DNA of 64,000 nucleotides from Hyphomicrobiales bacterium (lineage in GTDB: Bacteria > Pseudomonadota > Alphaproteobacteria > Rhizobiales > Rhizobiaceae): NCBI GenBank assembly GCA_900466945.1, contig UBNV01000021.1, forward strand, positions 124,001-188,000, written 5' to 3'. How positions within the stretch are numbered: the first letter of the stretch is position 1; the number at the start of each line of letters is the position of its first letter. This document shows, in pieces, positions 1 to 64,000 of this stretch. The notes under the pieces are model-generated. The model had not been told where the DNA came from, did not search any database, and saw only the letters and a list, made by a program, of their open reading frames with translations. Both the position numbers and the translations under genes were made by a program.

Positions 1-144
1 AGCCGCCAGTATCTTGCCTTCGAGCCCGATGTCGAAGACGCCGGCCCGTTCCGAATAGAGGCCGGCAAGGGCCGCCAGGATCAGCGGGATCGACAGACGG
101 ATCGTCGAGCCGAGGATGCTGATGAGCATGTCGAATGATTCCAT
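1..144 (-). CDS. ABC transporter permease, second subunit (5' part only)
   Basis: The first 48 codons of a gene that continues beyond the left edge of the window. The visible peptide starts MESFDMLISILGSTIRLSIP and goes on through LAGLYSERAGVFDIGLEGK, the usual N-terminus of the second permease of BMP-type (nucleoside/simple sugar, NupQ/YufQ-like) ABC importers. The start lies only 10 bases after the stop of the preceding permease gene, so it is the fourth cistron of the importer operon. It would be an inner-membrane channel subunit pairing with the other permease. The family assignment rests on this short N-terminus plus operon context; the rest of the gene is not visible. Confidence 0.82.
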   Translation of the reverse strand, partial: MESFDMLISILGSTIRLSIPLILAALAGLYSERAGVFDIGLEGKILAA

Positions 145-154
145 GGTCGCGTCC

Positions 155-1258
155 TCAGGCCTTCGTCAGTGACTGGTAGATGCGCACGATCATCGGGCGG
201 CACATGAATTCGAGAGCACCGGCAAACAGGATCACCAAGCCCTGGATGACCACGATCATCTCGCGAGTGATGTTGGGCATGTCGAAGGAAAGCCATGCGC
301 CGCCCTGATAGAGAATGCCGAACAGGATGGCGGCAAGCACGATGCCGAGCGGATGATTGCGCCCCATCAGCGACACGGCAATGCCGACAAAGCCGGCGCC
401 CGCGACGAATTCCACCTGCAGGCGGGCAGACGCGCCGAGCACCGGGTTAAGCGCCATCATACCGGCGAGACCGCCTGATATCAGCATGGTGATCATGACG
501 ATCTTCACATACGGAATGCCCGCATAGGCGGCAGCCGAGCGGCTGATACCGAGCGTACGCATCTCGTAGCCGAGCTTGGTGCGCCAGATCAGCACCCAGA
601 CGACGACGCACATCACGAGCGCGATCAGGAAGGACACGTTGAACGGGGCAGGTCCAAGCGTGCCGCCGAACATGGCAATCAGCCAGTCGAGTTTCGGCAA
701 CTGGCCACCTTCGAGGAAGGTGCGGGTCTCAGGCGCCATCTTGCCGGGAACGATCAGCACGTTGACCAGGAGATAGACCATCAGCGCGGCGCCGATGAAG
801 TTGAACATGATCGTGGTGATGACGATGTGGCTGCCGCGCTTCGCCTGCAGCCAGGCCGGGATCAGCGCCCAGGCAGCACCGAACAAGGCAGCCGCCAGGA
901 TCGCAAACGGCATGGTGACATACCACGGCACGTAGTGATCGAGCGCCAGTGCTGCGAGCGCCGCACCGAGGCCACCCAGATAGGCCTGGCCCTCGGAGCC
1001 GATATTGAACAAGCCGGCATGATAGGCGACCGCCACGGAAAGGCCGGTGAAGATGAAGCTGGTCGCATAAAACAGCGTGAAGCCAATGCCTTCACCGCTG
1101 CCGAGCGCGCCCTCGATCATCAGCTTCAGCGCCTCCCACGGGTTCTCGCCGATGATCCAGACCACGAGCCCCGACACCAAGAAGGCAAGCGTGAGGTTGA
1201 TCAGCGGCAGCAGCGCATAATTGATCCAGTTAGGAAGGGGTACGGATGCAGTGCTCAT
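155..1258 (-). CDS. ABC transporter permease, first subunit (BMP/nucleoside type)
   Basis: A 367-residue very hydrophobic protein with about nine or ten predicted membrane segments. It contains the family-typical stretch FNIGSEGQAYLGG near residues 90-100 and LNPVLGASARLQVEFVAGAG further on, as in the permeases of RfuC/NupP-like importers. It forms the inner-membrane channel with the partly visible second permease. I place the start at the ATG at 1258, seven bases after the ATPase stop, because GAGGA sits just upstream of it. A TTG at 1276 in frame would overlap the ATPase gene. The substrate is not readable from the sequence; purine nucleosides or a related compound are the usual cargo of this class. 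Confidence 0.88.
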   Translation of the reverse strand: MSTASVPLPNWINYALLPLINLTLAFLVSGLVVWIIGENPWEALKLMIEGALGSGEGIGFTLFYATSFIFTGLSVAVAYHAGLFNIGSEGQAYLGGLGAALAALALDHYVPWYVTMPFAILAAALFGAAWALIPAWLQAKRGSHIVITTIMFNFIGAALMVYLLVNVLIVPGKMAPETRTFLEGGQLPKLDWLIAMFGGTLGPAPFNVSFLIALVMCVVVWVLIWRTKLGYEMRTLGISRSAAAYAGIPYVKIVMITMLISGGLAGMMALNPVLGASARLQVEFVAGAGFVGIAVSLMGRNHPLGIVLAAILFGILYQGGAWLSFDMPNITREMIVVIQGLVILFAGALEFMCRPMIVRIYQSLTKA

Positions 1259-1265
1259 CAAATCC

Positions 1266-2786
1266 TCAAGCGGCAATGCCGGCCATCATCAGGCCGAGTG
1301 TCTGTTCGCCTGTATCAGGCGTCTTCTCGCCGACAACCTTGCCGGCAAACATCACCAGGATCCGGTCGGAGAGTGAGCGGATCTCGTCCAGTTCGACGGA
1401 GACGAGCAGCACGGCCTTGCCGGCGTCGCGCGTCTCCACGATCCGCTTGTGAATGAATTCGATGGCGCCGATATCGACGCCGCGGGTCGGCTGGCCGACG
1501 ATCAGAAGCTTCGGATCGCGCTCGATTTCGCGGGCAACCACGATCTTCTGCTGGTTGCCGCCCGAGAAGTTGGCGGTCTTCAGCCGTGGATTCGGTGGGC
1601 GGATGTCGTATTTCTCGATTTCCTCGACCGCCGCCTTGCGCATAAAGTCGGGGTTCAGGAACGGGCCTTTGCCATAGCGCTCGTCGCGGTGATAGCCGAG
1701 AATGGCATTCTGGCTCTCCTCGAAGGGCAGCACCAGACCCATGTGGTGCCGGTCTTCCGGAATATGCGCGACACCGATGCCTCGCAGTTCCGCCGGGTCG
1801 AGGCCGGCAACATTATTGCCGTTGATCCAGATCTCACCGGAGGTCGGTTTGCGAATGCCGGTGATCGCTTCCAAGAGCTCGCTCTGGCCATTGCCGGCCA
1901 CGCCTGCGATCCCAACGATCTCGCCGGAGCGCACGTCGAAGGAGACGTTGTCGACCATGACGACGCCTCTGCTGTCCTTGACGGTCAGGTTGCGCACAGA
2001 GAGGAAGATCTCACCCGGATTGGCGGGTTGCTTTTCCACATGCAGCAGCACGCGGCGTCCGACCATCAGCTCGGCGAGTTCTTCGACCGTGGTCTCGGAG
2101 GTCTTGCGGGTGGCGACGATCTCGCCGCGGCGCATGACGGACACCGTGTCGGTGATCGCCATGATCTCGCGCAGCTTGTGGGTGATCAGGATCACCGTCT
2201 TGCCCTGGTCGCGCAGCACGCCGAGGATCTTGAACAGGTGGTCGGCTTCCGCCGGTGTCAAAACGCCCGTCGGCTCGTCGAGGATCAGGATCTCGGCACC
2301 GCGATAGAGCGCTTTCAGGATTTCGACGCGCTGTTGCAGACCAACAGGCAGTTCCTCGACGATCGCATCGGGATCCACGTCCAGTTCGTAATCGTCTTCC
2401 AGCTTTTTCAGCGCCGCGCGCGCCGCATCCGTGCCCTTGCCGAGCAGGGCGCCGCCTTCGGCGCCGAGCATCAGGTTTTCAAGCACGGAGAAGTTCTCGA
2501 CCAGCATGAAGTGCTGGTGCACCATTCCGATACCGGAACTGATGGCGGCCTGGCTGTCCTTGATGGTAATCGGCTTGCCGTCGATCTGGATGGATCCCTG
2601 GTCGGCCTGATAGAAGCCGTAGAGGATCGACATCAGCGTCGACTTGCCCGCACCGTTTTCGCCGATGATGCCGTGGATCGAGCCCTTGGCGACCGTCAGA
2701 TTGATGTTCTTGTTGGCATGCACCGCACCGAACTTTTTGTCGATGCCGATCAGTTCGATCGCGGGTGCCTGGTTCGCTGCACTCAT
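1266..2786 (-). CDS. ABC transporter ATP-binding protein (two nucleotide-binding domains)
   Basis: A 506-residue ATPase with two fused ABC domains, as in all BMP-type and sugar importers of the NupO/MglA/XylG architecture. The first domain has Walker [10 protein letters not shown], a weak signature motif ELPVGLQQR and Walker B ILILDEPT. The second has the degenerate Walker [10 protein letters not shown], signature FSGGNQQK and a divergent Walker [13 protein letters not shown], a family-typical asymmetry. It powers import through the two permeases encoded downstream. The ATG at 2786 is preceded by GGGGGA five bases upstream, so I prefer it to a TTG at 2807. Gene order binding protein, ATPase, permease, permease is the standard operon order. 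Confidence 0.93.
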
Positions 2787-2854
2787 TCCGGTCCCCCAGA
2801 CATACAATAAGGGCGCAAGACGACAACTGAGCCGCCTTGCGCCCGGATTCTAGA

Positions 2855-3847
2855 TCACTTCGGGCAGGAATTGTCCGACATGTAGTCGTGGACCTTCACG
2901 GTGCCCGCAGCGATGTCGGCCTTGGCCTTTTCGACGGCAGCCTTCATCTCTTCGGTGATCAGCTTGGCATTGTTGTCGTCGAGTGCGTAGGCGACACCCT
3001 CCTGAGCCACGCCGAGAACCTGCAGGCCGGGGGTGAACTTGTCGCCCTTGGAATCGGCATAGGCGTTGTAGACGGCGAGGTCGACGCGCTTGACCATCGA
3101 GGTCAGAACCGAACCCGGATGCAGGTGGTTCTGGTTGGAATCGACGCCGATCGACAGCTTGCCGTTGTCGGCAGCGGTTTGCAGTACGCCGAGACCGGTG
3201 GCACCGGCTGCCGCGTAAACGACGTCCGCACCCTGGTCGATCTGGTTCTTGGTGAGTTCACCGCCACGAACCGGGTCGTTCCAGGCAGCGCCCGTCGTGC
3301 CGGTCATGTTCTGGAAGACCTGGATGTCTGCCTTGGCAGCGCGCGCGCCCTGCTCGTAGCCGCAGGCGAACTTGCGGATCAGCGGAATGTCCATGCCGCC
3401 GACGAAGCCGACCTTGCCGGTGGTGGACGCCATGCCGGCGAGCAGGCCAACGAGGTAAGACCCTTCCTCTTCCTTGTAGACAACCGAACGGACATTCGGC
3501 TTGTCGACGACGGAATCGACGATCACGAATTGGGTATCCGGGAATTCAGCGGCAACCTTTTCGACGGCCGAGGTCCAGGCGAAAGAAACGGCGACGATCG
3601 GGTTGAAGCCGCGCGAAGCGAAGTTGCGGATCGCCTGTTCGCCCTGCGTGTCGCTGGTCGGCTCGAAGTCGCGGTAGTCGATGCCGGTTTCGGCCTTGAA
3701 CTTCTCGGCGCCACCGTAAGCGGCTTCGTTGAAGGATTTGTCGAACTTGCCGCCCGTGCCGTAGACCAGCGCCGGCTTGACGTCGGCCGCAAGCGCGGTC
3801 GCCGACATCGCGGCCAAGGCAAAGAGACTGAGGAGGGTTTTCTTCAT
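2855..3847 (-). CDS. BMP family ABC transporter substrate-binding protein
   Basis: A 330-residue exported binding protein. It begins with a classic signal peptide (KK, hydrophobic core, cleavage after ALA around residue 20) followed by DVKPALVYGTGGKFDKSFN, the N-terminal motif of the basic membrane protein (BMP/PnrA/Med) family. Conserved FAWTSAVEKVAAEFPDTQF, VGFVGGMDIP and YAAAGATGLGV also fit. It captures the ligand in the periplasm and delivers it to the permease pair. It is the first gene of the operon; 68 bases separate its stop from the ATPase start. BMP proteins commonly bind nucleosides or other small heterocycles; this one cannot be assigned from sequence alone. It has no lipobox, so it is a soluble periplasmic protein. 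Confidence 0.92.
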   Translation of the reverse strand: MKKTLLSLFALAAMSATALAADVKPALVYGTGGKFDKSFNEAAYGGAEKFKAETGIDYRDFEPTSDTQGEQAIRNFASRGFNPIVAVSFAWTSAVEKVAAEFPDTQFVIVDSVVDKPNVRSVVYKEEEGSYLVGLLAGMASTTGKVGFVGGMDIPLIRKFACGYEQGARAAKADIQVFQNMTGTTGAAWNDPVRGGELTKNQIDQGADVVYAAAGATGLGVLQTAADNGKLSIGVDSNQNHLHPGSVLTSMVKRVDLAVYNAYADSKGDKFTPGLQVLGVAQEGVAYALDDNNAKLITEEMKAAVEKAKADIAAGTVKVHDYMSDNSCPK

Positions 3848-4102
3848 GGTGCAGCCCTGTTGTTGCTATTGATCTTGTTGGGTCCTCCCGCAAGCCTTCC
3901 TCATGAGAAAGACATGTCTGCGGAACCGCCGCCCCCTGTTCCGGAGGTCCTGGCTGGCTTTCATCCTTGCATGGCTCGTTTCAAAATTCACCAGATTTTT
4001 TTCATCTGGTAAAGATTCACAAGCCTGCTGATTTTTCAGCGCCGGGCGCTGAAAAATCAGTCAGATCAATGGGATTTATGCTGCACCTTTGGGCATTCGC
4101 CC
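3848..4102. promoter_or_regulatory. Leader/promoter region of the BMP importer operon
   Basis: A 255-base gap between the start of the binding protein gene and the end of msrA, both on the minus strand. It must contain the importer promoter. Two inverted repeats are visible: an ACCAGAT/ATCTGGT hairpin at about 3990-4010 around a T-rich loop, and the perfect palindrome at 4028-4060 listed separately. I see no known riboswitch consensus. Confidence 0.4.
4028..4060. repeat. 33-bp perfect palindrome between msrA and the importer operon
   Basis: The 16 bases CTGATTTTTCAGCGCC, a central G, and then the exact reverse complement of the first arm. The A/T runs lie inside the arms, with T before and A after the GC core on either strand. 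It is therefore not a conventional T-tailed terminator. It sits 43 bases beyond the msrA stop and 181 bases before the binding protein start. It could halt msrA transcription, or be bound by a dimeric regulator of the importer operon. Confidence 0.7.
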
Positions 4103-4762
4103 TCAAGCCGCGGGCGAAATCGGGCAGGAGACGCCCGTGCCGCGCAGGCCGCAGTAACCATTCGGATTCTTTGCCAGATACTGCTGGTGATAATCCTCTG
4201 CATAGTAGAACGGGCCGGCATGGGCGATTTCCGTCGTCACCCGGCTGTTGCGTCCGGCCTTCACCAGCGCCTCCTGGAACCGGTCGCGAACGGCAAGAGC
4301 AAGCGCCATGTCGTCCTCGTCCTCGACATAGATGGCCGAGCGATAGGTGGTGCCGATATCATTGCCCTGGCGCATGCCCTGGGTCGGATCATGTGCCTCG
4401 AAGAAGATCTTCAGCAGCCCTTCCAGCGAGATCTTCGCAGGATCATAGACCGCCTTCACCACTTCGGTGTGACCGGTCAGGCCCGTGACGGTTTCCTGAT
4501 AGGTCGGATTGGGCGTGATGCCGCCCTGGTAGCCCGAAACGGTGAGATAGACGCCCGGCGTCTGCCACAGCAGACGTTCAGCACCCCAGAAGCAGCCCAT
4601 GCCTAGATAGACTGTCTTCATGCCGTCAGGCGCCGGACCCTTCAGCGGCAAGCCGGAAATGAAATGCGTGGACGCCGTCGGGATCGGCTCCGCGCGGCCG
4701 GGCAGTGCGTTTTCTGCGGTCGGCATGGCAGTCTTCTTGTTGAACATGTCGATCAGGAACAT
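4103..4762 (-). CDS. msrA: Peptide-methionine (S)-S-oxide reductase MsrA
   Basis: A 219-residue MsrA, which reduces methionine-S-sulfoxide in proteins and free methionine using thioredoxin. The catalytic motif GCFWGAE is present with the nucleophilic Cys at residue 57, followed by the typical VSGYQGG and, later, [16 protein letters not shown] and YRSAIYV. The N-terminal ~45 residues are the extension seen in many rhizobial MsrA proteins. There is no export signal, so it acts in the cytoplasm. It is a stand-alone gene; no msrB lies nearby. Confidence 0.95.
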
Positions 4763-4947
4763 CTGGTACCTCCTGAGGCCGGTCTGTCGGCCTAGTCCTG
4801 TTGTATGAATTCCGCCTCGAGGCGGAGCCGGGTGCCGCGTTGATCGCAGTTCCGGGGTATGGACACTTGGTCGCGGATATCGCGAAAAACTTACAAACCG
4901 GCCGGCTCTTGCCGATGGTTTTGTGCGTCAAGCAGCCTGAAATGGCG

Positions 4948-5271
4948 TCAGGCGGCGAAACGCCCGGCCGGCGAAGGCTTCTTGTAGCCGATCATCCAGA
5001 AACCCAGCGACAGAACGACAAACGCGGCCGACGCCGGCTGCGGCAGAACCACGTCGCGCAACGCAAGCCATGCGCCATCACCGAGCCGTGCCACAACCAG
5101 GCCTTCGAGACCCATGAGCGAGCCCGGATGTGCATCGATCCACGCCTCCGAAATCGGCGTCATGATCACTTGCGATGCCGAAACCGACGCGATCGAATCC
5201 ACAACGCCGAACACGACGCCGATGCAAAGCGCAAGCAAACTCAAGATCCTGAACAGGAATCGCACGACCAA
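4948..5271 (-). CDS. Small membrane protein of unknown function
   Basis: A 107-residue protein with one N-terminal hydrophobic helix (about residues 5-27) and a second near the C-terminus (about 80-98, AAFVVLSLGFWMIGYKK), with a short polar loop between them. I do not recognise a functional domain; it resembles conserved small rhizobial membrane proteins. The loop after the first helix could be periplasmic. It stands alone on the minus strand between msrA and a tRNA gene. Codon use looks like its neighbours, and the positions of the hydrophobic helices make it a credible gene. Confidence 0.65.
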   Translation of the reverse strand: MVVRFLFRILSLLALCIGVVFGVVDSIASVSASQVIMTPISEAWIDAHPGSLMGLEGLVVARLGDGAWLALRDVVLPQPASAAFVVLSLGFWMIGYKKPSPAGRFAA

Positions 5272-5438
5272 AGTCTCCGGCTGAAGCCCGTCACGGCCTG
5301 CAACCCGCCGCGCTCGGCCTTATAGATAGGGAATTGTCGGCCGATGTCAAAATTCTGATAGAATTAGGTTGATCCGCCGGAATTCATCGGTATATATCGC
5401 GCCCGACCAACCGCGGTGGTTTTCCCCGCGATCCCCCT

Positions 5439-5528
5439 GGACAGGTGGCCGAGTGGTTTAAGGCGCACGCCTGGAACGCGTGTGTGCGTGAAAGCGTACC
5501 GTGGGTTCGAATCCCACCCTGTCCGCCA
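5439..5528 (+). tRNA. tRNA-Ser (anticodon GGA)
   Basis: A 90-nt class II tRNA with encoded CCA. The acceptor GGACAGG pairs with CCTGTCC, followed by discriminator G and CCA. The anticodon arm is CACGC-CTGGAAC-GCGTG, giving anticodon GGA (reads UCC and UCU). A long variable arm typical of serine tRNAs lies between the anticodon and T arms, and the T arm carries GGTTCGAATCC. Confidence 0.97.
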
Positions 5529-5636
5529 TCTCCCGAGAAAACCAGTTGGTAATTCCGCGTGGCATTCCCTGTGTCGACCGCGACTTTGCCGTCGTCAGCT
5601 GATTTCTTTGCCGCGGTTTCCCGTCGTGCTGGGTTC

Positions 5637-5661
5637 GGAACCTTGATATCTCCCAGCCGTT
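5637..5661 (+). promoter_or_regulatory. EcfG (RpoE2) general stress promoter
   Basis: GGAAC, 16 bases, then CGTTCT, a perfect match to the alphaproteobacterial general-stress sigma consensus GGAAC-N16/17-CGTT. It lies 35 bases before the start codon of the TUDOR-like gene at 5696, an appropriate distance for a short leader. The motif match is seen in the sequence; control by EcfG is inferred. Confidence 0.75.
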
Positions 5662-5695
5662 CTCCGCAAGCACAGTTCATTGTGAGGAACGAACA

Positions 5696-5905
5696 ATGAC
5701 CAAGAACATTCGCAAGGGCGACAAGGTCGAATGGGAGACCAGCCAGGGCACGACCACGGGCAAGGTGGTGAAAAAGCAGACGACGCAGACGAAGATCAAG
5801 GGTCATGAGGTCAAGGCCTCCAAGGCGGATCCGCAGTTCATCGTCGAGAGCTCGAAGACTGGCAAGCGCGCGGCTCACAAGCCCGAGTCCCTCCACAAGG
5901 CCTGA
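5696..5905 (+). CDS. Hypervirulence-associated TUDOR-domain-like protein (DUF2945)
   Basis: A 69-residue lysine- and threonine-rich protein that reads [21 protein letters not shown] from residue 7 and then contains [16 protein letters not shown] and HKPESL. This is the pattern of the small DUF2945/HVA-TUDOR family, a compact beta fold found in bacteria and fungi whose biochemical role is not established. It is cytoplasmic, with no signal or membrane segment. A GGAAC-N16-CGTT promoter sits directly upstream, which suggests induction in the general stress response. The start is the ATG after GAGGAACGAACA. Confidence 0.85.
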
Positions 5906-6033
5906 TCCTCGCGAAAATTGCCCCGCACAGGCCGATCTTCCATTTCGTCGGCTGGCGGCAACCGGATTGCAGCCATACCTCCCCCCTGCTAGCGTCGGTT
6001 TGGCGACTGCGCCGGATTGTGGAGAGTGGATCA

Positions 6034-7020
6034 ATGTCGGGTAACGAGGCAACGAAAAGGTCGCGGCTGAAGATCGGCTTCGTCCTGTCGCGGTCCTTCA
6101 CGCTCTCGGCCTTCGCGCTTTTCATCGATACCATCCGCCTTGCCAGCGATGAGTATGATCGCTCTGGTCGCGTTCTCGCCGACTGGCAGGTGATCGGCAG
6201 CACGCGTCATCTGATAACCTCGAGCTGTGGAGTCCAGGTCGCCCCCACCAGCGACTTTGTCGATCCCAGCCGCTTTGACTACATAGTCGTGGTCGGCGGC
6301 CTGCTCGGTCGCCAGCCCGCTGTGGACGACCAGACCATCGCCTTCCTAAAGAAGGCCGATGCACAAAAGGTGCCTTTGATCGGGCTTTGCACCGGCACCT
6401 TCATCCTCGCCGAAGCCGGGCTGATGAAAAACCACCAGACCTGCGTCAGCTGGCTGCATTACCAGGAGTTCCGCGACCGGTTCCCGGATCACGAAGTCCG
6501 CTCCGACCGCTTGTTCAATCTCGATCGCCGCCGCGGTTCCTGTGCCGGCGGCAGCAGCTCGGCCGATCTCGCAGCCTTCATCGTGCGCCAGTATCTTGGC
6601 CATGACGCCGAGCGAAATGCACTCGAAGTCCTGCAGATCGAGAAGGCCCGCACCAATAAGGATATCCAGGTCCGCCGGCCACTTACGATCGAATGCGACG
6701 ATCCCCGGGTGAAGGCCGTCCTGATCCTGATGGAGCAGAGCCTGGAAAACGAGCTGACCATTGATCAGCTCGCCCGCTCCGTCGGCCTGTCGCGCCGCCA
6801 GTTGGAGCGTCTCTTCGCCCAGAAGATCGATGTGTCACCGGCCCGGATCTACACGAAGCTCAGGATGGAACGCGCCAAGATGCTGGTCACCCAGACCAAT
6901 GCCTCGCTGATCGATATCGCCCTGCAGGTCGGTTTCCAGAACACCTCCCATTTCACTCGCGTCTTCAAGGGCACCTATGGCCGCACACCCGGCCAGATGC
7001 GCAGCCACCCGGCCGCCTGA
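6034..7020 (+). CDS. GlxA family transcriptional regulator (DJ-1/PfpI + AraC)
   Basis: A 328-residue regulator with two domains. Residues ~12-185 form a class I glutamine amidotransferase-like (DJ-1/PfpI) fold with LCTGTF and a Cys at about residue 119 in the nucleophile elbow. Residues ~225-325 are an AraC-type DNA-binding domain ([16 protein letters not shown] followed by [18 protein letters not shown]). In characterised relatives such as GbdR and ArgR the first domain senses a small amine or amino acid ligand. The target here is unknown, since neighbouring genes are not obviously catabolic. I start at the ATG at 6034, preceded by GGAGAGTGGATCA; a GTG at 6019 is an alternative. Confidence 0.9.
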
Positions 7021-7140
7021 CGTCTGGTGCTTCAGGTGTCGCTGTTTTAGTTGTGCTCGCTGCGACGACATGCGGCGAGATCACCGTCTTGTGAGCAGCG
7101 CGGCCCGATGCTATCCACGGCAAATCTGTCGGGGGATGGA

Positions 7141-7533
7141 ATGACTGAAACGGGCATCCGGATGAGCTTTGAGCGAGCGATACGCATCATCTGCGTCGTC
7201 GCGCTCGTTCTGCTCGGCCTCGCCCATCAACCGGTCGCCGCACCCGCGACGCAATTCTCCCCGGACGAAATCGCTGCCCTGATGCTGCCCGACGGCACCC
7301 TGCCGGAGCTCTGCCTGCCCTCGGATGACGGCAAGGCAAAGCCTCATGCCGACGCATCCGATTGTGAGGCCTGCCGGATCTCGGCCGCCGTCCTCCTGCC
7401 GGCGCCTGCCGATGCCGTTGGCAGGCGCATGGCCCTGGCCGCCTCTGTCAGCCTACCGCCGCAGGCAGAGGCGCACTACCGCCAGCTTTTCCCGCCCAAC
7501 ACCCATCCCCGCGCACCACCCGTCACCGTCTGA
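7141..7533 (+). CDS. Exported protein with Cys cluster, unknown function
   Basis: A 130-residue protein with a hydrophobic N-terminal segment at about residues 14-33 ending in VAAPA, consistent with a signal peptide or anchor. A middle part contains three cysteines in the order CLP, then CEAC about 20 residues later. The spacing recalls small DUF2946-type proteins found beside metal-related membrane proteins, but the match is weak. The start is the ATG at 7141 after GGGGGATGGA. It is followed 88 bases on by a Crp-Fnr gene and then a PepSY membrane protein, so the three may form one unit concerned with metal or redox at the cell surface; that link is inferred from position only. Confidence 0.6.
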   Translation: MTETGIRMSFERAIRIICVVALVLLGLAHQPVAAPATQFSPDEIAALMLPDGTLPELCLPSDDGKAKPHADASDCEACRISAAVLLPAPADAVGRRMALAASVSLPPQAEAHYRQLFPPNTHPRAPPVTV

Positions 7534-7621
7534 TCGGTCACGGCCGGCGCGTCCTCGCGTCCGGTCACCAGTGTCGTCAGGCCGGTGAGTTTGCACGCTT
7601 TGCAGCTCCGGTCGAAATCGG

Positions 7622-8311
7622 ATGTCTGTCATGCTGCCACTCCTTGCCGATCGCAGGCCGTCGCCTGCGTTTCCGCCCGCGTCTTCCGCAACCCCCAGGC
7701 CAACAAGACCTACCCTGGCCGGCCCGCTTCTGCCGCCGAGAACCGTGGTTTTCCTCGAGGGCCTCGCCGGCTCTCCGCAGTACCGCGTGGTCGACGGCTG
7801 TGTCGCCACAGCCCAGACCCTGTCGGATGGGCGGCGCCAAATCATCGACCTCGTCGGACCCTGCCGGCTGATCGGCCTCGGGCTCGGTGAACACACCAGA
7901 TACTCGGTGGGAACCCTCGGCTTCACCCGCCTGGAAGCCGTGTCTGACACCATCAGCCAGAGCGAACGAGACCTGGCGCTCAGCGAAATGCTTACCCGCT
8001 CCGAAGGTCTGGTCATGTTGCTTGGCCGCAAGACGGCGCCCGAACGCGTGGCCTTTGCCGTGCTTGATCTCGCCCGGCAATTCGGCCGCCCGGCGCGCGA
8101 CAAGCGGCGCGGCGCCATCACCTTCCATCTCTATCCCACCCGCGGCGACCTTGCCGATTGGCTTGGTCTCACCGTCGAGACCGTCAGCCGGTGTTTCACC
8201 CGCCTGAAGAAGGCGGGGCTCATCGACATTGAGCGCGGCGATCTCGTCACCGTGATCGATCCGCAACAGCTCTCGGGCCTCGCCGCCGGCGATCGCTCGC
8301 TTTCCCACTGA
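7622..8311 (+). CDS. Crp/Fnr family transcriptional regulator
   Basis: A 229-residue protein with a cNMP-binding-like beta barrel (about residues 40-145) and a C-terminal winged helix of Crp/Fnr type at about 165-225. The recognition helix region reads LGLTVETVSRCFTRLKKAGL. The E..SR pattern is that of FNR/FixK proteins, which bind TTGAT-N4-ATCAA sites. It lacks the N-terminal Cys cluster of oxygen-sensing FNR, so it is more like FixK or Dnr. The N-terminal ~35 residues are Pro/Ala-rich and unlike the family. It lies 28 bases upstream of the PepSY gene and is probably cotranscribed with it. Two ATG codons (7622, 7631) could serve as start. Confidence 0.85.
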   Translation: MSVMLPLLADRRPSPAFPPASSATPRPTRPTLAGPLLPPRTVVFLEGLAGSPQYRVVDGCVATAQTLSDGRRQIIDLVGPCRLIGLGLGEHTRYSVGTLGFTRLEAVSDTISQSERDLALSEMLTRSEGLVMLLGRKTAPERVAFAVLDLARQFGRPARDKRRGAITFHLYPTRGDLADWLGLTVETVSRCFTRLKKAGLIDIERGDLVTVIDPQQLSGLAAGDRSLSH

Positions 8312-8339
8312 ACCTCTCCCCAACCAGTCGAGACCCAGA

Positions 8340-9752
8340 ATGACCACCGTTTCCGACCTCTCCCCCACCAAGGCGAACAGCACAGCGTTGTCGCGCCGTT
8401 TCTACATCACGGCCTGGCGCTGGCATTTCTATGCCGGCCTCTATGTGGCCCCCTTCCTGGTCATGCTCGCCGTCACCGGCCTTATGATGCTTTGGACGGC
8501 GACGCTTTTCGGGCGCGACGGCGAGAGGACCTACATTGTTGAGCCCGGGGCCAGCATCGCCGCCGTCTCGGCCCAAGCCGAATCCGCCGTGCGCGAATTG
8601 CCGGGCCAGATCGTGCAATCCATCGCGCCCCGCACGCCCGAGCAGGCGGCGCTCTTCCGCGTCAATCAGGGCGAGGCCTCCTTCATGGTCGCCGTCGATC
8701 CGTACAAGGCCGAGGCCCTCGGCTATTGGCAGCGTCAGGTCGGTCTCTACGATCTCGCAAACGAAATCCACGGCACTCTTCTAATCGGCACGTTGGGAGA
8801 CCGTCTGATAGAAATCGCCGCCGGCTTCGGCATCGTTCTTGTCGTAACCGGCCTCTACCTCTGGTGGCCGCGTGACGGCCAGGGCTTCGGATCCGTCCTC
8901 GTCCCGCGGTTCTCGGCCAGGGGGCGCCAGTTGTGGAAGTCGCTGCATCTGACGACCGGCTTCTACGCCTCGATCTTCCTCGTCGTCTTCCTGATCTCGG
9001 GCCTGACCTGGGCCGGCATCTGGGGCGAGAAAATGACTCAGGCCTGGAGCACCTTCCCGGCGGAGAAGTGGGACAACGTCCCCCTGTCCGATCAAACCCA
9101 TGCCAGCATGAACCATGGCGATGTGAAGCAGGTGCCCTGGACGCTGGAACAGACCCCCCTTCCGGCCTCGGGATCGGACGCAGGCGTGTCCGGTACGCCG
9201 GAAGGCCAGCCTGTCACGCTCGATGCCATCGTCATGCTCGCCCGCACGCTGGGCTTCGACCAGCGCTTCCAGCTGGCTTTCCCCGGCGACGAAACGGCCG
9301 TCTGGACCATCTCCCGCGACACGATGAGCAATGACAGCGCCAACCCGCTTGACGATCGCACCGTGCATGTCGACCAATTTACCGGCCGCATCCTGGCCGA
9401 TGTCGGTTTTGGTGACTATGGCGCCGCCGGCAAGGCCATGGCCGCTGGCATCGCCTTCCACGAGGGCGACATGGGCCTCTGGAACCTGGTTCTCGTCAAT
9501 GTCTTCTGTCTGTCGATCATCTTCCTCTCGGTCAGCGGCTTCGTCATGTGGTGGAAGCGTCGCCCGAAGGGTGCCGCCCGTCTGGTGGCGCCGACCGTGG
9601 GTGAGCCCGGCCCCCTCTGGAAGACAGGCGCCTTGGTCATGCTGGCAACGGCTCTGCTCTTCCCGCTGTCGGGCGTCGTTCTCGTCGCGGTCCTTCTCCT
9701 CGATCTCCTTGTCTTCCGCCACATCACACCGCTGAAAAAGGCACTGAGCTGA
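8340..9752 (+). CDS. PepSY-associated transmembrane protein
   Basis: A 470-residue inner-membrane protein of the PepSY_TM/PiuB type. It opens with FYITAWRWHFYAGLYVAPF, the hallmark first helix with conserved W-R-W-H. Further helices lie at about 155-180, 205-225, 380-405 and 435-460, and a large periplasmic loop sits between the third and fourth. The His residues in the helices suggest haem or metal binding. Relatives are often iron-regulated and act with siderophore uptake or as ferric reductases; the precise role here is unknown. A Crp-Fnr gene lies directly upstream in the same orientation. A 13-bp hairpin follows the stop. Confidence 0.87.
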   Translation: MTTVSDLSPTKANSTALSRRFYITAWRWHFYAGLYVAPFLVMLAVTGLMMLWTATLFGRDGERTYIVEPGASIAAVSAQAESAVRELPGQIVQSIAPRTPEQAALFRVNQGEASFMVAVDPYKAEALGYWQRQVGLYDLANEIHGTLLIGTLGDRLIEIAAGFGIVLVVTGLYLWWPRDGQGFGSVLVPRFSARGRQLWKSLHLTTGFYASIFLVVFLISGLTWAGIWGEKMTQAWSTFPAEKWDNVPLSDQTHASMNHGDVKQVPWTLEQTPLPASGSDAGVSGTPEGQPVTLDAIVMLARTLGFDQRFQLAFPGDETAVWTISRDTMSNDSANPLDDRTVHVDQFTGRILADVGFGDYGAAGKAMAAGIAFHEGDMGLWNLVLVNVFCLSIIFLSVSGFVMWWKRRPKGAARLVAPTVGEPGPLWKTGALVMLATALLFPLSGVVLVAVLLLDLLVFRHITPLKKALS

Positions 9753-9758
9753 TAAAAC

Positions 9759-9787
9759 GGTGACGCCCCGGATGCCGGGGCGTCACC
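9759..9787 (+). terminator. Hairpin after the PepSY gene
   Basis: A perfect 13-bp stem, GGTGACGCCCCGG and its complement, with a 3-base loop ATG, starting 6 bases after the PepSY stop codon. It is followed by GCCTTCTC rather than a run of T, so it is a strong stem with a poor tail and termination may be partial. Confidence 0.6.
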
Positions 9788-9932
9788 GCCTTCTCGACGT
9801 GTTCCGCAAAAAAATTGGAACAATGGAACCGCTCCGACATTTGCAAACCATGTGACCGGTGTGCCGTCGATCGATGATCGGCGCGCCGGCACATTTGCGT
9901 TTGATCTTTCAACGGAGGTTTCAGCCCGGTTC

Positions 9933-11708
9933 ATGTGTGGCATTTGTGGAGAAGTGAGATTCGATGGCGTATCGCCGTCGGTAGCGGCAGTTTCGATCAT
10001 GGCGGACGTCTTGGCCCCACGCGGGCCGGATTCGGCCGGCGTGATGGTCAGAGGCAATGTCGGGCTCGGCCATCGACGATTGCGCATTCTCGACCTCTCC
10101 GACAAATCTCAGCAGCCGATGGTCGATCCCGACCTCGGCCTCTCGCTCGTCTTCAACGGCTGCATCTACAATTTCCGTGAACTGCGCGCAGAACTGCAGG
10201 CCAAGGGCTACCGATTCTTCTCAGACGGTGACACCGAAGTCATCCTCAAGGCTTGGCATGCCTGGGGCACGGACTGCGTCTCCCGCTTCCACGGCATGTT
10301 CGCCTTCGCCATCCACGAGCGCGACACCGGTCGCGTCGTCATGGCGCGCGACCGCTTCGGCATCAAGCCGCTCTATTTGGCCGAAATCTCCGGCGGCCTG
10401 CGCTTCGCTTCTTCGCTGCCAGCCCTCGTCAGGACCGGTGGTGTCGACACCGCGATCGATGTGACGGCCCTTCATCACTACATGACCTTCCACGCTGTCG
10501 TTCCGCCGCCGCGCACGATCTACAAGGGCGTGCGCAAGCTTCCCCCGGCGACGATCCGGGTCTACCGGCCCGATGGCAGCTTCGAGGACAAGCGCTATTG
10601 GGATCCAGCCTATACGCGCCGCGCCGAAGACGCACGTTTGAGCCGAGAGGACTGGCAGGAGCAATTGCTCGACGCCCTGCGTCTCGCCGTCAAGCGCCGG
10701 ATGATTGCCGACGTGCCCGTCGGCGTCCTGCTGTCAGGCGGTGTCGATTCCAGCCTGATCGTCGGCCTTCTGGCAGAAGCCGGCCAGACGGGCCTGATGA
10801 GCTTCTCCGTCGGTTTCGAGGAAGCCAATGGCGAAAAGGGCGACGAATTCGTCTATTCCGATCTGATCGCTGAGCGCTTCGGCACCGATCACCACAAGAT
10901 CTTCGTGCCCTCGGCCGATCTCATGGGCGCACTTCCCGGCACCATCGCCGCCATGTCCGAGCCCATGGTCTCCTATGACAATGTCGGCTTCTACCTTCTG
11001 TCGAAGGAAGTCTCGAAACACATCAAGGTCGTGCAGTCTGGCCAGGGCGCCGACGAGGTCTTTGGTGGCTATCACTGGTATCCGCCACTGGTCGGCTCCA
11101 CCGATGTCGTCGGCGATTACGGCCGCGCCTTCCGCGATCGCTCTCATGAAACGCTGACAACCCAGTTGCAGGATCGCTGGATTGCCGATCGAGACGTCAG
11201 CGGCGACCTGCTGCGCGAACATCTCCTGCGCTCCGGCGCTGATACCCCGGTCGATCAGGCGCTCCGCCTCGACAGCAACGTCATGCTGGTCGACGACCCG
11301 GTCAAGCGCGTCGACAACATGACCATGGCCTGGGGCCTGGAAGCCCGCGTGCCCTTCCTCGACCACGAACTGGTCGAACTCGCCGCCCGCATTCCGCCTG
11401 AGGAAAAGCTCCGCGACGGCGGCAAGGGCATCGTCAAGGATGTCGCCCGCAAGGTGATCCCCTCCGAGGTGATTGACCGCAAGAAGGGCTACTTCCCGGT
11501 ACCGCAGCTGAAATACATTGCCGGTCCCTATCTCGACATGCTCCGCGACGCCCTGTCGTCACAGGCTGCCCGCGAACGTGGCCTCTTCCGCCAGGATTAT
11601 ATCGATCGACTCGTGGCCGATCCCGCCTCGCATATCACGCCGCTGCAGGGCTCTGAACTCTGGCAGATCGGCCTTCTCGAAATGTGGTTGCAGGCTCAGG
11701 AGAACTGA
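9933..11708 (+). CDS. asnO: N-acetylglutaminylglutamine amidotransferase (asparagine synthetase-like)
   Basis: A 591-residue class II glutamine amidotransferase that makes the terminal amide of the osmoprotectant dipeptide N-acetylglutaminylglutamine amide (NAGGN). The start must be the ATG at 9933, because it exposes MCGICG with Cys2, the N-terminal nucleophile that hydrolyses glutamine. The C-terminal half is an asparagine-synthetase-type adenylating domain with the PP-loop SGGVDSS and QGADEVFGGY. It overlaps nothing and is followed 2 bases later by ngg, the same order as the asnO-ngg operon described in Sinorhizobium meliloti. Upstream, GGAAC-N16-CATT at about 9817 is a weak general-stress promoter candidate, one base off consensus. 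Confidence 0.95.
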   Translation: MCGICGEVRFDGVSPSVAAVSIMADVLAPRGPDSAGVMVRGNVGLGHRRLRILDLSDKSQQPMVDPDLGLSLVFNGCIYNFRELRAELQAKGYRFFSDGDTEVILKAWHAWGTDCVSRFHGMFAFAIHERDTGRVVMARDRFGIKPLYLAEISGGLRFASSLPALVRTGGVDTAIDVTALHHYMTFHAVVPPPRTIYKGVRKLPPATIRVYRPDGSFEDKRYWDPAYTRRAEDARLSREDWQEQLLDALRLAVKRRMIADVPVGVLLSGGVDSSLIVGLLAEAGQTGLMSFSVGFEEANGEKGDEFVYSDLIAERFGTDHHKIFVPSADLMGALPGTIAAMSEPMVSYDNVGFYLLSKEVSKHIKVVQSGQGADEVFGGYHWYPPLVGSTDVVGDYGRAFRDRSHETLTTQLQDRWIADRDVSGDLLREHLLRSGADTPVDQALRLDSNVMLVDDPVKRVDNMTMAWGLEARVPFLDHELVELAARIPPEEKLRDGGKGIVKDVARKVIPSEVIDRKKGYFPVPQLKYIAGPYLDMLRDALSSQAARERGLFRQDYIDRLVADPASHITPLQGSELWQIGLLEMWLQAQEN

Positions 11709-11709
11709 C

Positions 11710-13515
11710 GTGAGCAAGGCCGAGAAGAAGATCGTCACCCAGTCGCGCAAGGCGCGTCGTGGCAATGCGCTATCGCATAGGTTGACGCGCCTGCGCACAC
11801 CCGGCAGCGGCAGCCACGGGACAACCAGCCGGCCCTCGGAAACGGAGGGCCCAAACCGCAACATCGCTCTCGATTGCGGCTGGGGGCGTCTACTCTTCAC
11901 TCCGACCTTTGACCGCTATCAGGACCTGCTCGATGCGCTCCGCGAGGAGGCCCCCGACACGCGCGACATCGCCTTTCACGTCGGCGATCCCCATGTCCTG
12001 CTCGCCCAGGCGCCGCAGGAGATCTTCCTCGATCCGTCCCACACCTTCCGCCTCGATCTCTCCACCTATCGCGCCGGAGGCCGCCGTCCGAAGGGCGTCA
12101 CCTTCAGACGCTTTTCCTCCGAGAGCGATGCGGCGGGCATCAACGCGGTCTATGCCAGCTGCGGCATGGTCCAGGTGCGCGAGGACTTCTTTACCGGCGA
12201 GCGCGACAACCGCCCGGTCACCTATTTCGTCGCCCAGGACGATCTGACCGGCGAGATCGTCGGAACCGTCACCGGCATCGATCATCATCGCCTCTTCGAT
12301 GATCCGGAGCGCGGCGCCTCGCTCTGGTGTCTCGCCGTCCACCCGCAAGCCCGCCAGCCGGGCATCGGCGAAGGCCTGGTGCGCATCCTCGCCGAACTTT
12401 TCCAGGCCCGCGGCCTCGCTTATCTCGAACTCTCCGTCCTGCACGACAATGACAAGGCGATCGGTCTTTACGAGAAGCTCGGCTTCCGCCGGGTGCCGCT
12501 GTTTGCCGTCAAGCGCAAGAATGCCATCAACGAGAAGTTCTTTGCCCAGCCGGTCGAGGGCTATGAGGCGCTCAACCCCTATGCCCGCCTGATCGTCGAC
12601 GAAGCGCTCCGCCGCGGCATCCATGTTGAGGTGACCGATCCAGAAGGTGGCTTCTTCCGGCTGAACCATGGCGGCCGCAGCATCCATTGCCGCGAGAGCC
12701 TTTCGGATCTCACCTCTTCGGTCGCCATGTCGATCTGCGACGACAAGGCCGTCACCCGCCGCTTCGCTGAGGCGGCCGGTCTGAGCGTCCCCGCACAGCT
12801 CTCCGCTGATGCCTCGGACACCGAAAAGCAAGCTTTCCTGGAAAAACACGGCAAGCTGGTCGTGAAACCCGCACGCGGCGAACAGGGTCGGGGCATTTCG
12901 GTCGGCGTCTCCTCGATGGACGCCCTGCACTCCGCCATCCGTATGGCCCGCCAGGTCTGCGACCGCGTGCTTCTGGAAGCCTGCTTCGAAGGCGAGGACC
13001 TGCGCCTCGTCGTCATCGACTACAAGCTCGTCGCCGCCGCCGTCCGTCGCCCGCCCCGCGTTGTCGGCGATGGCCGTTCACCCATCCGCAAGCTGATCGA
13101 ACAACAGTCCCGCCGCCGCGCTGCCGCAACCGGCGGTGAAAGCCGCATTCCTGTTGATGCCGAGACGAAACGTTGCCTCGCTGAACAGGACCTCGATCTC
13201 GACAGCGTGTTGGAAGAAGGCCGAGAGATCACCGTCCGCAAGGCCGCCAATCTCCACACTGGCGGCACGATCCACGACGTCACCGCAACCGTTCATCCCG
13301 ACCTCGTCGATGCCGCCTGCCGGATCGCCAAGGCCATCAAGATCCCCGTCGTTGGCATCGATTTCATGGTCCATGATCCCGCAAAGCCGGACTATATCTT
13401 CATTGAAGCCAACGAGCGGCCCGGGCTTGCCAATCACGAGCCCCAGCCAACGGCCGAATGTTTCATCCAGCTTTTGTTTCCCGGCAGCCGCGCCCGTGAG
13501 CGTCGCAACGGCTGA
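11710..13515 (+). CDS. ngg: N-acetylglutaminylglutamine synthetase (GNAT + ATP-grasp)
   Basis: A 601-residue bifunctional enzyme that condenses two glutamines and acetylates the product, the first part of NAGGN synthesis. A GNAT acetyltransferase domain lies at about residues 135-290 (LAVHPQARQPGIGEGLVRIL and ELSVLHDNDKAIGLYEKLGF). An ATP-grasp ligase domain lies at about 300-590 (LVVKPARGEQGRGISVGV, VGIDFMVHD, IFIEANERPGL). The GTG start at 11710 follows the asnO stop by one base, implying translational coupling. The third gene often found with this pair in other bacteria, an M42-family peptidase, is absent. NAGGN accumulates in the cytoplasm under osmotic stress. Confidence 0.94.
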   Translation: MSKAEKKIVTQSRKARRGNALSHRLTRLRTPGSGSHGTTSRPSETEGPNRNIALDCGWGRLLFTPTFDRYQDLLDALREEAPDTRDIAFHVGDPHVLLAQAPQEIFLDPSHTFRLDLSTYRAGGRRPKGVTFRRFSSESDAAGINAVYASCGMVQVREDFFTGERDNRPVTYFVAQDDLTGEIVGTVTGIDHHRLFDDPERGASLWCLAVHPQARQPGIGEGLVRILAELFQARGLAYLELSVLHDNDKAIGLYEKLGFRRVPLFAVKRKNAINEKFFAQPVEGYEALNPYARLIVDEALRRGIHVEVTDPEGGFFRLNHGGRSIHCRESLSDLTSSVAMSICDDKAVTRRFAEAAGLSVPAQLSADASDTEKQAFLEKHGKLVVKPARGEQGRGISVGVSSMDALHSAIRMARQVCDRVLLEACFEGEDLRLVVIDYKLVAAAVRRPPRVVGDGRSPIRKLIEQQSRRRAAATGGESRIPVDAETKRCLAEQDLDLDSVLEEGREITVRKAANLHTGGTIHDVTATVHPDLVDAACRIAKAIKIPVVGIDFMVHDPAKPDYIFIEANERPGLANHEPQPTAECFIQLLFPGSRARERRNG

Positions 13516-13549
13516 CGACAGGCGCAATCGATAAAGACCCAAAGAAGAA

Positions 13550-13576
13550 GGGCGGCATTCCGGTGCCGCCCTTTTT
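13550..13576 (+). terminator. Rho-independent terminator of asnO-ngg
   Basis: An 8-bp stem GGGCGGCA/TGCCGCCC with loop TTCCGG, followed by TTTTT, 34 bases after the ngg stop. The convergent gene at 13598 ends just beyond it. Confidence 0.9.
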
Positions 13577-13597
13577 CTTTTGGGGCTCTCATCGCGG

Positions 13598-14590
13598 CTA
13601 CTGCGACTCGCCAATCGTGTCCGCCATATGCGCGCCCCGACGTCCCATCGGCTCTGCCGGTCCCGTCGTCGTGTCAACTGCCGTCTGATGTTCGAGCTCC
13701 GCATTCAGCATGGCCCCGACGATCAGGATCACCACCGACAACCAGGTCCAGAACATGAAGGCGATAAATGTGCCGAGCGCGCCGTAGGTCGCGTTGTAGT
13801 CGGCGAAATTTTCCAGGTAGAAGGAGAAGCCGAGCGACATGATCATCCAGATGAGCGAACTCAGCAAAGTGCCCCAGGTCAGCCATCGCAGTTGGGCGTT
13901 CTCGCGGCTCGGCCCATAACGATAGATCATCGCAGACCCCAGCCAGATCACGCTGATCAGGATCGGCCAGCGGATAAACCCGACAATCATCTCGGCCCGC
14001 GCCGAAATGAAGATGACCGACATGATCAGCGGCAGAATTGCGAGTGCCGTGACGACGACGGCGAGAACGGCCATGGCGCCAAGTGTAAATGCGACGGCCA
14101 GAAGCGTAGTATGGACGAAGCCGCGTTTCTCCTGTTCCTCATAGGCAATGTTCATGGCCTCGAAGAGCGCCAGCATCCCGTTGCGGGCACTGAACAGCGA
14201 TACGCCAAGACCGACGAGAAAACCCGTGCTCAAGGTGCTGTTGTTTTCGTCGGCCAGTGCCTGCAACTGACCCAGGATCATCGCGACCCCATCGGCCGGC
14301 AGCAGTTCAGAGAGAAAATCGAGCCGTCCGGCAATCGTGGTCGGATCGGCAATCAGGCCGTACAGCGACACCAGCGCGGCCAAACCGGGAAACAGCGATA
14401 GCATCACGTAGAAGGATACGCCTGCTGCAGCGAGCGTGACCCGGTCGGACGTCAGCCGCGACAGCAGCCTCAGTGATACGTCCCACAAGCCACGTACCGG
14501 AATGTCACCGGGACTGCGGGCATCTCGCCCCCGTTCGTCGCGGACATGGGAGGCGGTGAGGGGCGGGGATGAACGTGTCGCTGGCGGCAT
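13598..14590 (-). CDS. YihY/virulence factor BrkB family membrane protein
   Basis: A 330-residue inner-membrane protein of the YihY/BrkB (formerly called RNase BN-like) family. The family core is evident: RLTSDRVTLAAAGVSFYVML early, AARNGMLALFEAMNIAYEE-type helix in the middle, and FADYNATYGALGTFIAFMFW near residue 265. About six membrane helices are predicted. The function of the family is not settled; transport has been suggested. The start is the ATG at 14590, preceded by AAGGAG at ideal spacing; an upstream ATG at 14626 lacks such a site. It stands alone, convergent with ngg. Confidence 0.9.
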   Translation of the reverse strand: MPPATRSSPPLTASHVRDERGRDARSPGDIPVRGLWDVSLRLLSRLTSDRVTLAAAGVSFYVMLSLFPGLAALVSLYGLIADPTTIAGRLDFLSELLPADGVAMILGQLQALADENNSTLSTGFLVGLGVSLFSARNGMLALFEAMNIAYEEQEKRGFVHTTLLAVAFTLGAMAVLAVVVTALAILPLIMSVIFISARAEMIVGFIRWPILISVIWLGSAMIYRYGPSRENAQLRWLTWGTLLSSLIWMIMSLGFSFYLENFADYNATYGALGTFIAFMFWTWLSVVILIVGAMLNAELEHQTAVDTTTGPAEPMGRRGAHMADTIGESQ

Positions 14591-14663
14591 GTCGGGCTCC
14601 TTGTTGTCGGGGAAACTGGTCCGCATGCCGGCATGTTCCCTGACGCGATGAGAGAGACCGGGC

Positions 14664-14689
14664 GGAACCCTATCCGGCCGAGATCGGTT
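14664..14689 (+). promoter_or_regulatory. Possible EcfG-type promoter
   Basis: GGAAC, 17 bases, then GGTT. It matches the general-stress consensus GGAAC-N16/17-CGTT except for one base. It lies 31 bases upstream of the small gene at 14721, so placement is sensible. Weaker than the match at 5637. Confidence 0.4.
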
Positions 14690-14720
14690 GGAGATCCGAG
14701 TGTTTCACAGGGAGAAGACA

Positions 14721-15176
14721 ATGTCCGACGATACCGATCGCGAAATGCCGAACAGCCAGCGGCCGCAGGACGCCGATCCTCGTCTGGCCCAGCCCGTCGA
14801 GGTGGCCGCCCGCCGGTCGGACGCGGCCGTTGCCGAACATGGCATGTCAAAGGGCGATGAACGGCTCAACATCTACCGGTTGGAACCCATCGCCGAACCG
14901 GACGATCCGCGTTGGGACAATGCCCCTGGCCATGGTGTGGTAACGGTCGCCGCCCGCTCCTCGGGCGATGCTCGCCTCGTCGCTGCCTCGCAGGAGCTGG
15001 ACTACATGGAGATCGACGCCAAGCCTGCCGAGGATGTGACCACCGGCATGGCGAGTGCCTTCCGCTCGGAGAAACTCTACACGGTCATCGAGATCGCGCG
15101 TGACAGGCAGGGTCTCACCCGCGGCCTCCTTGAAGGCGAGATCGGCATCGACACGATCAAACCCGTCCAGATCTGA
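14721..15176 (+). CDS. Hypothetical protein, rhizobial type
   Basis: A 151-residue soluble protein with no recognisable domain. The first ~60 residues are polar and low in hydrophobics (probably disordered), and the remainder (from NIYRLEPIAEPDDPRWDN onward) has mixed alpha/beta composition. The start is the ATG at 14721 with GGGAGAAGACA upstream. An EcfG-like promoter precedes it, which would fit a stress protein, but no function can be named. Confidence 0.65.
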   Translation: MSDDTDREMPNSQRPQDADPRLAQPVEVAARRSDAAVAEHGMSKGDERLNIYRLEPIAEPDDPRWDNAPGHGVVTVAARSSGDARLVAASQELDYMEIDAKPAEDVTTGMASAFRSEKLYTVIEIARDRQGLTRGLLEGEIGIDTIKPVQI

Positions 15177-15219
15177 AAGCTGGACGGCATCGAGCAAAAA
15201 ACGCCTCCGCGTCTGTGAT

Positions 15220-15250
15220 GCGGTCGAGGCCTTGCATCGACCTCGACCGC
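15220..15250. terminator. Hairpin between convergent genes
   Basis: A perfect 10-bp stem GCGGTCGAGG/CCTCGACCGC with an 11-base loop, between the end of the hypothetical gene at 15176 and the end of the ftsK-like gene at 15262. On the minus strand, TTTTTT follows about 20 bases later, after a short ACGC/GCGT stem. It probably serves as terminator for the ftsK-like gene. Confidence 0.45.
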
Positions 15251-15261
15251 CTGAGAAGACG

Positions 15262-18200
15262 TCAGCCCTCGAAATCGCCCTCGGCATTCACCTCGCGCCC
15301 GCCGACGATGATCGCCCGCTTGCCGACATGGTTGGCAGCACCGACGATGCCTTCCTGTTCCATGCGTTCGACCAGCGAGGCGGCCTTGTTGTAGCCGATC
15401 GAAAGGCGGCGCTGGATATAGGATGTCGAGCACTTCTTGTCGCGTAGCACCACCTTGACCGCCTTGTCGTAAAGGTCGTTGCCGTCCTCTTCGCCCATGG
15501 CGCTCTTGTCGAAGACGGCCACGTCCTCTTCCGGCTCGTCTTCCACTTCATCGGCATCTTCGGTCACGGTGCCCAGATAATCCGGACGTCCCTGCATCTT
15601 CAGATGCGCGACCACCTTCTCGACTTCCTCGTCGGAAACGAAGGGGCCATGCACCCGGGCAATGCGCCCGCCGCCGACCATGTGCAGCATGTCGCCCTGG
15701 CCGAGCAGGTGTTCGGCACCCGGTTCACCGAGAATGGTGCGGCTGTCTATCTTCGAGGTTACCTGGAAGGAGACGCGGGTGGGGAAGTTGGCCTTGATCG
15801 TGCCGGTGATGACGTCGACCGAGGGACGCTGGGTCGCCATGATCAGGTGGATGCCCGCCGCACGCGCCATCTGCGCCAGCCGCTGGATCGCCCCTTCGAT
15901 TTCCTTGCCGGCCACCATCATCAGGTCGGCCATCTCGTCGACCACGACGACGATGTACGGCATCGGCGAAAGGTCGAGCTCCTGGTCCTCATAGACGATC
16001 TCGCCGCTCTGACGGTCGAACCCGGTCTGGACGCTGACGGTGATCGTTTCGCCCTTCTCGCGCGCCTGGGCCGCGCGGGCATTGTAGCCGTCGATATTGC
16101 GAACGCCGAGGCGGCTCATCTTGCGATAGCGATCCTCCATCTCGCGCACCGCCCATTTCAGCGCCATCACGGCCTTCTTCGGATCGGTGACGACGGGCGT
16201 GAGCAGATGTGGGATACCGTCATAGACGGAAAGCTCCAGCATCTTCGGATCGACCATGATCAAGCGGCATTCGTCCGGCCGGAAGCGGTAGAGCAGCGAC
16301 AGGATCATCGTGTTGATCGCCACCGACTTGCCCGAACCGGTGGTGCCGGCCACGAGCAGATGCGGCATCTTTGCGAGTTCTGCGATCACGGGCTCGCCAC
16401 CGATCGTCTTGCCCAGGCAAACCGGCAGCTTGTAGCGCGTCTCGGCATAATCGGGCGTCTCGATCAGCTCGCGCAGATAGACCGTCTCACGAACCGGGTT
16501 CGGCAATTCGATGCCGATCACATTGCGACCGGGCACGACAGCGACACGGGCGGACAAGGCCGACATCGACCGGGCGATATCGTCGGAGAGGCCAATGACG
16601 CGGGAGGACTTCACCCCCGGCGCCGGCTCGAACTCATAGAGAGTGACAACCGGGCCGGGGCGCACATCGATCACTTCGCCCTTGATGCCGAAATCTTCGA
16701 GCACGCTTTCCAGCAATCCCGCGCTCTGTTCCAGCGCCTCCGCCGTCATCGTGACGCCGGTCTGGACTGGCGGCATCTGCAGGAAGTCCAGATAAGGAAG
16801 CTCGTATTCGCCTTCGCCAAGCGCTTCCTGCGCCTTGAACAGCGGCTGACGTGGCAATGCGGCGGAGACCGGGACGATGGACGCGTGGCCTGCCTGAACG
16901 GCCGACGGTACGGCAAGTTCGAGCGGCGCAACCGTCTCCGTGGTCACCTGGGCCGGCGGCAAGGCAAAGGTCGCCGCCGTAACGTCGCGACGGGCGACTT
17001 CCCGGTAGAGTGCCACGACCGATCCGGGCGTTGCCTCGAAAGCCGGCTTGCGCGGGATGGCCCCAACGAACTGGACGTTTGTTGCAAGCGCGTCAGGCCG
17101 ATAACGCACCACTTCGGCGCGCGCGGCAGGCGCTGCCCGCGGGGTCGGCGTCGGAATGGTCCGGGCAGGTTGGGAAACAGACGGTGCAACCGTCTGGCGG
17201 GTGGCTGGCAAACGAACCTGTGTAAACGCCGGTGAAACGACGGGCCGCACCATTTTGATGTCCCCAGGCATCTCCACCGGCTCGATCATCGCCTCGAAGA
17301 AGATATGATCGGACAGTAGCGCTGCGATCGGCAGCCTCTCCGGCTTCGCCGCGGGTTCCCCGACCTGAGAAGCGACCGATGCATGACCTTCAGGCAGCCG
17401 GGTTGCGGGAGCCGTCATCTGTGCCCAGGCAGCAAAGCCGGACGGGGCTTGTGGCGTGACCGCCGTCGCCGCTGCGGGAGGCTGGGTCGGGACGGGTCCC
17501 GGCGCGGTTTGAACCGGCGTCCGCAGGAAAGCGTTGCGCACCATCGGCGCGCGTGTGGTCTGGGCCGATTGCTGGGCCGCCAGACGCGCGGCCTCGGCCT
17601 GCTGTGCTAGCGAACGCTGCAGATGCGGTGGCACCGAAGCCTCGTTCGTCGGACGCTGAGCCGCGCTCACGGTCGCGGCCTGAGTGCTCGCGAGCACGCT
17701 GCGCATGCCCTGAACCAGCGGTGCCGGCCGCATGGTTTGCGGCGCTGGTCCGATCTCGCTGCCGGCACCATCGGCAATCGATGCTTCCCAAGCGGCCTGC
17801 TCGGCCTGCTGGCGTGCCAGTTCGCGGCGGAGCTTGTAAGTCAGTGCCCGTGCGCCGATGGCGTCCGGCGGCTGAGGAAGCGTGACGGACGCCGGCACCC
17901 GCGGCGTTGGTGGTTGCGGCGTAGGCACGGCAGCGCCCGTGCGCGGCAGCCCGGCAAAGGGCACGCCGGGCGTTGGGGAGGCCGTTCGCGCGGGAGGCTT
18001 TGGGGTGGACACGTGATGCCGCGTCGGCTGTGCCGTTGGCGCGGGTTGCGGCTGCAGGGCTTGCTGGACGGGGATCGTCCGCGCCGGAGTGCCAGCGGGA
18101 GTGCTGACAAACGTCTTCGTCGGCGTGCCGGCCGACTGGGCGAGGGCGTTTGCCTCCGCCTCGGACTTGGTGGGCGCGCGGTCCGGCGTGCGGGTGAAGC

Positions 18201-18351
18201 GCACGTTCGGCCCGAGCACGAAGGCCTTCTGCCACACGGGCGTTTCCTCGCGCCCTTCGATCTGGTTTGCCGCCGACTGATCGGCGCCCTGACGTTCATT
18301 CTCCCCTGACTGATTGACCTGAAAAGCGGAACTGGAACGGGGAGGGTGCAT
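15262..18351 (-). CDS. ftsK: FtsK/SpoIIIE-family DNA translocase without membrane domain
   Basis: A 1029-residue double-stranded DNA pump. The C-terminal ~500 residues are canonical. The alpha/beta motor has Walker [10 protein letters not shown] (Lys about residue 675) and Walker [13 protein letters not shown] (about 800). A gamma winged-helix domain at about 955-1020 ([24 protein letters not shown]) reads polar KOPS sequences to direct chromosomes to dif. The N-terminal ~480 residues are a Pro/Thr/Ala-rich linker with no hydrophobic helix, whereas classical FtsK has four membrane spans there. This is therefore a soluble paralogue; rhizobia usually encode a membrane-bound FtsK elsewhere. It is transcribed alone. 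The ATG at 18351 has AGGTTT six bases upstream. Confidence 0.92.
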
Positions 18352-18604
18352 CGGAAACCTGAACGCTGGCGGGATACAAGAACGCGAAAACTGAGCTATC
18401 TGAGTAGAAAATAAAGGTTAACGACCGCTTTCCGTCCGGCAGAAATCTCCAATGCATGAGCGGCACAAATTGCCTTCCCGGACCCCGATGCCGCTGTTGC
18501 CAAAGCCGAATTTTGCTCCAGGGCGGAAGAAGCGGGAGACCAAGTTTTTTTCTCGCGCCGGCTCTGCGCTCAGGCTATTGACGGACAAGAACAGAAAGCC
18601 GGTC

Positions 18605-18997
18605 ATGTCCAAGAAAGAGAAGCCCAGCCCGTTGAAGAAGCTCTTGAAAGGCTGGACCGCCGCCACGTCGGAAGAGCGTCAGGCCTTTCTCGATTTCATC
18701 TCGGCCGAATCGCGGGCGAGGGGAGAGAGCACCCGGCCGATCGAGGCGACCGAGCCAGTCCAGGAGGACGCTGCAGCCCTGATCGCCAACGGCCGCTATC
18801 TCCTTCCCTCCACGATCGAACGCATCGAGGCGGTCATGCGGGCACGCCGGCTCACCCCGTCGGGCGTCATGGCCGAGCTCGGCTTTTCCAGCCGCGACGC
18901 CTCGCTCACCCGGGCTCTGGCCATGAAGGCGGCCCTCAGGCTCTCGGTCATAGCAGCCCTTGCCGACTGGCTCACCACCCACGAACCGGGCGCCTGA
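18605..18997 (+). CDS. Hypothetical protein upstream of yigZ
   Basis: A 130-residue soluble protein starting MSKKEKPSPLKKLLKGW. A basic N-terminus is followed by an acidic helix, and then LIANGRYLLPSTIERIEAVMRARRLTPSGVMAELGF-like helices from about residue 60 (cut here into parts) that could form a helix-turn-helix-like bundle. No named family is recognised. Its stop lies 9 bases before yigZ, so the two are cotranscribed. The ATG at 18605 is chosen because the upstream in-frame stretch is Arg/Pro-rich and unlike a protein N-terminus. Confidence 0.65.
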   Translation: MSKKEKPSPLKKLLKGWTAATSEERQAFLDFISAESRARGESTRPIEATEPVQEDAAALIANGRYLLPSTIERIEAVMRARRLTPSGVMAELGFSSRDASLTRALAMKAALRLSVIAALADWLTTHEPGA

Positions 18998-19006
18998 GGC
19001 AGCGCC

Positions 19007-19594
19007 ATGCCCCACACGCTTGTCGCCCCCGTCGAATTCGTCCAGGACATCAAGAAGAGCCGCTTCATCGGCAAGGCGGCACCGATCGCCAGCGAAGAGG
19101 AAGCCAAGGCCTTTGTCGCGGCGGTTTCCGATCCCTCCGCCAATCACAATTGCTGGGCCTGGCGCATCGGTCAGGCCTATCGCTTCTCCGACGACGGCGA
19201 ACCGTCGGGCACGGCCGGCAAGCCGATCCTCCAGGCGATCGACGGCCAGGATCTGGATGGAGTTGCGGTGGTCGTCACCCGCTTTTTCGGCGGCATCCTG
19301 CTCGGCAGCGGCGGCCTTGTCCGCGCCTATGGCGGCACCGCGGCCCAGATGCTGCGTGCGGCGGAAAAGCGCGAGATCATCCCGATGGTGACCGGCGACT
19401 GTGCCGTGAGTTTCTCTGATCTTGCACTGATCAAGGCGCGTCTGGGCGCCATTCCGCATCTGTCGGTCACTGAGACCTTCACGGCGGATGGCGTGAATCT
19501 CGCGATTACCTTGAGACAGGGCGACGAGGATCAGGCGGCACGGCTCGTCCGTGATCTAACCAGCGGCCGTTCAAACCTTACATTTCCGGATTGA
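19007..19594 (+). CDS. yigZ: YigZ/IMPACT family protein
   Basis: A 195-residue cytosolic protein of the YigZ/IMPACT family. The family signature is intact: VEFVQDIKKSRFIGKAAPI at the N-terminus, then NHNCWAWRIG, FSDDGEPSGTAGKPIL and VVVTRFFGGILLGSGGLVRAY. The C-terminal ~60 residues form the ferredoxin-like YigZ extension. Eukaryotic IMPACT regulates the kinase GCN2; the bacterial role is uncertain, with links to translation or nucleotide binding proposed. The length is slightly short of the usual ~200-205. It follows a small hypothetical gene by 9 bases. Confidence 0.92.
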   Translation: MPHTLVAPVEFVQDIKKSRFIGKAAPIASEEEAKAFVAAVSDPSANHNCWAWRIGQAYRFSDDGEPSGTAGKPILQAIDGQDLDGVAVVVTRFFGGILLGSGGLVRAYGGTAAQMLRAAEKREIIPMVTGDCAVSFSDLALIKARLGAIPHLSVTETFTADGVNLAITLRQGDEDQAARLVRDLTSGRSNLTFPD

Positions 19595-19598
19595 AGCC

Positions 19599-20420
19599 TC
19601 AGCTCTTCTTCTTCGGCATGTCTTGGCTGGAAAGCTCTTTCCAGGAATTCTGCTGGGCGAGCATGCCGCGCAGATATTGCAGATTGGCCGCTGCCTGCTG
19701 CGGATCGAGCTCCTGCGAGGCCAGCTGTTCGGCCTCCTGAAACCGGCCCTGCAGGCCGACCACGAGCGCCAGGTTCTGCCGCACACGGCTGTCTGCAGCC
19801 GGCTGCTGCGCGGCCTGACGCAGATAGGTTTCTGCCGTCTTCAAGTCGCCGGAAAGCACATGGGACATGCCCAGATTCGACAGCACGCTCGGATCGTTCG
19901 GCTGGATCTGCAGCGCCATGCGATAGCGCGAGCGCGCCTCGCTTGAGCGGCCGAGCTGGTCGAGCACCGCGCCCTCGGCGGAATAGAGCCGCCAGTCGGG
20001 GCGGTCGGGTGTTTGCGCCCGCTGAATGGTGCCGAGCGCCTTTTCCAGCTGTCCGGCGGCCGCCTGGGCCTTGCCGAGCGAGGAAAGCACTTCGCGGTCG
20101 CTCGGATGGGCGATTGCCACCTGCTGCATGACGGCCAGCGCCTGGGCGTTGCGACCGGTCATCATCAACCCGTTTGCATAGGACAGCCCGACATTCCGGT
20201 CGCGCGGATTGCGCTCGTACGACTGGCCGATGCCATTGACGGCCTGGTTGAGCGCCGGGCCGCTGAGCGTATCAAGCGAATGGTTCATCTTCGGGATGGA
20301 GCCGGTCGTCAGCTCCTTCTTGCCCGACGCGCAGCCGGTGAGCGCCAGTGCGGCCATCATCAGGCCGGCCGTGGCCATGATCTGCAAGCGATTTGCCGAG
20401 CCTGGATTTTGCATGCGCAT
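19599..20420 (-). CDS. TPR-repeat lipoprotein (TadD-like)
   Basis: A 273-residue protein with a lipoprotein signal: a hydrophobic run MATAGLMMAALALTGCAS puts the lipobox Cys at about residue 31. It is followed by at least four tetratricopeptide repeats (about residues 75-240, for example PNDPSVLSNLGMSHVLSGDL). It resembles TadD of Flp pilus systems and similar outer-membrane scaffolds, but no tad genes are near. The protein would sit on the periplasmic side of a membrane and mediate protein contacts. The start is the ATG at 20420 (another at 20414). It ends convergently 4 bases from yigZ. Confidence 0.85.
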   Translation of the reverse strand: MRMQNPGSANRLQIMATAGLMMAALALTGCASGKKELTTGSIPKMNHSLDTLSGPALNQAVNGIGQSYERNPRDRNVGLSYANGLMMTGRNAQALAVMQQVAIAHPSDREVLSSLGKAQAAAGQLEKALGTIQRAQTPDRPDWRLYSAEGAVLDQLGRSSEARSRYRMALQIQPNDPSVLSNLGMSHVLSGDLKTAETYLRQAAQQPAADSRVRQNLALVVGLQGRFQEAEQLASQELDPQQAAANLQYLRGMLAQQNSWKELSSQDMPKKKS

Positions 20421-20565
20421 GGTGAGTATCCCGAGTTCGTTTCCCCACCGCCTCGCTCGTGGCGGGCGGCGCAACCTCCACTCAAGCAATAATCTGTTAA
20501 CCCTAACGGAGTGTTAATTGAGCATCCTCACGATTCTCCAGCCCGATACCCAGAAAGCGTCCGCC

Positions 20566-21951
20566 ATGGCCCCCTTCCAGTATATCGACAGACCGTCCCC
20601 TTTCAGCACCAAAGGCGGAAAGTCGCTGCCGGTCTTCGCCGTCACGCCGGCACATGTCGAAACCGGCACGCTGGAACCCCTTGCTCTGGATTGGGCGAAA
20701 AAAGCGGGTTTCAAGGCCGAGCCGGGTTCGGTCCTCCTGGTCCCGACCGCCGATGGCCATGTCGGCGGAGCGCTTTTCGGCCTCGGCTCCAATCCGTCCG
20801 AAAATCCCTACCTCACAGGCAAGCTCGCCCGAGCTCTGCCGGCCGGCGAATGGCACATTGAGACGGCACCGCTCACCGCCAACCGCCTGCTGCTCGGTTA
20901 CGGTCTCGGCGCCTACAGCTTCGACCGCTATCGCTCCGAGCGGGTCACCGAGCCGCGCCTGCTGATCCCGCAGGATGCCGATGCCGCCGACATCAAGCGG
21001 CAGATATCAGGCGTCTATCTCGCGCGTGACCTGATCAACACGCCGGCCAACGACATGAGCCCGGCCGATATCGAGCAGGCCGTCCGCCGCCTCGCAGATC
21101 ACTACAAGGCCGATGTCTCCGTCATCACTGGGGACGAACTCATTGAGAAAAACTTCCCGCTCGTCCATGCCGTCGGCCGCGCCTCCACGGTAGCACCTCG
21201 CCTGATCGAACTGCGCTGGGGCAAGAAGGGTCACCGCAAGGTCACTCTGGTTGGCAAGGGCGTCAGCTTCGACACCGGCGGCCTCGACATCAAGCCAGCC
21301 TCCTCCATGCTTCTGATGAAGAAGGACATGGGTGGCGCCGCCAACGTTCTCGGCCTCGCCCTGATGATCATGGACGCAAAGCTGAAGGTCGATCTGCACG
21401 TCGTCATTCCGGCGGTCGAAAACGCCATTGCCGGCAATGCGTTCCGCCCCGGCGACGTCTACAAGAGCCGCAAAGGTCTGACCGTCCAGATCGACAACAC
21501 CGATGCCGAAGGCCGCCTGATCCTGGCCGACGCGCTCGCCTATGCCGATGCCGAAGAGCCTGAACTCCTTATCGACATGGCGACCCTGACGGGCGCTGCC
21601 CGCGTCGCGCTCGGCCCGGATCTGCCGCCCTTCTTCACGGACGACGAAGATCTGGCCGATGCGATCGCAGATGCCAGCCTCGAGGTCGACGATCCGCTCT
21701 GGCGCTTGCCCCTTCACAAGGGTTACGAGCGCATGCTCAAAGCCCAGATCGCCGATCTGACCAACGCCCCCTCGGGAGGCATGGCGGGCGCAATCACCGC
21801 CGCCCTCTTCCTCAAGCGTTTCGTCTCCCCCGGCCGCCGCTGGGCCCATTTTGATATCTTCGGCTGGTCGCAGAGCGAACGGGCCCATTCCCCTGTCGGC
21901 GGGGAGGCCCAGGCGATCCGCGCCCTCTACCGCATGCTGCAGGCAGGCTGA
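20566..21951 (+). CDS. M17 leucyl aminopeptidase family protein
   Basis: A 461-residue metallo-aminopeptidase. The catalytic domain has VGKGVSFDTGGLDIKP, MKKDMGGAA and NTDAEGRL, which supply the two-metal site (Lys, Asp, Asp, Glu) and the catalytic Arg of family M17. The N-terminal ~160 residues are divergent from PepA. The substrate is N-terminal residues of peptides in the cytosol. I start at the ATG at 20566; a TTG at 20518 would extend it. It lies upstream of a MarR gene and an NlpC/P60 gene, which could make a small peptide or muropeptide-processing group. Confidence 0.92.
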   Translation: MAPFQYIDRPSPFSTKGGKSLPVFAVTPAHVETGTLEPLALDWAKKAGFKAEPGSVLLVPTADGHVGGALFGLGSNPSENPYLTGKLARALPAGEWHIETAPLTANRLLLGYGLGAYSFDRYRSERVTEPRLLIPQDADAADIKRQISGVYLARDLINTPANDMSPADIEQAVRRLADHYKADVSVITGDELIEKNFPLVHAVGRASTVAPRLIELRWGKKGHRKVTLVGKGVSFDTGGLDIKPASSMLLMKKDMGGAANVLGLALMIMDAKLKVDLHVVIPAVENAIAGNAFRPGDVYKSRKGLTVQIDNTDAEGRLILADALAYADAEEPELLIDMATLTGAARVALGPDLPPFFTDDEDLADAIADASLEVDDPLWRLPLHKGYERMLKAQIADLTNAPSGGMAGAITAALFLKRFVSPGRRWAHFDIFGWSQSERAHSPVGGEAQAIRALYRMLQAG

Positions 21952-22060
21952 TCGCAAAGCGTCGCGGCGCAAGGCGTCTCGTCCCCTTGCCAGATCGTTT
22001 CTTTGCCGGAATGATAGGCGCAAGGGGCAAGACCGCCCGCATCTGACGAGGGGAGGGGCC

Positions 22061-22408
22061 ATGAGCCTCGACATGACGGCGACCCAGGCGCTCGGCCTGT
22101 GGCACAGGGTGACACTGGATCAGGTTCAGAAGGAAGGCCACGATCTCACCATGCGCCAGCTCGCCGTGCTGCTACAGATCTATCTCGTGCCGCCACCACA
22201 CACGGTGCGCGGTCTTGCTGCCACGCTCAACGTCACCAAGCCGGTCATCACCCGTGCGCTTGATACGCTCGGCGAAATGGGGCTGGTTGATCGCGTCAGG
22301 GATGATCTCGACCGCCGCAGCGTCATCGTCAAGCGCACCGTGTCAGGTGCGCTCTTTCTGGAAAAATTCGGCGATTGCGTCATCGCCAAAGGCCGCTCGC
22401 TCGGCTGA
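22061..22408 (+). CDS. MarR family transcriptional regulator
   Basis: A compact 115-residue winged-helix protein. MRQLAVLLQIYLVPPPHTVR, LAATLNVTKPVITRALDTL and the wing DDLDRRSVIVKRT match the MarR fold. It is shorter than the usual 140-160 residues and lacks most of the C-terminal dimerisation helix. GGGGAGGGG lies directly before the ATG. It ends 11 bases before the NlpC/P60 gene, suggesting an operon and possible control of that gene. Confidence 0.85.
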   Translation: MSLDMTATQALGLWHRVTLDQVQKEGHDLTMRQLAVLLQIYLVPPPHTVRGLAATLNVTKPVITRALDTLGEMGLVDRVRDDLDRRSVIVKRTVSGALFLEKFGDCVIAKGRSLG

Positions 22409-22419
22409 CGGAGAATTTC

Positions 22420-23274
22420 ATGCTCGACAGGCGCCTTAACGCCTTCCGTCCCGACCTTGCCGACATTGCCCTGAGGGGCAAGGTCGACGCCGAACGGTTC
22501 GTCACACCCGAACCGGCCATGGTCATTAGGCCGGTCGTGGCACTTCGCCCGAAGCCGGACAGGGCCACCGGCATCGACACCGAACTCTTGCTCGGCGAGG
22601 AAGTCCGCGTCTTCGAGCGGGCCGAGGGATGGGCCTGGGTCCAGGCCGTCGATGACGGCTATATCGGCTACCTGCCTGAAGATGCACTTGGCTCCGTCGT
22701 CGCTCCGACCCACATCGTCACTGTCCAGCGTACCTTCGTCTATTCCGGTGCCGATCTGCGGTTTCCGACCCGCACGGCGCTCTCAATGGGTAGCCGGCTC
22801 ACGATCTCCGGCGAGGCCGAGACCCGCGGCACCCGCTATCTCCTCCTTGCCGACGGCGGAGCACTCGTCGCCCACCACCTTCGTCCCGTCTCCGATCCGC
22901 CGGCCCCCGATTACGTTTCGGTCGCGGGCCTCTTCCTCGAGACCCCCTACCTCTGGGGCGGCAAATCCGGCTTCGGTATCGATTGCTCGGGTCTCGTGCA
23001 GCTGGCCATGCGTCTCGCCGGCCATGCGGCCCCCCGCGACAGCGACATGCAGGCCTCGGGCCTCGGAATGCCGATCGAGCGCAAGGATCTTCGGCGCGGC
23101 GATCTCGTCTTCTGGAAAGGGCATGTCGCCATCATGGAAGACGAGATGACGATGATTCATGCCAACGGTCACACCATGACCGTTGCGCGCGAGACGCTGG
23201 AAGCCGCGATCGAACGCATCGGCTGGCTCTATGGCACGCCGACAGGCTATCGCCGGCCCGTCGCCGAAACGTGA
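22420..23274 (+). CDS. NlpC/P60 (C40) peptidase with SH3-like domains
   Basis: A 284-residue cysteine peptidase. Residues ~35-155 hold two bacterial SH3-like segments (VFERAEGWAWVQAVDDGYIG is typical). The C40 domain carries GIDCSGLVQ with nucleophile Cys189, GHVAIME with His235, and a second His at 247 as the third polar residue. C40 enzymes cut peptidoglycan stem peptides between D-Glu and the diamino acid. No signal peptide is visible, so it probably acts in the cytoplasm on recycled muropeptides, as does YkfC of Bacillus. The neighbouring M17 aminopeptidase would fit that role. The ATG at 22420 follows GGAGAATTTC. Confidence 0.9.
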   Translation: MLDRRLNAFRPDLADIALRGKVDAERFVTPEPAMVIRPVVALRPKPDRATGIDTELLLGEEVRVFERAEGWAWVQAVDDGYIGYLPEDALGSVVAPTHIVTVQRTFVYSGADLRFPTRTALSMGSRLTISGEAETRGTRYLLLADGGALVAHHLRPVSDPPAPDYVSVAGLFLETPYLWGGKSGFGIDCSGLVQLAMRLAGHAAPRDSDMQASGLGMPIERKDLRRGDLVFWKGHVAIMEDEMTMIHANGHTMTVARETLEAAIERIGWLYGTPTGYRRPVAET

Positions 23275-23344
23275 AGTGCCGGCCCTTGGTGCTGCGGTAG
23301 CGAGGCCTTATATCGGCTCGGTGATACTTTGAGAGATTGCTGCC

Positions 23345-23731
23345 ATGCTACCCGTTCGCCGAAACATTCCAATGCCGCGTTCTATTGGCCGAAAGAGCGC
23401 AATCGCGCTGCTGATGGTCGTTTCGTCTGCTCTTTCGGTTCCGGCCCTTGCCGCCGAAGGCGTGGCCTGGGGCACTGCCGGACAGGAAAGCTTCCAGGAC
23501 CTTCCGGGCGTCAAGCCGCAGGATCCGGCCAATCAATTTGGCGAGGGCTATAGCTGCGAAACCCGCACGGTTGCACCGCGTCCGGGTTTCGGCGGTCGGC
23601 GCGAATTGCGCGACACGCTGCCTTATACTGTCTATCGCTGCGAAAAGAACGGCATCGTCTATCAGGGCACCCAGCCGCCGCGCTCGGGCCGTCAGTGGTA
23701 TCCGGGCGTCAACCCGCGCGTCATCGATTGA
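23345..23731 (+). CDS. Exported protein of unknown function
   Basis: A 128-residue protein with a signal peptide: a basic N-terminus and hydrophobic core around residues 18-36, cleaved after ALA before AEGVAWG. The mature part is about 90 residues with two cysteines (SCET and YRCEKNG) likely to form a disulfide, and is rich in Gly, Pro and Arg. No family is recognised. An internal ATG at 23372 is an alternative start. Located after the C40 gene but separated by 70 bases. Confidence 0.6.
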   Translation: MLPVRRNIPMPRSIGRKSAIALLMVVSSALSVPALAAEGVAWGTAGQESFQDLPGVKPQDPANQFGEGYSCETRTVAPRPGFGGRRELRDTLPYTVYRCEKNGIVYQGTQPPRSGRQWYPGVNPRVID

Positions 23732-23767
23732 CCACCTGCGGAAAGGCTCCGCATCAGGCCGTTGCGA

Positions 23768-23989
23768 TCAGCCCTGATCGTCCTGGCCGAGCAGGCCGTC
23801 GAAAACTTCGAGAAGCGCTTCGCTGATCGCACCGCCTAGCTTGTGACCGGCTTCCCGCAGGCTTTCCTCGTCCATGTCCCGGGCGGCGAGCGCGAGCGCC
23901 GTGCCTTCCTGTGCCACGATTTCCTTGGCCCGCTCGATAGCCCAAAGGGCGAAATCGCTGCGGCTTTCGATGGCGACGGTCTCGTCCAT
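23768..23989 (-). CDS. Small hypothetical helical protein
   Basis: A 73-residue acidic, fully helical-looking protein beginning MDETVAIESRSDFALWAIER. No membrane segment or known motif is seen. The ATG at 23989 has GAGGACCTACC immediately upstream, which supports this start over an upstream one. It is convergent with the exported protein gene at 23731. Possibly a small regulatory or adaptor protein; function unknown. Confidence 0.55.
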   Translation of the reverse strand: MDETVAIESRSDFALWAIERAKEIVAQEGTALALAARDMDEESLREAGHKLGGAISEALLEVFDGLLGQDDQG

Positions 23990-24093
23990 GGTAGGTCCTC
24001 TTCGGCTGTGCGCGGGCGTTCGGGAATTGACTGCGGAATTGGGTCGAATCTGGCTTCGCGAAGGCATCAAAAGCCTGCCGAAAGACAAGAAAA

Positions 24094-24119
24094 AAGCCCG
24101 GCAAGCCGGGCTTTTCTCA
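24094..24119 (-). terminator. Terminator downstream of tRNA-Leu
   Basis: On the minus strand an 8-bp stem AAGCCCGG/CCGGGCTT with loop CTTG is followed by TTTTTTC, about 50 bases after the tRNA-Leu gene. On the plus strand a shorter T run (TTTT) follows the same stem, so it could work in both directions. Confidence 0.8.
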
Positions 24120-24162
24120 ACTGTTTGAAGACCGCATAAACTGCTGATCTCAAATCGGAATT

Positions 24163-24249
24163 TGGTGCCCAGAAGAGGACTCGAACCTCCACACCCTTTC
24201 GAGTACCAGCACCTGAAGCTGGCGCGTCTACCAATTCCGCCATCTGGGC
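24163..24249 (-). tRNA. tRNA-Leu (anticodon CAG)
   Basis: An 87-nt class II tRNA with encoded CCA. The acceptor GCCCAGA pairs with TCTGGGC, discriminator A. The anticodon arm CCAGC-TTCAGGT-GCTGG gives CAG (reads CUG). The D arm has TTGGTAGACGC, the T arm GGTTCGAGTCC, and a variable arm of leucine type is present. Confidence 0.97.
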
Positions 24250-24514
24250 GACGAGGAGCCGTGTAAAGGGACTACTTCGGCCTGTCAACCGGCATTTTGA
24301 AGTTTTCGTGTCAGCGTATCGAAAGCGCTTCGAGGCCGCCTTGTGCACACCCGCCCAAATGCCCCCCAAATGCCAGATGTATAGGGCTTGTGGCGGTTTG
24401 AAGCGGCTGGCGTTGCCGATGACGCCGTCGTGAAAAAGCCGTGATCGGACCGCTCTATCTCGCAGTCGGCGAAGCGCCTCTTGCACTCTGCCGGGACGAG
24501 AACAGGATAACGAG

Positions 24515-24979
24515 ATGAAGTTGCGCTCCACTTTTTTGGCTCTGGCACTGGCCGGCACCCAGTTTTTCACCCCTGTGGCGGAAGCCGCCATGCCGAAACC
24601 GGTACAGCCGGTACTGGGCCAGCAGATGGATGCTGAACAGGTCGATCTCGTCTGCGACTTCTCGGGTTGCTACGAGACCTGGGACCGTCCGCCGCCGCGC
24701 CGCCCGCGCCCGCTGCCGCCGGAATACTATCCACCATCCGTTTATGACGAGCCGCCGGTTTATCGTCCCCGCCCACGTCCGCCCGTCTATGACGAGCCCG
24801 GTTACCGTCCGCGGCCTCGCCCTCCGGTTTATGCCGATCCGGGATATCGTCCGCCTGGCCGCGCCTGGGAGCGTCATGTCGATTGGTGCCTGAACCGCTA
24901 TCGGTCCTACAATCCCCGCACCAACCAGTTCCTCTCGTCGAGCGGCTACTACAAGGTCTGCCGGTCGCCCTTCAACTGA
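24515..24979 (+). CDS. BA14K-like exported protein with Pro/Tyr/Arg repeats
   Basis: A 154-residue protein with a signal peptide (cleavage near residue 24 after AEA). A central region at about 56-115 repeats the pattern PPVYDEPxYRPRPRP three times. The C-terminal ~40 residues (HVDWCLNRYRSYNPRTNQF, then KVC) match the BA14K family, named after an immunoreactive Brucella antigen and widespread in rhizobia. Two cysteines there probably pair. It is likely envelope-associated. Upstream is a 265-base gap after tRNA-Leu, and a strong terminator follows. Confidence 0.82.
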   Translation: MKLRSTFLALALAGTQFFTPVAEAAMPKPVQPVLGQQMDAEQVDLVCDFSGCYETWDRPPPRRPRPLPPEYYPPSVYDEPPVYRPRPRPPVYDEPGYRPRPRPPVYADPGYRPPGRAWERHVDWCLNRYRSYNPRTNQFLSSSGYYKVCRSPFN

Positions 24980-24994
24980 GCGACCAGAGTTATG

Positions 24995-25017
24995 AAGGCG
25001 GCCCCGGCCGCCTTTTT
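24995..25017 (+). terminator. Rho-independent terminator of the BA14K-like gene
   Basis: The stem AAGGCGGC/GCCGCCTT with loop CCCG, followed by a T run, 16 bases after the stop codon and just before the convergent gene ending at 25023. Confidence 0.85.
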
Positions 25018-25022
25018 CAATC

Positions 25023-25325
25023 TCAGCTGTCCAGCCCTTCATTGCGGCTGGCCCGGTCGACATGGCCCAGATCCCGCTCCGGATCGATGGCGTCCCGCAC
25101 CTTTTGCTTCAGCTCCTTCGGCCCGGGAAAACCGCCGTCGCGCTTCCGCTCCCAGATCAGCTCCTCGTTCAGCCTGATCTCGAAGATCCCGCCTGTGCCC
25201 GGAATGAGTGCCACCTCGCCAAGGTCCTCGGCGAAGGTATGCAGCAGTTCCTGTGCCATCCAGCCGGAGCGCAGGAGCCAGTTGCACTGGGTGCAGTAGG
25301 TGATCGAAATCCGGGGTTTGGCCAT
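25023..25325 (-). CDS. SelT/SelW/SelH (Rdx) family selenoprotein-like protein
   Basis: A 100-residue thioredoxin-like protein with ITYCTQCNWLLRSGWMAQELL at the start. The CxxC motif (CTQC) takes the place of the CxxU of animal SelW. TGGIFEIRLNEELIWERK is the rest of the family signature. Members are thought to be redox proteins; the bacterial partner is unknown. Three consecutive ATG codons (25331, 25328, 25325) are available; I choose the last, eight bases after AAGGA. It is divergent from the DoxX gene. Confidence 0.87.
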   Translation of the reverse strand: MAKPRISITYCTQCNWLLRSGWMAQELLHTFAEDLGEVALIPGTGGIFEIRLNEELIWERKRDGGFPGPKELKQKVRDAIDPERDLGHVDRASRNEGLDS

Positions 25326-25448
25326 CATCATCGTCCTTGCTTCACGCATAAGTTAACCGAACAAATCAACTTTTTATCTCTCGCGCAATTGCCATGCTCT
25401 CGGTGTTCCGCCAAGAGGCCAGGATTATTGTTTGCCAAGGAATTCCGC

Positions 25449-25889
25449 ATGTCCACTGAACCGAATCGTCTGTTCGTCCCCGCGCTCGCTCCCGTTTATC
25501 GCTCAGGCCATGATCTTGCAGAAACTCTGCTACGGCTTGTCGCCGGCGGCTTTCTGGTCATCCATGGTGCCGGCAAGATCGTTGATCCCTTCGGCGCCGC
25601 CCAGATGGTGGAAGGTCTCGGCTTCTATCCCGGTGTCTTCTGGTCCCCGCTGCTCGCCGCCACAGAATTCTTCGGCGGTATCCTGCTCGCGATCGGCCTC
25701 CTCACCCGCCCGGCGGCATTCGCCGCCACCATCGTGCTCCTCGTCACCGTCTATTTCCATTGGGTGCAGCTCGATCAGGGCTTCTCAGGCGCGGAAAAGT
25801 CTCTGCTCTGGGCAGCGATGACCTTCTTCTTCGTCATTCGTGGCGGCAACAGCCAGTCGGTTGATGCGCGCCTGAAAAAAACCTTCTGA
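25449..25889 (+). CDS. DoxX family membrane protein
   Basis: A 146-residue protein with four membrane helices, matching DoxX/DoxD-like small membrane proteins: LLRLVAGGFLVIHGAGKI, a PFG segment, EFFGGILLAIGLLTRPAA and VYFHW. DoxX-type proteins have been tied to thiosulfate oxidation in archaea and to redox or membrane stress functions in bacteria; which applies here is unknown. The start is the ATG at 25449. It is divergent from the SelW-like gene, an association of two redox-type proteins that may share a promoter region. Confidence 0.87.
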   Translation: MSTEPNRLFVPALAPVYRSGHDLAETLLRLVAGGFLVIHGAGKIVDPFGAAQMVEGLGFYPGVFWSPLLAATEFFGGILLAIGLLTRPAAFAATIVLLVTVYFHWVQLDQGFSGAEKSLLWAAMTFFFVIRGGNSQSVDARLKKTF

Positions 25890-25986
25890 AGCCTGGGGAG
25901 GGGGCTTCAACCAGCGCCCTCCCGTCTTGCCGTGATCGCAGGCGCATGCTTTCTCTGAAGCATCCGCCCACGAGATCCGATTCCCC

Positions 25987-26691
25987 ATGCGCGTTGCCAT
26001 CGTCGAGAATACCAAAGTCACCGAAGCCGGTCAGGTCGGCATCGCCCTGGCCGAAGCCGGAGCAGAGATCGTCACGATCCGGGCCTATGCGGGAGAACTC
26101 CTCCCGGAGTTTGACGCGCATGACGCCCTCGTTGTCTTCGGCGGCGAGCAAAATGCCCGCGACGACGAAAAGCATCCTTATCTGCCGGCGCTCGCAAGCC
26201 TGATGCGCCGCTTCGGCGACAGCGACAAGGCCGTGCTCGGCATCTGTCTTGGCAGCCAGCTGCTCGCCCGCGCCTATGGCGGCGATAATCTGATCGGTGC
26301 AGCCCCGGAATTCGGTTGGCGCAGCATCGGCCGCACCGAGACCGGCAAGGCCGATCCGGTGCTGTCGGTCCTGCCCGATAGCTTCTTCTCCTTTCAGTGG
26401 CACGACGACACCTTTACCTTGCCTGAAGGGGCTGCCCATCTGGCGGAAAACGAAACCGCCCGCCACCAGGCCTTTCGCTTGGGACGCGCTGCCTATGGCT
26501 TCCAGTTCCATTTCGAGGCCAATCGCGAGGTCGTGCGCAACTGGATGACGCATTTTCCTGAGGTGATCGAGCGCAAGGAACCCGGCTGGCTTGCCCGCCA
26601 TCCCGAAATCGAGCCGACGGACGGGCACCTCTCCGACGAAGCGGGTCTTGCCCTCGCCCGCGCCTGGGTGCGCCAGATCCGGCCTTCCTGA
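25987..26691 (+). CDS. Type 1 glutamine amidotransferase
   Basis: A 234-residue class I glutamine amidotransferase-like protein. The nucleophile elbow GICLGSQLLA carries the catalytic Cys, and FQFHFEAN provides His and Glu. It has no synthetase domain fused to it, as in stand-alone GuaA-like GATases whose partners are often unknown. It is cytosolic. The gene sits 97 bases after DoxX and about 100 bases before a LysE gene; no operon is certain. Confidence 0.87.
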   Translation: MRVAIVENTKVTEAGQVGIALAEAGAEIVTIRAYAGELLPEFDAHDALVVFGGEQNARDDEKHPYLPALASLMRRFGDSDKAVLGICLGSQLLARAYGGDNLIGAAPEFGWRSIGRTETGKADPVLSVLPDSFFSFQWHDDTFTLPEGAAHLAENETARHQAFRLGRAAYGFQFHFEANREVVRNWMTHFPEVIERKEPGWLARHPEIEPTDGHLSDEAGLALARAWVRQIRPS

Positions 26692-26794
26692 GCACCGGGC
26701 CGCAAATTAAGCCTCAAGCGACGGGCTTGACCGAAATCAAGCAACTGTCTTGCCCAACCTGTTATCTCCGGCACGAAAGTTACAGAGTGCCCCG

Positions 26795-27388
26795 ATGTCC
26801 CTGTCCGCCTTTGCTCTTGCCGTTCTCCTTCTTCTCCTGACGCCCGGGCCGACGAATACCCTGCTCGCCGTCTCGGGCGCAGCGCGTGGCCTCAAGGCAT
26901 CCCTGCCGCTGATCGGCGCCGAGCTCGCGGGCTATCTCACCACCATAGTGCCGCTGGTCTTCCTGGCTGCCCCGCTGCTCGCGGACCAACCTGTCGCCTC
27001 CCTGGTCATCAAGCTCGCCTCGACGCTCTGGGTCCTGCTGCTTGCCGCCCGGCTCTGGACCCGCCCGCCCTCGGCCACAGAGCCCGGTGCAATTACCGCG
27101 GCGACCGTCTACGGCACGACGGTGCTGAATCCCAAAGCCCTGATCATCGGCCTCGCGCTCATTCCCCCCGCCTCCTTCGCAGCACCTGTAACGCTGGTCG
27201 CAACGTTTCCCTACCTGGCGCTCTTCGCGCTGTTAGTGGTGTTCGTCGCGACTTGCTGGTTGAGCGCCGGGGCCGCCATCCTGCGCCGTGTCGCCACCAC
27301 CAATCCGCTGCTCTTCGGTCGCGTCGCCGCAAGCTTCCTCGTCGTCTTCGCCATCAGCCTTGCCGGCCGCGCCATCGGCTGGATTTGA
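26795..27388 (+). CDS. LysE family exporter
   Basis: A 197-residue inner-membrane protein with about five or six helices. The family motif LLLLTPGPTNTLLA near residue 10 is clear, followed by GAARGLKASLPLIGAELAGY. LysE/RhtB proteins export amino acids. The substrate is unknown. The start is the ATG at 26795; an upstream frame extension is not supported. Confidence 0.87.
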   Translation: MSLSAFALAVLLLLLTPGPTNTLLAVSGAARGLKASLPLIGAELAGYLTTIVPLVFLAAPLLADQPVASLVIKLASTLWVLLLAARLWTRPPSATEPGAITAATVYGTTVLNPKALIIGLALIPPASFAAPVTLVATFPYLALFALLVVFVATCWLSAGAAILRRVATTNPLLFGRVAASFLVVFAISLAGRAIGWI

Positions 27389-27485
27389 TCGCCGTCATCC
27401 GCCCCCCTCTTGCGAGCCGTCCGCCCCCGTGCTTAATCGACATTCAATCGATTGAGATCGCTTCTGAAACCTGTGGGAGGGGGAC

Positions 27486-28799
27486 ATGAAGGCAGTGGGG
27501 ACGCGCCTCCTGGCGCTCTGCTTCATCATTCTGGCGCTGGCCGTGCAGCCGGCCCAGGCAGGCTCTGTCGGAGCCGACAAGGTCATGCGCGACTGGTACC
27601 GCCTCGTGCTCGAACTGGTGCGGCACACGCCGACCTATTCGCCACCGGTTGCAAGCCGCGCCTTCGCCTATCTCGGCGTCACCGCTTACGAGGGGCTGGC
27701 CTCCGGCGATCGGACACTGACGTCTCTGGCGGGCCAACTGAATGGCCTCACGCCCGTGCCGCAGCGTGAAGCGGGTCTCGCCTATGACGAAGCCGTCGTC
27801 ATGCAGGCCGCACTCTCCTCCGCCGCTCGCCAGCTCTTCGGCAATACCGGCCCGACCGGTCAGCGCGCCATGAAGCGCATGACGGAAAAGCTTGCCAAGG
27901 AGGTCTCTGCCGGTCTCGCCCCCGATCTCGTCGCCCGAAGCCAGGCCTATGGCGAAAGCGTCACCGCCCATATCCTGAGCTGGTCTGAGGGCGATGGCGG
28001 CGCCAAGGTTGAGAACATGGGCTTCCCGCTGGAGTTCACACTCAACAAGGGGCCTTCGAACTGGGTACCCACGAGCCTGATCAACCAGCAGCAGCTGCCG
28101 CTCTTGCCCAAATGGGGCGAGAACCGGCCCTTCGCAATGGAAACGGGCAATGGCTGCCCCCTTCCGGCACCGCCCGCCTATAGCGAGGAAAAGCGCTCGG
28201 ATTTCTATCAGGAAGCGCTCGAAGTCTACGAGACCGTCAAGAACCTGACTCCGGAACAGCGTGCCGTCGCACGCTTCTGGTCTGATGATCCGATGCTCTC
28301 GCCGACCCCGCCCGGCCATTGGATGGTGATCGGCCTGAAGATCCTCGACGAACGCGAGGCGAGTGCCGCCGAACATGCAGACCTGCTCGCCCGCCTTGGT
28401 GTCACGCTCGCCGACGCCTTCATCGGCTGCTGGCATTCGAAATTCGAATACGACCTGCTTCGCCCCGTCACGTACATCAAGCGCGTGATCGACCCGAAAT
28501 GGGAGCCGATCCTGATCACGCCGCCCTTCCCGGAATATCCGAGCGGCCATTCCACCCAGTCGGGTGCGGCTGCCACCGTCCTGACCGCATTCTTCGGCGA
28601 CAATTTCGCCTTCACCGACAACACGCATGAAAAAGACAAGCTGCCGAACCGGAGCTTCAAGAGCTTCTGGGATGCGGCCGAGGAAGCCGGCATTTCTCGC
28701 CTCTATGGTGGCATCCATTTCCGCGCTGCCATCGATCGCGGCCTCGATCAGGGCCGTTGCATCGGCGAGAAAGCGGTAGCCCTGAGGACACGCGGATGA
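27486..28799 (+). CDS. Vanadium-dependent haloperoxidase / PAP2-like exported protein
   Basis: A 437-residue protein with a signal peptide (cleaved after QAQA-like site near residue 25). The vanadate/phosphate-binding signature of the haloperoxidase and acid phosphatase superfamily is complete: KX6RP at Lys319 to Arg326-Pro327, PSGH at 352-355 (His355), and SRX5H at Ser404-Arg405 with His411. The spacings of 24 and 48 residues fall in the published ranges. Such enzymes bind vanadate and oxidise halides with peroxide, or hydrolyse phosphoesters; sequence cannot decide. The last 4 bases (ATGA) overlap the next gene's start, so both are translated from one mRNA. It would act in the periplasm or outside. 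Confidence 0.87.
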   Translation: MKAVGTRLLALCFIILALAVQPAQAGSVGADKVMRDWYRLVLELVRHTPTYSPPVASRAFAYLGVTAYEGLASGDRTLTSLAGQLNGLTPVPQREAGLAYDEAVVMQAALSSAARQLFGNTGPTGQRAMKRMTEKLAKEVSAGLAPDLVARSQAYGESVTAHILSWSEGDGGAKVENMGFPLEFTLNKGPSNWVPTSLINQQQLPLLPKWGENRPFAMETGNGCPLPAPPAYSEEKRSDFYQEALEVYETVKNLTPEQRAVARFWSDDPMLSPTPPGHWMVIGLKILDEREASAAEHADLLARLGVTLADAFIGCWHSKFEYDLLRPVTYIKRVIDPKWEPILITPPFPEYPSGHSTQSGAAATVLTAFFGDNFAFTDNTHEKDKLPNRSFKSFWDAAEEAGISRLYGGIHFRAAIDRGLDQGRCIGEKAVALRTRG

Positions 28800-30430
28800 G
28801 CGGATCGAGCACCTTCCGCACCTCGCGCATTATTACCTTGGCGACGCTGGTCCTCACGCTGCAGTCCGGCACGGCACTCGCCAATGGCGGCCCGCTGGTT
28901 CCTCGATTTGCCGACGAAACTGCCACGAGCGGCATCGCCAGCACTTATCGCGGCGACTGGGAATTCATGGTCGGCGGCGGTGCCGGCAGCTTCGACTGCA
29001 ATGCCGATGGCTTCCCCGACCTCGTCCTGGTGGGCGGCGAGGACAAGGCGAAATTTTACCTCAACCGCAGCACCCAAGGCGGTGCTCTGAAATTCGAGGA
29101 AAAGGTCTCTGGCCTCGAACTCGACAAGGTGATCGGCGCCTATCCGCTGGATATCGATGGCGACGGGCAGCAGGACGTCGTGCTGCTGCGCTCCGGCGAG
29201 AATGTCGTGATGCGCGGCCTTGGCGAATGCCGCTTCGAACGCGCCAACGAAGCTTGGGCCTTTGACGGCGGCGATGCTTGGTCGACCGCCTTCTCCGCCA
29301 CCTGGGAGCGCGGCAATGCCTGGCCAATACTCGCCATCGGCAACTATATCGACCGCTTCGAGGACTTCGAGCCCTGGGGCTCCTGCACCGACAACTGGCT
29401 GCATCGCCCGACATCGTCGACGGAGCGACGCTTTGCCCCGCCGCTGCCGCTTACCCCCTCTTACTGCCCGTTGTCGATCCTCTTCACCGACTGGAACCGC
29501 TCCGGCACGCCATCGCTACGCGTCTCCAATGACCGCGAATATTACAAGGGTGGCCAGGAGCAGATGTGGCATGTCGAGCCAGGCAAGACGCCGGAGCTCT
29601 ACACCCAGGCCGAAGGCTGGAAATACCTGCGCATCTGGGGCATGGGCATCGCCAGCCACGATATCGATTTCGACGGCTATCCGGAATATTTCCTGACCAG
29701 CATGGCCGACAACAAGCTGCAAAAGCTTGGCGAAATCCCCGCCGATGGCAAGCCGAAGCCCTCCTACAACGACGTTGCGTTCGCCAAGGGCGCGACCGCT
29801 CACCGGCCCTATACCGGCGGCGAGATCCGCCCCTCGACCGCCTGGCACACGGAGTTCGAGGACGTCAACAATGACGGCCGCACCGACCTTTTCGTCGCCA
29901 AGGGCAATGTTGCCGAGATGCCGGACTTTGCCGAAAAGGATCCCAACAACCTGCTCGTCCAGGGCGAGGACGGCAAGTTCATCGAAATGGGCGACAAGGC
30001 CGGCGTCGCCTCGATGGCAAAGGGCCGGGGCGGGGCGCTGGCAGACTTCAATCTCGACGGATTGGTCGATCTCCTTGTCGTCAACCAGGGCTCGCCCGTT
30101 GAAATCTGGCGCAACACGACCGAGGGCGCCGGCCGCTTCCTGCAGATTGCGCTGCGCCAGGAGGGTGCCAACCGGGATGCGGTCGGCGCCTGGATCGAGG
30201 TGAAGACCGGCGACGTGATCCAGCGTCGCGAGGTGACGATTGGCGGTGGCCATGCGGGCGGCAAGACCGGTTGGCACCACGTCGGCCTGGGGGAATTGGC
30301 GGAGACCGAGATCCGCGTGCTTTGGCCGGACGGCGAGGCGAGTGAATGGCAGAAGGTGGCGACCGATGGGTTTTATGTGGTCGAGCGCGGGGTGGCGCCG
30401 AGAGCGTGGAAGCCGGGTGAGGGGTTGTGA
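28796..30430 (+). CDS. CRTAC1 family protein (FG-GAP/VCBS repeats with ASPIC/UnbV domain)
   Basis: A 544-residue exported protein (signal peptide to about residue 30). It has at least five Asp-rich repeats of the FG-GAP/VCBS calcium-loop type, for example DCNADGFPDL, DIDGDGQQDV, DIDFDGYPEY, DVNNDGRTDL and DFNLDGLVDL, indicating a beta-propeller. The C-terminal ~70 residues form an ASPIC/UnbV domain (GAWIEVKTGD, then WHHVGLGELAETEIRVLWPDG). The animal relative CRTAC1 is a secreted calcium-binding protein. The start ATG overlaps the stop of the haloperoxidase-like gene, so the two products are probably made in step and may form one extracytoplasmic complex; the link is inferred. Confidence 0.88.
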   Translation: MSGSSTFRTSRIITLATLVLTLQSGTALANGGPLVPRFADETATSGIASTYRGDWEFMVGGGAGSFDCNADGFPDLVLVGGEDKAKFYLNRSTQGGALKFEEKVSGLELDKVIGAYPLDIDGDGQQDVVLLRSGENVVMRGLGECRFERANEAWAFDGGDAWSTAFSATWERGNAWPILAIGNYIDRFEDFEPWGSCTDNWLHRPTSSTERRFAPPLPLTPSYCPLSILFTDWNRSGTPSLRVSNDREYYKGGQEQMWHVEPGKTPELYTQAEGWKYLRIWGMGIASHDIDFDGYPEYFLTSMADNKLQKLGEIPADGKPKPSYNDVAFAKGATAHRPYTGGEIRPSTAWHTEFEDVNNDGRTDLFVAKGNVAEMPDFAEKDPNNLLVQGEDGKFIEMGDKAGVASMAKGRGGALADFNLDGLVDLLVVNQGSPVEIWRNTTEGAGRFLQIALRQEGANRDAVGAWIEVKTGDVIQRREVTIGGGHAGGKTGWHHVGLGELAETEIRVLWPDGEASEWQKVATDGFYVVERGVAPRAWKPGEGL

Positions 30431-30438
30431 GGGCACCC

Positions 30439-30635
30439 ATCTCCCCCCTTGCGGGGGAGAAAGCAAAATCGAGGAATTGGCCCGATCAGGGCCAAACCTC
30501 AGATTTCGCCAGAGGGGGGGCTTGGTGAGGCCTGCGCCCATGAAACTGTGCCCCTCTCTTGGAAAATCAGAAGTTTAGGCGGCTTGCGCTCGCCTAAGCC
30601 TTCGATCTTCCGTTCTCCCCCACAAGGGGGGAGAT
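30439..30635. repeat. 197-bp element with terminal inverted repeats, copy 1
   Basis: The element starts ATCTCCCCCCTTGCGGGGGA and ends with the near-perfect inverse (ATCTCCCCCCTTGTGGGGGA read on the other strand); about 23 bp match with one mismatch. The interior is shared with the second copy at 31605 in the same orientation (segments such as ATCGAGGAATTGG, GATCAGGGCCAAACCTCAGA, and GCGCTCGCCTAAGCCTTCGA). It has no coding capacity. It looks like a miniature intergenic element of the kind dispersed through rhizobial genomes. Confidence 0.85.
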
Positions 30636-31428
30636 AGGACCCCATAGGCGCCGCGCCCTTCCGCAGCGGGTGGGGAAATCTATTGATGTCAAAAACCCAA
30701 GCTTCGCCCCCGGTCGGGATTGCTCCCTCCGGTTCGGTCTCATGCTTGTCTCGGACGAGGCGCCAGAAGCAACCTGTCTAAGTAGTTTATGTGGCTCCTT
30801 CCGGCGCCTCGTTCGGCGTCTATTCCCGCTGCATGCGTCTCTCTGGCAAGGCGGCGACGGTCCTCGGGATTGCTCCCAAAGAATGACCGGGCGCGGGTCC
30901 GGCTGCGGCGTCATGCGAGATGACACTTCAGCCTGGCCGGTGGCCCGGGAGGTTCCCGCCGGATGGTGCACCATTCCGACCGGGACCCTCGCCCGGGGGA
31001 TGCTGTTCGATCATTGGCGACCGGCCATCATCCCCGCCGTTTTTATCCGCCCCGCCGTCTGGATGTTGGCGACGGCGTGGGCGCCTTGTCTGTGTGCCTC
31101 TGAGGCACGTCCTTCCGATCGGGGGTTTCAGGCGTCCGGCATCCGACCGTCCGCCGTCACTTCCACCCCCTCGTCCGGAGGGAGACCGTTGCAGCGGGCC
31201 GGGGGTCTGTACCTGCGAGAGTACGCGCCCCCGGCGCCGGCCCCGCCTCGCCTGACATCGCATCGTCAGGTGTATCCGAGGGCGGGACGGGATGAGTCTA
31301 CGAGGGTGGAAATGGTGGGGGATGAAAAAATGTGTCGGGGTTTGATTTTGTTAGAGAAACGCTGCGGGACGTCCCCCTTTTTTCCGGCAAATGGAGCGCT
31401 TCTTGCTCCCCGTCGGCCCTCAGAATGC
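30636..31428. other. Long non-coding, GC-rich structured stretch between repeat copies
   Basis: About 790 bases without a convincing gene. Open frames exist on both strands but have compositions rich in Arg, Pro and Gly, no domain and no ribosome-binding site. Visible structure includes a long hairpin at 30757-30810 (GAGGCGCC...GGCGCCTC with further pairing GAAG/CTTC inside) and a 14-base direct repeat TCGGGATTGCTCCC at about 30714-30727 and 30865-30878. Many short GC-rich inverted repeats follow. It could encode a structured RNA or be the remains of a mobile element. Confidence 0.5.
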
Positions 31429-31587
31429 TTGTGTCTGGATCCTCGGGTCAAGCCCGAGGATGACGACCTCCTTGGAGTGGAAGAAGATATTCTCCTCAGG
31501 CGTTGTGCAATGGAAGCGGTAGAGGAGGATACCGTCGCTCCCCCACGCTCCGTCATCCTCGGGCTTGACCCGAGGATCCAAACACAA
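31429..31587. repeat. Nested ~159-bp element with 35-bp inverted ends
   Basis: GTGTCTGGATCCTCGGGTCA and the following GCCCGAGGATGACG at the left end reappear inverted at the right end (31551-31587) with only two or three mismatches over about 35 bases. The core GGATCCTCGGGTCAAGCCCG is itself nearly palindromic. The ~88 bases between hold no gene. This is the common alphaproteobacterial dispersed repeat whose translation gives the artefactual peptide VILGLDPRIQ. Confidence 0.8.
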
Positions 31588-31604
31588 GTGAGGACCGCGG
31601 CCCT

Positions 31605-31800
31605 ATCTCCCCCCTTGCGGGGGAGAAAGCGAAATCGAGGAATTGGCACGATCAGGGCCAAACCTCAGATTTCGCAAGACAGGGGCTCGGTGAGGTATTC
31701 GCCAACGGAACTGTGCCCCTCTCCAGGAAAATCTGAAGTTTAGGGCGCTTGCGCTCGCCTAAGCCTTCGATTTTCCGTCCCCCCCCGCATGGGGGAGGGC
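31605..31800. repeat. 196-bp element with terminal inverted repeats, copy 2
   Basis: The same element as at 30439, in direct orientation. The left end ATCTCCCCCCTTGCGGGGGA is identical. The right end is degraded (CCCCCCCGCATGGGGGAGGG). Interior identity is high over most of its length. Copies 1 and 2 bracket about 970 bases. Confidence 0.85.
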
Positions 31801-31816
31801 CGTTGTGGACGCCTCA

Positions 31817-32179
31817 CTAGGCCTCTTCAACAACCGCCTCTGCCACCCGCTTCTGCACCGACTCGATGCAGTTCTTGGCGCTCGATTTCGACTTGTAGGT
31901 TTCCGAGCGTACCATGATTTCGCCATTGGCAGCGCGGAAGCGCACGAAGGTTTCGCCGTTTTTGGCTTCGTCGATCTCGAACCGATAGCCGCTGCCGGTT
32001 TCCTGCTTGGTAAGGTCGAAGACGGGCGCGGCTGGCGCGTTCTTTTTCAGCGACTCGACGCAGTTCTTCGCGCTGGCCTTGGAGGCGTAGTTTTCCGACC
32101 ACACCATGACCTCGGAATTGTAGACGAACTGGACGCGGAACTCGCCCTTTTCGGTCTTCAGGATCTTGAACTTGTGCAT
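31817..32179 (-). CDS. YegP/DUF1508 family protein, duplicated domain
   Basis: A 120-residue protein made of two ~55-residue copies of the DUF1508 fold. Copy 1 runs FKILKTEKGEFRVQFVYNSE to AKNCVESLKK; copy 2 runs FEIDEAKNGETFVRFRAANG to AKNCIESVQK. The duplicated domain folds as in E. coli YegP, whose function is unknown. It is cytosolic. Immediately downstream (17 bases) lies the second copy of the 197-bp element. Confidence 0.88.
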   Translation of the reverse strand: MHKFKILKTEKGEFRVQFVYNSEVMVWSENYASKASAKNCVESLKKNAPAAPVFDLTKQETGSGYRFEIDEAKNGETFVRFRAANGEIMVRSETYKSKSSAKNCIESVQKRVAEAVVEEA

Positions 32180-32261
32180 GCCCGTCTCCCTCTATGCCTG
32201 TCCATCGGCTTATGATTGCATGCGAATGCTAGCGCGACGGCAGCGGGCGGGCAAGAAGGGC

Positions 32262-32561
32262 TCAAAAACCCTGGAAGAGGAAATCCGTGGCGCCGGTGAT
32301 CTCGTCGGCGCGGGCGGAGAGATCGGCGACCGAGGGGCGGACGGCGGAGACTGGGACCGTCGTGATGAACTGGGTGAGCATCGCAAAGGTTTCGCCATCA
32401 ATGGCCAGGCGCGGGTTGAGGCGCGGAACAAGGGTCGCAACGTCACCGACTGGTGCGAGCGGCACGACCACGCGGGTCGACAGGGCATCCAACAGATTGG
32501 ATTGCACGTCGAGGGCCAGGCTTCCGTCGTTCCCGATGCGGTGAACGTGGAAGCGGGTCAC
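32262..32561 (-). CDS. ccdB: CcdB-type toxin (gyrase poison family)
   Basis: A 99-residue toxin of the CcdB family. FHVHRIGNDGSLALDVQSNL, LSTRVVVPLAP and MLTQFITTVPVS align with the core of F-plasmid CcdB (101 residues). Family members trap DNA gyrase on DNA. The start is a GTG at 32561, two bases after the ccdA stop (TGACCGTG), which explains the tight pairing. The last three residues are Q-G-F where F-plasmid CcdB has W-G-I, a tripeptide needed for killing in that protein, although active homologues with a different first residue exist. Toxicity therefore needs testing. Confidence 0.88.
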   Translation of the reverse strand: MTRFHVHRIGNDGSLALDVQSNLLDALSTRVVVPLAPVGDVATLVPRLNPRLAIDGETFAMLTQFITTVPVSAVRPSVADLSARADEITGATDFLFQGF

Positions 32562-32563
32562 GG

Positions 32564-32794
32564 TCAGGACATTCGGTATTTTGCGAGTGGAAGGCCATGC
32601 TTGGCGACATAGTCGTTGGATGCCTGGATGGCCTCGGCGTTTTCGATCTTCCACCGCCGTTCCTTCTCGGCCTTGATGGCGAGAGCGATGCCTTTCTCGG
32701 CAGCACCCGTGATGTCGAGGCCGAGGGTTTCAGCTTCGGCAATGAGGGCGTCACTGACGGTCAGGTCATGGGCTTTGCGGGCTTCGATCGACAT
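32564..32794 (-). CDS. ccdA: CcdA-type antitoxin
   Basis: A 76-residue antitoxin. The N-terminal part (ALIAEAETLGLDI) would form the ribbon-helix-helix DNA-binding dimer. The C-terminal part W-KIENAEAIQASNDYVAKHGLP is the family's toxin-binding segment. It starts at the ATG at 32794 and is followed by ccdB after 2 bases. CcdA neutralises CcdB and normally represses the operon. The pair is chromosomal here, in an intergenic island of small genes, with no plasmid genes nearby. Confidence 0.87.
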   Translation of the reverse strand: MSIEARKAHDLTVSDALIAEAETLGLDITGAAEKGIALAIKAEKERRWKIENAEAIQASNDYVAKHGLPLAKYRMS

Positions 32795-32896
32795 GGCGCA
32801 ACTCCGAGGATGAGGCATCCTAGCGCAAACCGAGCAAGGCGGGTAGAGCCGCCCTCCACTCCAAACCAAGCTCTCGCGGAGTCAATTCTTTCGACG

Positions 32897-33211
32897 TCAC
32901 CCATCGGTACGGCTCCAGGCGACGGCTGTCGGGGCGTAGTGCCGCATTTCGGCGATCTCGCCGATGAAGGGCCGGATGGCCGCCAGGAAGGGTGGGAAAT
33001 GCGGGCCTTTGCGAAAGCCCTGCAGATGGTCCTCCGTCGAGATCCAGAGGATTCGCAGCGTCAGGCTCGAAGGCTCCTCGACGCAGTGGGAGAGTTCATA
33101 GCCATGGCATTGTGGTGCCGCCTCGAGCTGCGGCGCGGCCAGCCGATAGGCCTCGACGAGCTCGCTCGGCTGATGGGTCTTGAGTTCGTAGCGGATATAT
33201 TCGACGATCAT
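32897..33211 (-). CDS. Antibiotic biosynthesis monooxygenase (ABM) domain protein
   Basis: A 104-residue small dimeric alpha/beta-barrel protein of the ABM superfamily: IVEYIRYELKTHQPSELVEA at the start, a Cys/Gly segment CHGYELSHCVEEPSSLTLRI, and ILWISTEDHLQGF and HFPPFLAAI. Members are cofactor-less quinol monooxygenases or haem-degrading enzymes; here the class is unclear. GGAGGA precedes the ATG at 33211. The divergent HxlR gene probably controls it. Confidence 0.8.
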   Translation of the reverse strand: MIVEYIRYELKTHQPSELVEAYRLAAPQLEAAPQCHGYELSHCVEEPSSLTLRILWISTEDHLQGFRKGPHFPPFLAAIRPFIGEIAEMRHYAPTAVAWSRTDG

Positions 33212-33323
33212 CTTCAGCGTCCTCCGGTTGTGAAAACGCATGCTGGCCAAAAACTGCGAGCATGCAAGGGCTTACCTGGAGGTTAGGGCCCGCCGCCGCG
33301 GGCAAGGCCAGAAGGGATATCCG

Positions 33324-33683
33324 GTGGACACAGACAAGATGCGCGACTGTCCGGTCATGGCGACGATCGAGGTGATCGGCGGCAAGTGGAAGCCGAGGAT
33401 CCTCTGGCGGCTGCGCGATGGGCCGGCCACCTTCGGCGACCTGCGCCGCTATGTGGGCGTGTCCGAAAAGGTTCTGTCGGAGAATCTGGTCGCCCTGCAG
33501 CGAGACGGCATCGTCTCACGCCATCCCTTGAAAGAGGGCGACATGGTCTATGTCGAATATGACTATACCGGTTACGGTCGCTCGCTCGTGCCGGTGCTCG
33601 ACGCCATGGGCTGCTGGGGTCTTGGGCATGATGCGAGAAAATCTGAGCGGTCGGACGCTGCCTTGACGACGTTCGTCGTGTGA
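33324..33683 (+). CDS. HxlR family transcriptional regulator
   Basis: A 119-residue winged-helix regulator: CPVMATIEVIGGKWKPRILW, RRYVGVSEKVLSENLVAL and YTGYGRSLVPVLDAMGCWG are the HxlR core. The Cys just before the first helix is the conserved redox-sensing position known from YodB/HypR. The GTG at 33324, with GAAGGG eight bases upstream, is the likely start; an ATG at 33339 would remove the first five residues. It is divergent from the ABM monooxygenase gene across 112 bases, the usual arrangement for a quinone- or electrophile-responsive pair. Confidence 0.88.
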   Translation: MDTDKMRDCPVMATIEVIGGKWKPRILWRLRDGPATFGDLRRYVGVSEKVLSENLVALQRDGIVSRHPLKEGDMVYVEYDYTGYGRSLVPVLDAMGCWGLGHDARKSERSDAALTTFVV

Positions 33684-33700
33684 GCTGAGACGCCAAAAGG

Positions 33701-33722
33701 AAAACGCCGGCTTTCGCCGGCG
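33701..33722 (-). terminator. Rho-independent terminator of lepA
   Basis: On the minus strand CGCCGGCGAAAGCCGGCG forms a 7-bp stem with a 4-base loop, followed by TTTTCCTTTT, 13 bases after the lepA stop. The plus-strand gene ending at 33683 could use the same stem. Confidence 0.82.
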
Positions 33723-33734
33723 CCAACTTTGTTC

Positions 33735-35555
<1,821 letters not shown>

Positions 35556-35813
35556 GGCTCGCGCATATAGCAGCGAGGCCTTGTATCGCAAAGCGGAAAG
35601 ATCGGGTTTTGCAGGCGATCACGGCGGTTTTGACGTCGCAGGCAGGCCGCGTGCCGCTCGATCCTGGCCGTTGTCAGAGGCGGGCCTGTCGTCAATAGTG
35701 GGTGGGGCCCGAAAAATCTTTTGGTCGTTGTCGATTCCGATGTCCGAGCCGCGTCTCTTCATCGACGGGATCGATCGACGATGCCGCAAGGGCCCGAAGG
35801 AGGGGCGAAGACG

Positions 35814-36176
35814 ATGCAATACCTGCTGCTGATCTACGAAAACGAAGAAATCTTTGGCGGGCCGGACAAGACCGGGCCGATCATGGCCGATCTCGGGCCG
35901 CGCCATTTCGCCTTCAGCCACGAACTGGGCGAGAAGATGCATGCGGGCGCCGGGCTGAAGGGCACGGAGGCGGCCACCACCGTGCGCACCACGGGTGGCA
36001 AGCAGACGATCCATGACGGTCCCTTTGCCGAAACGCGCGAACAGCTTGGCGGCTTTTATCTCGTGGAAGCGGAGGACCTCGATGCGGCCATCGCGATCGC
36101 CAGAAAGGTGCCGCTCGGCAAGGATGGCGCCATCGAAGTCCGGCCGCTCTTGCCGATGCCGCCGGGCCTGCGATGA
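35814..36176 (+). CDS. YciI-related DGPF-domain protein
   Basis: A 120-residue dimeric alpha/beta-barrel protein of the YCII/DGPF family: MQYLLLIYENE at the start and, near residue 67, HDGPFAETREQLGGFYLVEA, which contains the eponymous DGPF. The gene ends 12 bases before an ECF42-type sigma factor, the standard partner of DGPF proteins, so the protein probably acts with it as a regulator or target. Strong ribosome-binding sequence GGAGGGG precedes the ATG. Confidence 0.9.
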   Translation: MQYLLLIYENEEIFGGPDKTGPIMADLGPRHFAFSHELGEKMHAGAGLKGTEAATTVRTTGGKQTIHDGPFAETREQLGGFYLVEAEDLDAAIAIARKVPLGKDGAIEVRPLLPMPPGLR

Positions 36177-36188
36177 AGCGTTGAGACG

Positions 36189-37427
36189 ATGCGGGCAGCG
36201 GTCCTCGACGAGACGTTTCGGGCGGCGGGCGGGCGTATCCGCGCCGCACTCGCCGCCCGCTACCGTGATCTCGACATCGCGGAAGAAGCCTTTGCCGAGA
36301 GCTGCCTGAAGGCAGTGAAGGTCTGGGGCGACGAGGGGCAGGACCTGCCGCGCGATCCGGCCGCCTGGCTCTACCGGGTGGCCGAGCGCGCGGCACTCGA
36401 TATCCTGAGACGAAGGCGGACAAGGGCGGAAAACCGGCCGGACGAGCCGGAGCCCGAGCCGACCGCCGAGGATCGGCTGACAAGCGACGATGCCGTCATC
36501 CCCGACGAGCGGCTGAAACTGATCTTCGTCTGCTGCCATCCGGCAGTGGCAGCCGACAGCCGGGCGGCACTGACGCTCAAAATGGTCTGTGGCCTCTCGA
36601 CGGAGGAAGTGGCGCGGGCCTTTCTCGTCTCTGACGAGACACTCGCCCAGCGGCTGGTCCGCGCCAAGCGTAAGATTGCCGAGGCTGGCGTGAGTTTTGA
36701 GGTGCCGGGGCCGGAGCACTGGGCCGAGCGGCTGGCGGCAGTCCTCTCGACGCTGGAAGTCGCCTACGCCAAGGCACATGAGGATGCGGCAGGCTCCGGC
36801 CGGCATGCGGGATTTGCCCGCGAAATGCTGGAGGTGACGTCGCTCCTGACAGAGATGTTGCCACAAGAAGCCGAAGTACTGGCACTCGCTGCGACGATCC
36901 GCTTTGCCGAGGCGCGGCGGCCGGCCAGGATGGATGCGGAGGCCGTGATGGTGCCGCTTGCCGAGCAGGATCCGGCGCTCTGGTCCCGCCCACTGATCGA
37001 GGAGGCGCGGCGCTACTGCGGGCGGGCGCTTGGCATATCGGGTCCGGGTCCGCGCATTCTGCAGATGATGATCCATGCGCTCTGGTGCGGGCGAAAAACA
37101 CGCGCCGATCCGCCGCCCTGGAAGGCAGTGCTCGCGGCGTATGACCTTCTCGTCGAACTGCGCGACGACGCGATCATCCGCATCAACCGGGCGGTCGCGC
37201 TGGCCGAGGTGAAGGGGGCGGAGCAGGCGCTGGCAGAGCTGGACGGACTGGATGCCGATGCGCTCTCGAAATTTCTGCCCTTTCATGCAGCGCGGGCGGA
37301 TCTCTTGGCGCGGCAGGGGAGGGCTAATGCGGCGCTCGAGGCGTATGACCGCGCCCTCTCGCTTTCGCCCGGGGAGGCGGAGCGGCGGTTTCTGGAGCGG
37401 CGGCGGGACGCGTTGGTGGCGTCCTGA
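36189..37427 (+). CDS. ECF42-type RNA polymerase sigma factor with C-terminal extension
   Basis: A 412-residue sigma factor. Sigma region 2 is at about residues 10-80 (DIAEEAFAESCLKAV, LYRVAERAALDILRRR), region 4 at about 130-190 (RAALTLKMVCGLSTEEVARAFLVS). A ~200-residue extension with TPR-like helices follows (DRALSLSPGEAERRFLERR is the end). VIPDERLKLIFVCCHPA is diagnostic for the ECF42 (DUF6596) class. There is no anti-sigma gene; in studied members the C-terminal extension controls activity. It is cotranscribed with the DGPF gene. Targets in this genome are unknown. Confidence 0.9.
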   Translation: MRAAVLDETFRAAGGRIRAALAARYRDLDIAEEAFAESCLKAVKVWGDEGQDLPRDPAAWLYRVAERAALDILRRRRTRAENRPDEPEPEPTAEDRLTSDDAVIPDERLKLIFVCCHPAVAADSRAALTLKMVCGLSTEEVARAFLVSDETLAQRLVRAKRKIAEAGVSFEVPGPEHWAERLAAVLSTLEVAYAKAHEDAAGSGRHAGFAREMLEVTSLLTEMLPQEAEVLALAATIRFAEARRPARMDAEAVMVPLAEQDPALWSRPLIEEARRYCGRALGISGPGPRILQMMIHALWCGRKTRADPPPWKAVLAAYDLLVELRDDAIIRINRAVALAEVKGAEQALAELDGLDADALSKFLPFHAARADLLARQGRANAALEAYDRALSLSPGEAERRFLERRRDALVAS

Positions 37428-37431
37428 GCAC

Positions 37432-38307
37432 TCACACCCCGAACTGTTCCGGCCAGTCGCGGCGGGTGGCGACCTGACCTTCCGTGCGCAGGCGCCGGAC
37501 CGTGTCGAGATCGATCTGCGTGATCAGCCATTGACTTTCCTCGACCGCGTCGCTCTCGCTTTCCGCATAGATGCCATTCGGCGGCATGCCGTAGTCGGAG
37601 GGCACGTAAAGGGCCGCACGGCCGCGGTTTTCGTCGAGCGCCGGCGACCAGGGGGCTGTGCCGGCGGTGGGTGACGAGAGGACGGCGATCTGGTTTTCCA
37701 GCGCTCGGGCCTGGGCGCCGATGCGGACGCGATAGGCACCGGCGAGTGTGTCCGTGCAGGAGGGGGCGAGGATGAGGTCGACATCCTGTTCGGCGAGGGT
37801 ATGGGCCAGCATCGGGAATTCGTTGTCGTAGCAGATCAGGATACCGAGCTTGCCGAGCGGTGTGTCGAAGGCGGTGAGGCCATCCTTTCCAGCCGCAATA
37901 CCCCATTGCTCGCGCTCGAAGCGGGTCATGATGATCTTGTCCTGATGACCGATCAGACCATCAGGGCCGAAAAGGAAGGCACGGTTGCGGTATTGGCCAT
38001 CGGGGTCGAGCAAGGGGGCGGAGCCGGGCTGGAAGACGATGGCGTGGGTGCGCGCAAGCTCCTCGCAGAGCTCGACCCAGGCCGGGATCAGCGGCTGGAT
38101 GCCGGCGATCGAGCCGTGCAGGTCGGAGCGGGTTTCCGGATCGAGCTGGCCGGCAAGCACAAGGCCGGCATATTCCGGCAGGAGCACAAGTTTCGCGCCG
38201 CGCTCGACCGCCTGATGCACCAGGCCGGTCAGGTGGAGGACGTAATCCTCCCAGCTCTCGATGAGATCGATCTTGTACTGGCAGGCGGCAAGGGTGAGGG
38301 TTGTCAT
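37432..38307 (-). CDS. Carbon-nitrogen hydrolase (nitrilase superfamily)
   Basis: A 291-residue amidase/nitrilase-type enzyme. The catalytic triad is visible: Glu45 in LLPEYA, Lys124 in HQDKIIM, Cys159 in ILICYDNEFP. It hydrolyses amide or nitrile bonds; the substrate is not known. The start ATG at 38307 overlaps the stop of the upstream GNAT gene by 4 bases (ATGA), so the acetyltransferase and hydrolase are translationally coupled, possibly a pair acting on the same class of amines or amides. The gene ends 4 bases from the convergent sigma factor. Confidence 0.92.
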   Translation of the reverse strand: MTTLTLAACQYKIDLIESWEDYVLHLTGLVHQAVERGAKLVLLPEYAGLVLAGQLDPETRSDLHGSIAGIQPLIPAWVELCEELARTHAIVFQPGSAPLLDPDGQYRNRAFLFGPDGLIGHQDKIIMTRFEREQWGIAAGKDGLTAFDTPLGKLGILICYDNEFPMLAHTLAEQDVDLILAPSCTDTLAGAYRVRIGAQARALENQIAVLSSPTAGTAPWSPALDENRGRAALYVPSDYGMPPNGIYAESESDAVEESQWLITQIDLDTVRRLRTEGQVATRRDWPEQFGV

Positions 38308-38897
38308 GCTTTGAGATCCCGGATCCAGAAGGAAAGCGGCTTCGGGCTTTCGACGCTTTCGTCGAGATCGCGCCAGGTGAAGGTGGTCCGAAGCTCGGGG
38401 TGATGGGTGTAGCCGCGCTTGGCCCAGAAGGCGTCGAGCGGCACGTAATCGGCTGGGCGACGCGGATGGTCGGCGGGCCGTTCGACAGCGCAGAAGGTGG
38501 CGTAGCGCAGGCCGAGCTTTTTCGCTTGCTGCTCGCGGCCCTCGAAGAATTTCACGCCGATTCCCTGGCCGCGATACTGCGGCAGAAGCACGCTTTCGCC
38601 GAAATAGAAGAACTGTTCGGGATCGAGCCCGGTCGCAAGGAAGGGGCGCTTGACCTCCTCGGTCTCGCCCACCATCGGCGTTCCCGTGGCAACACCGACC
38701 ACCTGATCACCGTCGATGGCCAGCACAAAGACCGAGCCTTCGGACTTGGCATAGGTCGACAGATAGGTCTGCTCGTAGTCCGGATTTCCCTCGTAGAGAT
38801 AGGGGAAGGCCCGAAAGACGGTGGATCTGAGCCGCGCGAGGTCGCCGAAGAAGGGCGTCGCGTCGCGGCCGGAAAAGGATTGGATCGTAAGGGCCAT
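38304..38897 (-). CDS. GNAT family N-acetyltransferase
   Basis: A 197-residue GNAT protein. The acetyl-CoA binding motif is in FYFGESVLLPQYRGQGIGVK (Q-x-x-G-x-G), and DAFWAKRGYTHH forms the C-terminal strand. The substrate is unknown. It is the first gene of a two-gene operon with the nitrilase, overlapping it by ATGA. Relatives found beside carbon-nitrogen hydrolases are common in alphaproteobacteria. Confidence 0.87.
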   Translation of the reverse strand: MALTIQSFSGRDATPFFGDLARLRSTVFRAFPYLYEGNPDYEQTYLSTYAKSEGSVFVLAIDGDQVVGVATGTPMVGETEEVKRPFLATGLDPEQFFYFGESVLLPQYRGQGIGVKFFEGREQQAKKLGLRYATFCAVERPADHPRRPADYVPLDAFWAKRGYTHHPELRTTFTWRDLDESVESPKPLSFWIRDLKA

Positions 38898-38978
38898 AGA
38901 GTGTTTTCAGTCCGTTGCGGAGTGGTTATACCCATCTGCGACCACCCAAGAAAGCAATTCCACGACGAGGAGTGACCG

Positions 38979-39380
38979 ATGACCGCCGCTGACACCATCC
39001 GCGCCTACTACGACGCCTTCAATGCCGGCGATATGGACCGTTTCCTCGCGCTTCTCACCGATGACGTGGCGCACGACATCAACCAGGGTGCCCGCCAGAC
39101 GGGCAAGGACGCTTTCGCGAAGTTCATGGACCACATGAACCGTTGCTACAAGGAAGAGCTCACCGACATGGTGGTCATGGTGAATGAGGACGGCACGCGG
39201 GGTGCAGCCGAATTCATCGTCAACGGCACCTATCTCGCAACTGACGAAGGCCTGCCGGAAGCGAACGGCCAGACCTACCGGCTGCCAGCCGGCGCCTTCT
39301 TCGAGATCCGCGACGGCAAGGTCGCCCGCATCTCCAATTATTACAGCCTGCCGGACTGGATCGCCCAGGTCGGCGGCTGA
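38979..39380 (+). CDS. Ketosteroid isomerase-related (NTF2-like) protein
   Basis: A 133-residue SnoaL/NTF2-like fold protein: IRAYYDAFNAGDMDRFLALL at the start, YLPAGAFFEIRDGKVARISNYY-type strands at the end. Closest in pattern to the ketosteroid-isomerase-related TIGR02096 group. It is cytosolic, probably a small-molecule binding or isomerase-like protein; the substrate is unknown. A GAGGAG ribosome-binding site lies before the ATG. It is divergent from the GNAT-nitrilase operon. Confidence 0.83.
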   Translation: MTAADTIRAYYDAFNAGDMDRFLALLTDDVAHDINQGARQTGKDAFAKFMDHMNRCYKEELTDMVVMVNEDGTRGAAEFIVNGTYLATDEGLPEANGQTYRLPAGAFFEIRDGKVARISNYYSLPDWIAQVGG

Positions 39381-39401
39381 ACGGCCAACCCGGCTGCGCA
39401 G

Positions 39402-40832
39402 TCAGGGCTGAGGTGACGGTCCGGCCGTGCAGAGACGACGCGCATCGAGCAGTCCCCAGCCGAAGACCTGATCCTTGCCGGGGCTGCCGATATCCTGCGC
39501 CAATCCGGAGAGCGCTTCGGCCATCTGGGTCGGGGTCAGGTCCGGCCGCTCTGCGAGAAGGACGGCGGCTGCGGCGCTGACGAAGGGGGCAGCAAAGGAT
39601 GTGCCGCTCTTCGGGCGCGCGCCGCTGATCGAAGCGGCTGTCCAGACGTTGACGCCTGGGGCGGCGATATCGACATGCGCGCCCTGGTTCGCGCGGCGAT
39701 AGGCATTGCGGCCCTTGTCGACAGCCGTCACGGCGATCACCCCGTCATAACCGGCGGGGTAGAGCGGCTTTGCCCTGGGACCGGCATTGCCGACGGCTGC
39801 AATCAGGATCGCACCGCGGCTGATCATCGCCTCCACGGTCGTCTTGAGCAGGACATTGTCCGGACCGGCCAGGCTCAGATTGATCACCCGAACATCGCGG
39901 CGTGCGAGCGTATCGAGCGCTCGCACGAGGTCGAAGGTGGAAGCGACGTCGGCCGAGCCTGCGAGCCGACGAAAGGCGTCGACGGCGATCACCTCGGATG
40001 ACGGCAGAAGGCCGGGCGCCCGGCTGCCGGCCGCGCCCACGAGCAGGGCCGCGACGGCCGTTCCGTGCTGGCGTCCGGATTGCGGCAGGGCGTCGTCGGT
40101 GATGCGGATGACCTCGAGGCGCGCATCGCCGAGTGACGGATGATCCGGGTTGATGGCGGTGTCGATCAGGCCGATTTTCGGCAGGCTTCCGCAGCGTTGC
40201 ACGAGCCCCGCGGGATCGATGGGCCAGCCGATGATCTCGCGCACGAGGGCGCAACTCTGGCCGCCGCAATCGGGTGCGGTTTCCGTCTGCTCGGGCCGGT
40301 AGTAGTGGTTGAAATCAACCTGCGCCACGGGTGCGAGGGCTGTGACCCTCTCCCGGGCCGCCTCAAGCCCGGTGCCACGCGGCACGACCAGACGCACGAT
40401 CTCGGTCGAAGGTCCTGTGGTTACGAGGCCGAGGCTCTGACGCTCGGCGACGGCATAACCTTCTTCGGTCAACTGCGTGATGGCCGCTTCGGGCAGGCCG
40501 GCGGCGATGATCTCGTTCGGCACGCGGTTGGGAATGGCGGGGGCCGCGCGACGGACGGGCGCCGGACGTGGCGATTGCAGGAACGGAAACAGCGTAAAGC
40601 CGGACTGTCGGGATGGTGCACGGTCGCCTGATCCGCCGGAGCCACCCCGGTCGCTGCGCCCACCGCCACCGCCATCGTCATCATCGTCGTCCCCACCGCC
40701 TTCATCGTCGTCATCGGCATGCGCGAGCGTGACGAGCTGGTGCGTCGAGGCGAAAGGCAGCGAGACCGTCGGAGGAAGGACCAATGCGAGACCCAGCAAT
40801 CCGCCGAGTAACCTTGCCAAGATCCGATCCAT
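39402..40832 (-). CDS. S8 family serine peptidase (subtilase), exported
   Basis: A 476-residue subtilisin-like protease. The catalytic triad is Asp224 (GLIDTAINPDHP), His256 (RQHGTAVAALL) and Ser412 (SGTSFAAP), with the oxyanion Asn in AAVGNAGP. A hydrophobic N-terminus ending ...LAHA near residue 39 is a signal peptide. It is followed by a striking Asp/Gly-rich run (HADDDDEGGGDDDDDDGGGG) and a linker before the catalytic domain, perhaps calcium-binding or a propeptide. It is divergent from an ECF sigma gene; a GGAAT-N16-CGTA promoter lies upstream on its strand. It is probably periplasmic or secreted and part of the sigma factor's regulon. Confidence 0.9.
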   Translation of the reverse strand: MDRILARLLGGLLGLALVLPPTVSLPFASTHQLVTLAHADDDDEGGGDDDDDDGGGGGRSDRGGSGGSGDRAPSRQSGFTLFPFLQSPRPAPVRRAAPAIPNRVPNEIIAAGLPEAAITQLTEEGYAVAERQSLGLVTTGPSTEIVRLVVPRGTGLEAARERVTALAPVAQVDFNHYYRPEQTETAPDCGGQSCALVREIIGWPIDPAGLVQRCGSLPKIGLIDTAINPDHPSLGDARLEVIRITDDALPQSGRQHGTAVAALLVGAAGSRAPGLLPSSEVIAVDAFRRLAGSADVASTFDLVRALDTLARRDVRVINLSLAGPDNVLLKTTVEAMISRGAILIAAVGNAGPRAKPLYPAGYDGVIAVTAVDKGRNAYRRANQGAHVDIAAPGVNVWTAASISGARPKSGTSFAAPFVSAAAAVLLAERPDLTPTQMAEALSGLAQDIGSPGKDQVFGWGLLDARRLCTAGPSPQP

Positions 40833-40894
40833 GTTCCATCTCTCCCTAGCCGATGCCGGGCTTAGCGGCCCGCCGACTGATGTGATGTCTGAAT

Positions 40895-40920
40895 ATACGC
40901 GCGAGCCGCCGGTTTATTCC
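40895..40920 (-). promoter_or_regulatory. ECF-type promoter of the subtilase gene
   Basis: On the minus strand GGAATAAAC begins at 40920 and CGTAT begins 16 bases after GGAAT (40899-40895). This lies 63 bases before the subtilase start. It is one of four similar sites in the block (see 41429, 42282, 43163). Confidence 0.6.
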
Positions 40921-40939
40921 GGAGAGACGGAAAGTTTTT

Positions 40940-41464
40940 ATGATCGAGCCTGTCGATATCGTCGGAGAGCGCCTCGTCTCCTTCCTGCCGAACCTCAGGC
41001 GCTTTGCGATTTCGCTCTGCCGTGCGCGCGATGTCGCCGATGACCTTGTTCAGCAGACCTGCGAGCGGGCGCTCGCGGCAGCCGGGAGCTTTGACCCGGA
41101 CACCCGCTTTGACGCCTGGGTCTTCCGCATCCTGCGCAATCTCTGGCTCGACCAGTTGCGCCGCCAGAAGACGGCCGGCCCCGCCGTTGATATCGACGAG
41201 ATGCATGATCTGTCCGTAACCTCGGGCGAAGCCCAGAGCGAGGCGCGACTGTCGCTTGCCCGCGTCGAGGTCGCCCTGCAGCAATTGCCGCCCGAACAGC
41301 GGGAAGTGCTGGTGCTGGTCTGCATCGAGGAACTGAGCTACCGCGATGCCGCAGACGTGCTGGAAATTCCCGTGGGCACGGTGATGAGCAGGCTTGCTCG
41401 CGCTCGAAAGGCACTTTCCGAATTGACGGGAATAAATCCCGAAGCCAGACGTTCTTCGCCATGA
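40940..41464 (+). CDS. ECF family RNA polymerase sigma factor
   Basis: A 174-residue extracytoplasmic-function sigma factor. Region 2: SFLPNLRRFAISLCRARDVADDLVQQTCERAL and FDAWVFRILRNLWLDQLRR (given here as parts). Region 4: LQQLPPEQREVLVLVCIEEL, then LEIPVGTVMSRLARARKAL. It directs RNA polymerase to specific promoters. The membrane anti-sigma gene follows 16 bases later. Four GGAAT-N16-CGT sites in the surrounding 4 kb are plausible targets. Its class among ECF groups is not certain; it is not accompanied by NepR/PhyR and so is unlikely to be the general stress factor EcfG. Confidence 0.93.
   Translation: MIEPVDIVGERLVSFLPNLRRFAISLCRARDVADDLVQQTCERALAAAGSFDPDTRFDAWVFRILRNLWLDQLRRQKTAGPAVDIDEMHDLSVTSGEAQSEARLSLARVEVALQQLPPEQREVLVLVCIEELSYRDAADVLEIPVGTVMSRLARARKALSELTGINPEARRSSP
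41429..41453 (+). promoter_or_regulatory. ECF-type promoter ahead of the anti-sigma gene
   Basis: GGAATAAAT, 16 bases from GGAAT, then CGTTCT, inside the last codons of the sigma factor gene and 27 bases before the anti-sigma start codon. It would allow the anti-sigma factor to be made from its own autoregulated transcript. It matches the sites at 42282 and 43163 in both boxes. Confidence 0.6.
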
Positions 41465-41480
41465 GAAAGGCGGACACTCC

Positions 41481-42257
41481 ATGACACGCGCGATTTCCGA
41501 CGAAATGCTGATGGCCTTTGCCGATGGCGAACTGGCTCCCGCCGAACAGGGCGAGATCGAGGCGGCCCTCGCCGCGGACGAGACCCTGGCCGAGCGCCTC
41601 GCTGTGTTTCTGGACACGCGCGACAGCCTTGCAGCGACCATGACACCGTTGATCGACGAGCCGGTGCCGGCGGCCCTTCAGGCTTCTGTGGCCACTGCGA
41701 TTGCCGCGGCCCGGGAGAAGCAGACCGTGTTGCCGGGACCGGACGAGACGATTGTCGCCTTTCGGCCGCGCGCATCGACGCCTGTGCCAGGGTCACCGGG
41801 AGCGAGCATGTCGTCGCCATGGGCCATGGCACTCGCCGCCTCGGTCGTCGGGATCGTGGTGGGCCTCGGTGGCTTCCTGCTCGGGCAGTCCACCGCTGTT
41901 GCGCCCGAGGGCACGAGCCTGGCGCTGAACGAGGCGCTGGAAGCTGTGCCTTCGGGCGGTAATCGCGCGCTCTCCGAAGACGAAAGCCTGCACATGGTCG
42001 CGAGCTTTCGCGATGCCGAGGGTCATCTCTGCCGCGAATACGAGCTCAAGGCCGCAGCTGCGGTGACCACCGCCGTGGCCTGCCATGGTCCGGCCGGGTG
42101 GCAGACGCGGTTTGCTCTGACCAACCCGGTGGCCGAAGGGTACATGCCGGCCTCGACCACGGACACGCTGGATTCATTCCTCTCCGGGATCGGCGCAGGC
42201 GCGCCGCTTTCGCCCGACGCTGAAGCGGCAGACATCCAGGCCGTCCGGATCCGCTGA
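41481..42257 (+). CDS. Membrane-bound anti-sigma factor
   Basis: A 258-residue single-pass membrane protein. The cytoplasmic N-terminus reads SDEMLMAFADGELAPAEQGE with features of anti-sigma domains but without the HxxxCxxC zinc motif. A membrane helix at about residues 112-135 (MALAASVVGIVVGLGGFLL) is followed by a periplasmic domain of ~120 residues with Cys in HLCREYE and VACHGP. It should hold the adjacent sigma factor inactive until an envelope signal releases it. The spacing of 16 bases to the sigma gene implies cotranscription, and an internal promoter at 41429 could add more. Confidence 0.88.
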   Translation: MTRAISDEMLMAFADGELAPAEQGEIEAALAADETLAERLAVFLDTRDSLAATMTPLIDEPVPAALQASVATAIAAAREKQTVLPGPDETIVAFRPRASTPVPGSPGASMSSPWAMALAASVVGIVVGLGGFLLGQSTAVAPEGTSLALNEALEAVPSGGNRALSEDESLHMVASFRDAEGHLCREYELKAAAAVTTAVACHGPAGWQTRFALTNPVAEGYMPASTTDTLDSFLSGIGAGAPLSPDAEAADIQAVRIR

Positions 42258-42281
42258 TGCGAAAAAAAGTGATGCGGTCCG

Positions 42282-42306
42282 GGAATAACCTCCCGCCGCA
42301 TCCGTT
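42282..42306 (+). promoter_or_regulatory. ECF-type promoter of the DUF6065-like gene
   Basis: GGAATAACC with CGTTCT beginning 16 bases after GGAAT, 32 bases before the start codon at 42339. Third of four similar sites. Confidence 0.6.
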
Positions 42307-42338
42307 CTCCAGAGCAGACAAGGATCTGGAGAAAGCCG

Positions 42339-43055
42339 ATGAAGCTCTCGCTGCTGAAACGTCCCGCCCCCCGCATCACTTTTACCTGCCGACCCGAGGA
42401 TGAAAGCGTGATCGCGCCGCCGGTGCGGGCAAAGACCGTGCTGCCCGAGTGGTTCCGCAAGCTGCCAGCGGTGACCGAGGACAAGATCTCGCCGACCGAC
42501 AGCGGCTTGACCGTGAAGCGCTGCATGCCCTTCCTCGATGCGATGATGGCGGGCTGGGTGATCGGTCTGCCGGCAACGGTGCGGATGGAAATTTCCGATG
42601 GCGGCCGCACGGTGAATTGCGGCTGGGATTTCGACCGTACGCTTGTCAGCAACCACGCCACCCATCAGGTGGCTGGCAATCCGCGCGACCCGATGCCGCC
42701 CTGCAAGTTCCACAACTACTGGACCATCCGCACGCCGCCCGGCTGGAGCTGCCTCTTCGTCGCCCCGCTTAACCGCCCGAACGGTCTCTTCGAGGTCGTG
42801 GCGGGTGTCGTCGATACCGACACCTATCAGTCGGAGATCCATTTCCCTTTCTTCGCCACCGGCCCCGATGGCCTGCACGTGCTCGAACGCGGCACGCCGA
42901 TCGTCCAGGTCATTCCCTTCCGGCGCGAGACCTCCGATCTCGACGGGGATATTCGCAGCGAATCGGCGGAAGAGCAGACGGCGCGCAAGACGATCTTTCG
43001 AAAGACCATCGCCTCGGAAGGCTGGTACCGGAAGTTCGCCCGCGCTCAGCGCTGA
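42339..43055 (+). CDS. DUF6065-like protein
   Basis: A 238-residue soluble protein of unknown function. Features: FTCRPEDESVIAPPVRAKTV and LPEWFRKLPAV at the start, LTVKRCMPFLDAMMAGWVIG in the middle, and repeated aromatic strands (KFHNYWTIRTPPGWSCLFV, IHFPFFATGPDG). The pattern fits DUF6065, but I am not certain. No signal peptide. It lies 81 bases after the anti-sigma gene with its own ECF-type promoter, suggesting it belongs to the same response. The protein ends with a basic tail. Confidence 0.75.
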   Translation: MKLSLLKRPAPRITFTCRPEDESVIAPPVRAKTVLPEWFRKLPAVTEDKISPTDSGLTVKRCMPFLDAMMAGWVIGLPATVRMEISDGGRTVNCGWDFDRTLVSNHATHQVAGNPRDPMPPCKFHNYWTIRTPPGWSCLFVAPLNRPNGLFEVVAGVVDTDTYQSEIHFPFFATGPDGLHVLERGTPIVQVIPFRRETSDLDGDIRSESAEEQTARKTIFRKTIASEGWYRKFARAQR

Positions 43056-43162
43056 AAACGCAGCATCATCCTGTCGCTGACCACCCGGAACGCCGTTTCG
43101 AGTGGCGTGTCCGATTGGGACGATGGTTGGAATTAAATATCTGAAAATAAATGATTTTTTCT

Positions 43163-43187
43163 GGAATAAACTTCGAGGTTGTCCGTT
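43163..43187 (+). promoter_or_regulatory. ECF-type promoter of the Asn/Ser-rich gene
   Basis: GGAATAAAC with CGTTCT beginning 16 bases after GGAAT, 50 bases before the start codon at 43238. Fourth of four similar sites, and the closest match to the subtilase site in the upstream box. Confidence 0.6.
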
Positions 43188-43237
43188 CTTCCCCTGCAGC
43201 CGACGTGCTGCCGTGAAAGAAACCAAGGAGACTGACC

Positions 43238-43612
43238 ATGAAGAAATTCATCGCAATCCTGAGCTCGGTGCTCGCCATCGGCACCACTGCACCGGCACCG
43301 GCGCTGGCCGACGATCCGCTGACCCGCTTCCTCGACCGGGCGACCGGTGAGGGCCGCTCTTATGCACGCTCCGGCGGCCGTAACGACGATCGCCGTGGTT
43401 GGAGCTCGAACAGCAATTCCAACAGCAACTCGAACAGTTCGTCGAACTCCTCGAGCAATTCGAATTCCAACAACAATTCGAACTCGTCCTCGAACAGCAG
43501 CTCCAACTCGTCGAACAATTCCAGCTCGAATTCGAGTTCCAATTCTTCGTCGAACTCGTCTTCGAACTCTTCGTCGAACTCCTCGTCCAACTCGTCCGAC
43601 GACGACGATTGA
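43238..43612 (+). CDS. Exported Asn/Ser-repeat protein
   Basis: A 124-residue protein: signal peptide (MKKFIAILSSVLAIG..., cleaved after ALA near residue 25), a short normal segment DDPLTRFLDRATGEGRSYA, and then about 65 residues made almost entirely of Asn and Ser in patterns such as SNSNSNS and SSNSSSN, ending DDDD. Ser is encoded by a mix of TCG, TCC, AGC, AGT and TCT, and Asn by AAC and AAT, so the protein composition, not the DNA repeat, appears conserved. A low-complexity hydrophilic chain of this kind suits a flexible, secreted or surface polymer-like role. I know no named family. A GGAAT-N16-CGTT promoter precedes it and a terminator follows. Confidence 0.8.
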   Translation: MKKFIAILSSVLAIGTTAPAPALADDPLTRFLDRATGEGRSYARSGGRNDDRRGWSSNSNSNSNSNSSSNSSSNSNSNNNSNSSSNSSSNSSNNSSSNSSSNSSSNSSSNSSSNSSSNSSDDDD

Positions 43613-43633
43613 TCAACGCGCCTGAGACAAACG

Positions 43634-43664
43634 AAAGAGGCCGCGGCATTGCCACGGCCTCTTG
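43634..43664. terminator. Bidirectional terminator
   Basis: The stem AAGAGGCCG-C-GGC with loop ATT and GCC-A-CGGCCTCTT, one mismatch in 13 positions, between convergent genes ending at 43612 and 43681. A short T run follows on the plus strand (TTGCC) and CGTTTG on the minus strand, so the tail is weak but the stem is strong. Confidence 0.65.
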
Positions 43665-43680
43665 CCGGAAGCTGTATCGA

Positions 43681-43911
43681 TCAGTTGACCGACCAGTCGC
43701 GCTTCACGTCATCGGCGTTCTTGGCCAGGTGCACGTGCTGGTCGACATGATCGACCCAGTCGAGCGGGATATAGTGATGCTGACCGTCGGCGGAATCCTT
43801 ACGGGTCAGCTTGATGCGGCTTGCGCCGTCCATATGGTCGACAGTGCCGACATGGGCGCCGTCCTGAGCCAGAACTTCCATGTGTTCGCGGATCTGATCT
43901 GCAGAAATCAT
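43681..43911 (-). CDS. DUF2171 domain protein
   Basis: A 76-residue protein: ISADQIREHMEVLAQDGAHV, VDHMDGASRIKLTRKDSADG and HHYIPLDWVDHVDQHVHLAKN are the DUF2171 pattern, a small PRC-barrel-like fold. His-rich at its C-terminal half. Such genes are common stress-associated small proteins in rhizobia, function unknown. The ATG at 43911 has AGGAGAATG directly before it. Its own upstream region is shared with the oxidoreductase gene at 44069. Confidence 0.85.
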   Translation of the reverse strand: MISADQIREHMEVLAQDGAHVGTVDHMDGASRIKLTRKDSADGQHHYIPLDWVDHVDQHVHLAKNADDVKRDWSVN

Positions 43912-44068
43912 CGGTCATTCTCCTTTGGGTGTTGTGATGCTTGAGAAAGCCTCGACCGGCGGGATTTGTTCCGGACGCCGGACGACGAATGCAGTCGAAA
44001 AGCGGAACATCCGTCCGGTGCGCGCATTGTCAGGGACCCCGCGCGAGATCCCTCGCGCGACAGCGAGT

Positions 44069-45766
44069 ATGTCCATGCTTCCGAGAATTGCGATCATCGG
44101 CACCGGACCGACCGGTCTTTACACATTCAAACAATTGATCGGGTCGACCCTTCCTCTGTCGATCACGCTTTACGAAGCGGAGGGAGAGCCTGGAAAGGGC
44201 ACGCCCTACCATCCCGATATGAACGATCCGGCCATGCTCTCCAATATCCCCAGCATCGAGCTTCCGGCCTTCACGGAGACCTTGGCGGATTGGCTGCGGC
44301 GCCAGGACGACGACATGCTGATGCATCACGGCATCCGCCGCGAGGCGATCGACGAGCGGGAATTCTATCCACGCCTGGTGCTGGGTGACTACATGCAGGC
44401 GCAGTTCGAGCGCATGCTGGCAATGGCCGCCGAACGGGGACACGAGATCACCGTGCTCGCGCGCCACAAGGTGGTTGACATCGAGATCCAGGCGGAGGCG
44501 ATCCGCCTGCGCGTTAGCAACCCGGACGGCGAAGAGGATGCAAGCTTCGATCACGTGGTGATGGCAACGGGGCACAACTGGCCGGAAAGCACGGAAATCC
44601 GGCCCGGCTACTTCGTTTCGCCCTGGCCGGCGACCGTTCTCAAATCCATCCGCAACGAGGCCGTGGGCATTCTTGGCACGTCGTTGAGTGGTATCGACGC
44701 GCTGATGACGGTCGCGACCGCCCATGGCATGTTCTACGCCGATGCGGCGGGCGATCTGCAATATCAGCCGGCCGAGGGCACGGAGGGGTTTCGTGCAACG
44801 CTGATGTCCCGCAAGGGCATCCTGCCTGAGGCCGATTTCTACTGCCCACTCCCCTATGTGACGCCGCTCGTCTGCACGGAAGAGGCCATCGATGCGCTGA
44901 TCGCGACAGGTCGTCACGACCTGCTCGATGATGTCTTCGAGCTGTTCCGCGGAGAAATCGTCGCCCGCGACCCCGATTATGCCGCCCGGATCGGGCTGTC
45001 GCAATTGACGATCGAGACCTTCGCCGCCGCCTATTACGCGGACCGGACGGAGAGCGATCCCTTCGTCTGGGCGGCCAAGAATTTGGCCGAAGCCGAGGAA
45101 AACCGGGTGAAGCGATATACCGTGCCGTGGCGCTATGCGATCCTGATCACCCACGAGATCGTCGCGCGCGTCATTCCGCATCTGGACGAGAAAGACCTCA
45201 AGCGCTTCCACCGCCACTTCAAGGGCATCTTCATCGACGACTATGCAACCGTGCCGCTGATGTCGATCCGCAGGCTGCTTGCGCTGTCGCGCGCGGGGAA
45301 GCTGTCGATCCTGAGACTGGGCTCGGACTACAAGATCCGAACGGCCGAGGATGGTCTGGAGCGGGGTGCAGAGGTCGAGGTGTCAGGCACCACGCATCGC
45401 TTCGGCGCCTTCATCGATGCGACCGGCCAGGAAACGCTATCGGCGACGGATCTCCCCTTTCCGACGCTGGTCGATCAGGGTGGCGTGCGCGAAGCCGCGA
45501 CGCCCAAGGTGGAGGCGATCATGTCGCTCGACCGGGATCCTGATATGGTGCGCACCGGCGGCATCGATGTCGATGAGTTCTATCGCCCGCGTCTCGGCCT
45601 GATCTCGGAAGGCCGGCTCTATTGCGCGGCAATCGCCTTCCTGCTGCACAAGGAGCCCTTCGTGCAGGGCATCACGAGTGCCCGGGATATCGGCGAGACC
45701 GTTGGTCGGGCAATCCTGAATGATATCGCAGAGGCGGAGACGCCGCTCTTTCAGATCTCGGCGTAA
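44069..45766 (+). CDS. FAD/NAD(P)-binding protein
   Basis: A 565-residue flavoprotein-like enzyme. The N-terminal dinucleotide-binding motif is IAIIGTGPTGLYTFKQLIGS (GxGPxG). The family-typical GKGTPYHPDMNDPAMLSNIP is next, and a second nucleotide site lies around VGILGTSLSGIDAL at about residue 205. This matches the FAD-NAD(P)-binding domain group of YdhS-like proteins, whose substrates are mostly unknown. I start at the ATG at 44069 (MSMLPR); a further upstream ATG would add 48 residues of unlike composition. Its last 16 bases overlap the end of the convergent MOSC gene. Confidence 0.85.
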   Translation: MSMLPRIAIIGTGPTGLYTFKQLIGSTLPLSITLYEAEGEPGKGTPYHPDMNDPAMLSNIPSIELPAFTETLADWLRRQDDDMLMHHGIRREAIDEREFYPRLVLGDYMQAQFERMLAMAAERGHEITVLARHKVVDIEIQAEAIRLRVSNPDGEEDASFDHVVMATGHNWPESTEIRPGYFVSPWPATVLKSIRNEAVGILGTSLSGIDALMTVATAHGMFYADAAGDLQYQPAEGTEGFRATLMSRKGILPEADFYCPLPYVTPLVCTEEAIDALIATGRHDLLDDVFELFRGEIVARDPDYAARIGLSQLTIETFAAAYYADRTESDPFVWAAKNLAEAEENRVKRYTVPWRYAILITHEIVARVIPHLDEKDLKRFHRHFKGIFIDDYATVPLMSIRRLLALSRAGKLSILRLGSDYKIRTAEDGLERGAEVEVSGTTHRFGAFIDATGQETLSATDLPFPTLVDQGGVREAATPKVEAIMSLDRDPDMVRTGGIDVDEFYRPRLGLISEGRLYCAAIAFLLHKEPFVQGITSARDIGETVGRAILNDIAEAETPLFQISA

Positions 45767-46479
45767 ACGGCATCACCGACGTTGATCGTCACGCCCTCTG
45801 TGGGCGTGGCATAGACGCCGAGATTGCGCTTGTTGTGGCGCATGATGCCCCGCAGGACATCGGGCTCTTCGGACAGGCCGGGCTGGGCGACAAGCGTCAT
45901 GCCGCAACGGCGCGAGGCCTCCGTGACGTGGATATCCGCGTCCCCGATCCGCACCGTATGATCCACCCAGTCGTTCTCGATGAAACCTTCGCCTTCTTCC
46001 GTTTCGATCAGCACGGAGGGCCGGAACCGTCGTGCGTCGAGTGGCGGAAGGCCTGTCATCGCGGCGAGCGCCTCCGTCGACGCCGTCGTGACCAGATGAA
46101 GCGGCGCCGGCTTGTACCGGTTGGAAACCACCGGAAATCTCATATCCTCTTCGCCAAAGATTCCCACAGCAACCGGGAAGCCGAAATGCTCGGCAAGCCG
46201 GTCCGGTAAAGCGCCGTCATCGAGCGCATGTTCGGCGCCGTCGGCGAAGCGCAGAACCGGCAGTCCAGAGGGCGGTTGCGAGGCGATGATGAAGAGGGCG
46301 GGGCGCCAGCGCGTTTCTTTCTCAGGCGCGGCGGCAAGGCCCGTTTCCGGATCGAACAGTGCAAACCGCCGGTCGCCAGTGATGCCCTCGGGTGAAACGG
46401 TGATCGAGGCGAGCGTCTCCCCGCCGAGAGAACTCACCGGATAGCGCCAGACTTCCCGCACCTGACCGATTTTGCGCAT
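45751..46479 (-). CDS. MOSC domain-containing protein
   Basis: A 242-residue protein with an N-terminal MOSC beta-barrel part (VREVWRYPVSSLGGETLASI and GDRRFALFDPETG) and a C-terminal MOSC domain with the conserved Cys in HVTEASRRCGMTLVAQPG. MOSC proteins carry sulfur or molybdenum cofactor chemistry, as in mARC and YiiM, which reduce N-hydroxylated compounds. The partner is not encoded nearby. It overlaps the end of the FAD gene by 16 bases tail to tail. Confidence 0.88.
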   Translation of the reverse strand: MRKIGQVREVWRYPVSSLGGETLASITVSPEGITGDRRFALFDPETGLAAAPEKETRWRPALFIIASQPPSGLPVLRFADGAEHALDDGALPDRLAEHFGFPVAVGIFGEEDMRFPVVSNRYKPAPLHLVTTASTEALAAMTGLPPLDARRFRPSVLIETEEGEGFIENDWVDHTVRIGDADIHVTEASRRCGMTLVAQPGLSEEPDVLRGIMRHNKRNLGVYATPTEGVTINVGDAVYAEI

Positions 46480-46569
46480 GGTGACTCCCGTTTCAGACCA
46501 TCACCATACGTCGAAAAGCCGCTCTATGTTCCCGCATTTCTGCGGAGTGCCTAATTCCGCAGAGTTGGA

Positions 46570-47595
46570 TCAGGTCCAGTCGAGCACGATCTTGCTCGCC
46601 TTGCCGGCTGAGGCCAGTTCGAAGGCTTCAGCATAGTCGTCCACCTTCATCCGGTGGGTGATGACCTTGCGGATGTCGAGGCCGCTTTCGAGCATGGCGA
46701 GCATCTTGTGCCAGGTGTCGAACATCTCGCGGCCATAGATGCCCTTCAGCGTCACCATGCGAAAGACGACCTTGGAGAGATCGAAATGGAAGGGCCGTGC
46801 CGGGACGCCCAGAAGCGCGATGCGGCCGCCCATGACGAGATGGTCGATCATCTGGTCGAGTGCTACCGGCGAGCCGCTCATCTCGAGGCCGACATCGAAG
46901 CCTTCCTTCATCTTGAGCTTCGTCATGACATCGCGCAGATCTTCTTTCGCCACGTTGACCGGATGAACATCGGCGACCTCAGCTGCGAGCGCCAGGCGCT
47001 CCGGGTTGACGTCGGTGATGACGACGTGGCGCGCGCCAACATGGCGGGCGATCGCCGCCCCCATGATCCCGATCGGGCCGGCGCCGGTGATGATGACGTC
47101 CTCGCCGACGAGGTCGAAGGCAAGCGCCGTGTGCACGGCATTCCCGAGCGGATCGAGGATCGCGCCGATCTCGTCGTCGATCGTGTCGGGCAGCGGGATG
47201 ATGTTGAAGGCGGGGATCTTGGCAAATTCGGCAAACGTGCCCTGCACGTTGACGCCGATGCCCTTTGTCTCCGGGTCGAGATGATACTTGCCGGCGCGTG
47301 AGGCACGGCTGTTCATGCCGACGAGATGGCCTTCGCCCGAGACCCGCTGGCCGATCGTGAGATTGCGGACATTGGCGCCGACGGCGACGATTTCGCCGGC
47401 ATATTCATGGCCGGTGATCATCGGCACGGGGATCGTCTTCTGCGCCCACTCGTCCCATTTGTAGATGTGCACGTCGGTGCCGCAGATGCCGGTTTTGTTG
47501 ATCTTGACCAGCACGTCGTCGGGCCCGATCTCCGGGACCGGCGCATCGATCATCCAGATGCCGACCTCGGATTTCTGCTTGGAAAGCGCCTTCAT
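46570..47595 (-). CDS. tdh: L-threonine 3-dehydrogenase
   Basis: A 341-residue zinc alcohol dehydrogenase-family enzyme that oxidises L-threonine to 2-amino-3-ketobutyrate with NAD+. Motifs: [17 protein letters not shown] with the catalytic zinc Cys, [12 protein letters not shown], and the Rossmann [19 protein letters not shown]. The length equals E. coli Tdh. It starts 2 bases after the kbl stop, the standard kbl-tdh operon, which degrades threonine to glycine and acetyl-CoA. Confidence 0.96.
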
Positions 47596-47597
47596 GA

Positions 47598-48800
47598 TCA
47601 GATCATCCCGATGGTCTTGCCGGCATCGATGAATGCGGCGATGGCGGTGTCGATATCGGCCTCGCTGAGCGCTGCCGACATCTGCGTGCGGATGCGGGCC
47701 TGGCCCTTGGGCACGACGGGGAAGAAGAAGCCGGCGACATAGACGCCGCGGGCATCGAGTTCGGCGGCAAGCTTCTGGGCGAGCACGGCGTCGTGGGTCA
47801 TGACCGGGATGATCGGCGTTTCACCGGGTAAGAGCTCGAAGCCGGCCTCGCTCAGGCCCTTGCGGAAGCGTTTGGTGTGACCGGAGAGCTGGGCGCGCAG
47901 GTCGTCGGCGCTTTCGGCGATCTCGATCGCCTTTAGCGAGCCGGCCGCCACGGCAGGCGCCAGGCTGTTGGAGAAGAGATAGGGCCGCGCCCGCTGGCGA
48001 AGCAGGTCGATGGCCGCTTTCGGACCGGCGATGAAGCCGCCCATAGCGCCACCAAGCGTCTTGCCGAAGGTGCCGGTGATGATGTCGACGCGGGTGCCGA
48101 CACCGGTCAGCGTCGGCGTGCCCTTGCCTTTGGCGCCCAAATGGCCGGTGGCATGGCATTCGTCGATCATCACCATGGCGCCGTATTTCTCGGCGAGCGC
48201 GCAGATCTCCGGGAGCTTTGCGACATAGCCGTCCATCGAGAACACGCCGTCGGTGACGATCAGCCGGAAGCGCGTGCCCTCGGCAATCGCCTTCTTCAGC
48301 TCGTCTTCCAGCCCGTCCATATCCGAGTTCGCATAGCGATAGCGCTTCGCCTTGGAGAGGCGCACGCCGTCGATGATCGAGGCGTGGTTGAGGCTGTCGG
48401 AAATGATTGCGTCCTCAGGTCCGAGCAGCGTCTCGAAGATCCCGCCATTGGCGTCGAAGCAGGCGGCAAACAGGATCGCGTCGTCCTTATCGAGATAGCG
48501 GGCGATCGCCTGTTCGAGCTGGCGATGGATATCCTGCGCGCCGCAGATGAAGCGTACCGAAGCCATGCCGAAGCCGTGGCTGTCGATCGCGGCCTTGGCG
48601 GCCTCTTCGATCTCGGGATGGTTGGCAAGCCCGAGATAGTTGTTGGCGCAGAGATTGATCATCTCGCGCATGCCCCTGGCGTCGCGCACCTGGATGCGGC
48701 CCGATTGCGGGCTGACGATTTCGCGCTCGCGCTTCAGAAGCCCATCGGCTTCGATGCCATTGAGAGTTTCGGTAATGTGGTCGAGAAAGCCGGTCTGCAT
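47598..48800 (-). CDS. kbl: Glycine C-acetyltransferase (2-amino-3-ketobutyrate CoA ligase)
   Basis: A 400-residue PLP enzyme that cleaves 2-amino-3-ketobutyrate with CoA into glycine and acetyl-CoA. Motifs: [33 protein letters not shown]-type segment, [10 protein letters not shown] and the PLP lysine in [13 protein letters not shown]. The start is the ATG at 48800 with GAGGGA seven bases upstream. It is the first gene of kbl-tdh and lies 82 bases after the stop of the XRE-cupin regulator on the same strand. Confidence 0.96.
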
Positions 48801-48882
48801 GGGAAATCCCTCGATGCTGAATAATTCCAGCATATCGGAATTTCGCCCTGCGGCAATCGATATTTTGGAATTGCCTTTTCGC

Positions 48883-49449
48883 CTATCTGTGTAGCACGAC
48901 CAGCAGGCCTTTGCCGATATCCGTTCCGCCATTGCGGATCGCATGCGGAACATCGGCACGATAACGCGCGGTTTCGCCTGATCGGATCACCGTCTTGCTG
49001 CCGCCGCTGGAAATCTCGAAACCGTCTGTGAAGGCGGTGAAATGTTCGAAGGCGCCGATGGAATGGGGCTGGCTGACGAGTTCGCCGCCGGGATCCATTT
49101 CGAGCTCGTACCATTCCGTCTGGCCGGCGAGCCGGGGCGAGCTCAGGATCTTCAGCCGGCAGGAGCCATCGGCACTACGAATGACCGGCGTATGCATGAC
49201 CGAGGTCACCTCGATCTCTTCACGCCCGGCCACCGATGTGCCATTGCCGATGAGATCGGAGAGTTCGACCTCCATCGCCTGGGTGAGGCTCCAGAGCACG
49301 GCAAAGGTCGGATTGGCCTCGCCGCGCTCGATCTGGCTCAGCATCGACTTGGAGACACCGGACAGTGTGCCGAGCTGTTCGAGCGTCAGCTTCCGCGCCT
49401 TGCGCTCGCGCTTGATGGCCGGGCCGATCTCTGGAGTGTGCTGCTGCAT
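48883..49449 (-). CDS. XRE family regulator with cupin domain
   Basis: A 188-residue regulator: HTH at residues ~10-65 (KLTLEQLGTLSGVSKSMLSQ, IERGEANPTFAVLW) and a cupin at ~105-185 (GAFEHFTAFTDGFEIS, SGETARYRADVPHAIRN). Cupin XRE proteins sense small molecules. The gene is upstream of kbl-tdh in the same orientation and so is a likely regulator of threonine degradation; effector unknown. The ATG at 49449 is chosen by HTH spacing; a more upstream frame adds an Arg/His-rich tail. Confidence 0.87.
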   Translation of the reverse strand: MQQHTPEIGPAIKRERKARKLTLEQLGTLSGVSKSMLSQIERGEANPTFAVLWSLTQAMEVELSDLIGNGTSVAGREEIEVTSVMHTPVIRSADGSCRLKILSSPRLAGQTEWYELEMDPGGELVSQPHSIGAFEHFTAFTDGFEISSGGSKTVIRSGETARYRADVPHAIRNGGTDIGKGLLVVLHR

Positions 49450-49573
49450 CAAAACTGTCCTGCGATGAAACCGGTGCTGTGCCGGCACCTCTTTTACGCC
49501 GAGCGTGCGGTGCGACGGAAGAGGGCAGCGAGGAAAGCTTGACTCCAATATCTGCACATGAAATTCTCAGATA

Positions 49574-50146
49574 ATGGAATCAGAAGATCACTTCGAGAAA
49601 CATGTGGCCGATCGGCTGAAGCGCCTGCGTGTCGAGCGGGGGCTGACGCTCGACCAGCTGGCGGACCTTTCAGGCGTTAGCCGAGCGATGATCTCGCGCA
49701 TCGAGCGATCCGAGGCGAGCCCGACGGCGGCGCTTCTGGCACGCCTTTGCTCGGCCCTCGGAGTTTCTCTCTCCGTCTTCTTTGCCAGCGCTGAGGCCGA
49801 GCCTTCGCCGCTCGCGCGACGCGTCGATCAGCCGGTCTGGCGTGATCCGGAAAGCGGATATCTGCGCCGCGCAGTCTCTCCGCAGGACACGGGCAGCGGG
49901 ACAGATATCGTCGAGGTCGAGTTTCCGGCCGGGGCCGAGGTGAAGTTTCCGGGGCGCCCGACCGGCCGCAGCCAGACCCAGCATGTCTGGGTCTTCGAGG
50001 GCGTCATCGAACTCATCGTCGGCGAGACCGTGCACCGGCTGGAGGCCGGCGACTGCCTGTTCATGAATGTCGGCGATGTGCACGGCTACCGCAACCCGAC
50101 AGATCAACCCGCCCGCTATGCCGTCGTCATTTCCCTCGGCCCCTGA
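49574..50146 (+). CDS. XRE family regulator with cupin domain
   Basis: A 190-residue regulator similar in architecture to the divergent one at 48883: HTH at ~10-65 (GLTLDQLADLSGVSRAMISR, IERSEASPTAALLARLC) and a C-terminal cupin (HVWVFEGVIELIVGETVHRL, NVGDVHGYRNPTDQPARY). Its stop lies 26 bases before a GNAT gene that it may control. The pair of divergent XRE-cupin genes shares a 124-base intergenic region. Confidence 0.88.
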   Translation: MESEDHFEKHVADRLKRLRVERGLTLDQLADLSGVSRAMISRIERSEASPTAALLARLCSALGVSLSVFFASAEAEPSPLARRVDQPVWRDPESGYLRRAVSPQDTGSGTDIVEVEFPAGAEVKFPGRPTGRSQTQHVWVFEGVIELIVGETVHRLEAGDCLFMNVGDVHGYRNPTDQPARYAVVISLGP

Positions 50147-50172
50147 CCGCTCCCGACAATAGGACCTTATCC

Positions 50173-50703
50173 ATGCCCGCCTCCAAGCCCGATATTCGTC
50201 TTCTCTCCAAAACCAATGCGCTTGCTGCCTTGCCCGACCTTTGCGAGGCTCTGTCCGATTGTGTCGAGGACGGGGCATCGCTCGGCTACATGTCGCCTTT
50301 CACGCCTGCTGATGGCGAGGCTTTCTGGCGCGGCGTTGCAGACGCCGTGGGGCGCGGCGAGGTTGTTCTCTACGGCGCCTTCCTTGGAGACCGCCTAATC
50401 GGCACGGTTCAGGTCGGCTTTGCTTCGAAGCCCAACCAGCCGCATCGCGGCGATCTGATGAAGCTGCTCGTCCATCGTGATGCCCGTGGCCTCGGCTTGT
50501 CGAAGGCGCTGATGGCGGCCGCGGAGGAGGGGGCAGCCAAGGCTGGACGCTCGCTGCTTGTCCTCGATACGGCCGCCGGCGAACTGGCGGAAACGCTCTA
50601 CGAGAAACTGGGCTGGCAGCGTTCGGGTATCATTCCGAACTACGCGCTTTTCCCCGATGGCCGCTATTGCGACACCGTCATCTTCTGGAAGACTGTGGCT
50701 TGA
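50173..50703 (+). CDS. GNAT family N-acetyltransferase
   Basis: A 176-residue GNAT enzyme: FLGDRLIGTVQVGFASKPNQ, LLVHRDARGLGLSKALMAAA with the acetyl-CoA motif RDARGLGLS, and ETLYEKLGWQRSGIIPNYAL. The substrate is unknown. It is downstream of, and probably cotranscribed with, the XRE-cupin regulator, a frequent pairing in alphaproteobacteria. Confidence 0.9.
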   Translation: MPASKPDIRLLSKTNALAALPDLCEALSDCVEDGASLGYMSPFTPADGEAFWRGVADAVGRGEVVLYGAFLGDRLIGTVQVGFASKPNQPHRGDLMKLLVHRDARGLGLSKALMAAAEEGAAKAGRSLLVLDTAAGELAETLYEKLGWQRSGIIPNYALFPDGRYCDTVIFWKTVA

Positions 50704-50815
50704 ACGCATCGCTGCCAAGAGATTGAGATCTCGCCCAAAAAACGCCGGGCGCACCCTCTTCACACTTCTGTGATCATAGGTTTAGGGTCCCCAATCCGCG
50801 AGCTAGGGAGCGCAT

Positions 50816-51184
50816 ATGATCGGGACTGGGTTTTTGAAGTGTATGGTTTTGGGGTTGGCCATGGCGGTGGCGGCGCCGGCATTTTCGGCAGACGTCACCT
50901 TCGTCATGCGCAACGATCATCCGAATGCCGTCGAGGTCGAACTCTACAGCCAGGACCGCGAATATGTCTGGCCCGGCAATGGTGATGTCTTCTACCTCGA
51001 CGACGGCGAGACCAAGCAGATCCCGCTCTCCTGCGAGGAAGGCGAGACGATCTGCTACGGCGCCTGGATTTCCGGCGACAAGCAGAGCTACTGGGGCACT
51101 GGTCCCGACAATGCCGAGACATGCGACGACTGCTGCTACACTTGCACCGGTGGCGAGACCGAGCAGATCAATCTGACCGAGTAA
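50816..51184 (+). CDS. Exported Cys-rich protein of unknown function
   Basis: A 122-residue protein with a signal peptide (MIGTGFLKCMVLGLAMAVAA, cleaved after FSA). The mature chain is acidic (many D/E) with six Cys: SCEEGETICYG, then TCDDCCYTCTGG. The DVTFVMRNDHPNAVEVELYS start and the Cys arrangement suggest a small beta fold stabilised by disulfides. No named family is recognised. It stands alone, followed by a long inverted repeat. Confidence 0.65.
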   Translation: MIGTGFLKCMVLGLAMAVAAPAFSADVTFVMRNDHPNAVEVELYSQDREYVWPGNGDVFYLDDGETKQIPLSCEEGETICYGAWISGDKQSYWGTGPDNAETCDDCCYTCTGGETEQINLTE

Positions 51185-51209
51185 TACCGTTCGGCGGGGG
51201 CCGAGGGGC

Positions 51210-51252
51210 GGGGGCGGTTTTCTGGTCGAATGACCAAGAAAATCGCCCCCTT
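51210..51252 (+). terminator. Long imperfect hairpin after the Cys-rich gene
   Basis: GGGGGCGGTTTTCTGGTC pairs with GACCAAGAAAATCGCCCCC (about 17 pairs with one bulge and one mismatch), loop GAAT. It begins 26 bases after the stop. A TTTGC tail is short. Probably the terminator of the gene at 50816. Confidence 0.6.
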
Positions 51253-51322
51253 TGCACTTGTGGCTGAGGTGTGGACGGCGCTAGTTTTCGCTCTAAAACG
51301 ACCAGAGGGAAAACATCAAAAC

Positions 51323-52351
51323 ATGCGCGTATTCTATTCCGAAAAGCACAAGCTCCGAGACGCCAAGACCGAGCTGCATGGCGGCCTGCTGGTGAAACCC
51401 TTCGAGGGGCCGTTCCGCGCCGAATGGGTGCTGGCGGGCGTCAAGGAAGCGGGTTTCACCGATGTCCATGCGCCGGCCGAACACGGGCTCGAAACGGCGC
51501 TCAAGGTGCATGATGCCGGCTATCTCGAATTCCTGCGCACCTGCTGGGATCGTTGGCAGGCGCATGGCTTCGAAGGCGAAGCGATCGCCACCTCCTTCCC
51601 CTGCCGCCGCAGCCAGACGGGCCGCGTGCCGAAGAACATCGACGGTGCCGTCGGCTATTATACCAACTCCGCCGAGACCTCGATTTCCAAGGGGACCTAC
51701 GAGGCGGCGATCGCCTCGATGGATGTGGCGTTGTCCGGCGCTGACTGGCTCAACGAGGGTAACCGCTTCGCCTTCTCGCTCTGCCGCCCGCCGGGCCACC
51801 ATGCCGGCATCGATCTCTTCGGCGGCTACTGCTTCATCAACAACGCCGCCGTCGCCGCCCAGCGGCTGATCGACCATGGCGCGAAGAAAGTCGCGATCCT
51901 CGATGTCGACTTCCACCATGGTAACGGCACCCAGGACATCACCTATCGCCGCGGCGACATCTTCTTCGCTTCCCTGCACGGCGAGCCGGAAGACGCTTTC
52001 CCCTTTTTCCTCGGTTATGCCGACGAGACAGGCGAGGGTGAGGGCGAAGGCCTGAACGCCAACTATCCGATGCCGTCTGGCACGCCCTTCGACATCTGGT
52101 CGGCGGCGCTCGAAGACAGTCTGAAGAAGATCAAGGCTTATGGCGCGGAAGCCATCGTGGTCTCGCTCGGCGTCGATACCTTCGAGAAGGACCCGATCAG
52201 CTTCTTCAAGCTGACGAGCCCTGATTATATCAGCATGGGCGAAGTGATCGCGGCCAGTGGCGTGCCGGTGCTGACGCTCATGGAAGGCGGCTACGGCGTG
52301 CCGGAGATCGGGCTCAACGTCGCGAATGTGCTGAGAGGCCTGGAGGCCTGA
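51323..52351 (+). CDS. Acetylpolyamine amidohydrolase (histone deacetylase family)
   Basis: A 342-residue class II deacetylase-like enzyme that removes acetyl groups from acetylated polyamines such as acetylputrescine. It is very similar in pattern to the Mycoplana ramosa enzyme: FYSEKHKLRDAKTELHGG at the N-terminus, RPPGHHAGIDLFGGYCFINN, and the zinc site DVDFHHGNGTQD (Asp and His ligands). The start is the ATG at 51323, aligning with that enzyme's start; an upstream ATG at 51230 falls within the hairpin arm after the previous gene. It is cytosolic and stands alone; 1.8 kb on lies an amine uptake and oxidation cluster. Confidence 0.93.
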   Translation: MRVFYSEKHKLRDAKTELHGGLLVKPFEGPFRAEWVLAGVKEAGFTDVHAPAEHGLETALKVHDAGYLEFLRTCWDRWQAHGFEGEAIATSFPCRRSQTGRVPKNIDGAVGYYTNSAETSISKGTYEAAIASMDVALSGADWLNEGNRFAFSLCRPPGHHAGIDLFGGYCFINNAAVAAQRLIDHGAKKVAILDVDFHHGNGTQDITYRRGDIFFASLHGEPEDAFPFFLGYADETGEGEGEGLNANYPMPSGTPFDIWSAALEDSLKKIKAYGAEAIVVSLGVDTFEKDPISFFKLTSPDYISMGEVIAASGVPVLTLMEGGYGVPEIGLNVANVLRGLEA

Positions 52352-52401
52352 GGCTTTCGGTCCTGAGGAAATGGCCCCCGCGGCGGGGCCTCCGGCCTGC
52401 G

Positions 52402-53256
52402 TCAGGCCTTGGTAACGACGACCTCCAGATAGTCGCTCGGCACGACCATGGTCCCGTCGGTCGCCCGGTTGAAACGCGCAATCAGCGCCATGAGATCCTG
52501 GCTGAGCGCCGCCTGACCGGTCTCCGGCAATGCAACAAACGCCTTGTGCACCGGGCCGTACCAGGTGCGGAAGACCTCCAGCCAGTGCTCCGGAGAACGA
52601 TAGCGGAAGGTGAAGACCTTCTGTTGTGTGGCGACGGTGCCGGCGGATGCGAACAGCGTGTCGAGCCGGGCTTCAGTTCCCCACAGGGCGGGCGACAGTG
52701 CGCCGGGCGGAGGCGGCAGATGCTGGCCAATTGTGCGAAACAAATGGCCGATGAAGCCATCCGGCGTCCAGTTGGCCAAACCGATGCGGCCAGCCGGACG
52801 GCAGACCCTGAGCAATTCCCGGGCGGCCTGATCCTGGTTCGGCGTGAACATCACGCCGAAGGTCGATAGGACCACGTCGAAGGCACCGTTTTCGAAAGGC
52901 AGGGCCTCGGCATCGGCCGTCTGGAAGGCGATGGTCAGGCCATCCGCTTCGGCGCGGGCGCGACCGCGCTCCAGAAGTGCCGGCACATAATCGGTCGATG
53001 TGACCACCGCCCAGCGGCGGGCGGCGGCAAGCGTGGCATTGCCATTGCCAGCGGCGACGTCGAGCACGCGCTCGCCGGCACGAAGATCCAGCGCCTCGCA
53101 GAGTGTTTCGCCGACGATCTGCAGGGTCGTGCCGACAACGGCATAATCCCCCGATGCCCAGGCGCCCTGCTGGCGGGCTTTCAGTGCGACCAGATCTGGC
53201 AAGGGAAGCGAGGCGACGGGTGCGGGGCTAGCGGCAGTCATTGCAACATTTTGCAT
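52402..53256 (-). CDS. Class I SAM-dependent methyltransferase
   Basis: A 284-residue methyltransferase. Motif I is VLDVAAGNGNATLAAARR at about residues 64-80; ADAEALPFENGAFDVVLSTF is motif II-III, and LLRVCRPAGRIGLANW is motif IV-V. The substrate is unknown; it resembles ubiquinone/menaquinone-type (UbiE-like) enzymes. It is followed upstream on the same strand by an HxlR-type regulator 96 bases away; both upstream regions carry the same 22-bp site, indicating common control. AAGGAG precedes the ATG. Confidence 0.9.
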   Translation of the reverse strand: MQNVAMTAASPAPVASLPLPDLVALKARQQGAWASGDYAVVGTTLQIVGETLCEALDLRAGERVLDVAAGNGNATLAAARRWAVVTSTDYVPALLERGRARAEADGLTIAFQTADAEALPFENGAFDVVLSTFGVMFTPNQDQAARELLRVCRPAGRIGLANWTPDGFIGHLFRTIGQHLPPPPGALSPALWGTEARLDTLFASAGTVATQQKVFTFRYRSPEHWLEVFRTWYGPVHKAFVALPETGQAALSQDLMALIARFNRATDGTMVVPSDYLEVVVTKA

Positions 53257-53307
53257 GGTCTCTCTCCTTCTGATGGAGGGAGGAGTGTCGCGAGGAGACC
53301 CGTTCAG

Positions 53308-53329
53308 GACCAGTGTAGGAACTGTAGCG
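53308..53329 (-). promoter_or_regulatory. Shared 22-bp site, methyltransferase copy
   Basis: On the minus strand CGCTACAGTTC-CTACACTGGTC, 51 bases before the methyltransferase start. 16 of 22 bases are identical to the site at 54087 upstream of the regulator, including CGCTACA and ACTGG blocks. A candidate binding site of the HxlR protein or a common promoter element. Confidence 0.55.
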
Positions 53330-53352
53330 CTGCCGGTACAGAAAATGGATCG

Positions 53353-54042
53353 TCAGAGCGGTACCGTGGCATAGGAGCTGCGCACCATCCAGGCGCCGAT
53401 GCTGGCGGCCATCGCGGGATCGCCGACCAGCGTGACTTTGCTGCGGGCGATTTCGCCGCTGAGGCTCGAAAAGCCGATCCATGCGGAGGTCAGGGCCTTG
53501 AGATCGGCCGTGACGAACAGATCCACCTCGTGGCCGGGATCGGTGCAGCAGAGGTCGACAGGAGTGCCGGGCTTGCAGAGAAGCCAGTAGCTCTGCTCGT
53601 CGCGCGGCAATTCGGGAAAGATGAAGCAGATGACGCTGCGGCGCGAGGCCGGCAGAGAGGCCGGATTGATCTTCCGGCGCATGTTCCACATCAACAGGCG
53701 CGCATCGAGCTTTTCCAGTGTCACATCCGCATCGATATTGCGGTGCGCCCACTGGCCGAGTGCGCGGACGATCGGCTCCAGCTCGTCGGCGATTGCCGTC
53801 GTCCGATAATTGATCTCGCCCGAGGTCGGATGCTGGACGCGCACGACGAGGCCACGCTCTTCCATCTCGCGCAGGCGCTTCGACATCAGGGTCGGCGACA
53901 TGCCGGGCACGCCCCGGCGGATCTCGTTGAAGCGGGTAGAGCCCGACCACATTTCCGACAGAAGGAGCAGCGTCCAGCGCGGCTCCAGCACCTCGCAGGC
54001 CTTGGCCACCGGGCAGAACTGATTGTAGCCGTCGCTTGCCAT
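53353..54042 (-). CDS. HxlR family regulator with SCP2-like C-terminal domain
   Basis: A 229-residue protein. An N-terminal HxlR winged helix (CPVAKACEVLEPRWTLLLLS, RRGVPGMSPTLMSKRLREME, IVRALGQWAHRNI) fills about residues 10-100. The C-terminal ~120 residues (ARLLMWNMRRKINPASLPAS, PVDLCCTDPGHEVDLFVTAD) resemble a sterol-carrier-type SCP2 fold that could bind a hydrophobic ligand. The start at the ATG 54042 is chosen by CAGGAGG upstream; MMTARRLR at 54066 is less likely. It probably regulates the adjacent methyltransferase and itself through the site at 54087/53308. Confidence 0.87.
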   Translation of the reverse strand: MASDGYNQFCPVAKACEVLEPRWTLLLLSEMWSGSTRFNEIRRGVPGMSPTLMSKRLREMEERGLVVRVQHPTSGEINYRTTAIADELEPIVRALGQWAHRNIDADVTLEKLDARLLMWNMRRKINPASLPASRRSVICFIFPELPRDEQSYWLLCKPGTPVDLCCTDPGHEVDLFVTADLKALTSAWIGFSSLSGEIARSKVTLVGDPAMAASIGAWMVRSSYATVPL

Positions 54043-54086
54043 TCGCAGCCTCCTGGCGGTCATCATGCGCCCCGCAGCCTCTGACC

Positions 54087-54108
54087 GTCCAGTACAGATA
54101 GTGTAGCG
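54087..54108 (-). promoter_or_regulatory. Shared 22-bp site, regulator copy
   Basis: On the minus strand CGCTACACTAT-CTGTACTGGAC, 44 bases before the HxlR regulator start, containing TACA-N5-TGTA. 16 of 22 bases match the site at 53308, at nearly the same distance from the start codon. Confidence 0.55.
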
Positions 54109-54156
54109 GACAAAACCGCTCCGACAGACGAGTTCCAGCGCATCTGATTGGAGGGC

Positions 54157-55185
54157 TCAGAGCGTGCCCTGCCGCCTGTTCCAACCTTTCTGGGCGCGCC
54201 AGAAGACGGTCGAATCCGCATAACCCAGCACCTCGGCGATGCGTGCCTTTTGCACATGGGCCTCGAGCTGTGTGGCGGCGATGGCTTCCCGGGATTCGCG
54301 CACGAGATGGCGCAGCGATGTTCCCTCTTCGGCCAGACGACGCTGCAGCGTGCGGACAGAAATCCTGAGTTCGGCAGCGACGGACGGCAGCGTGATCGGC
54401 TTGTGCCCGAGATAGATGCCGATCAGGGCCCGCACCCGCTCGCTGATGCTGTCGGGCGTGATGGCCTTACCCACGAGTTCCGCCACATGCCGTTCGAGAA
54501 CGGCTGACAGGGCAGGGTCCTCCTGGCGGTAGAGACGGGCTGCATCGCGGCCGTCGACGATGATCCGGTTGGCGGATTCTCCGAACTTCAGCGGGCAGCG
54601 GAAGATGCGCTCCAGCACCGAACGATCCCGGGGTGGCAGATGCTCGAAATGCACCTCCAGCGGCTTCCAGCTCTTGGCAAAGCACGAGCGCACCAGCTGG
54701 CAGGAGGCGACGACGGAAAATTCGCTGTCCTGCCGCCTAGGCCACATCCGCGCATCCTCCAGCCGGTAGCTCCAGACGAGATTGCCATCTTCCTCGAAGA
54801 CGCCGGAACTCGTGGCACTCTGTACCGTGTTGACGTATTTTGCCAGCCGCTCGAAGCCGGCGCGGATCGTGCCCGAGATCGAGAACAGGACGCCGATCGG
54901 GCCGATATCGCTCGGCTTGAACAGGGTGCCCAACCGGGCGCCGAGCGAGGACTCGCCGGTCACGAGAGCCGCCTCCTCGAAGATCGCGACATACCGCGCC
55001 ATCGGGATCATGGCGTAGGGATCGTCCAGCTGGCTGCGCAGAATGCCGTGCGAGGCGAGCAAGAGGTCGGTCTTGCCGCTGCGCCGGTCGATTTGTTCGA
55101 CGAGCGGGGCAAGGACCGAGGCCCGAATGGATGCAATTGCGGGCATTGGCCTGTTCATTTGCGGTGCAACTGCCATTTTCACCAT
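54157..55185 (-). CDS. AraC family regulator of the amine-oxidase operon
   Basis: A 342-residue AraC-type regulator. Residues ~20-220 are an N-terminal effector domain of the Arabinose_bd/OruR type (IPMARYVAIFEEAALVTGES and FGESANRIIV). Two helix-turn-helix motifs close the protein (AAELRISVRTLQRRLAEEGT, then IAEVLGYADSTVFWRAQKGW). It is divergent from the APC permease and copper amine oxidase genes across 112 bases and most likely activates them in response to an amine. Ligand and operator are not determined. Confidence 0.9.
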   Translation of the reverse strand: MVKMAVAPQMNRPMPAIASIRASVLAPLVEQIDRRSGKTDLLLASHGILRSQLDDPYAMIPMARYVAIFEEAALVTGESSLGARLGTLFKPSDIGPIGVLFSISGTIRAGFERLAKYVNTVQSATSSGVFEEDGNLVWSYRLEDARMWPRRQDSEFSVVASCQLVRSCFAKSWKPLEVHFEHLPPRDRSVLERIFRCPLKFGESANRIIVDGRDAARLYRQEDPALSAVLERHVAELVGKAITPDSISERVRALIGIYLGHKPITLPSVAAELRISVRTLQRRLAEEGTSLRHLVRESREAIAATQLEAHVQKARIAEVLGYADSTVFWRAQKGWNRRQGTL

Positions 55186-55297
55186 CCTGAAACGGCCGCG
55201 TGGCGCGGTTTATCGATTCAATGGCATGAAGTGCAATTTCGGGGCCAAAGTGTCGCGCCTACCCTCTTGATGAAAATCAAGCACAAGAGGGGTTCCC

Positions 55298-56737
55298 ATG
55301 ACATTACAATCCATTGCGGATGGTCCCACGGATCGGCTGGCAAAGAATTCCGTCGGCCTCGCGCATATCGTCTTCTTCGTCGTCGCGGCTGCAGCACCGC
55401 TCACCGCCGTCGTCGGCGCAACGCCGGCCGCTTTTGCCTTCGGCAATGGTGCGGGCGTCCCCGGTGCCTTCGTGCTCGCTGGCATCCTTTATCTGCTATT
55501 CTCGGTCGGCTTCACCGCCATGAGCCGCCATGTCGGCGGGGCCGGTGCCTTCTACACCTACATCACCCACGGCATCGGCAAGCCGGCCGGCGTCGGCGGC
55601 GCGCTGATGGCGCTGGTCACCTATTCGGCGGTGCAGATCGCCGTCTACGGCCTCTTCGGCCTGTTCATGGCCGGCGCCATGGCGCCGCTCGTAGAACTGC
55701 CCTGGTGGGTCTGGTCCTTTGCTGCGCTCGTGATCGTGCATGTCTGCGGCCAGCGCAACATCGCTTTTTCCGGCGCCATCCTCGGCGTCTGCATGATCGC
55801 CGAGATCGCCATTTTGCTGCTGCTCGACATCGGCATCCTGATGGCCGGCGGCGGACCTGAAGGCTTCGGCTTCATCTCGTTCTCGCCCGCCACCGTCTTT
55901 GCGCCGGGCCTCGGTGTGGCGCTCGTCTTCGTCGTCGGTTCCTATATTGGCTTCGAGGCGACCGCGATCTTCGGTGAAGAGGCGGAAAACCCGGAAAAGA
56001 CCATCCCGCGCGCAACTTACGTCGCAGTGCTCCTGATCACGGTCTTCTATGCCTTCTCCACCTGGGCAATCGTCCAGTTCTACGGTCCGGCAGCGGTGCA
56101 GCCGACGGCGGCCGCGGGTCTCGAGGGTTTCTACTTCGCCGCCACCGACACCATTCTCGGCCCCTGGGCTTCGCAGGTGATGAACATCCTTCTGATCACC
56201 AGCCTGTTTGCCTGCGTGCTATCCTTCCACAACACGCTGAACCGCTATTTCTTCGCCCTTGGCCGCGAAGGTCTCGCCTTCAAACTGCTCGGCAAGGTGC
56301 ACCCGATGCATGGTTCGCCCTACGTCGCCGGCATGCTGCAGAGCGCGATTGCCGCTGTCGTCCTGGTGCTCTTCATTCTGGCCGGTGCCGATCCCTATAC
56401 GGTGGTCTTCTCCTGGATGTCGGCACTCGCTGTTATCGGCATCCTCACGGTCCAGGCCCTGGTCTCCGTCGCCATCATCCTCTTCTTCCGCAAGGTGAAG
56501 ACGGGTCACGGGGTCTGGACGACGACGATTGCCCCGGCGCTCGGTCTTGCCGGTTTGCTGGGCGCACTGGGTCTGGTCATCGCCAACCTGTCGCTGCTCT
56601 CAGGCTCCGAAAGCCTCATCGTCAAGTCCTTCCCCACTCTGATCGTACTGATCGGTCTGATCGGAGCAGCCTTTGCCATGCAGATCAGAAAGGCCAAGCC
56701 GGAACTCTACGCTTCGCTCGGAAAGGCCTTCGAATGA
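55298..56737 (+). CDS. APC family amine/amino acid permease
   Basis: A 479-residue inner-membrane transporter with about twelve helices, of the APC superfamily: FFVVAAAAPLTAVVGATPAA, the GGAGAFYTYITHGIGKPAGV segment with the family GG..Y pattern, and FGEEAENPEKTIPRATYVAV. It would import the amine oxidised by the copper amine oxidase encoded downstream. Its last codon overlaps the start of a 56-residue membrane peptide gene (ATGA). AAGAGGGG precedes the start. Confidence 0.92.
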   Translation: MTLQSIADGPTDRLAKNSVGLAHIVFFVVAAAAPLTAVVGATPAAFAFGNGAGVPGAFVLAGILYLLFSVGFTAMSRHVGGAGAFYTYITHGIGKPAGVGGALMALVTYSAVQIAVYGLFGLFMAGAMAPLVELPWWVWSFAALVIVHVCGQRNIAFSGAILGVCMIAEIAILLLLDIGILMAGGGPEGFGFISFSPATVFAPGLGVALVFVVGSYIGFEATAIFGEEAENPEKTIPRATYVAVLLITVFYAFSTWAIVQFYGPAAVQPTAAAGLEGFYFAATDTILGPWASQVMNILLITSLFACVLSFHNTLNRYFFALGREGLAFKLLGKVHPMHGSPYVAGMLQSAIAAVVLVLFILAGADPYTVVFSWMSALAVIGILTVQALVSVAIILFFRKVKTGHGVWTTTIAPALGLAGLLGALGLVIANLSLLSGSESLIVKSFPTLIVLIGLIGAAFAMQIRKAKPELYASLGKAFE

Positions 56738-56904
56738 CCGCCCTGAAGACACTGCCCGCGACCGACCGCCTGCTCGGCATCACGCTGATCGCCCTGAGCG
56801 CCGCGACGATCCTGCTCGCAACCGAGGCCCATGCCTTCTGCAATCTCTTCTGCATCCACGGCATGCCGCCCATCGAGGCCGAGATCTGCGCAGAGCGCGG
56901 CTGA
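56734..56904 (+). CDS. 56-residue membrane peptide between permease and amine oxidase
   Basis: A short gene that begins inside the stop of the permease (ATGA) and ends 71 bases before the amine oxidase. The product has a hydrophobic helix at about residues 13-30 (LLGITLIALSAATILLA) and then EAHAFCNLFCIHGMPP with cysteines at 36 and 40, plus a third Cys near the C-terminus (EICAERG). It has the form of a small membrane-anchored, or signal-peptide-bearing, Cys/His protein. The four-base coupling to the permease and position ahead of a copper enzyme suggest a role in amine transport or copper supply; no family is known to me. Confidence 0.65.
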   Translation: MTALKTLPATDRLLGITLIALSAATILLATEAHAFCNLFCIHGMPPIEAEICAERG

Positions 56905-56975
56905 CACGACACGGGTGGCGTCCGTTCCGGCGCCACCCGAACTCTACAAACCCTTGTTACCTGAAGGACGCTCCC

Positions 56976-58970
56976 ATGGACGCCGTCGTCGACACCATCA
57001 TCCACCCGCTCGATCCCTTGAGCCTGTCCGAAATCGCGGAAGCGGTTGCCATCCTCAAGGACGAAAAGTCGCTCGCGGAAACCATTCGCTTCCCCATCAT
57101 CCGGCTTGAAGAGCCTGCCAAGGTCGACCTTGCCGCCTTTCGGGCCGGCAAGCCGCTGCCGCGTCTCGCCTTCATCCTTTCGCTCGATATATCCAGCGGC
57201 GCGACCTTCGAGAGCATTGTCGACCTCTCGGCTAAGACCGTCGCCGACCACAAGCGTCTGGCCCATGACGAACTGCCCTATGGCCAGCCGCCGGTGATGC
57301 TCTGCGAATTCGAGACGGTCGAGGCGACGGTCAAGTCTGATCCGCGCTGGATTGAAGCGGTGAAGAAGCGCGGCATCACCGACGAGGACATTCCGCTCGT
57401 TCAGATCGACCCCTTCTCATCTGGCTATTTCGGCCTGGAATTCGAAAAGGGCCAGCGCATCGTGCGCGCCGTCTCCTACTGGCGCGAGGACGTCAGGGAC
57501 AACGGCTATTCCCATCCGATCGAAGGGGTGGTGGCCGTGGTCGATCTGGTGAAGAACCAGGTGGTTGATCTGGTCGATGACGGCCGCATCATTCCGGTGC
57601 CCAAGAAGAAGCGCAATTACGGTCAGGAAGCTTTTCCCGAGACGCGCCAGGGGTTGAAACCCCTCGACATCGTCCAGCCGGAAGGCCCAAGCTTCACCGT
57701 CGACGGCTGGAAGGTCGAGTGGCAGAACTGGTCCTTCCGCGTCGGCTTCACCCCGCGCGAAGGCCTCGTGCTGCATGAACTTGGCATCAAGGACGGCGGC
57801 AAGATCCGCCCGATCGTCTTCCGCGCCTCGGTGACGGAAATGGTCGTGCCCTATGCCGATCCGACCGCCAACCACTTCTGGAAGAGCGCCTTCGACGCCG
57901 GCGAATATGGACTGGGGCGTCTCGCCAACTGCCTGGAGCTTGGCTGCGACTGCCTGGGGCATATCCACTATTTCGACGTGCCCTCGGCCGATGATTTCGG
58001 CCAGCCGATGGTGATGAAGAATGCCATCTGCATGCATGAGGAGGATTACGGCATCCTCTGGAAGCACTACGAATTCCGCAACGGCATCTTCGAAGTCCGC
58101 CGCTCGCGCCGCCTCGTCATCTCCTTCTTCGCCACCGTCGGCAATTACGACTACGGCTTCTACTGGTATCTCTACCAGGACGGCACGATCCAGCTGGAGG
58201 CCAAACTGACCGGCATCATCCAGACGGCAGCCGTGGCGCCGGGGGAAACCTATCAATGGGGCGGCATGGTCGACGACAATCTCGGCGGCCCGACGCACCA
58301 GCACTTCTTCAACGCCCGTCTGCACATGGATGTCGATGGCGGCGGCAATACGGTCACCGAGCATGAATTCGTTCCCCGTCCCTGGGGCGACGATAACCCT
58401 TACGGCAATGTCTTTGACACCAAGACAAAGGTGTTGAAGCGCGAGCTGGATTCACCCGCTGTCGCCAATGGCGAGACCGGGCGCTACTGGAAGGTACAGA
58501 ACCCCAACGTCAAGAATTCCGTCGGCAAGGCGCCGGGCTACAAGATGGTGGTGATGCCGAGCCCGCTGATGCTGGCGCAGGAAGGCTCGACGGTTGCCCA
58601 GCGTGGTGGCTTTGCGAAAAAGCACATCTGGGTGACAGCCTTCGATCCGGCGGAGAAATATGCGTCCGGCGATTATCCGAACGTCCATGCAGGCGGCGAC
58701 GGCCTGCCGAAATATGTCGCCCAGAACCGCGACATCGAGAATGCCGACGTGGTTCTCTGGCACTCCTTCGGCCACACCCATGTCTGCAAGCCGGAGGACT
58801 TTCCGATCATGCCGGTCGAATATGCCGGCTTCACGCTGAAGCCGAACGGCTTCTTCGACGCCAATATCGCGATGGATCTGCCAGCCGACAAGAACGGCCA
58901 CAGCCGGGACAATCGCGAGGCGGATTGCTGTGCGCCCAAGCCCGAGACGAAGAGCGGCTGCTGCCACTGA
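56976..58970 (+). CDS. Copper-containing primary amine oxidase
   Basis: A 664-residue TPQ-dependent amine oxidase that converts primary amines to aldehydes with release of ammonia and hydrogen peroxide. The TPQ precursor is Tyr391 in VGNYDYGF, the catalytic base Asp307 in SAFDAGEYGLG, and copper ligands His441 and His443 (THQHFF) with His602 (THV). Spacings agree with the Arthrobacter globiformis enzyme. No signal peptide, so it is cytosolic. The last residues DCCAPKPETKSGCCH form an unusual Cys/His tail absent from the core fold. AAGGA precedes the ATG at 56976. Confidence 0.95.
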   Translation: MDAVVDTIIHPLDPLSLSEIAEAVAILKDEKSLAETIRFPIIRLEEPAKVDLAAFRAGKPLPRLAFILSLDISSGATFESIVDLSAKTVADHKRLAHDELPYGQPPVMLCEFETVEATVKSDPRWIEAVKKRGITDEDIPLVQIDPFSSGYFGLEFEKGQRIVRAVSYWREDVRDNGYSHPIEGVVAVVDLVKNQVVDLVDDGRIIPVPKKKRNYGQEAFPETRQGLKPLDIVQPEGPSFTVDGWKVEWQNWSFRVGFTPREGLVLHELGIKDGGKIRPIVFRASVTEMVVPYADPTANHFWKSAFDAGEYGLGRLANCLELGCDCLGHIHYFDVPSADDFGQPMVMKNAICMHEEDYGILWKHYEFRNGIFEVRRSRRLVISFFATVGNYDYGFYWYLYQDGTIQLEAKLTGIIQTAAVAPGETYQWGGMVDDNLGGPTHQHFFNARLHMDVDGGGNTVTEHEFVPRPWGDDNPYGNVFDTKTKVLKRELDSPAVANGETGRYWKVQNPNVKNSVGKAPGYKMVVMPSPLMLAQEGSTVAQRGGFAKKHIWVTAFDPAEKYASGDYPNVHAGGDGLPKYVAQNRDIENADVVLWHSFGHTHVCKPEDFPIMPVEYAGFTLKPNGFFDANIAMDLPADKNGHSRDNREADCCAPKPETKSGCCH

Positions 58971-58988
58971 GGTGGATGCCTGAAAACG

Positions 58989-59019
58989 AAGAGGCCCGGG
59001 TTTGATGCCCGGGCCTCTT
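58989..59019. terminator. Bidirectional terminator
   Basis: A perfect 12-bp stem AAGAGGCCCGGG/CCCGGGCCTCTT with a 7-base loop, between convergent genes ending at 58970 and 59043. TTGTCGTTT follows on the plus strand, CGTTTTC on the minus strand. Confidence 0.85.
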
Positions 59020-59042
59020 GTCGTTTGCGACGATCGAAAGCG

Positions 59043-60188
<1,146 letters not shown>

Positions 60189-60297
60189 CTAGTCGGGCAG
60201 GGCAGGGAGTGCAAGGTCAAATGCTCACGAAATTGTCCGGCAACCGGACCAAATCTGCTTTTTGTTTCGCAAAATCGTTGTTCCACGCAAGGAACTG

Positions 60298-60777
60298 TCA
60301 GGTCGGGCTGTTTGGGCTGCGCAGGCGGGGATCGTCGACAGCAGGATTGTAGAAAAGCGACAGCACGAGGCTTTTGGCAATGCGCTCGGCGCTCGCCATG
60401 AACCAGCGATGCGCGCCTTCAGTCGCGCCGACCTGGATCAGCGTGTCGGAAAAGAGCTGCAGCCATTGCAGGAAGAGGCCTTCCGCCATGCCGTCGACCC
60501 CCTGATGCGCCATGACGGGCTTGCCGCCATAGGCGCCGGTCTTGAAGGCGACGGAGCCCCAGAAGGCCTTCATCTTGATCATGTGGTCGGGCCAGCGACC
60601 GGCAACCCGCCCTTCGAAGACAGGTCCGAGATCCGGATGCTGTCGGATATTGCCATAGAAGGTTTCCACCATCCGATCGATGAAGGCAGCGTCCACGCCC
60701 ATGGCGGCCATCTCGGCTTCGGCGCGGGCGGTGATTTCGGCGCGGTGGGCGGCACGGCCCGTGAGATCCGTGGTCAT
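60298..60777 (-). CDS. Group III truncated haemoglobin
   Basis: A 159-residue haem protein of the truncated (2-over-2) globin group III: AAFIDRMVETFYGNIRQHPD with the distal-side FY pair, then RWPDHMIKMKAFWGSVAFKT and PVMAHQGV, with a proximal His in the F helix region. Group III members bind oxygen or nitric oxide; the role is unresolved. The start is the ATG at 60777. It is divergent from mbfA, and its upstream region contains the Irr-type box at 60874, 97 bases away. Confidence 0.87.
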   Translation of the reverse strand: MTTDLTGRAAHRAEITARAEAEMAAMGVDAAFIDRMVETFYGNIRQHPDLGPVFEGRVAGRWPDHMIKMKAFWGSVAFKTGAYGGKPVMAHQGVDGMAEGLFLQWLQLFSDTLIQVGATEGAHRWFMASAERIAKSLVLSLFYNPAVDDPRLRSPNSPT

Positions 60778-60873
60778 GGCCTCTCTCATTGCTGATATCT
60801 GTCGCACGATTGATGCGCTTCGGGATGCAAATGGTCCATGCGGCATCTTGATACAAGCCGCAAACTGTCTTAA

Positions 60874-60891
60874 GTTTAGAATAATTCTAAG
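60874..60891. promoter_or_regulatory. Irr box (iron control element)
   Basis: TTTAGAATAATTCTAAG, containing the perfect 15-bp palindrome TTAGAAT-A-ATTCTAA, matches the Irr-binding element consensus TTTAGAA-N3-TTCTAAA of rhizobia. It lies 18 bases before the mbfA start codon, so Irr bound there would block mbfA expression when iron is scarce, as reported for mbfA of Agrobacterium and Bradyrhizobium. It may also influence the divergent truncated globin gene. Confidence 0.85.
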
Positions 60892-60908
60892 ATAGGTGTT
60901 GCAATCCC

Positions 60909-61892
60909 ATGTTCAGTCTCTCCCTCAAGGGCGGCAAGCGGCCCTTCGATCAGCTTTCCGAACAGGAAATCCTAGCGCTCGCCATTTCCTCCGAGGAGGA
61001 TGATGCACGGATCTACCTCGCTTACGCCGATCAATTGCGCGCCCAGTTTCCGCAATCGGCCAAGGTCTTCGAGGATATGGCCGAGGTGGAGCACACTCAT
61101 CGCAACATGCTGATCGAGATACACCGCGACCGCTTTGGCGAGCGCATTCCCTTGATCCGCCGCGAGCACGTCCAGGGCTTCTACGACCGTAAGCCGGACT
61201 GGCTGCGCCAGAACCAGACGCTCGACCAGATCCGTGACGAAGCGATGCGGATGGAGGAGGGGGCTTACCGTTTCTATCACGAAGCCGCCCAGCACACGTC
61301 CGATGCCGGCATCCGCAAGCTGCTCGGTGATCTCGCCATGGCCGAGCAGGGGCATGAGGAGATCGCCACTATGCTCGGCGACCGGCATCTGCCGGAAGAT
61401 GCGCGCGAGACGGAAGACGAGACGAAGAAGCGCCAATTCGTGCTTACCTATGTCCAGCCGGGCCTGGCCGGACTGATGGACGGCTCCGTCTCGACGCTCG
61501 CGCCAATCTTTGCGGCGGCTTTCGCCACGGGTGACACCTGGTCGACTTTCCTGATCGGCCTTTCGGCTTCCGTGGGTGCCGGTATCTCCATGGGCTTCAC
61601 CGAGGCGGCCCATGACGACGGCAAGCTGTCGGGCCGCGGTTCGCCGCTGAAGCGTGGTCTTGCCTCCGGCATCATGACCACGGTCGGCGGTCTCGGCCAC
61701 GCGCTGCCTTATCTCATCCCGCATTTCTGGACCGCGACGATCACGGCGATCATCGTCGTCTTCTTTGAGCTCTGGGCAATCGCCTTCATCCAGAACCGCT
61801 ACATGGAAACGCCTTTCTGGCGCGCTGCCATGCAGGTGGTGTTGGGTGGCTCGCTTGTGCTTGCCGCCGGCGTCCTGATCGGGCAGGGGTGA
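60909..61892 (+). CDS. mbfA: Membrane-bound ferritin MbfA (ferritin-VIT1 fusion)
   Basis: A 327-residue iron exporter. The N-terminal ~165 residues are a ferritin-like diiron domain (EEDDARIYLAYADQLRAQFP, EVEHTHRNMLIEIHRDRFGE, RMEEGAYRFYHEAAQHTSDA, AEQGHEEIATML with E and H ligands). The C-terminal ~150 residues are a VIT1/CCC1 membrane domain with five helices (GLAGLMDGSVSTLAPIFAAA, GFTEAAHDDG). MbfA protects against iron and peroxide by exporting iron and is repressed by Irr. The start is at 60909 just after the Irr box. Confidence 0.95.
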   Translation: MFSLSLKGGKRPFDQLSEQEILALAISSEEDDARIYLAYADQLRAQFPQSAKVFEDMAEVEHTHRNMLIEIHRDRFGERIPLIRREHVQGFYDRKPDWLRQNQTLDQIRDEAMRMEEGAYRFYHEAAQHTSDAGIRKLLGDLAMAEQGHEEIATMLGDRHLPEDARETEDETKKRQFVLTYVQPGLAGLMDGSVSTLAPIFAAAFATGDTWSTFLIGLSASVGAGISMGFTEAAHDDGKLSGRGSPLKRGLASGIMTTVGGLGHALPYLIPHFWTATITAIIVVFFELWAIAFIQNRYMETPFWRAAMQVVLGGSLVLAAGVLIGQG

Positions 61893-61969
61893 TGCACGCG
61901 GGCGAGGCTTGACGGAGCCTCGTCTCGCACTGTCATCTGGCGATCATCGAAACGCATTATGGCGCACCC

Positions 61970-63139
61970 ATGAAAGCCTCTCCCGCGACCATCGGTCTGG
62001 GCGTCACCATGACCATCGGTTACGGCACGCTCTATTACTCCTTCTCCGTACTCGCTCCCGAAATCGCCCGCGAATTCGGCTGGGGCCAGAGTTTCGTCTT
62101 CGGCGTCTTTTCTCTGGGCCTGCTTGCAGGAGCGGTCTCGGCGCCCGTGCTCGGACGCCTTGTCGATCGCTTCGGTGCTCGATTGATCCTGTGCCTCGGC
62201 TCGATCGCGGCGGCCGTTTCTCTCGCCCTTTTTGCCGTCATGCAGAATGCCTGGCAGTTTGCGGTGATCACGCTGGTGGCCGAGTTCGTGGCACTGGCCG
62301 TCCAGTATGATGCCGGCTTTGCGGCCCTTGCCCAGACGCATGGCCGGGAGGCCCGCGCCCATATCACGCTTGTCACCCTGATCGCAGGCTTTGCCTCCAC
62401 CGTCTTCTGGCCGCTCCTGCAATGGCTGCTGACCTGGATGGACTGGCGCGATGTCTATCTCGTTCTGGCCGCCATGAACCTCATGATCGCGCTCCCCATC
62501 CATTTCGCCTTGCCACGGGCGAGGATCAGCGAAAAGCCGGTCTCCCGTGTCGAGGAGACAAGCGCCGAAATTAACCTCGAAGGAGACCGGAGACGCCGTA
62601 TGGTGCTGATGGCGACGGCCTTTGCGGCGGGTGGCTTCGTCGTATCGGCGGTCGGCGCCACGCTGCTCGTCCTGATGCGCGACCTCGGTTATGCGACCGC
62701 GATGGCGACGCTTGCCGGAAGTCTCATCGGGCCGAGCCAGGTTACGGCGCGCCTGATCGAATATGCCAGGCGCAATCTCTTCTCGCCGCCCCTGACGGCG
62801 ATCATCGCGGCGCTCGCCATGGCACTCGGCCTGTTCGCGCTGGCGGGCGCGCTCATTCAGCCCTTCGCGGCATTCGCCATTGCCTTCGCGGTCTTTTACG
62901 GCGCAGGCCAGGGGCTGACGTCGATCGTCCGGGGCGTGCTGCCGCTGCACTACTTCGGGGCGGCCGGCTATGGCCGAACCATGGGCACGCTCGCATCAAC
63001 GCGGATCGTCGCGTCCGCAATCGCCCCCGTCTCGGTGATCTGGCTGAACGATACGGTGGGCCCGTCGGCTGCGCTGGCAGCACTGGCGGGTATGGCCTGC
63101 CTCGCAGTTCTGGCGACACTCGCGCTGACGCGTCGGTGA
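61970..63139 (+). CDS. MFS transporter
   Basis: A 389-residue major facilitator transporter with about twelve membrane helices. LGRLVDRFGARLILCLGSIA is the conserved loop 2-3 signature. An Arg-rich central loop (ALPRARISEKPVSRVEET) and a periodic second half are typical. The substrate is unknown; it resembles YbjJ/oxalate-formate-type members. It has no operon partners. Confidence 0.87.
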   Translation: MKASPATIGLGVTMTIGYGTLYYSFSVLAPEIAREFGWGQSFVFGVFSLGLLAGAVSAPVLGRLVDRFGARLILCLGSIAAAVSLALFAVMQNAWQFAVITLVAEFVALAVQYDAGFAALAQTHGREARAHITLVTLIAGFASTVFWPLLQWLLTWMDWRDVYLVLAAMNLMIALPIHFALPRARISEKPVSRVEETSAEINLEGDRRRRMVLMATAFAAGGFVVSAVGATLLVLMRDLGYATAMATLAGSLIGPSQVTARLIEYARRNLFSPPLTAIIAALAMALGLFALAGALIQPFAAFAIAFAVFYGAGQGLTSIVRGVLPLHYFGAAGYGRTMGTLASTRIVASAIAPVSVIWLNDTVGPSAALAALAGMACLAVLATLALTRR

Positions 63140-63151
63140 AGAGAGTTACAT

Positions 63152-63775
63152 TTACTGCAGGGCGCCGACCAGCACGTCGGACGTGCCGTTTTCAATGGTG
63201 ACCCAGCGACCGCTGTCGGTGCTCGACTGGCGCTTGAGGAACGAATAGCGCGTCTCGGTCCAGAGCTTCACGTCGTTGTTCAGGTTGTCGAGTACGAAGT
63301 CGCCCGACTGGGTTCTTACCGTGAGAACGGCGTGGCCCTCTCCATCGGGCTTGCGCACGACGGTGATCAGCAGATCGGCGGCGGAAAAGCCCGCTTCCAT
63401 CAGCTTCTTGCGCTTGAGCAGCACGAAATCCTCGCAATCGCCGAGGTCGACCGGATAGGTCCAAACTTCTTCGCGGCCGTAGATTTCGTGGTCGGTCAGC
63501 GGAACGATGGCGTGATTGACGTTGGCATTGATGTCGCGCACCACGCTCCAGCCGTGATCGGTCACCTTGGGCGGGGTCGTGGGGCGGTTGCGAACTGCGC
63601 ATTCCTGCGGAAGCGTCTGGCAGAATTCGTAATGGCCGATGGGCTGGGATGTGATGCTGCCGGTGATCATCGATCGCAGCGACTGCGGCGCCGAGAAGCC
63701 CGCATGAGCAGGTGCGAGAATCGCAGCTGCAATGATCAGCGCCTTGATGGCGCGCGAGCCGTTCGTCATGAACAC
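63152..63775 (-). CDS. Bacterial transglutaminase-like cysteine peptidase (BTLCP)
   Basis: A 207-residue exported protease of the DUF920/BTLCP family. The signal peptide ends after ...PAHA near residue 25. Catalytic Cys114 (VDLGDCEDFVLLKRKKL), His148 (GEGHAVLTV) and Asp163 (FVLDNLNN) form the triad. In Pseudomonas the homologue LapG cleaves an adhesin under cyclic-di-GMP control. A target here is not apparent. A CtrA-type TTAA-N7-TTAA lies 14 bases upstream of the start codon. The start could also be the ATG at 63769. Confidence 0.92.
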   Translation of the reverse strand: MFMTNGSRAIKALIIAAAILAPAHAGFSAPQSLRSMITGSITSQPIGHYEFCQTLPQECAVRNRPTTPPKVTDHGWSVVRDINANVNHAIVPLTDHEIYGREEVWTYPVDLGDCEDFVLLKRKKLMEAGFSAADLLITVVRKPDGEGHAVLTVRTQSGDFVLDNLNNDVKLWTETRYSFLKRQSSTDSGRWVTIENGTSDVLVGALQ

Positions 63776-63788
63776 GTCCCCTGTATCC

Positions 63789-63803
63789 TTAACAAAAGGT
63801 TAA
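63789..63803. promoter_or_regulatory. Candidate CtrA box
   Basis: TTAA-N7-TTAA with the two TTAA half-sites seven bases apart, the CtrA spacing in alphaproteobacteria. It sits 14 bases before the cysteine peptidase start. The following base is G rather than the preferred C on either strand, so this is a tentative call. Confidence 0.4.
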
Positions 63804-63944
63804 GATTGCAGCAGGACATGAGTCAACGGCGCCGGTGGTGTCCACCAACGCAATTCATCCAGTATGGTTAAAATGCGACAGTTCGAACGTCCGAAGACAC
63901 GTTCTGTTCCAGATGGGTGGGGAGATATCGTTTTTCAGCGATAC

Positions 63945-64000
63945 TCAGACCATCGAAACGATGGCCGATTTCATCTTGGCAATGTCTTCGGGACGGGAAA
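63945..64000 (-). CDS. 3' end of an unidentified gene
   Basis: Reading from the window's right edge on the minus strand, one frame gives SRPEDIAKMKSAIVSMV before a TGA at 63945-63947. It has the look of a real protein C-terminus. The gene would continue beyond the window. Its identity cannot be determined from 17 codons. Confidence 0.4.
   Translation of the reverse strand, partial: SRPEDIAKMKSAIVSMV

Follow-up and report, generated by a model that had tools for sequence, protein, structure and literature searches.

A probable ECF26 regulon of the RpoE6 type in a Hyphomicrobiales bacterium

Introduction

A regulon type with the same genes and start signals as the locus described here is already known from S. 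meliloti, the alfalfa symbiont, in which it is governed by the extracytoplasmic function (ECF) sigma factor RpoE6, a member of group ECF26 (PMC6180224). In the available parts of that study, overexpression of RpoE6 raised ecfR6, SMa0142, SMa0146, and SMa0148, which comprise the genes of the anti-sigma factor and the protease and two genes close by, with SMa0139 reported as a further target; the rpoE6 promoter itself was likened to the RpoD/RpoH type, the ecfR6 promoter was suspected to lie within rpoE6, and RpoE6 was given no defined role. Elsewhere, a heterologous ECF26 promoter is described as strongly activated by RpoE6 (PMC10880074, in the text available), and SMa0142 is found among overexpressed peptidases, its fixation phenotype being entered as + in the accessible part of PMC8175422. 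A literature search found no further account of an RpoE6-type regulon beyond PMC6180224. The Azospirillum protein called RpoE6, as far as it is described in the accessible part of PMC12826043, is a flagellar-cluster sigma factor that has the name alone in common with the type considered here.

Results

The 64-kb stretch of Hyphomicrobiales DNA analyzed (the window) contains a block of five genes and four putative promoter boxes, as follows.

39402–40832, minus strand: subtilase (S8 serine peptidase; PF00082, 123 bits), with an N-terminal hydrophobic stretch and an acidic Gly-rich linker
40897–40920, minus strand: putative subtilase promoter box, GGAATAA-N14-CGT, found by pattern search and in 16 of 16 loci
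40940–41464, plus strand: ECF sigma factor, assigned to the RpoE6 type (ECF26) by family profiles, RpoE6 identity, and tree
41429–41452, plus strand: putative anti-sigma promoter box, within the sigma gene's final codons, in 19 of 19 loci and apparently under silent-site constraint
41481–42257, plus strand: membrane anti-sigma factor, two invariant cysteines (184 and 201) following its single hydrophobic stretch
42282–42305, plus strand: putative promoter box of the DUF6065-like gene, found by pattern search and in 19 of 19 loci
42339–43055, plus strand: DUF6065-like protein (PF19541) with a predicted dUTPase fold, from a model and fold matches
43163–43186, plus strand: putative promoter box of the Asn/Ser-rich gene, found by pattern search and in 19 of 19 loci
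43238–43612, plus strand: Asn/Ser-rich (NSSS)n protein, with a signal-peptide-like N terminus, an acidic C terminus, and relatives found

An initial annotation had placed a box ahead of each of four genes, and all four were recovered at those positions, one on the minus strand and three on the plus strand. Every box begins with GGAATAA and has 16 bases between GGAAT and CGT (4 of 4), and the box ends were also as described, CGTTCT in the last three and CGTATA in the first, that of the subtilase. The full pattern GGAATAA-N14-CGT gave 4 matches in the window against 0.03 expected, and none of 100 shuffles gave at least 4, whereas the looser GGAAT-N16-CGT gave 5 against 2.25 expected, with at least 5 in 7 of 100 shuffles; the full form is therefore significant and the loose form by itself is not. 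Across the whole genome (5,041,083 bases), the four window boxes are the only matches to the full pattern, compared with 1 for a reversed control. The variant GGAATA-N15-CGTT matched 9 times in the genome (reversed control, 2), namely at the three plus-strand boxes and at six other sites, all of which overlap long mechanically called ORFs.

Conservation of the boxes in close relatives, which the initial annotation had proposed to look for, is present, with boxes preceding the same genes in 73 of 73 gene-locus cases from 19 loci. The distance from box to start is nearly fixed in all 73 cases while the spacer sequence drifts, each case has the −35 GGAATA and −10 GT by which RpoE6-type promoters are recognized, and the fifth base is T throughout the 73, without a single C. 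Ten of the 19 loci are close relatives besides the window; the count leaves out L041 and L047, which are near-copies of the S. meliloti locus L040, and the distant loci L011–L015 and L022–L024, the two core boxes being absent from three of these (L015, L023, and L024). The subtilase box was counted in 16 loci because L003 and L004 begin 66 bases upstream of the anti-sigma gene and no subtilase match was obtained in L048.

The window sigma factor is 66% identical to S. meliloti RpoE6 over 172 residues and falls in a 12-row group with RpoE6 in the tree, with support of 87/99, which is below the mark that the tree tool sets for firm support. By this likeness, the group being carried over from RpoE6, the window sigma factor is classed as ECF26, RpoE6 type. 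The divergent serine protease gene is present in the window, as in the RpoE6-type arrangement set out in the available part of PMC6180224. The downstream anti-sigma factor is laid out as in the ECF26 RpoE6 type, with an anti-sigma domain at the N terminus, a single transmembrane stretch, and an outer domain at the C terminus; its zf-HC2 match is 20.7 bits, below the cut-off of 22.2. Two cysteines are invariant in 25 of 25 anti-sigma sequences, a count made without L042 and L046, in which the anti-sigma frames are split. A CRE...ACR segment of this protein, which we suspected of kinship with 17-kDa antigens, is not claimed as such; the DUF5061 match is weak, with a best E of 0.054, and was seen in 2 of 14 members.

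That the adjacent ECF sigma factor reads the four boxes, as had been suggested in the initial annotation, is very likely, since the S. meliloti orthologues are reported to rise on RpoE6 overexpression, their promoters match, and the boxes are kept with T at base five. The general-stress factor EcfG (ECF15) had been named there as the alternative, set apart by C at the fifth base. The EcfG consensus is GGAAC-N16-CGTT. Such boxes look alike, but the boxes of the genome's own NepR-linked EcfG locus read GGAAC, and the fifth-base C did not appear in any of the 73 cases. No NepR was found beside the window sigma gene among the window proteins scanned, and NepR (PF18557, 48.5 bits) was located at another locus (L177), next to another sigma gene. 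In S. meliloti, the targets of RpoE6 and of RpoE2, the EcfG of that species, overlap in 27 genes and the similarity of the two consensus sequences was remarked on by the authors, yet SMa0142, ecfR6, and SMa0148 have RpoE6 values but no RpoE2 value in the table (PMC6180224, in the parts available). EcfG is thus very unlikely to be the main reader of the boxes, as it would be if they were general-stress promoters, and was set aside in that role on the basis of the T at base five; given the RpoE6/RpoE2 overlap, EcfG could contribute or cross-read. Reading or co-reading by a second ECF26-like sigma factor in the same cell also appears improbable. The ECF26 sigma factors of S. meliloti do cross-activate (PMC6180224 and PMC10880074, each as far as available), and the genome has a GGAATAG-N17-CGTATA site ahead of another ECF gene that is 45% identical. 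The spacer of that site is longer, however, and in the loci examined the boxes co-occur with the window-type sigma factor.

The box ahead of the anti-sigma gene lies in coding sequence, and it was considered whether it might be a coding coincidence, with the anti-sigma gene merely co-transcribed with the sigma gene. The box encodes Gly-Ile and Arg, which are conserved in themselves, and six further sigma codons are likewise identical in the 8 representative genes. The GGA, ATA, and CGT codons are identical in 8 of 8, whereas synonymous codons overall are 51% identical. ATA is rarely used for Ile (2 of the 154 Ile codons in the count, including the one in this box) and is nonetheless fixed in all 8, and in L012 and L013, in which the sigma gene stops earlier, the box lies past its stop and ahead of the anti-sigma gene. 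Coincidence is therefore highly improbable, and on this codon comparison the intragenic box appears to be held at silent positions.

The sigma gene itself has no GGAATAA-N14-CGT box upstream in the window, and among 22 loci GGAAT-N15-CGT was seen upstream of the sigma gene in one (L049); L012 offers just 22 bases there.

The DUF6065-like protein scores 34.4 bits against PF19541 (cut-off 26.6). A first structural model, built from 11 near-identical sequences, had a pLDDT of 33.5 and was discarded; the second, with viral homologues added, reached 85.2. In a structure comparison with the second model, the 50 entries listed were all dUTPases or their complexes, with Z scores of 10.0–10.9 and 112–145 residues aligned at rmsd 2.6–7.1, and among the rows listed by Foldseek TM by query length was just 0.29–0.39. 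A dUTPase fold is accordingly predicted from the model. By sequence, the Pfam dUTPase family gave no match to 18 DUF6065-like members at E up to 0.1 (DUF6065 alone was found, in 13 of 18), and a search of PDB sequences with the DUF6065 profile gave 3 matches, none of them credible (best E 0.36).

In a viral scan, the single DUF6065-like protein gave no match and alignment A2 gave 183 relatives, of which the best 80 were kept. Alignment A3 (41 rows) combines 37 of these best-80 loci with the window, L001, L006, and L009, leaving out L110 and L117, in which the stretch ran past the stop, and the other 41, mostly alike. All 41 sequences have an acidic residue, Asp or Glu, at position 159. No DUF6065 match at E 1e-40 was found among 385 genomes of the class, in which few near relatives are sampled, besides the organism's own genome; such matches are present in the order. 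When flanks of about 1.5 kb were scanned around most DUF6065 matches, the close subgroup was found to adjoin an exported-looking (NSSS)n protein at all 6 loci that lie outside the family, compared with 0 of 23 distant homologues. No paper naming DUF6065 was found in the literature search.

The subtilase carries the motifs DTAIN (224), HGT (256), and GTSFA (410). PADLOC matches to its subtilase and IetS models were taken as general subtilase likeness, and a defense role was not adopted. The Asn/Ser-rich protein has no family in Pfam, NCBIfam, PHROG, or PADLOC, and a literature search with NSSS repeat strings gave nothing related. Low-complexity, exported-looking proteins of this NSSS kind are frequently missed by annotation.

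Discussion

It is considered highly probable that the block is an ECF26 regulon of the RpoE6 type, made up of four short transcription units. In the window organism, the sequence basis of this reading is the block, the boxes, their conservation, and the apparent silent-site constraint; we infer the regulon's trigger, its dynamics, and what the protease, DUF6065, and NSSS proteins do. The membrane anti-sigma factor would hold the sigma factor until a signal frees it, and its outer domain, with the two invariant cysteines, perhaps senses that signal. The freed sigma factor would read the GGAATA-N15-CGT promoters, switching on the subtilase, the DUF6065 protein, and the exported-looking (NSSS)n protein, as well as its own anti-sigma factor from the promoter within its last codons. 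Since no such box lies ahead of the sigma gene, the circuit would brake more than amplify itself. The rise of ecfR6 in S. meliloti was first read by its authors as autogenous control of an rpoE6–ecfR6 operon (PMC6180224, in the parts available), which would make the circuit self-amplifying and counts against the self-braking model. The initial annotation had proposed an envelope response; a regulon under the adjacent sigma factor is upheld, whereas the envelope part stays a hypothesis. RpoE6 was assigned no role in PMC6180224, and inspection by eye revealed no signal peptide in the DUF6065-like protein, for which a dUTPase fold is predicted.

In the literature searched, the regulon is described only from overexpression in one species, to which the present comparison adds 73 conserved boxes and the silent-site constraint. 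New here are the predicted dUTPase fold and virus homologues of the DUF6065-like protein, its link to an NSSS neighbor, and the invariant anti-sigma cysteines. The questions are narrowed to the signal of the anti-sigma factor, the place of a dUTPase-fold protein in an ECF regulon, and its pairing with the NSSS protein. It is possible, if rather doubtful, that DUF6065 with phrog_7084 forms an unrecognized dUTPase-fold branch of haloarchaeal viruses, cyanophages, and rhizobia and is a standing partner of the exported (NSSS)n protein. On that view the regulon would join this nucleotide-binding or -cleaving arm to a protease and to the (NSSS)n protein as a periplasmic repeat protein, with release by a cysteine-sensing anti-sigma factor and shut-off through the promoter hidden within the sigma gene.

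With the trimeric dUTPases, the DUF6065-like protein shares the predicted fold. In a weak profile alignment, its GVVDTDTY and GTPIVQ fall on the dUTPase segments that we take to be motif 3 and motif 4 of the five conserved motifs, respectively (hhalign probability 0.8 and 8.3%, P 0.066 and 0.0041). It differs in having PLNR in place of the dUTPase PRSG, in a sequence without a visible C-terminal Gly-rich motif, and in the extra C-terminal helices of the model.

RpoE1 and RpoE4 of S. meliloti and SigE of Starkeya novella, which are sulfite-responsive, belong to the same ECF group as RpoE6 and have similar boxes (−35 GGAAT, −10 CGTC) but differ in their targets, which serve sulfite oxidation (PMC6527743 and PMC3511301, in the parts available). 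The closest counterpart is the S. meliloti RpoE6 locus, SMa0142–SMa0148 on pSymA, to which the window block is, by sequence comparison, judged orthologous. Both have the divergent serine protease, the sigma and anti-sigma factors, and ORFs for an (NSSS)n and a DUF6065 protein, and in both GGAAT-N16-CGT precedes these last two ORFs as well as those of the protease and the anti-sigma factor. The promoters in the table of PMC6180224 were placed on pSymA ahead of the matching ORFs. SMa0146 would be the NSSS ORF, judging from position, L040 being unannotated. In S. meliloti, in contrast to the window, the DUF6065 gene lies on the other strand and the majority of boxes read GGAATAG.

Genes and boxes of the ECF block

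The genes of the block in the window have the following features.

40940..41464, plus strand: ECF sigma gene, between the subtilase and anti-sigma genes
Subtilase: PF00082; hydrophobic at the N-terminus, with all three catalytic-type motifs present
Anti-sigma: one hydrophobic stretch near residues 116-134, its sole two cysteines both C-terminal to it
DUF6065 protein: PF19541, 34.4 bits (cut-off 26.6)
Asn/Ser-rich (NSSS) protein: no family match

Both anti-sigma cysteines were invariant in 25 of 25 sequences and are a candidate sensor. The initial annotation had placed a box before each of the subtilase, anti-sigma, DUF6065, and NSSS genes, and all four were found in the window sequence where it had put them. 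The loose pattern GGAAT-N16-CGT would not convince by itself (5 matches in the window versus 2.25 expected; at least 5 in 7 of 100 shuffles). It is the seven-base -35 element, GGAATAA, that makes the set stand out from chance, with 4 matches to GGAATAA-N14-CGT versus 0.03 expected and none of 100 shuffles reaching 4. Across the 5.04-Mb genome these four sites were the sole matches (reversed control pattern, 1); the relaxed GGAATA-N15-CGTT gave 9 matches, 3 of them in the window (reversed control, 2), and the six others all overlap long mechanical ORFs.

The window also holds a second sigma-like gene (36189-37427) with Sigma70_r2/r4, DUF6596, and TPR matches, 3' of a small ORF (region 35721-37427), which looks like an ECF42-type sigma.

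Conservation in related genomes

A genome scan with the anti-sigma recovered 15 loci, including ten at 73-95% identity (L001-L010) in records named Rhizobium, Agrobacterium, Allorhizobium, Rhizobiaceae, or Rhizobiales. Matches better than 1e-100 occurred in 5 of 35 same-genus genomes, and the block is therefore patchy in distribution. The same genes are clustered on Rhizobiaceae plasmids (Shinella, Agrobacterium, Rhizobium, Neorhizobium, and Sinorhizobium), with other genes intervening in some.

A search of related genomes for the block and its boxes, as the initial annotation had proposed, found the pattern kept: GGAAT-N16-CGT lies within 200 bases of the start in 73 of 73 gene-locus cases over 19 loci, which are non-independent because they include ten close relatives besides the window (subtilase 16/16; anti-sigma, DUF6065, and NSSS 19/19 each). 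Chance expectation for 73 such stretches, roughly estimated from the window shuffle rate, is ~0.3. Positions 1-6 and CGT are invariant and the spacer drifts; C at base five was found in 0 of the 73. Among more distant loci, the subtilase and anti-sigma boxes are both retained in L011, L013, L014, and L022; L012, at a contig end, keeps the anti-sigma box; and L015, L023, and L024 have neither.

In one Rhizobiaceae metagenome bin, three box-bearing genes (anti-sigma, DUF6065, and NSSS) each occur twice, on two contigs (L003 and L004), reflecting either duplication or strain mixture. Genes split over frames, through either decay or sequencing error, occur at two loci: the anti-sigma in Rhizobium sp. 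CC-CFT758 (L042:6540-7294), and both subtilase and anti-sigma in Neorhizobium galegae VafX2 (L046:4478-5880 and 6540-7267). Plasmid relatives have further boxes (L042:2338 and 4015, minus; L044:10562, plus; L049:2353 and 4034, minus), 64-121 bases upstream of glycerate kinase and SLC13 permease genes, so the regulon in plasmid-borne relatives may reach into carboxylate metabolism.

A probable promoter inside the sigma gene

The anti-sigma box sits within the last codons of the sigma gene. When eight representatives of the sigma gene were compared at synonymous codons, 51% of comparisons (1557/3056) were identical, and the box codons GGA, ATA, and CGT were identical in all eight; 9 of 66 invariant degenerate columns were fixed at the codon level, 3 of them inside the box. 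Ten genes of the window contain 154 Ile codons, of which two are ATA, one being the box codon. Ahead of the sigma gene, on its own strand and within 160 bases, GGAA(T/C)-N15-17-CGT was absent in 21 of 22 loci (L012 offers 22 bases only), a plasmid locus, L049, being the exception (N15); because of this, the sigma seems to activate its own brake, the anti-sigma, and apparently not itself. For S. meliloti, PMC6180224 reads the rise of the anti-sigma gene ecfR6 first as autogenous operon control and offers an internal promoter second.

The DUF6065 and NSSS proteins

DUF6065 matches occurred in 29 genomes besides the window's own among 297 genomes of the order. Five other families contributed six homologues with 61-65% identity, and at each of these six loci an (NSSS)n ORF is present and both genes have a GGAAT-N16/17-CGT box nearby. 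At 38% identity or below, 0 of 23 had an (NSSS)n ORF in the flanking stretch looked at, and 5 of 23 had a loose box somewhere in the stretch. Two of four NSSS proteins scanned (L064 and L065) carry a C-terminal peptidoglycan-binding domain, PF01471, which fits the envelope.

The NSSS protein is easily overlooked by annotation. Of 7 annotated plasmid loci, 3 (L042:8385-8654, L046:8388-8579, and L047:7331-7720) show a hypothetical ORF on the minus strand where the (NSSS)n gene runs on the plus strand; 3 have the gene annotated on the right strand, and L049 has no annotation there.

A structure model of the DUF6065 protein built with viral homologues was good (pLDDT 85.2), and the PDB matches listed were dUTPases or dUTPase complexes (Z 10.0-10.9). 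Foldseek TM by query length was 0.29-0.39 among the matches listed, low because the DUF6065 protein is longer. A weak profile alignment (P 0.066, probability 0.8% with the 41-row alignment A3; P 0.0041, 8.3% with alignment A2) places GVVDTDTY and GTPIVQ onto dUTPase motifs 3 and 4, respectively. In all 41 aligned rows, position 159 is Asp/Glu and position 190 is Gln. We claim a predicted dUTPase fold and leave family membership unclaimed because the protein has no Pfam dUTPase match. Homologues occur in 52 phage records, mostly haloarchaeal tailed viruses, with three named for cyanobacterial phages; identity is 37-43% among the 40 listed, and the matching family, phrog_7084, is without functional annotation.

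Relation to the RpoE6 regulon

The initial annotation took the adjacent ECF sigma to read the boxes, with EcfG as the alternative. Its reading of the adjacent sigma is supported by the orthologous RpoE6 regulon of S. meliloti, promoter placement, and the sigma tree. RpoE6 is of the ECF26 class, and the orthologous genes are reported to respond to its overexpression (PMC6180224). It activates a heterologous promoter of the ECF26 type as well (PMC10880074), and in preliminary data rpoE6 was not induced by sulfite-generating compounds (PMC3511301). The published promoters of ecfR6, SMa0142, and SMa0148 fall on pSymA upstream of the anti-sigma, subtilase, and DUF6065 ORFs, respectively; an (NSSS)n ORF lying between these is likewise preceded by a box, and we infer this ORF to be SMa0146. 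In the tree, the window sigma groups with RpoE6 (87/99, below the tool's mark for firm support) and apart from its own genome's EcfG-type sigmas, one of which adjoins NepR. The genome's other ECF gene (L178:2975, plus; 45% identical) has GGAATAG-N17-CGTATA upstream and an anti-sigma-like ORF downstream.

This analysis establishes the parts, the boxes, and box conservation. An envelope signal would release the sigma, perhaps via the anti-sigma cysteines, and the freed sigma would drive expression of the protease, NSSS protein, putative dUTPase-fold protein, and anti-sigma in a burst that limits itself. The interest rests on the predicted DUF6065 fold, its NSSS pairing, and the constrained hidden promoter. 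A regulon of this kind is already described; new are the predicted fold, the DUF6065-NSSS pair, and the invariant anti-sigma cysteine pair.
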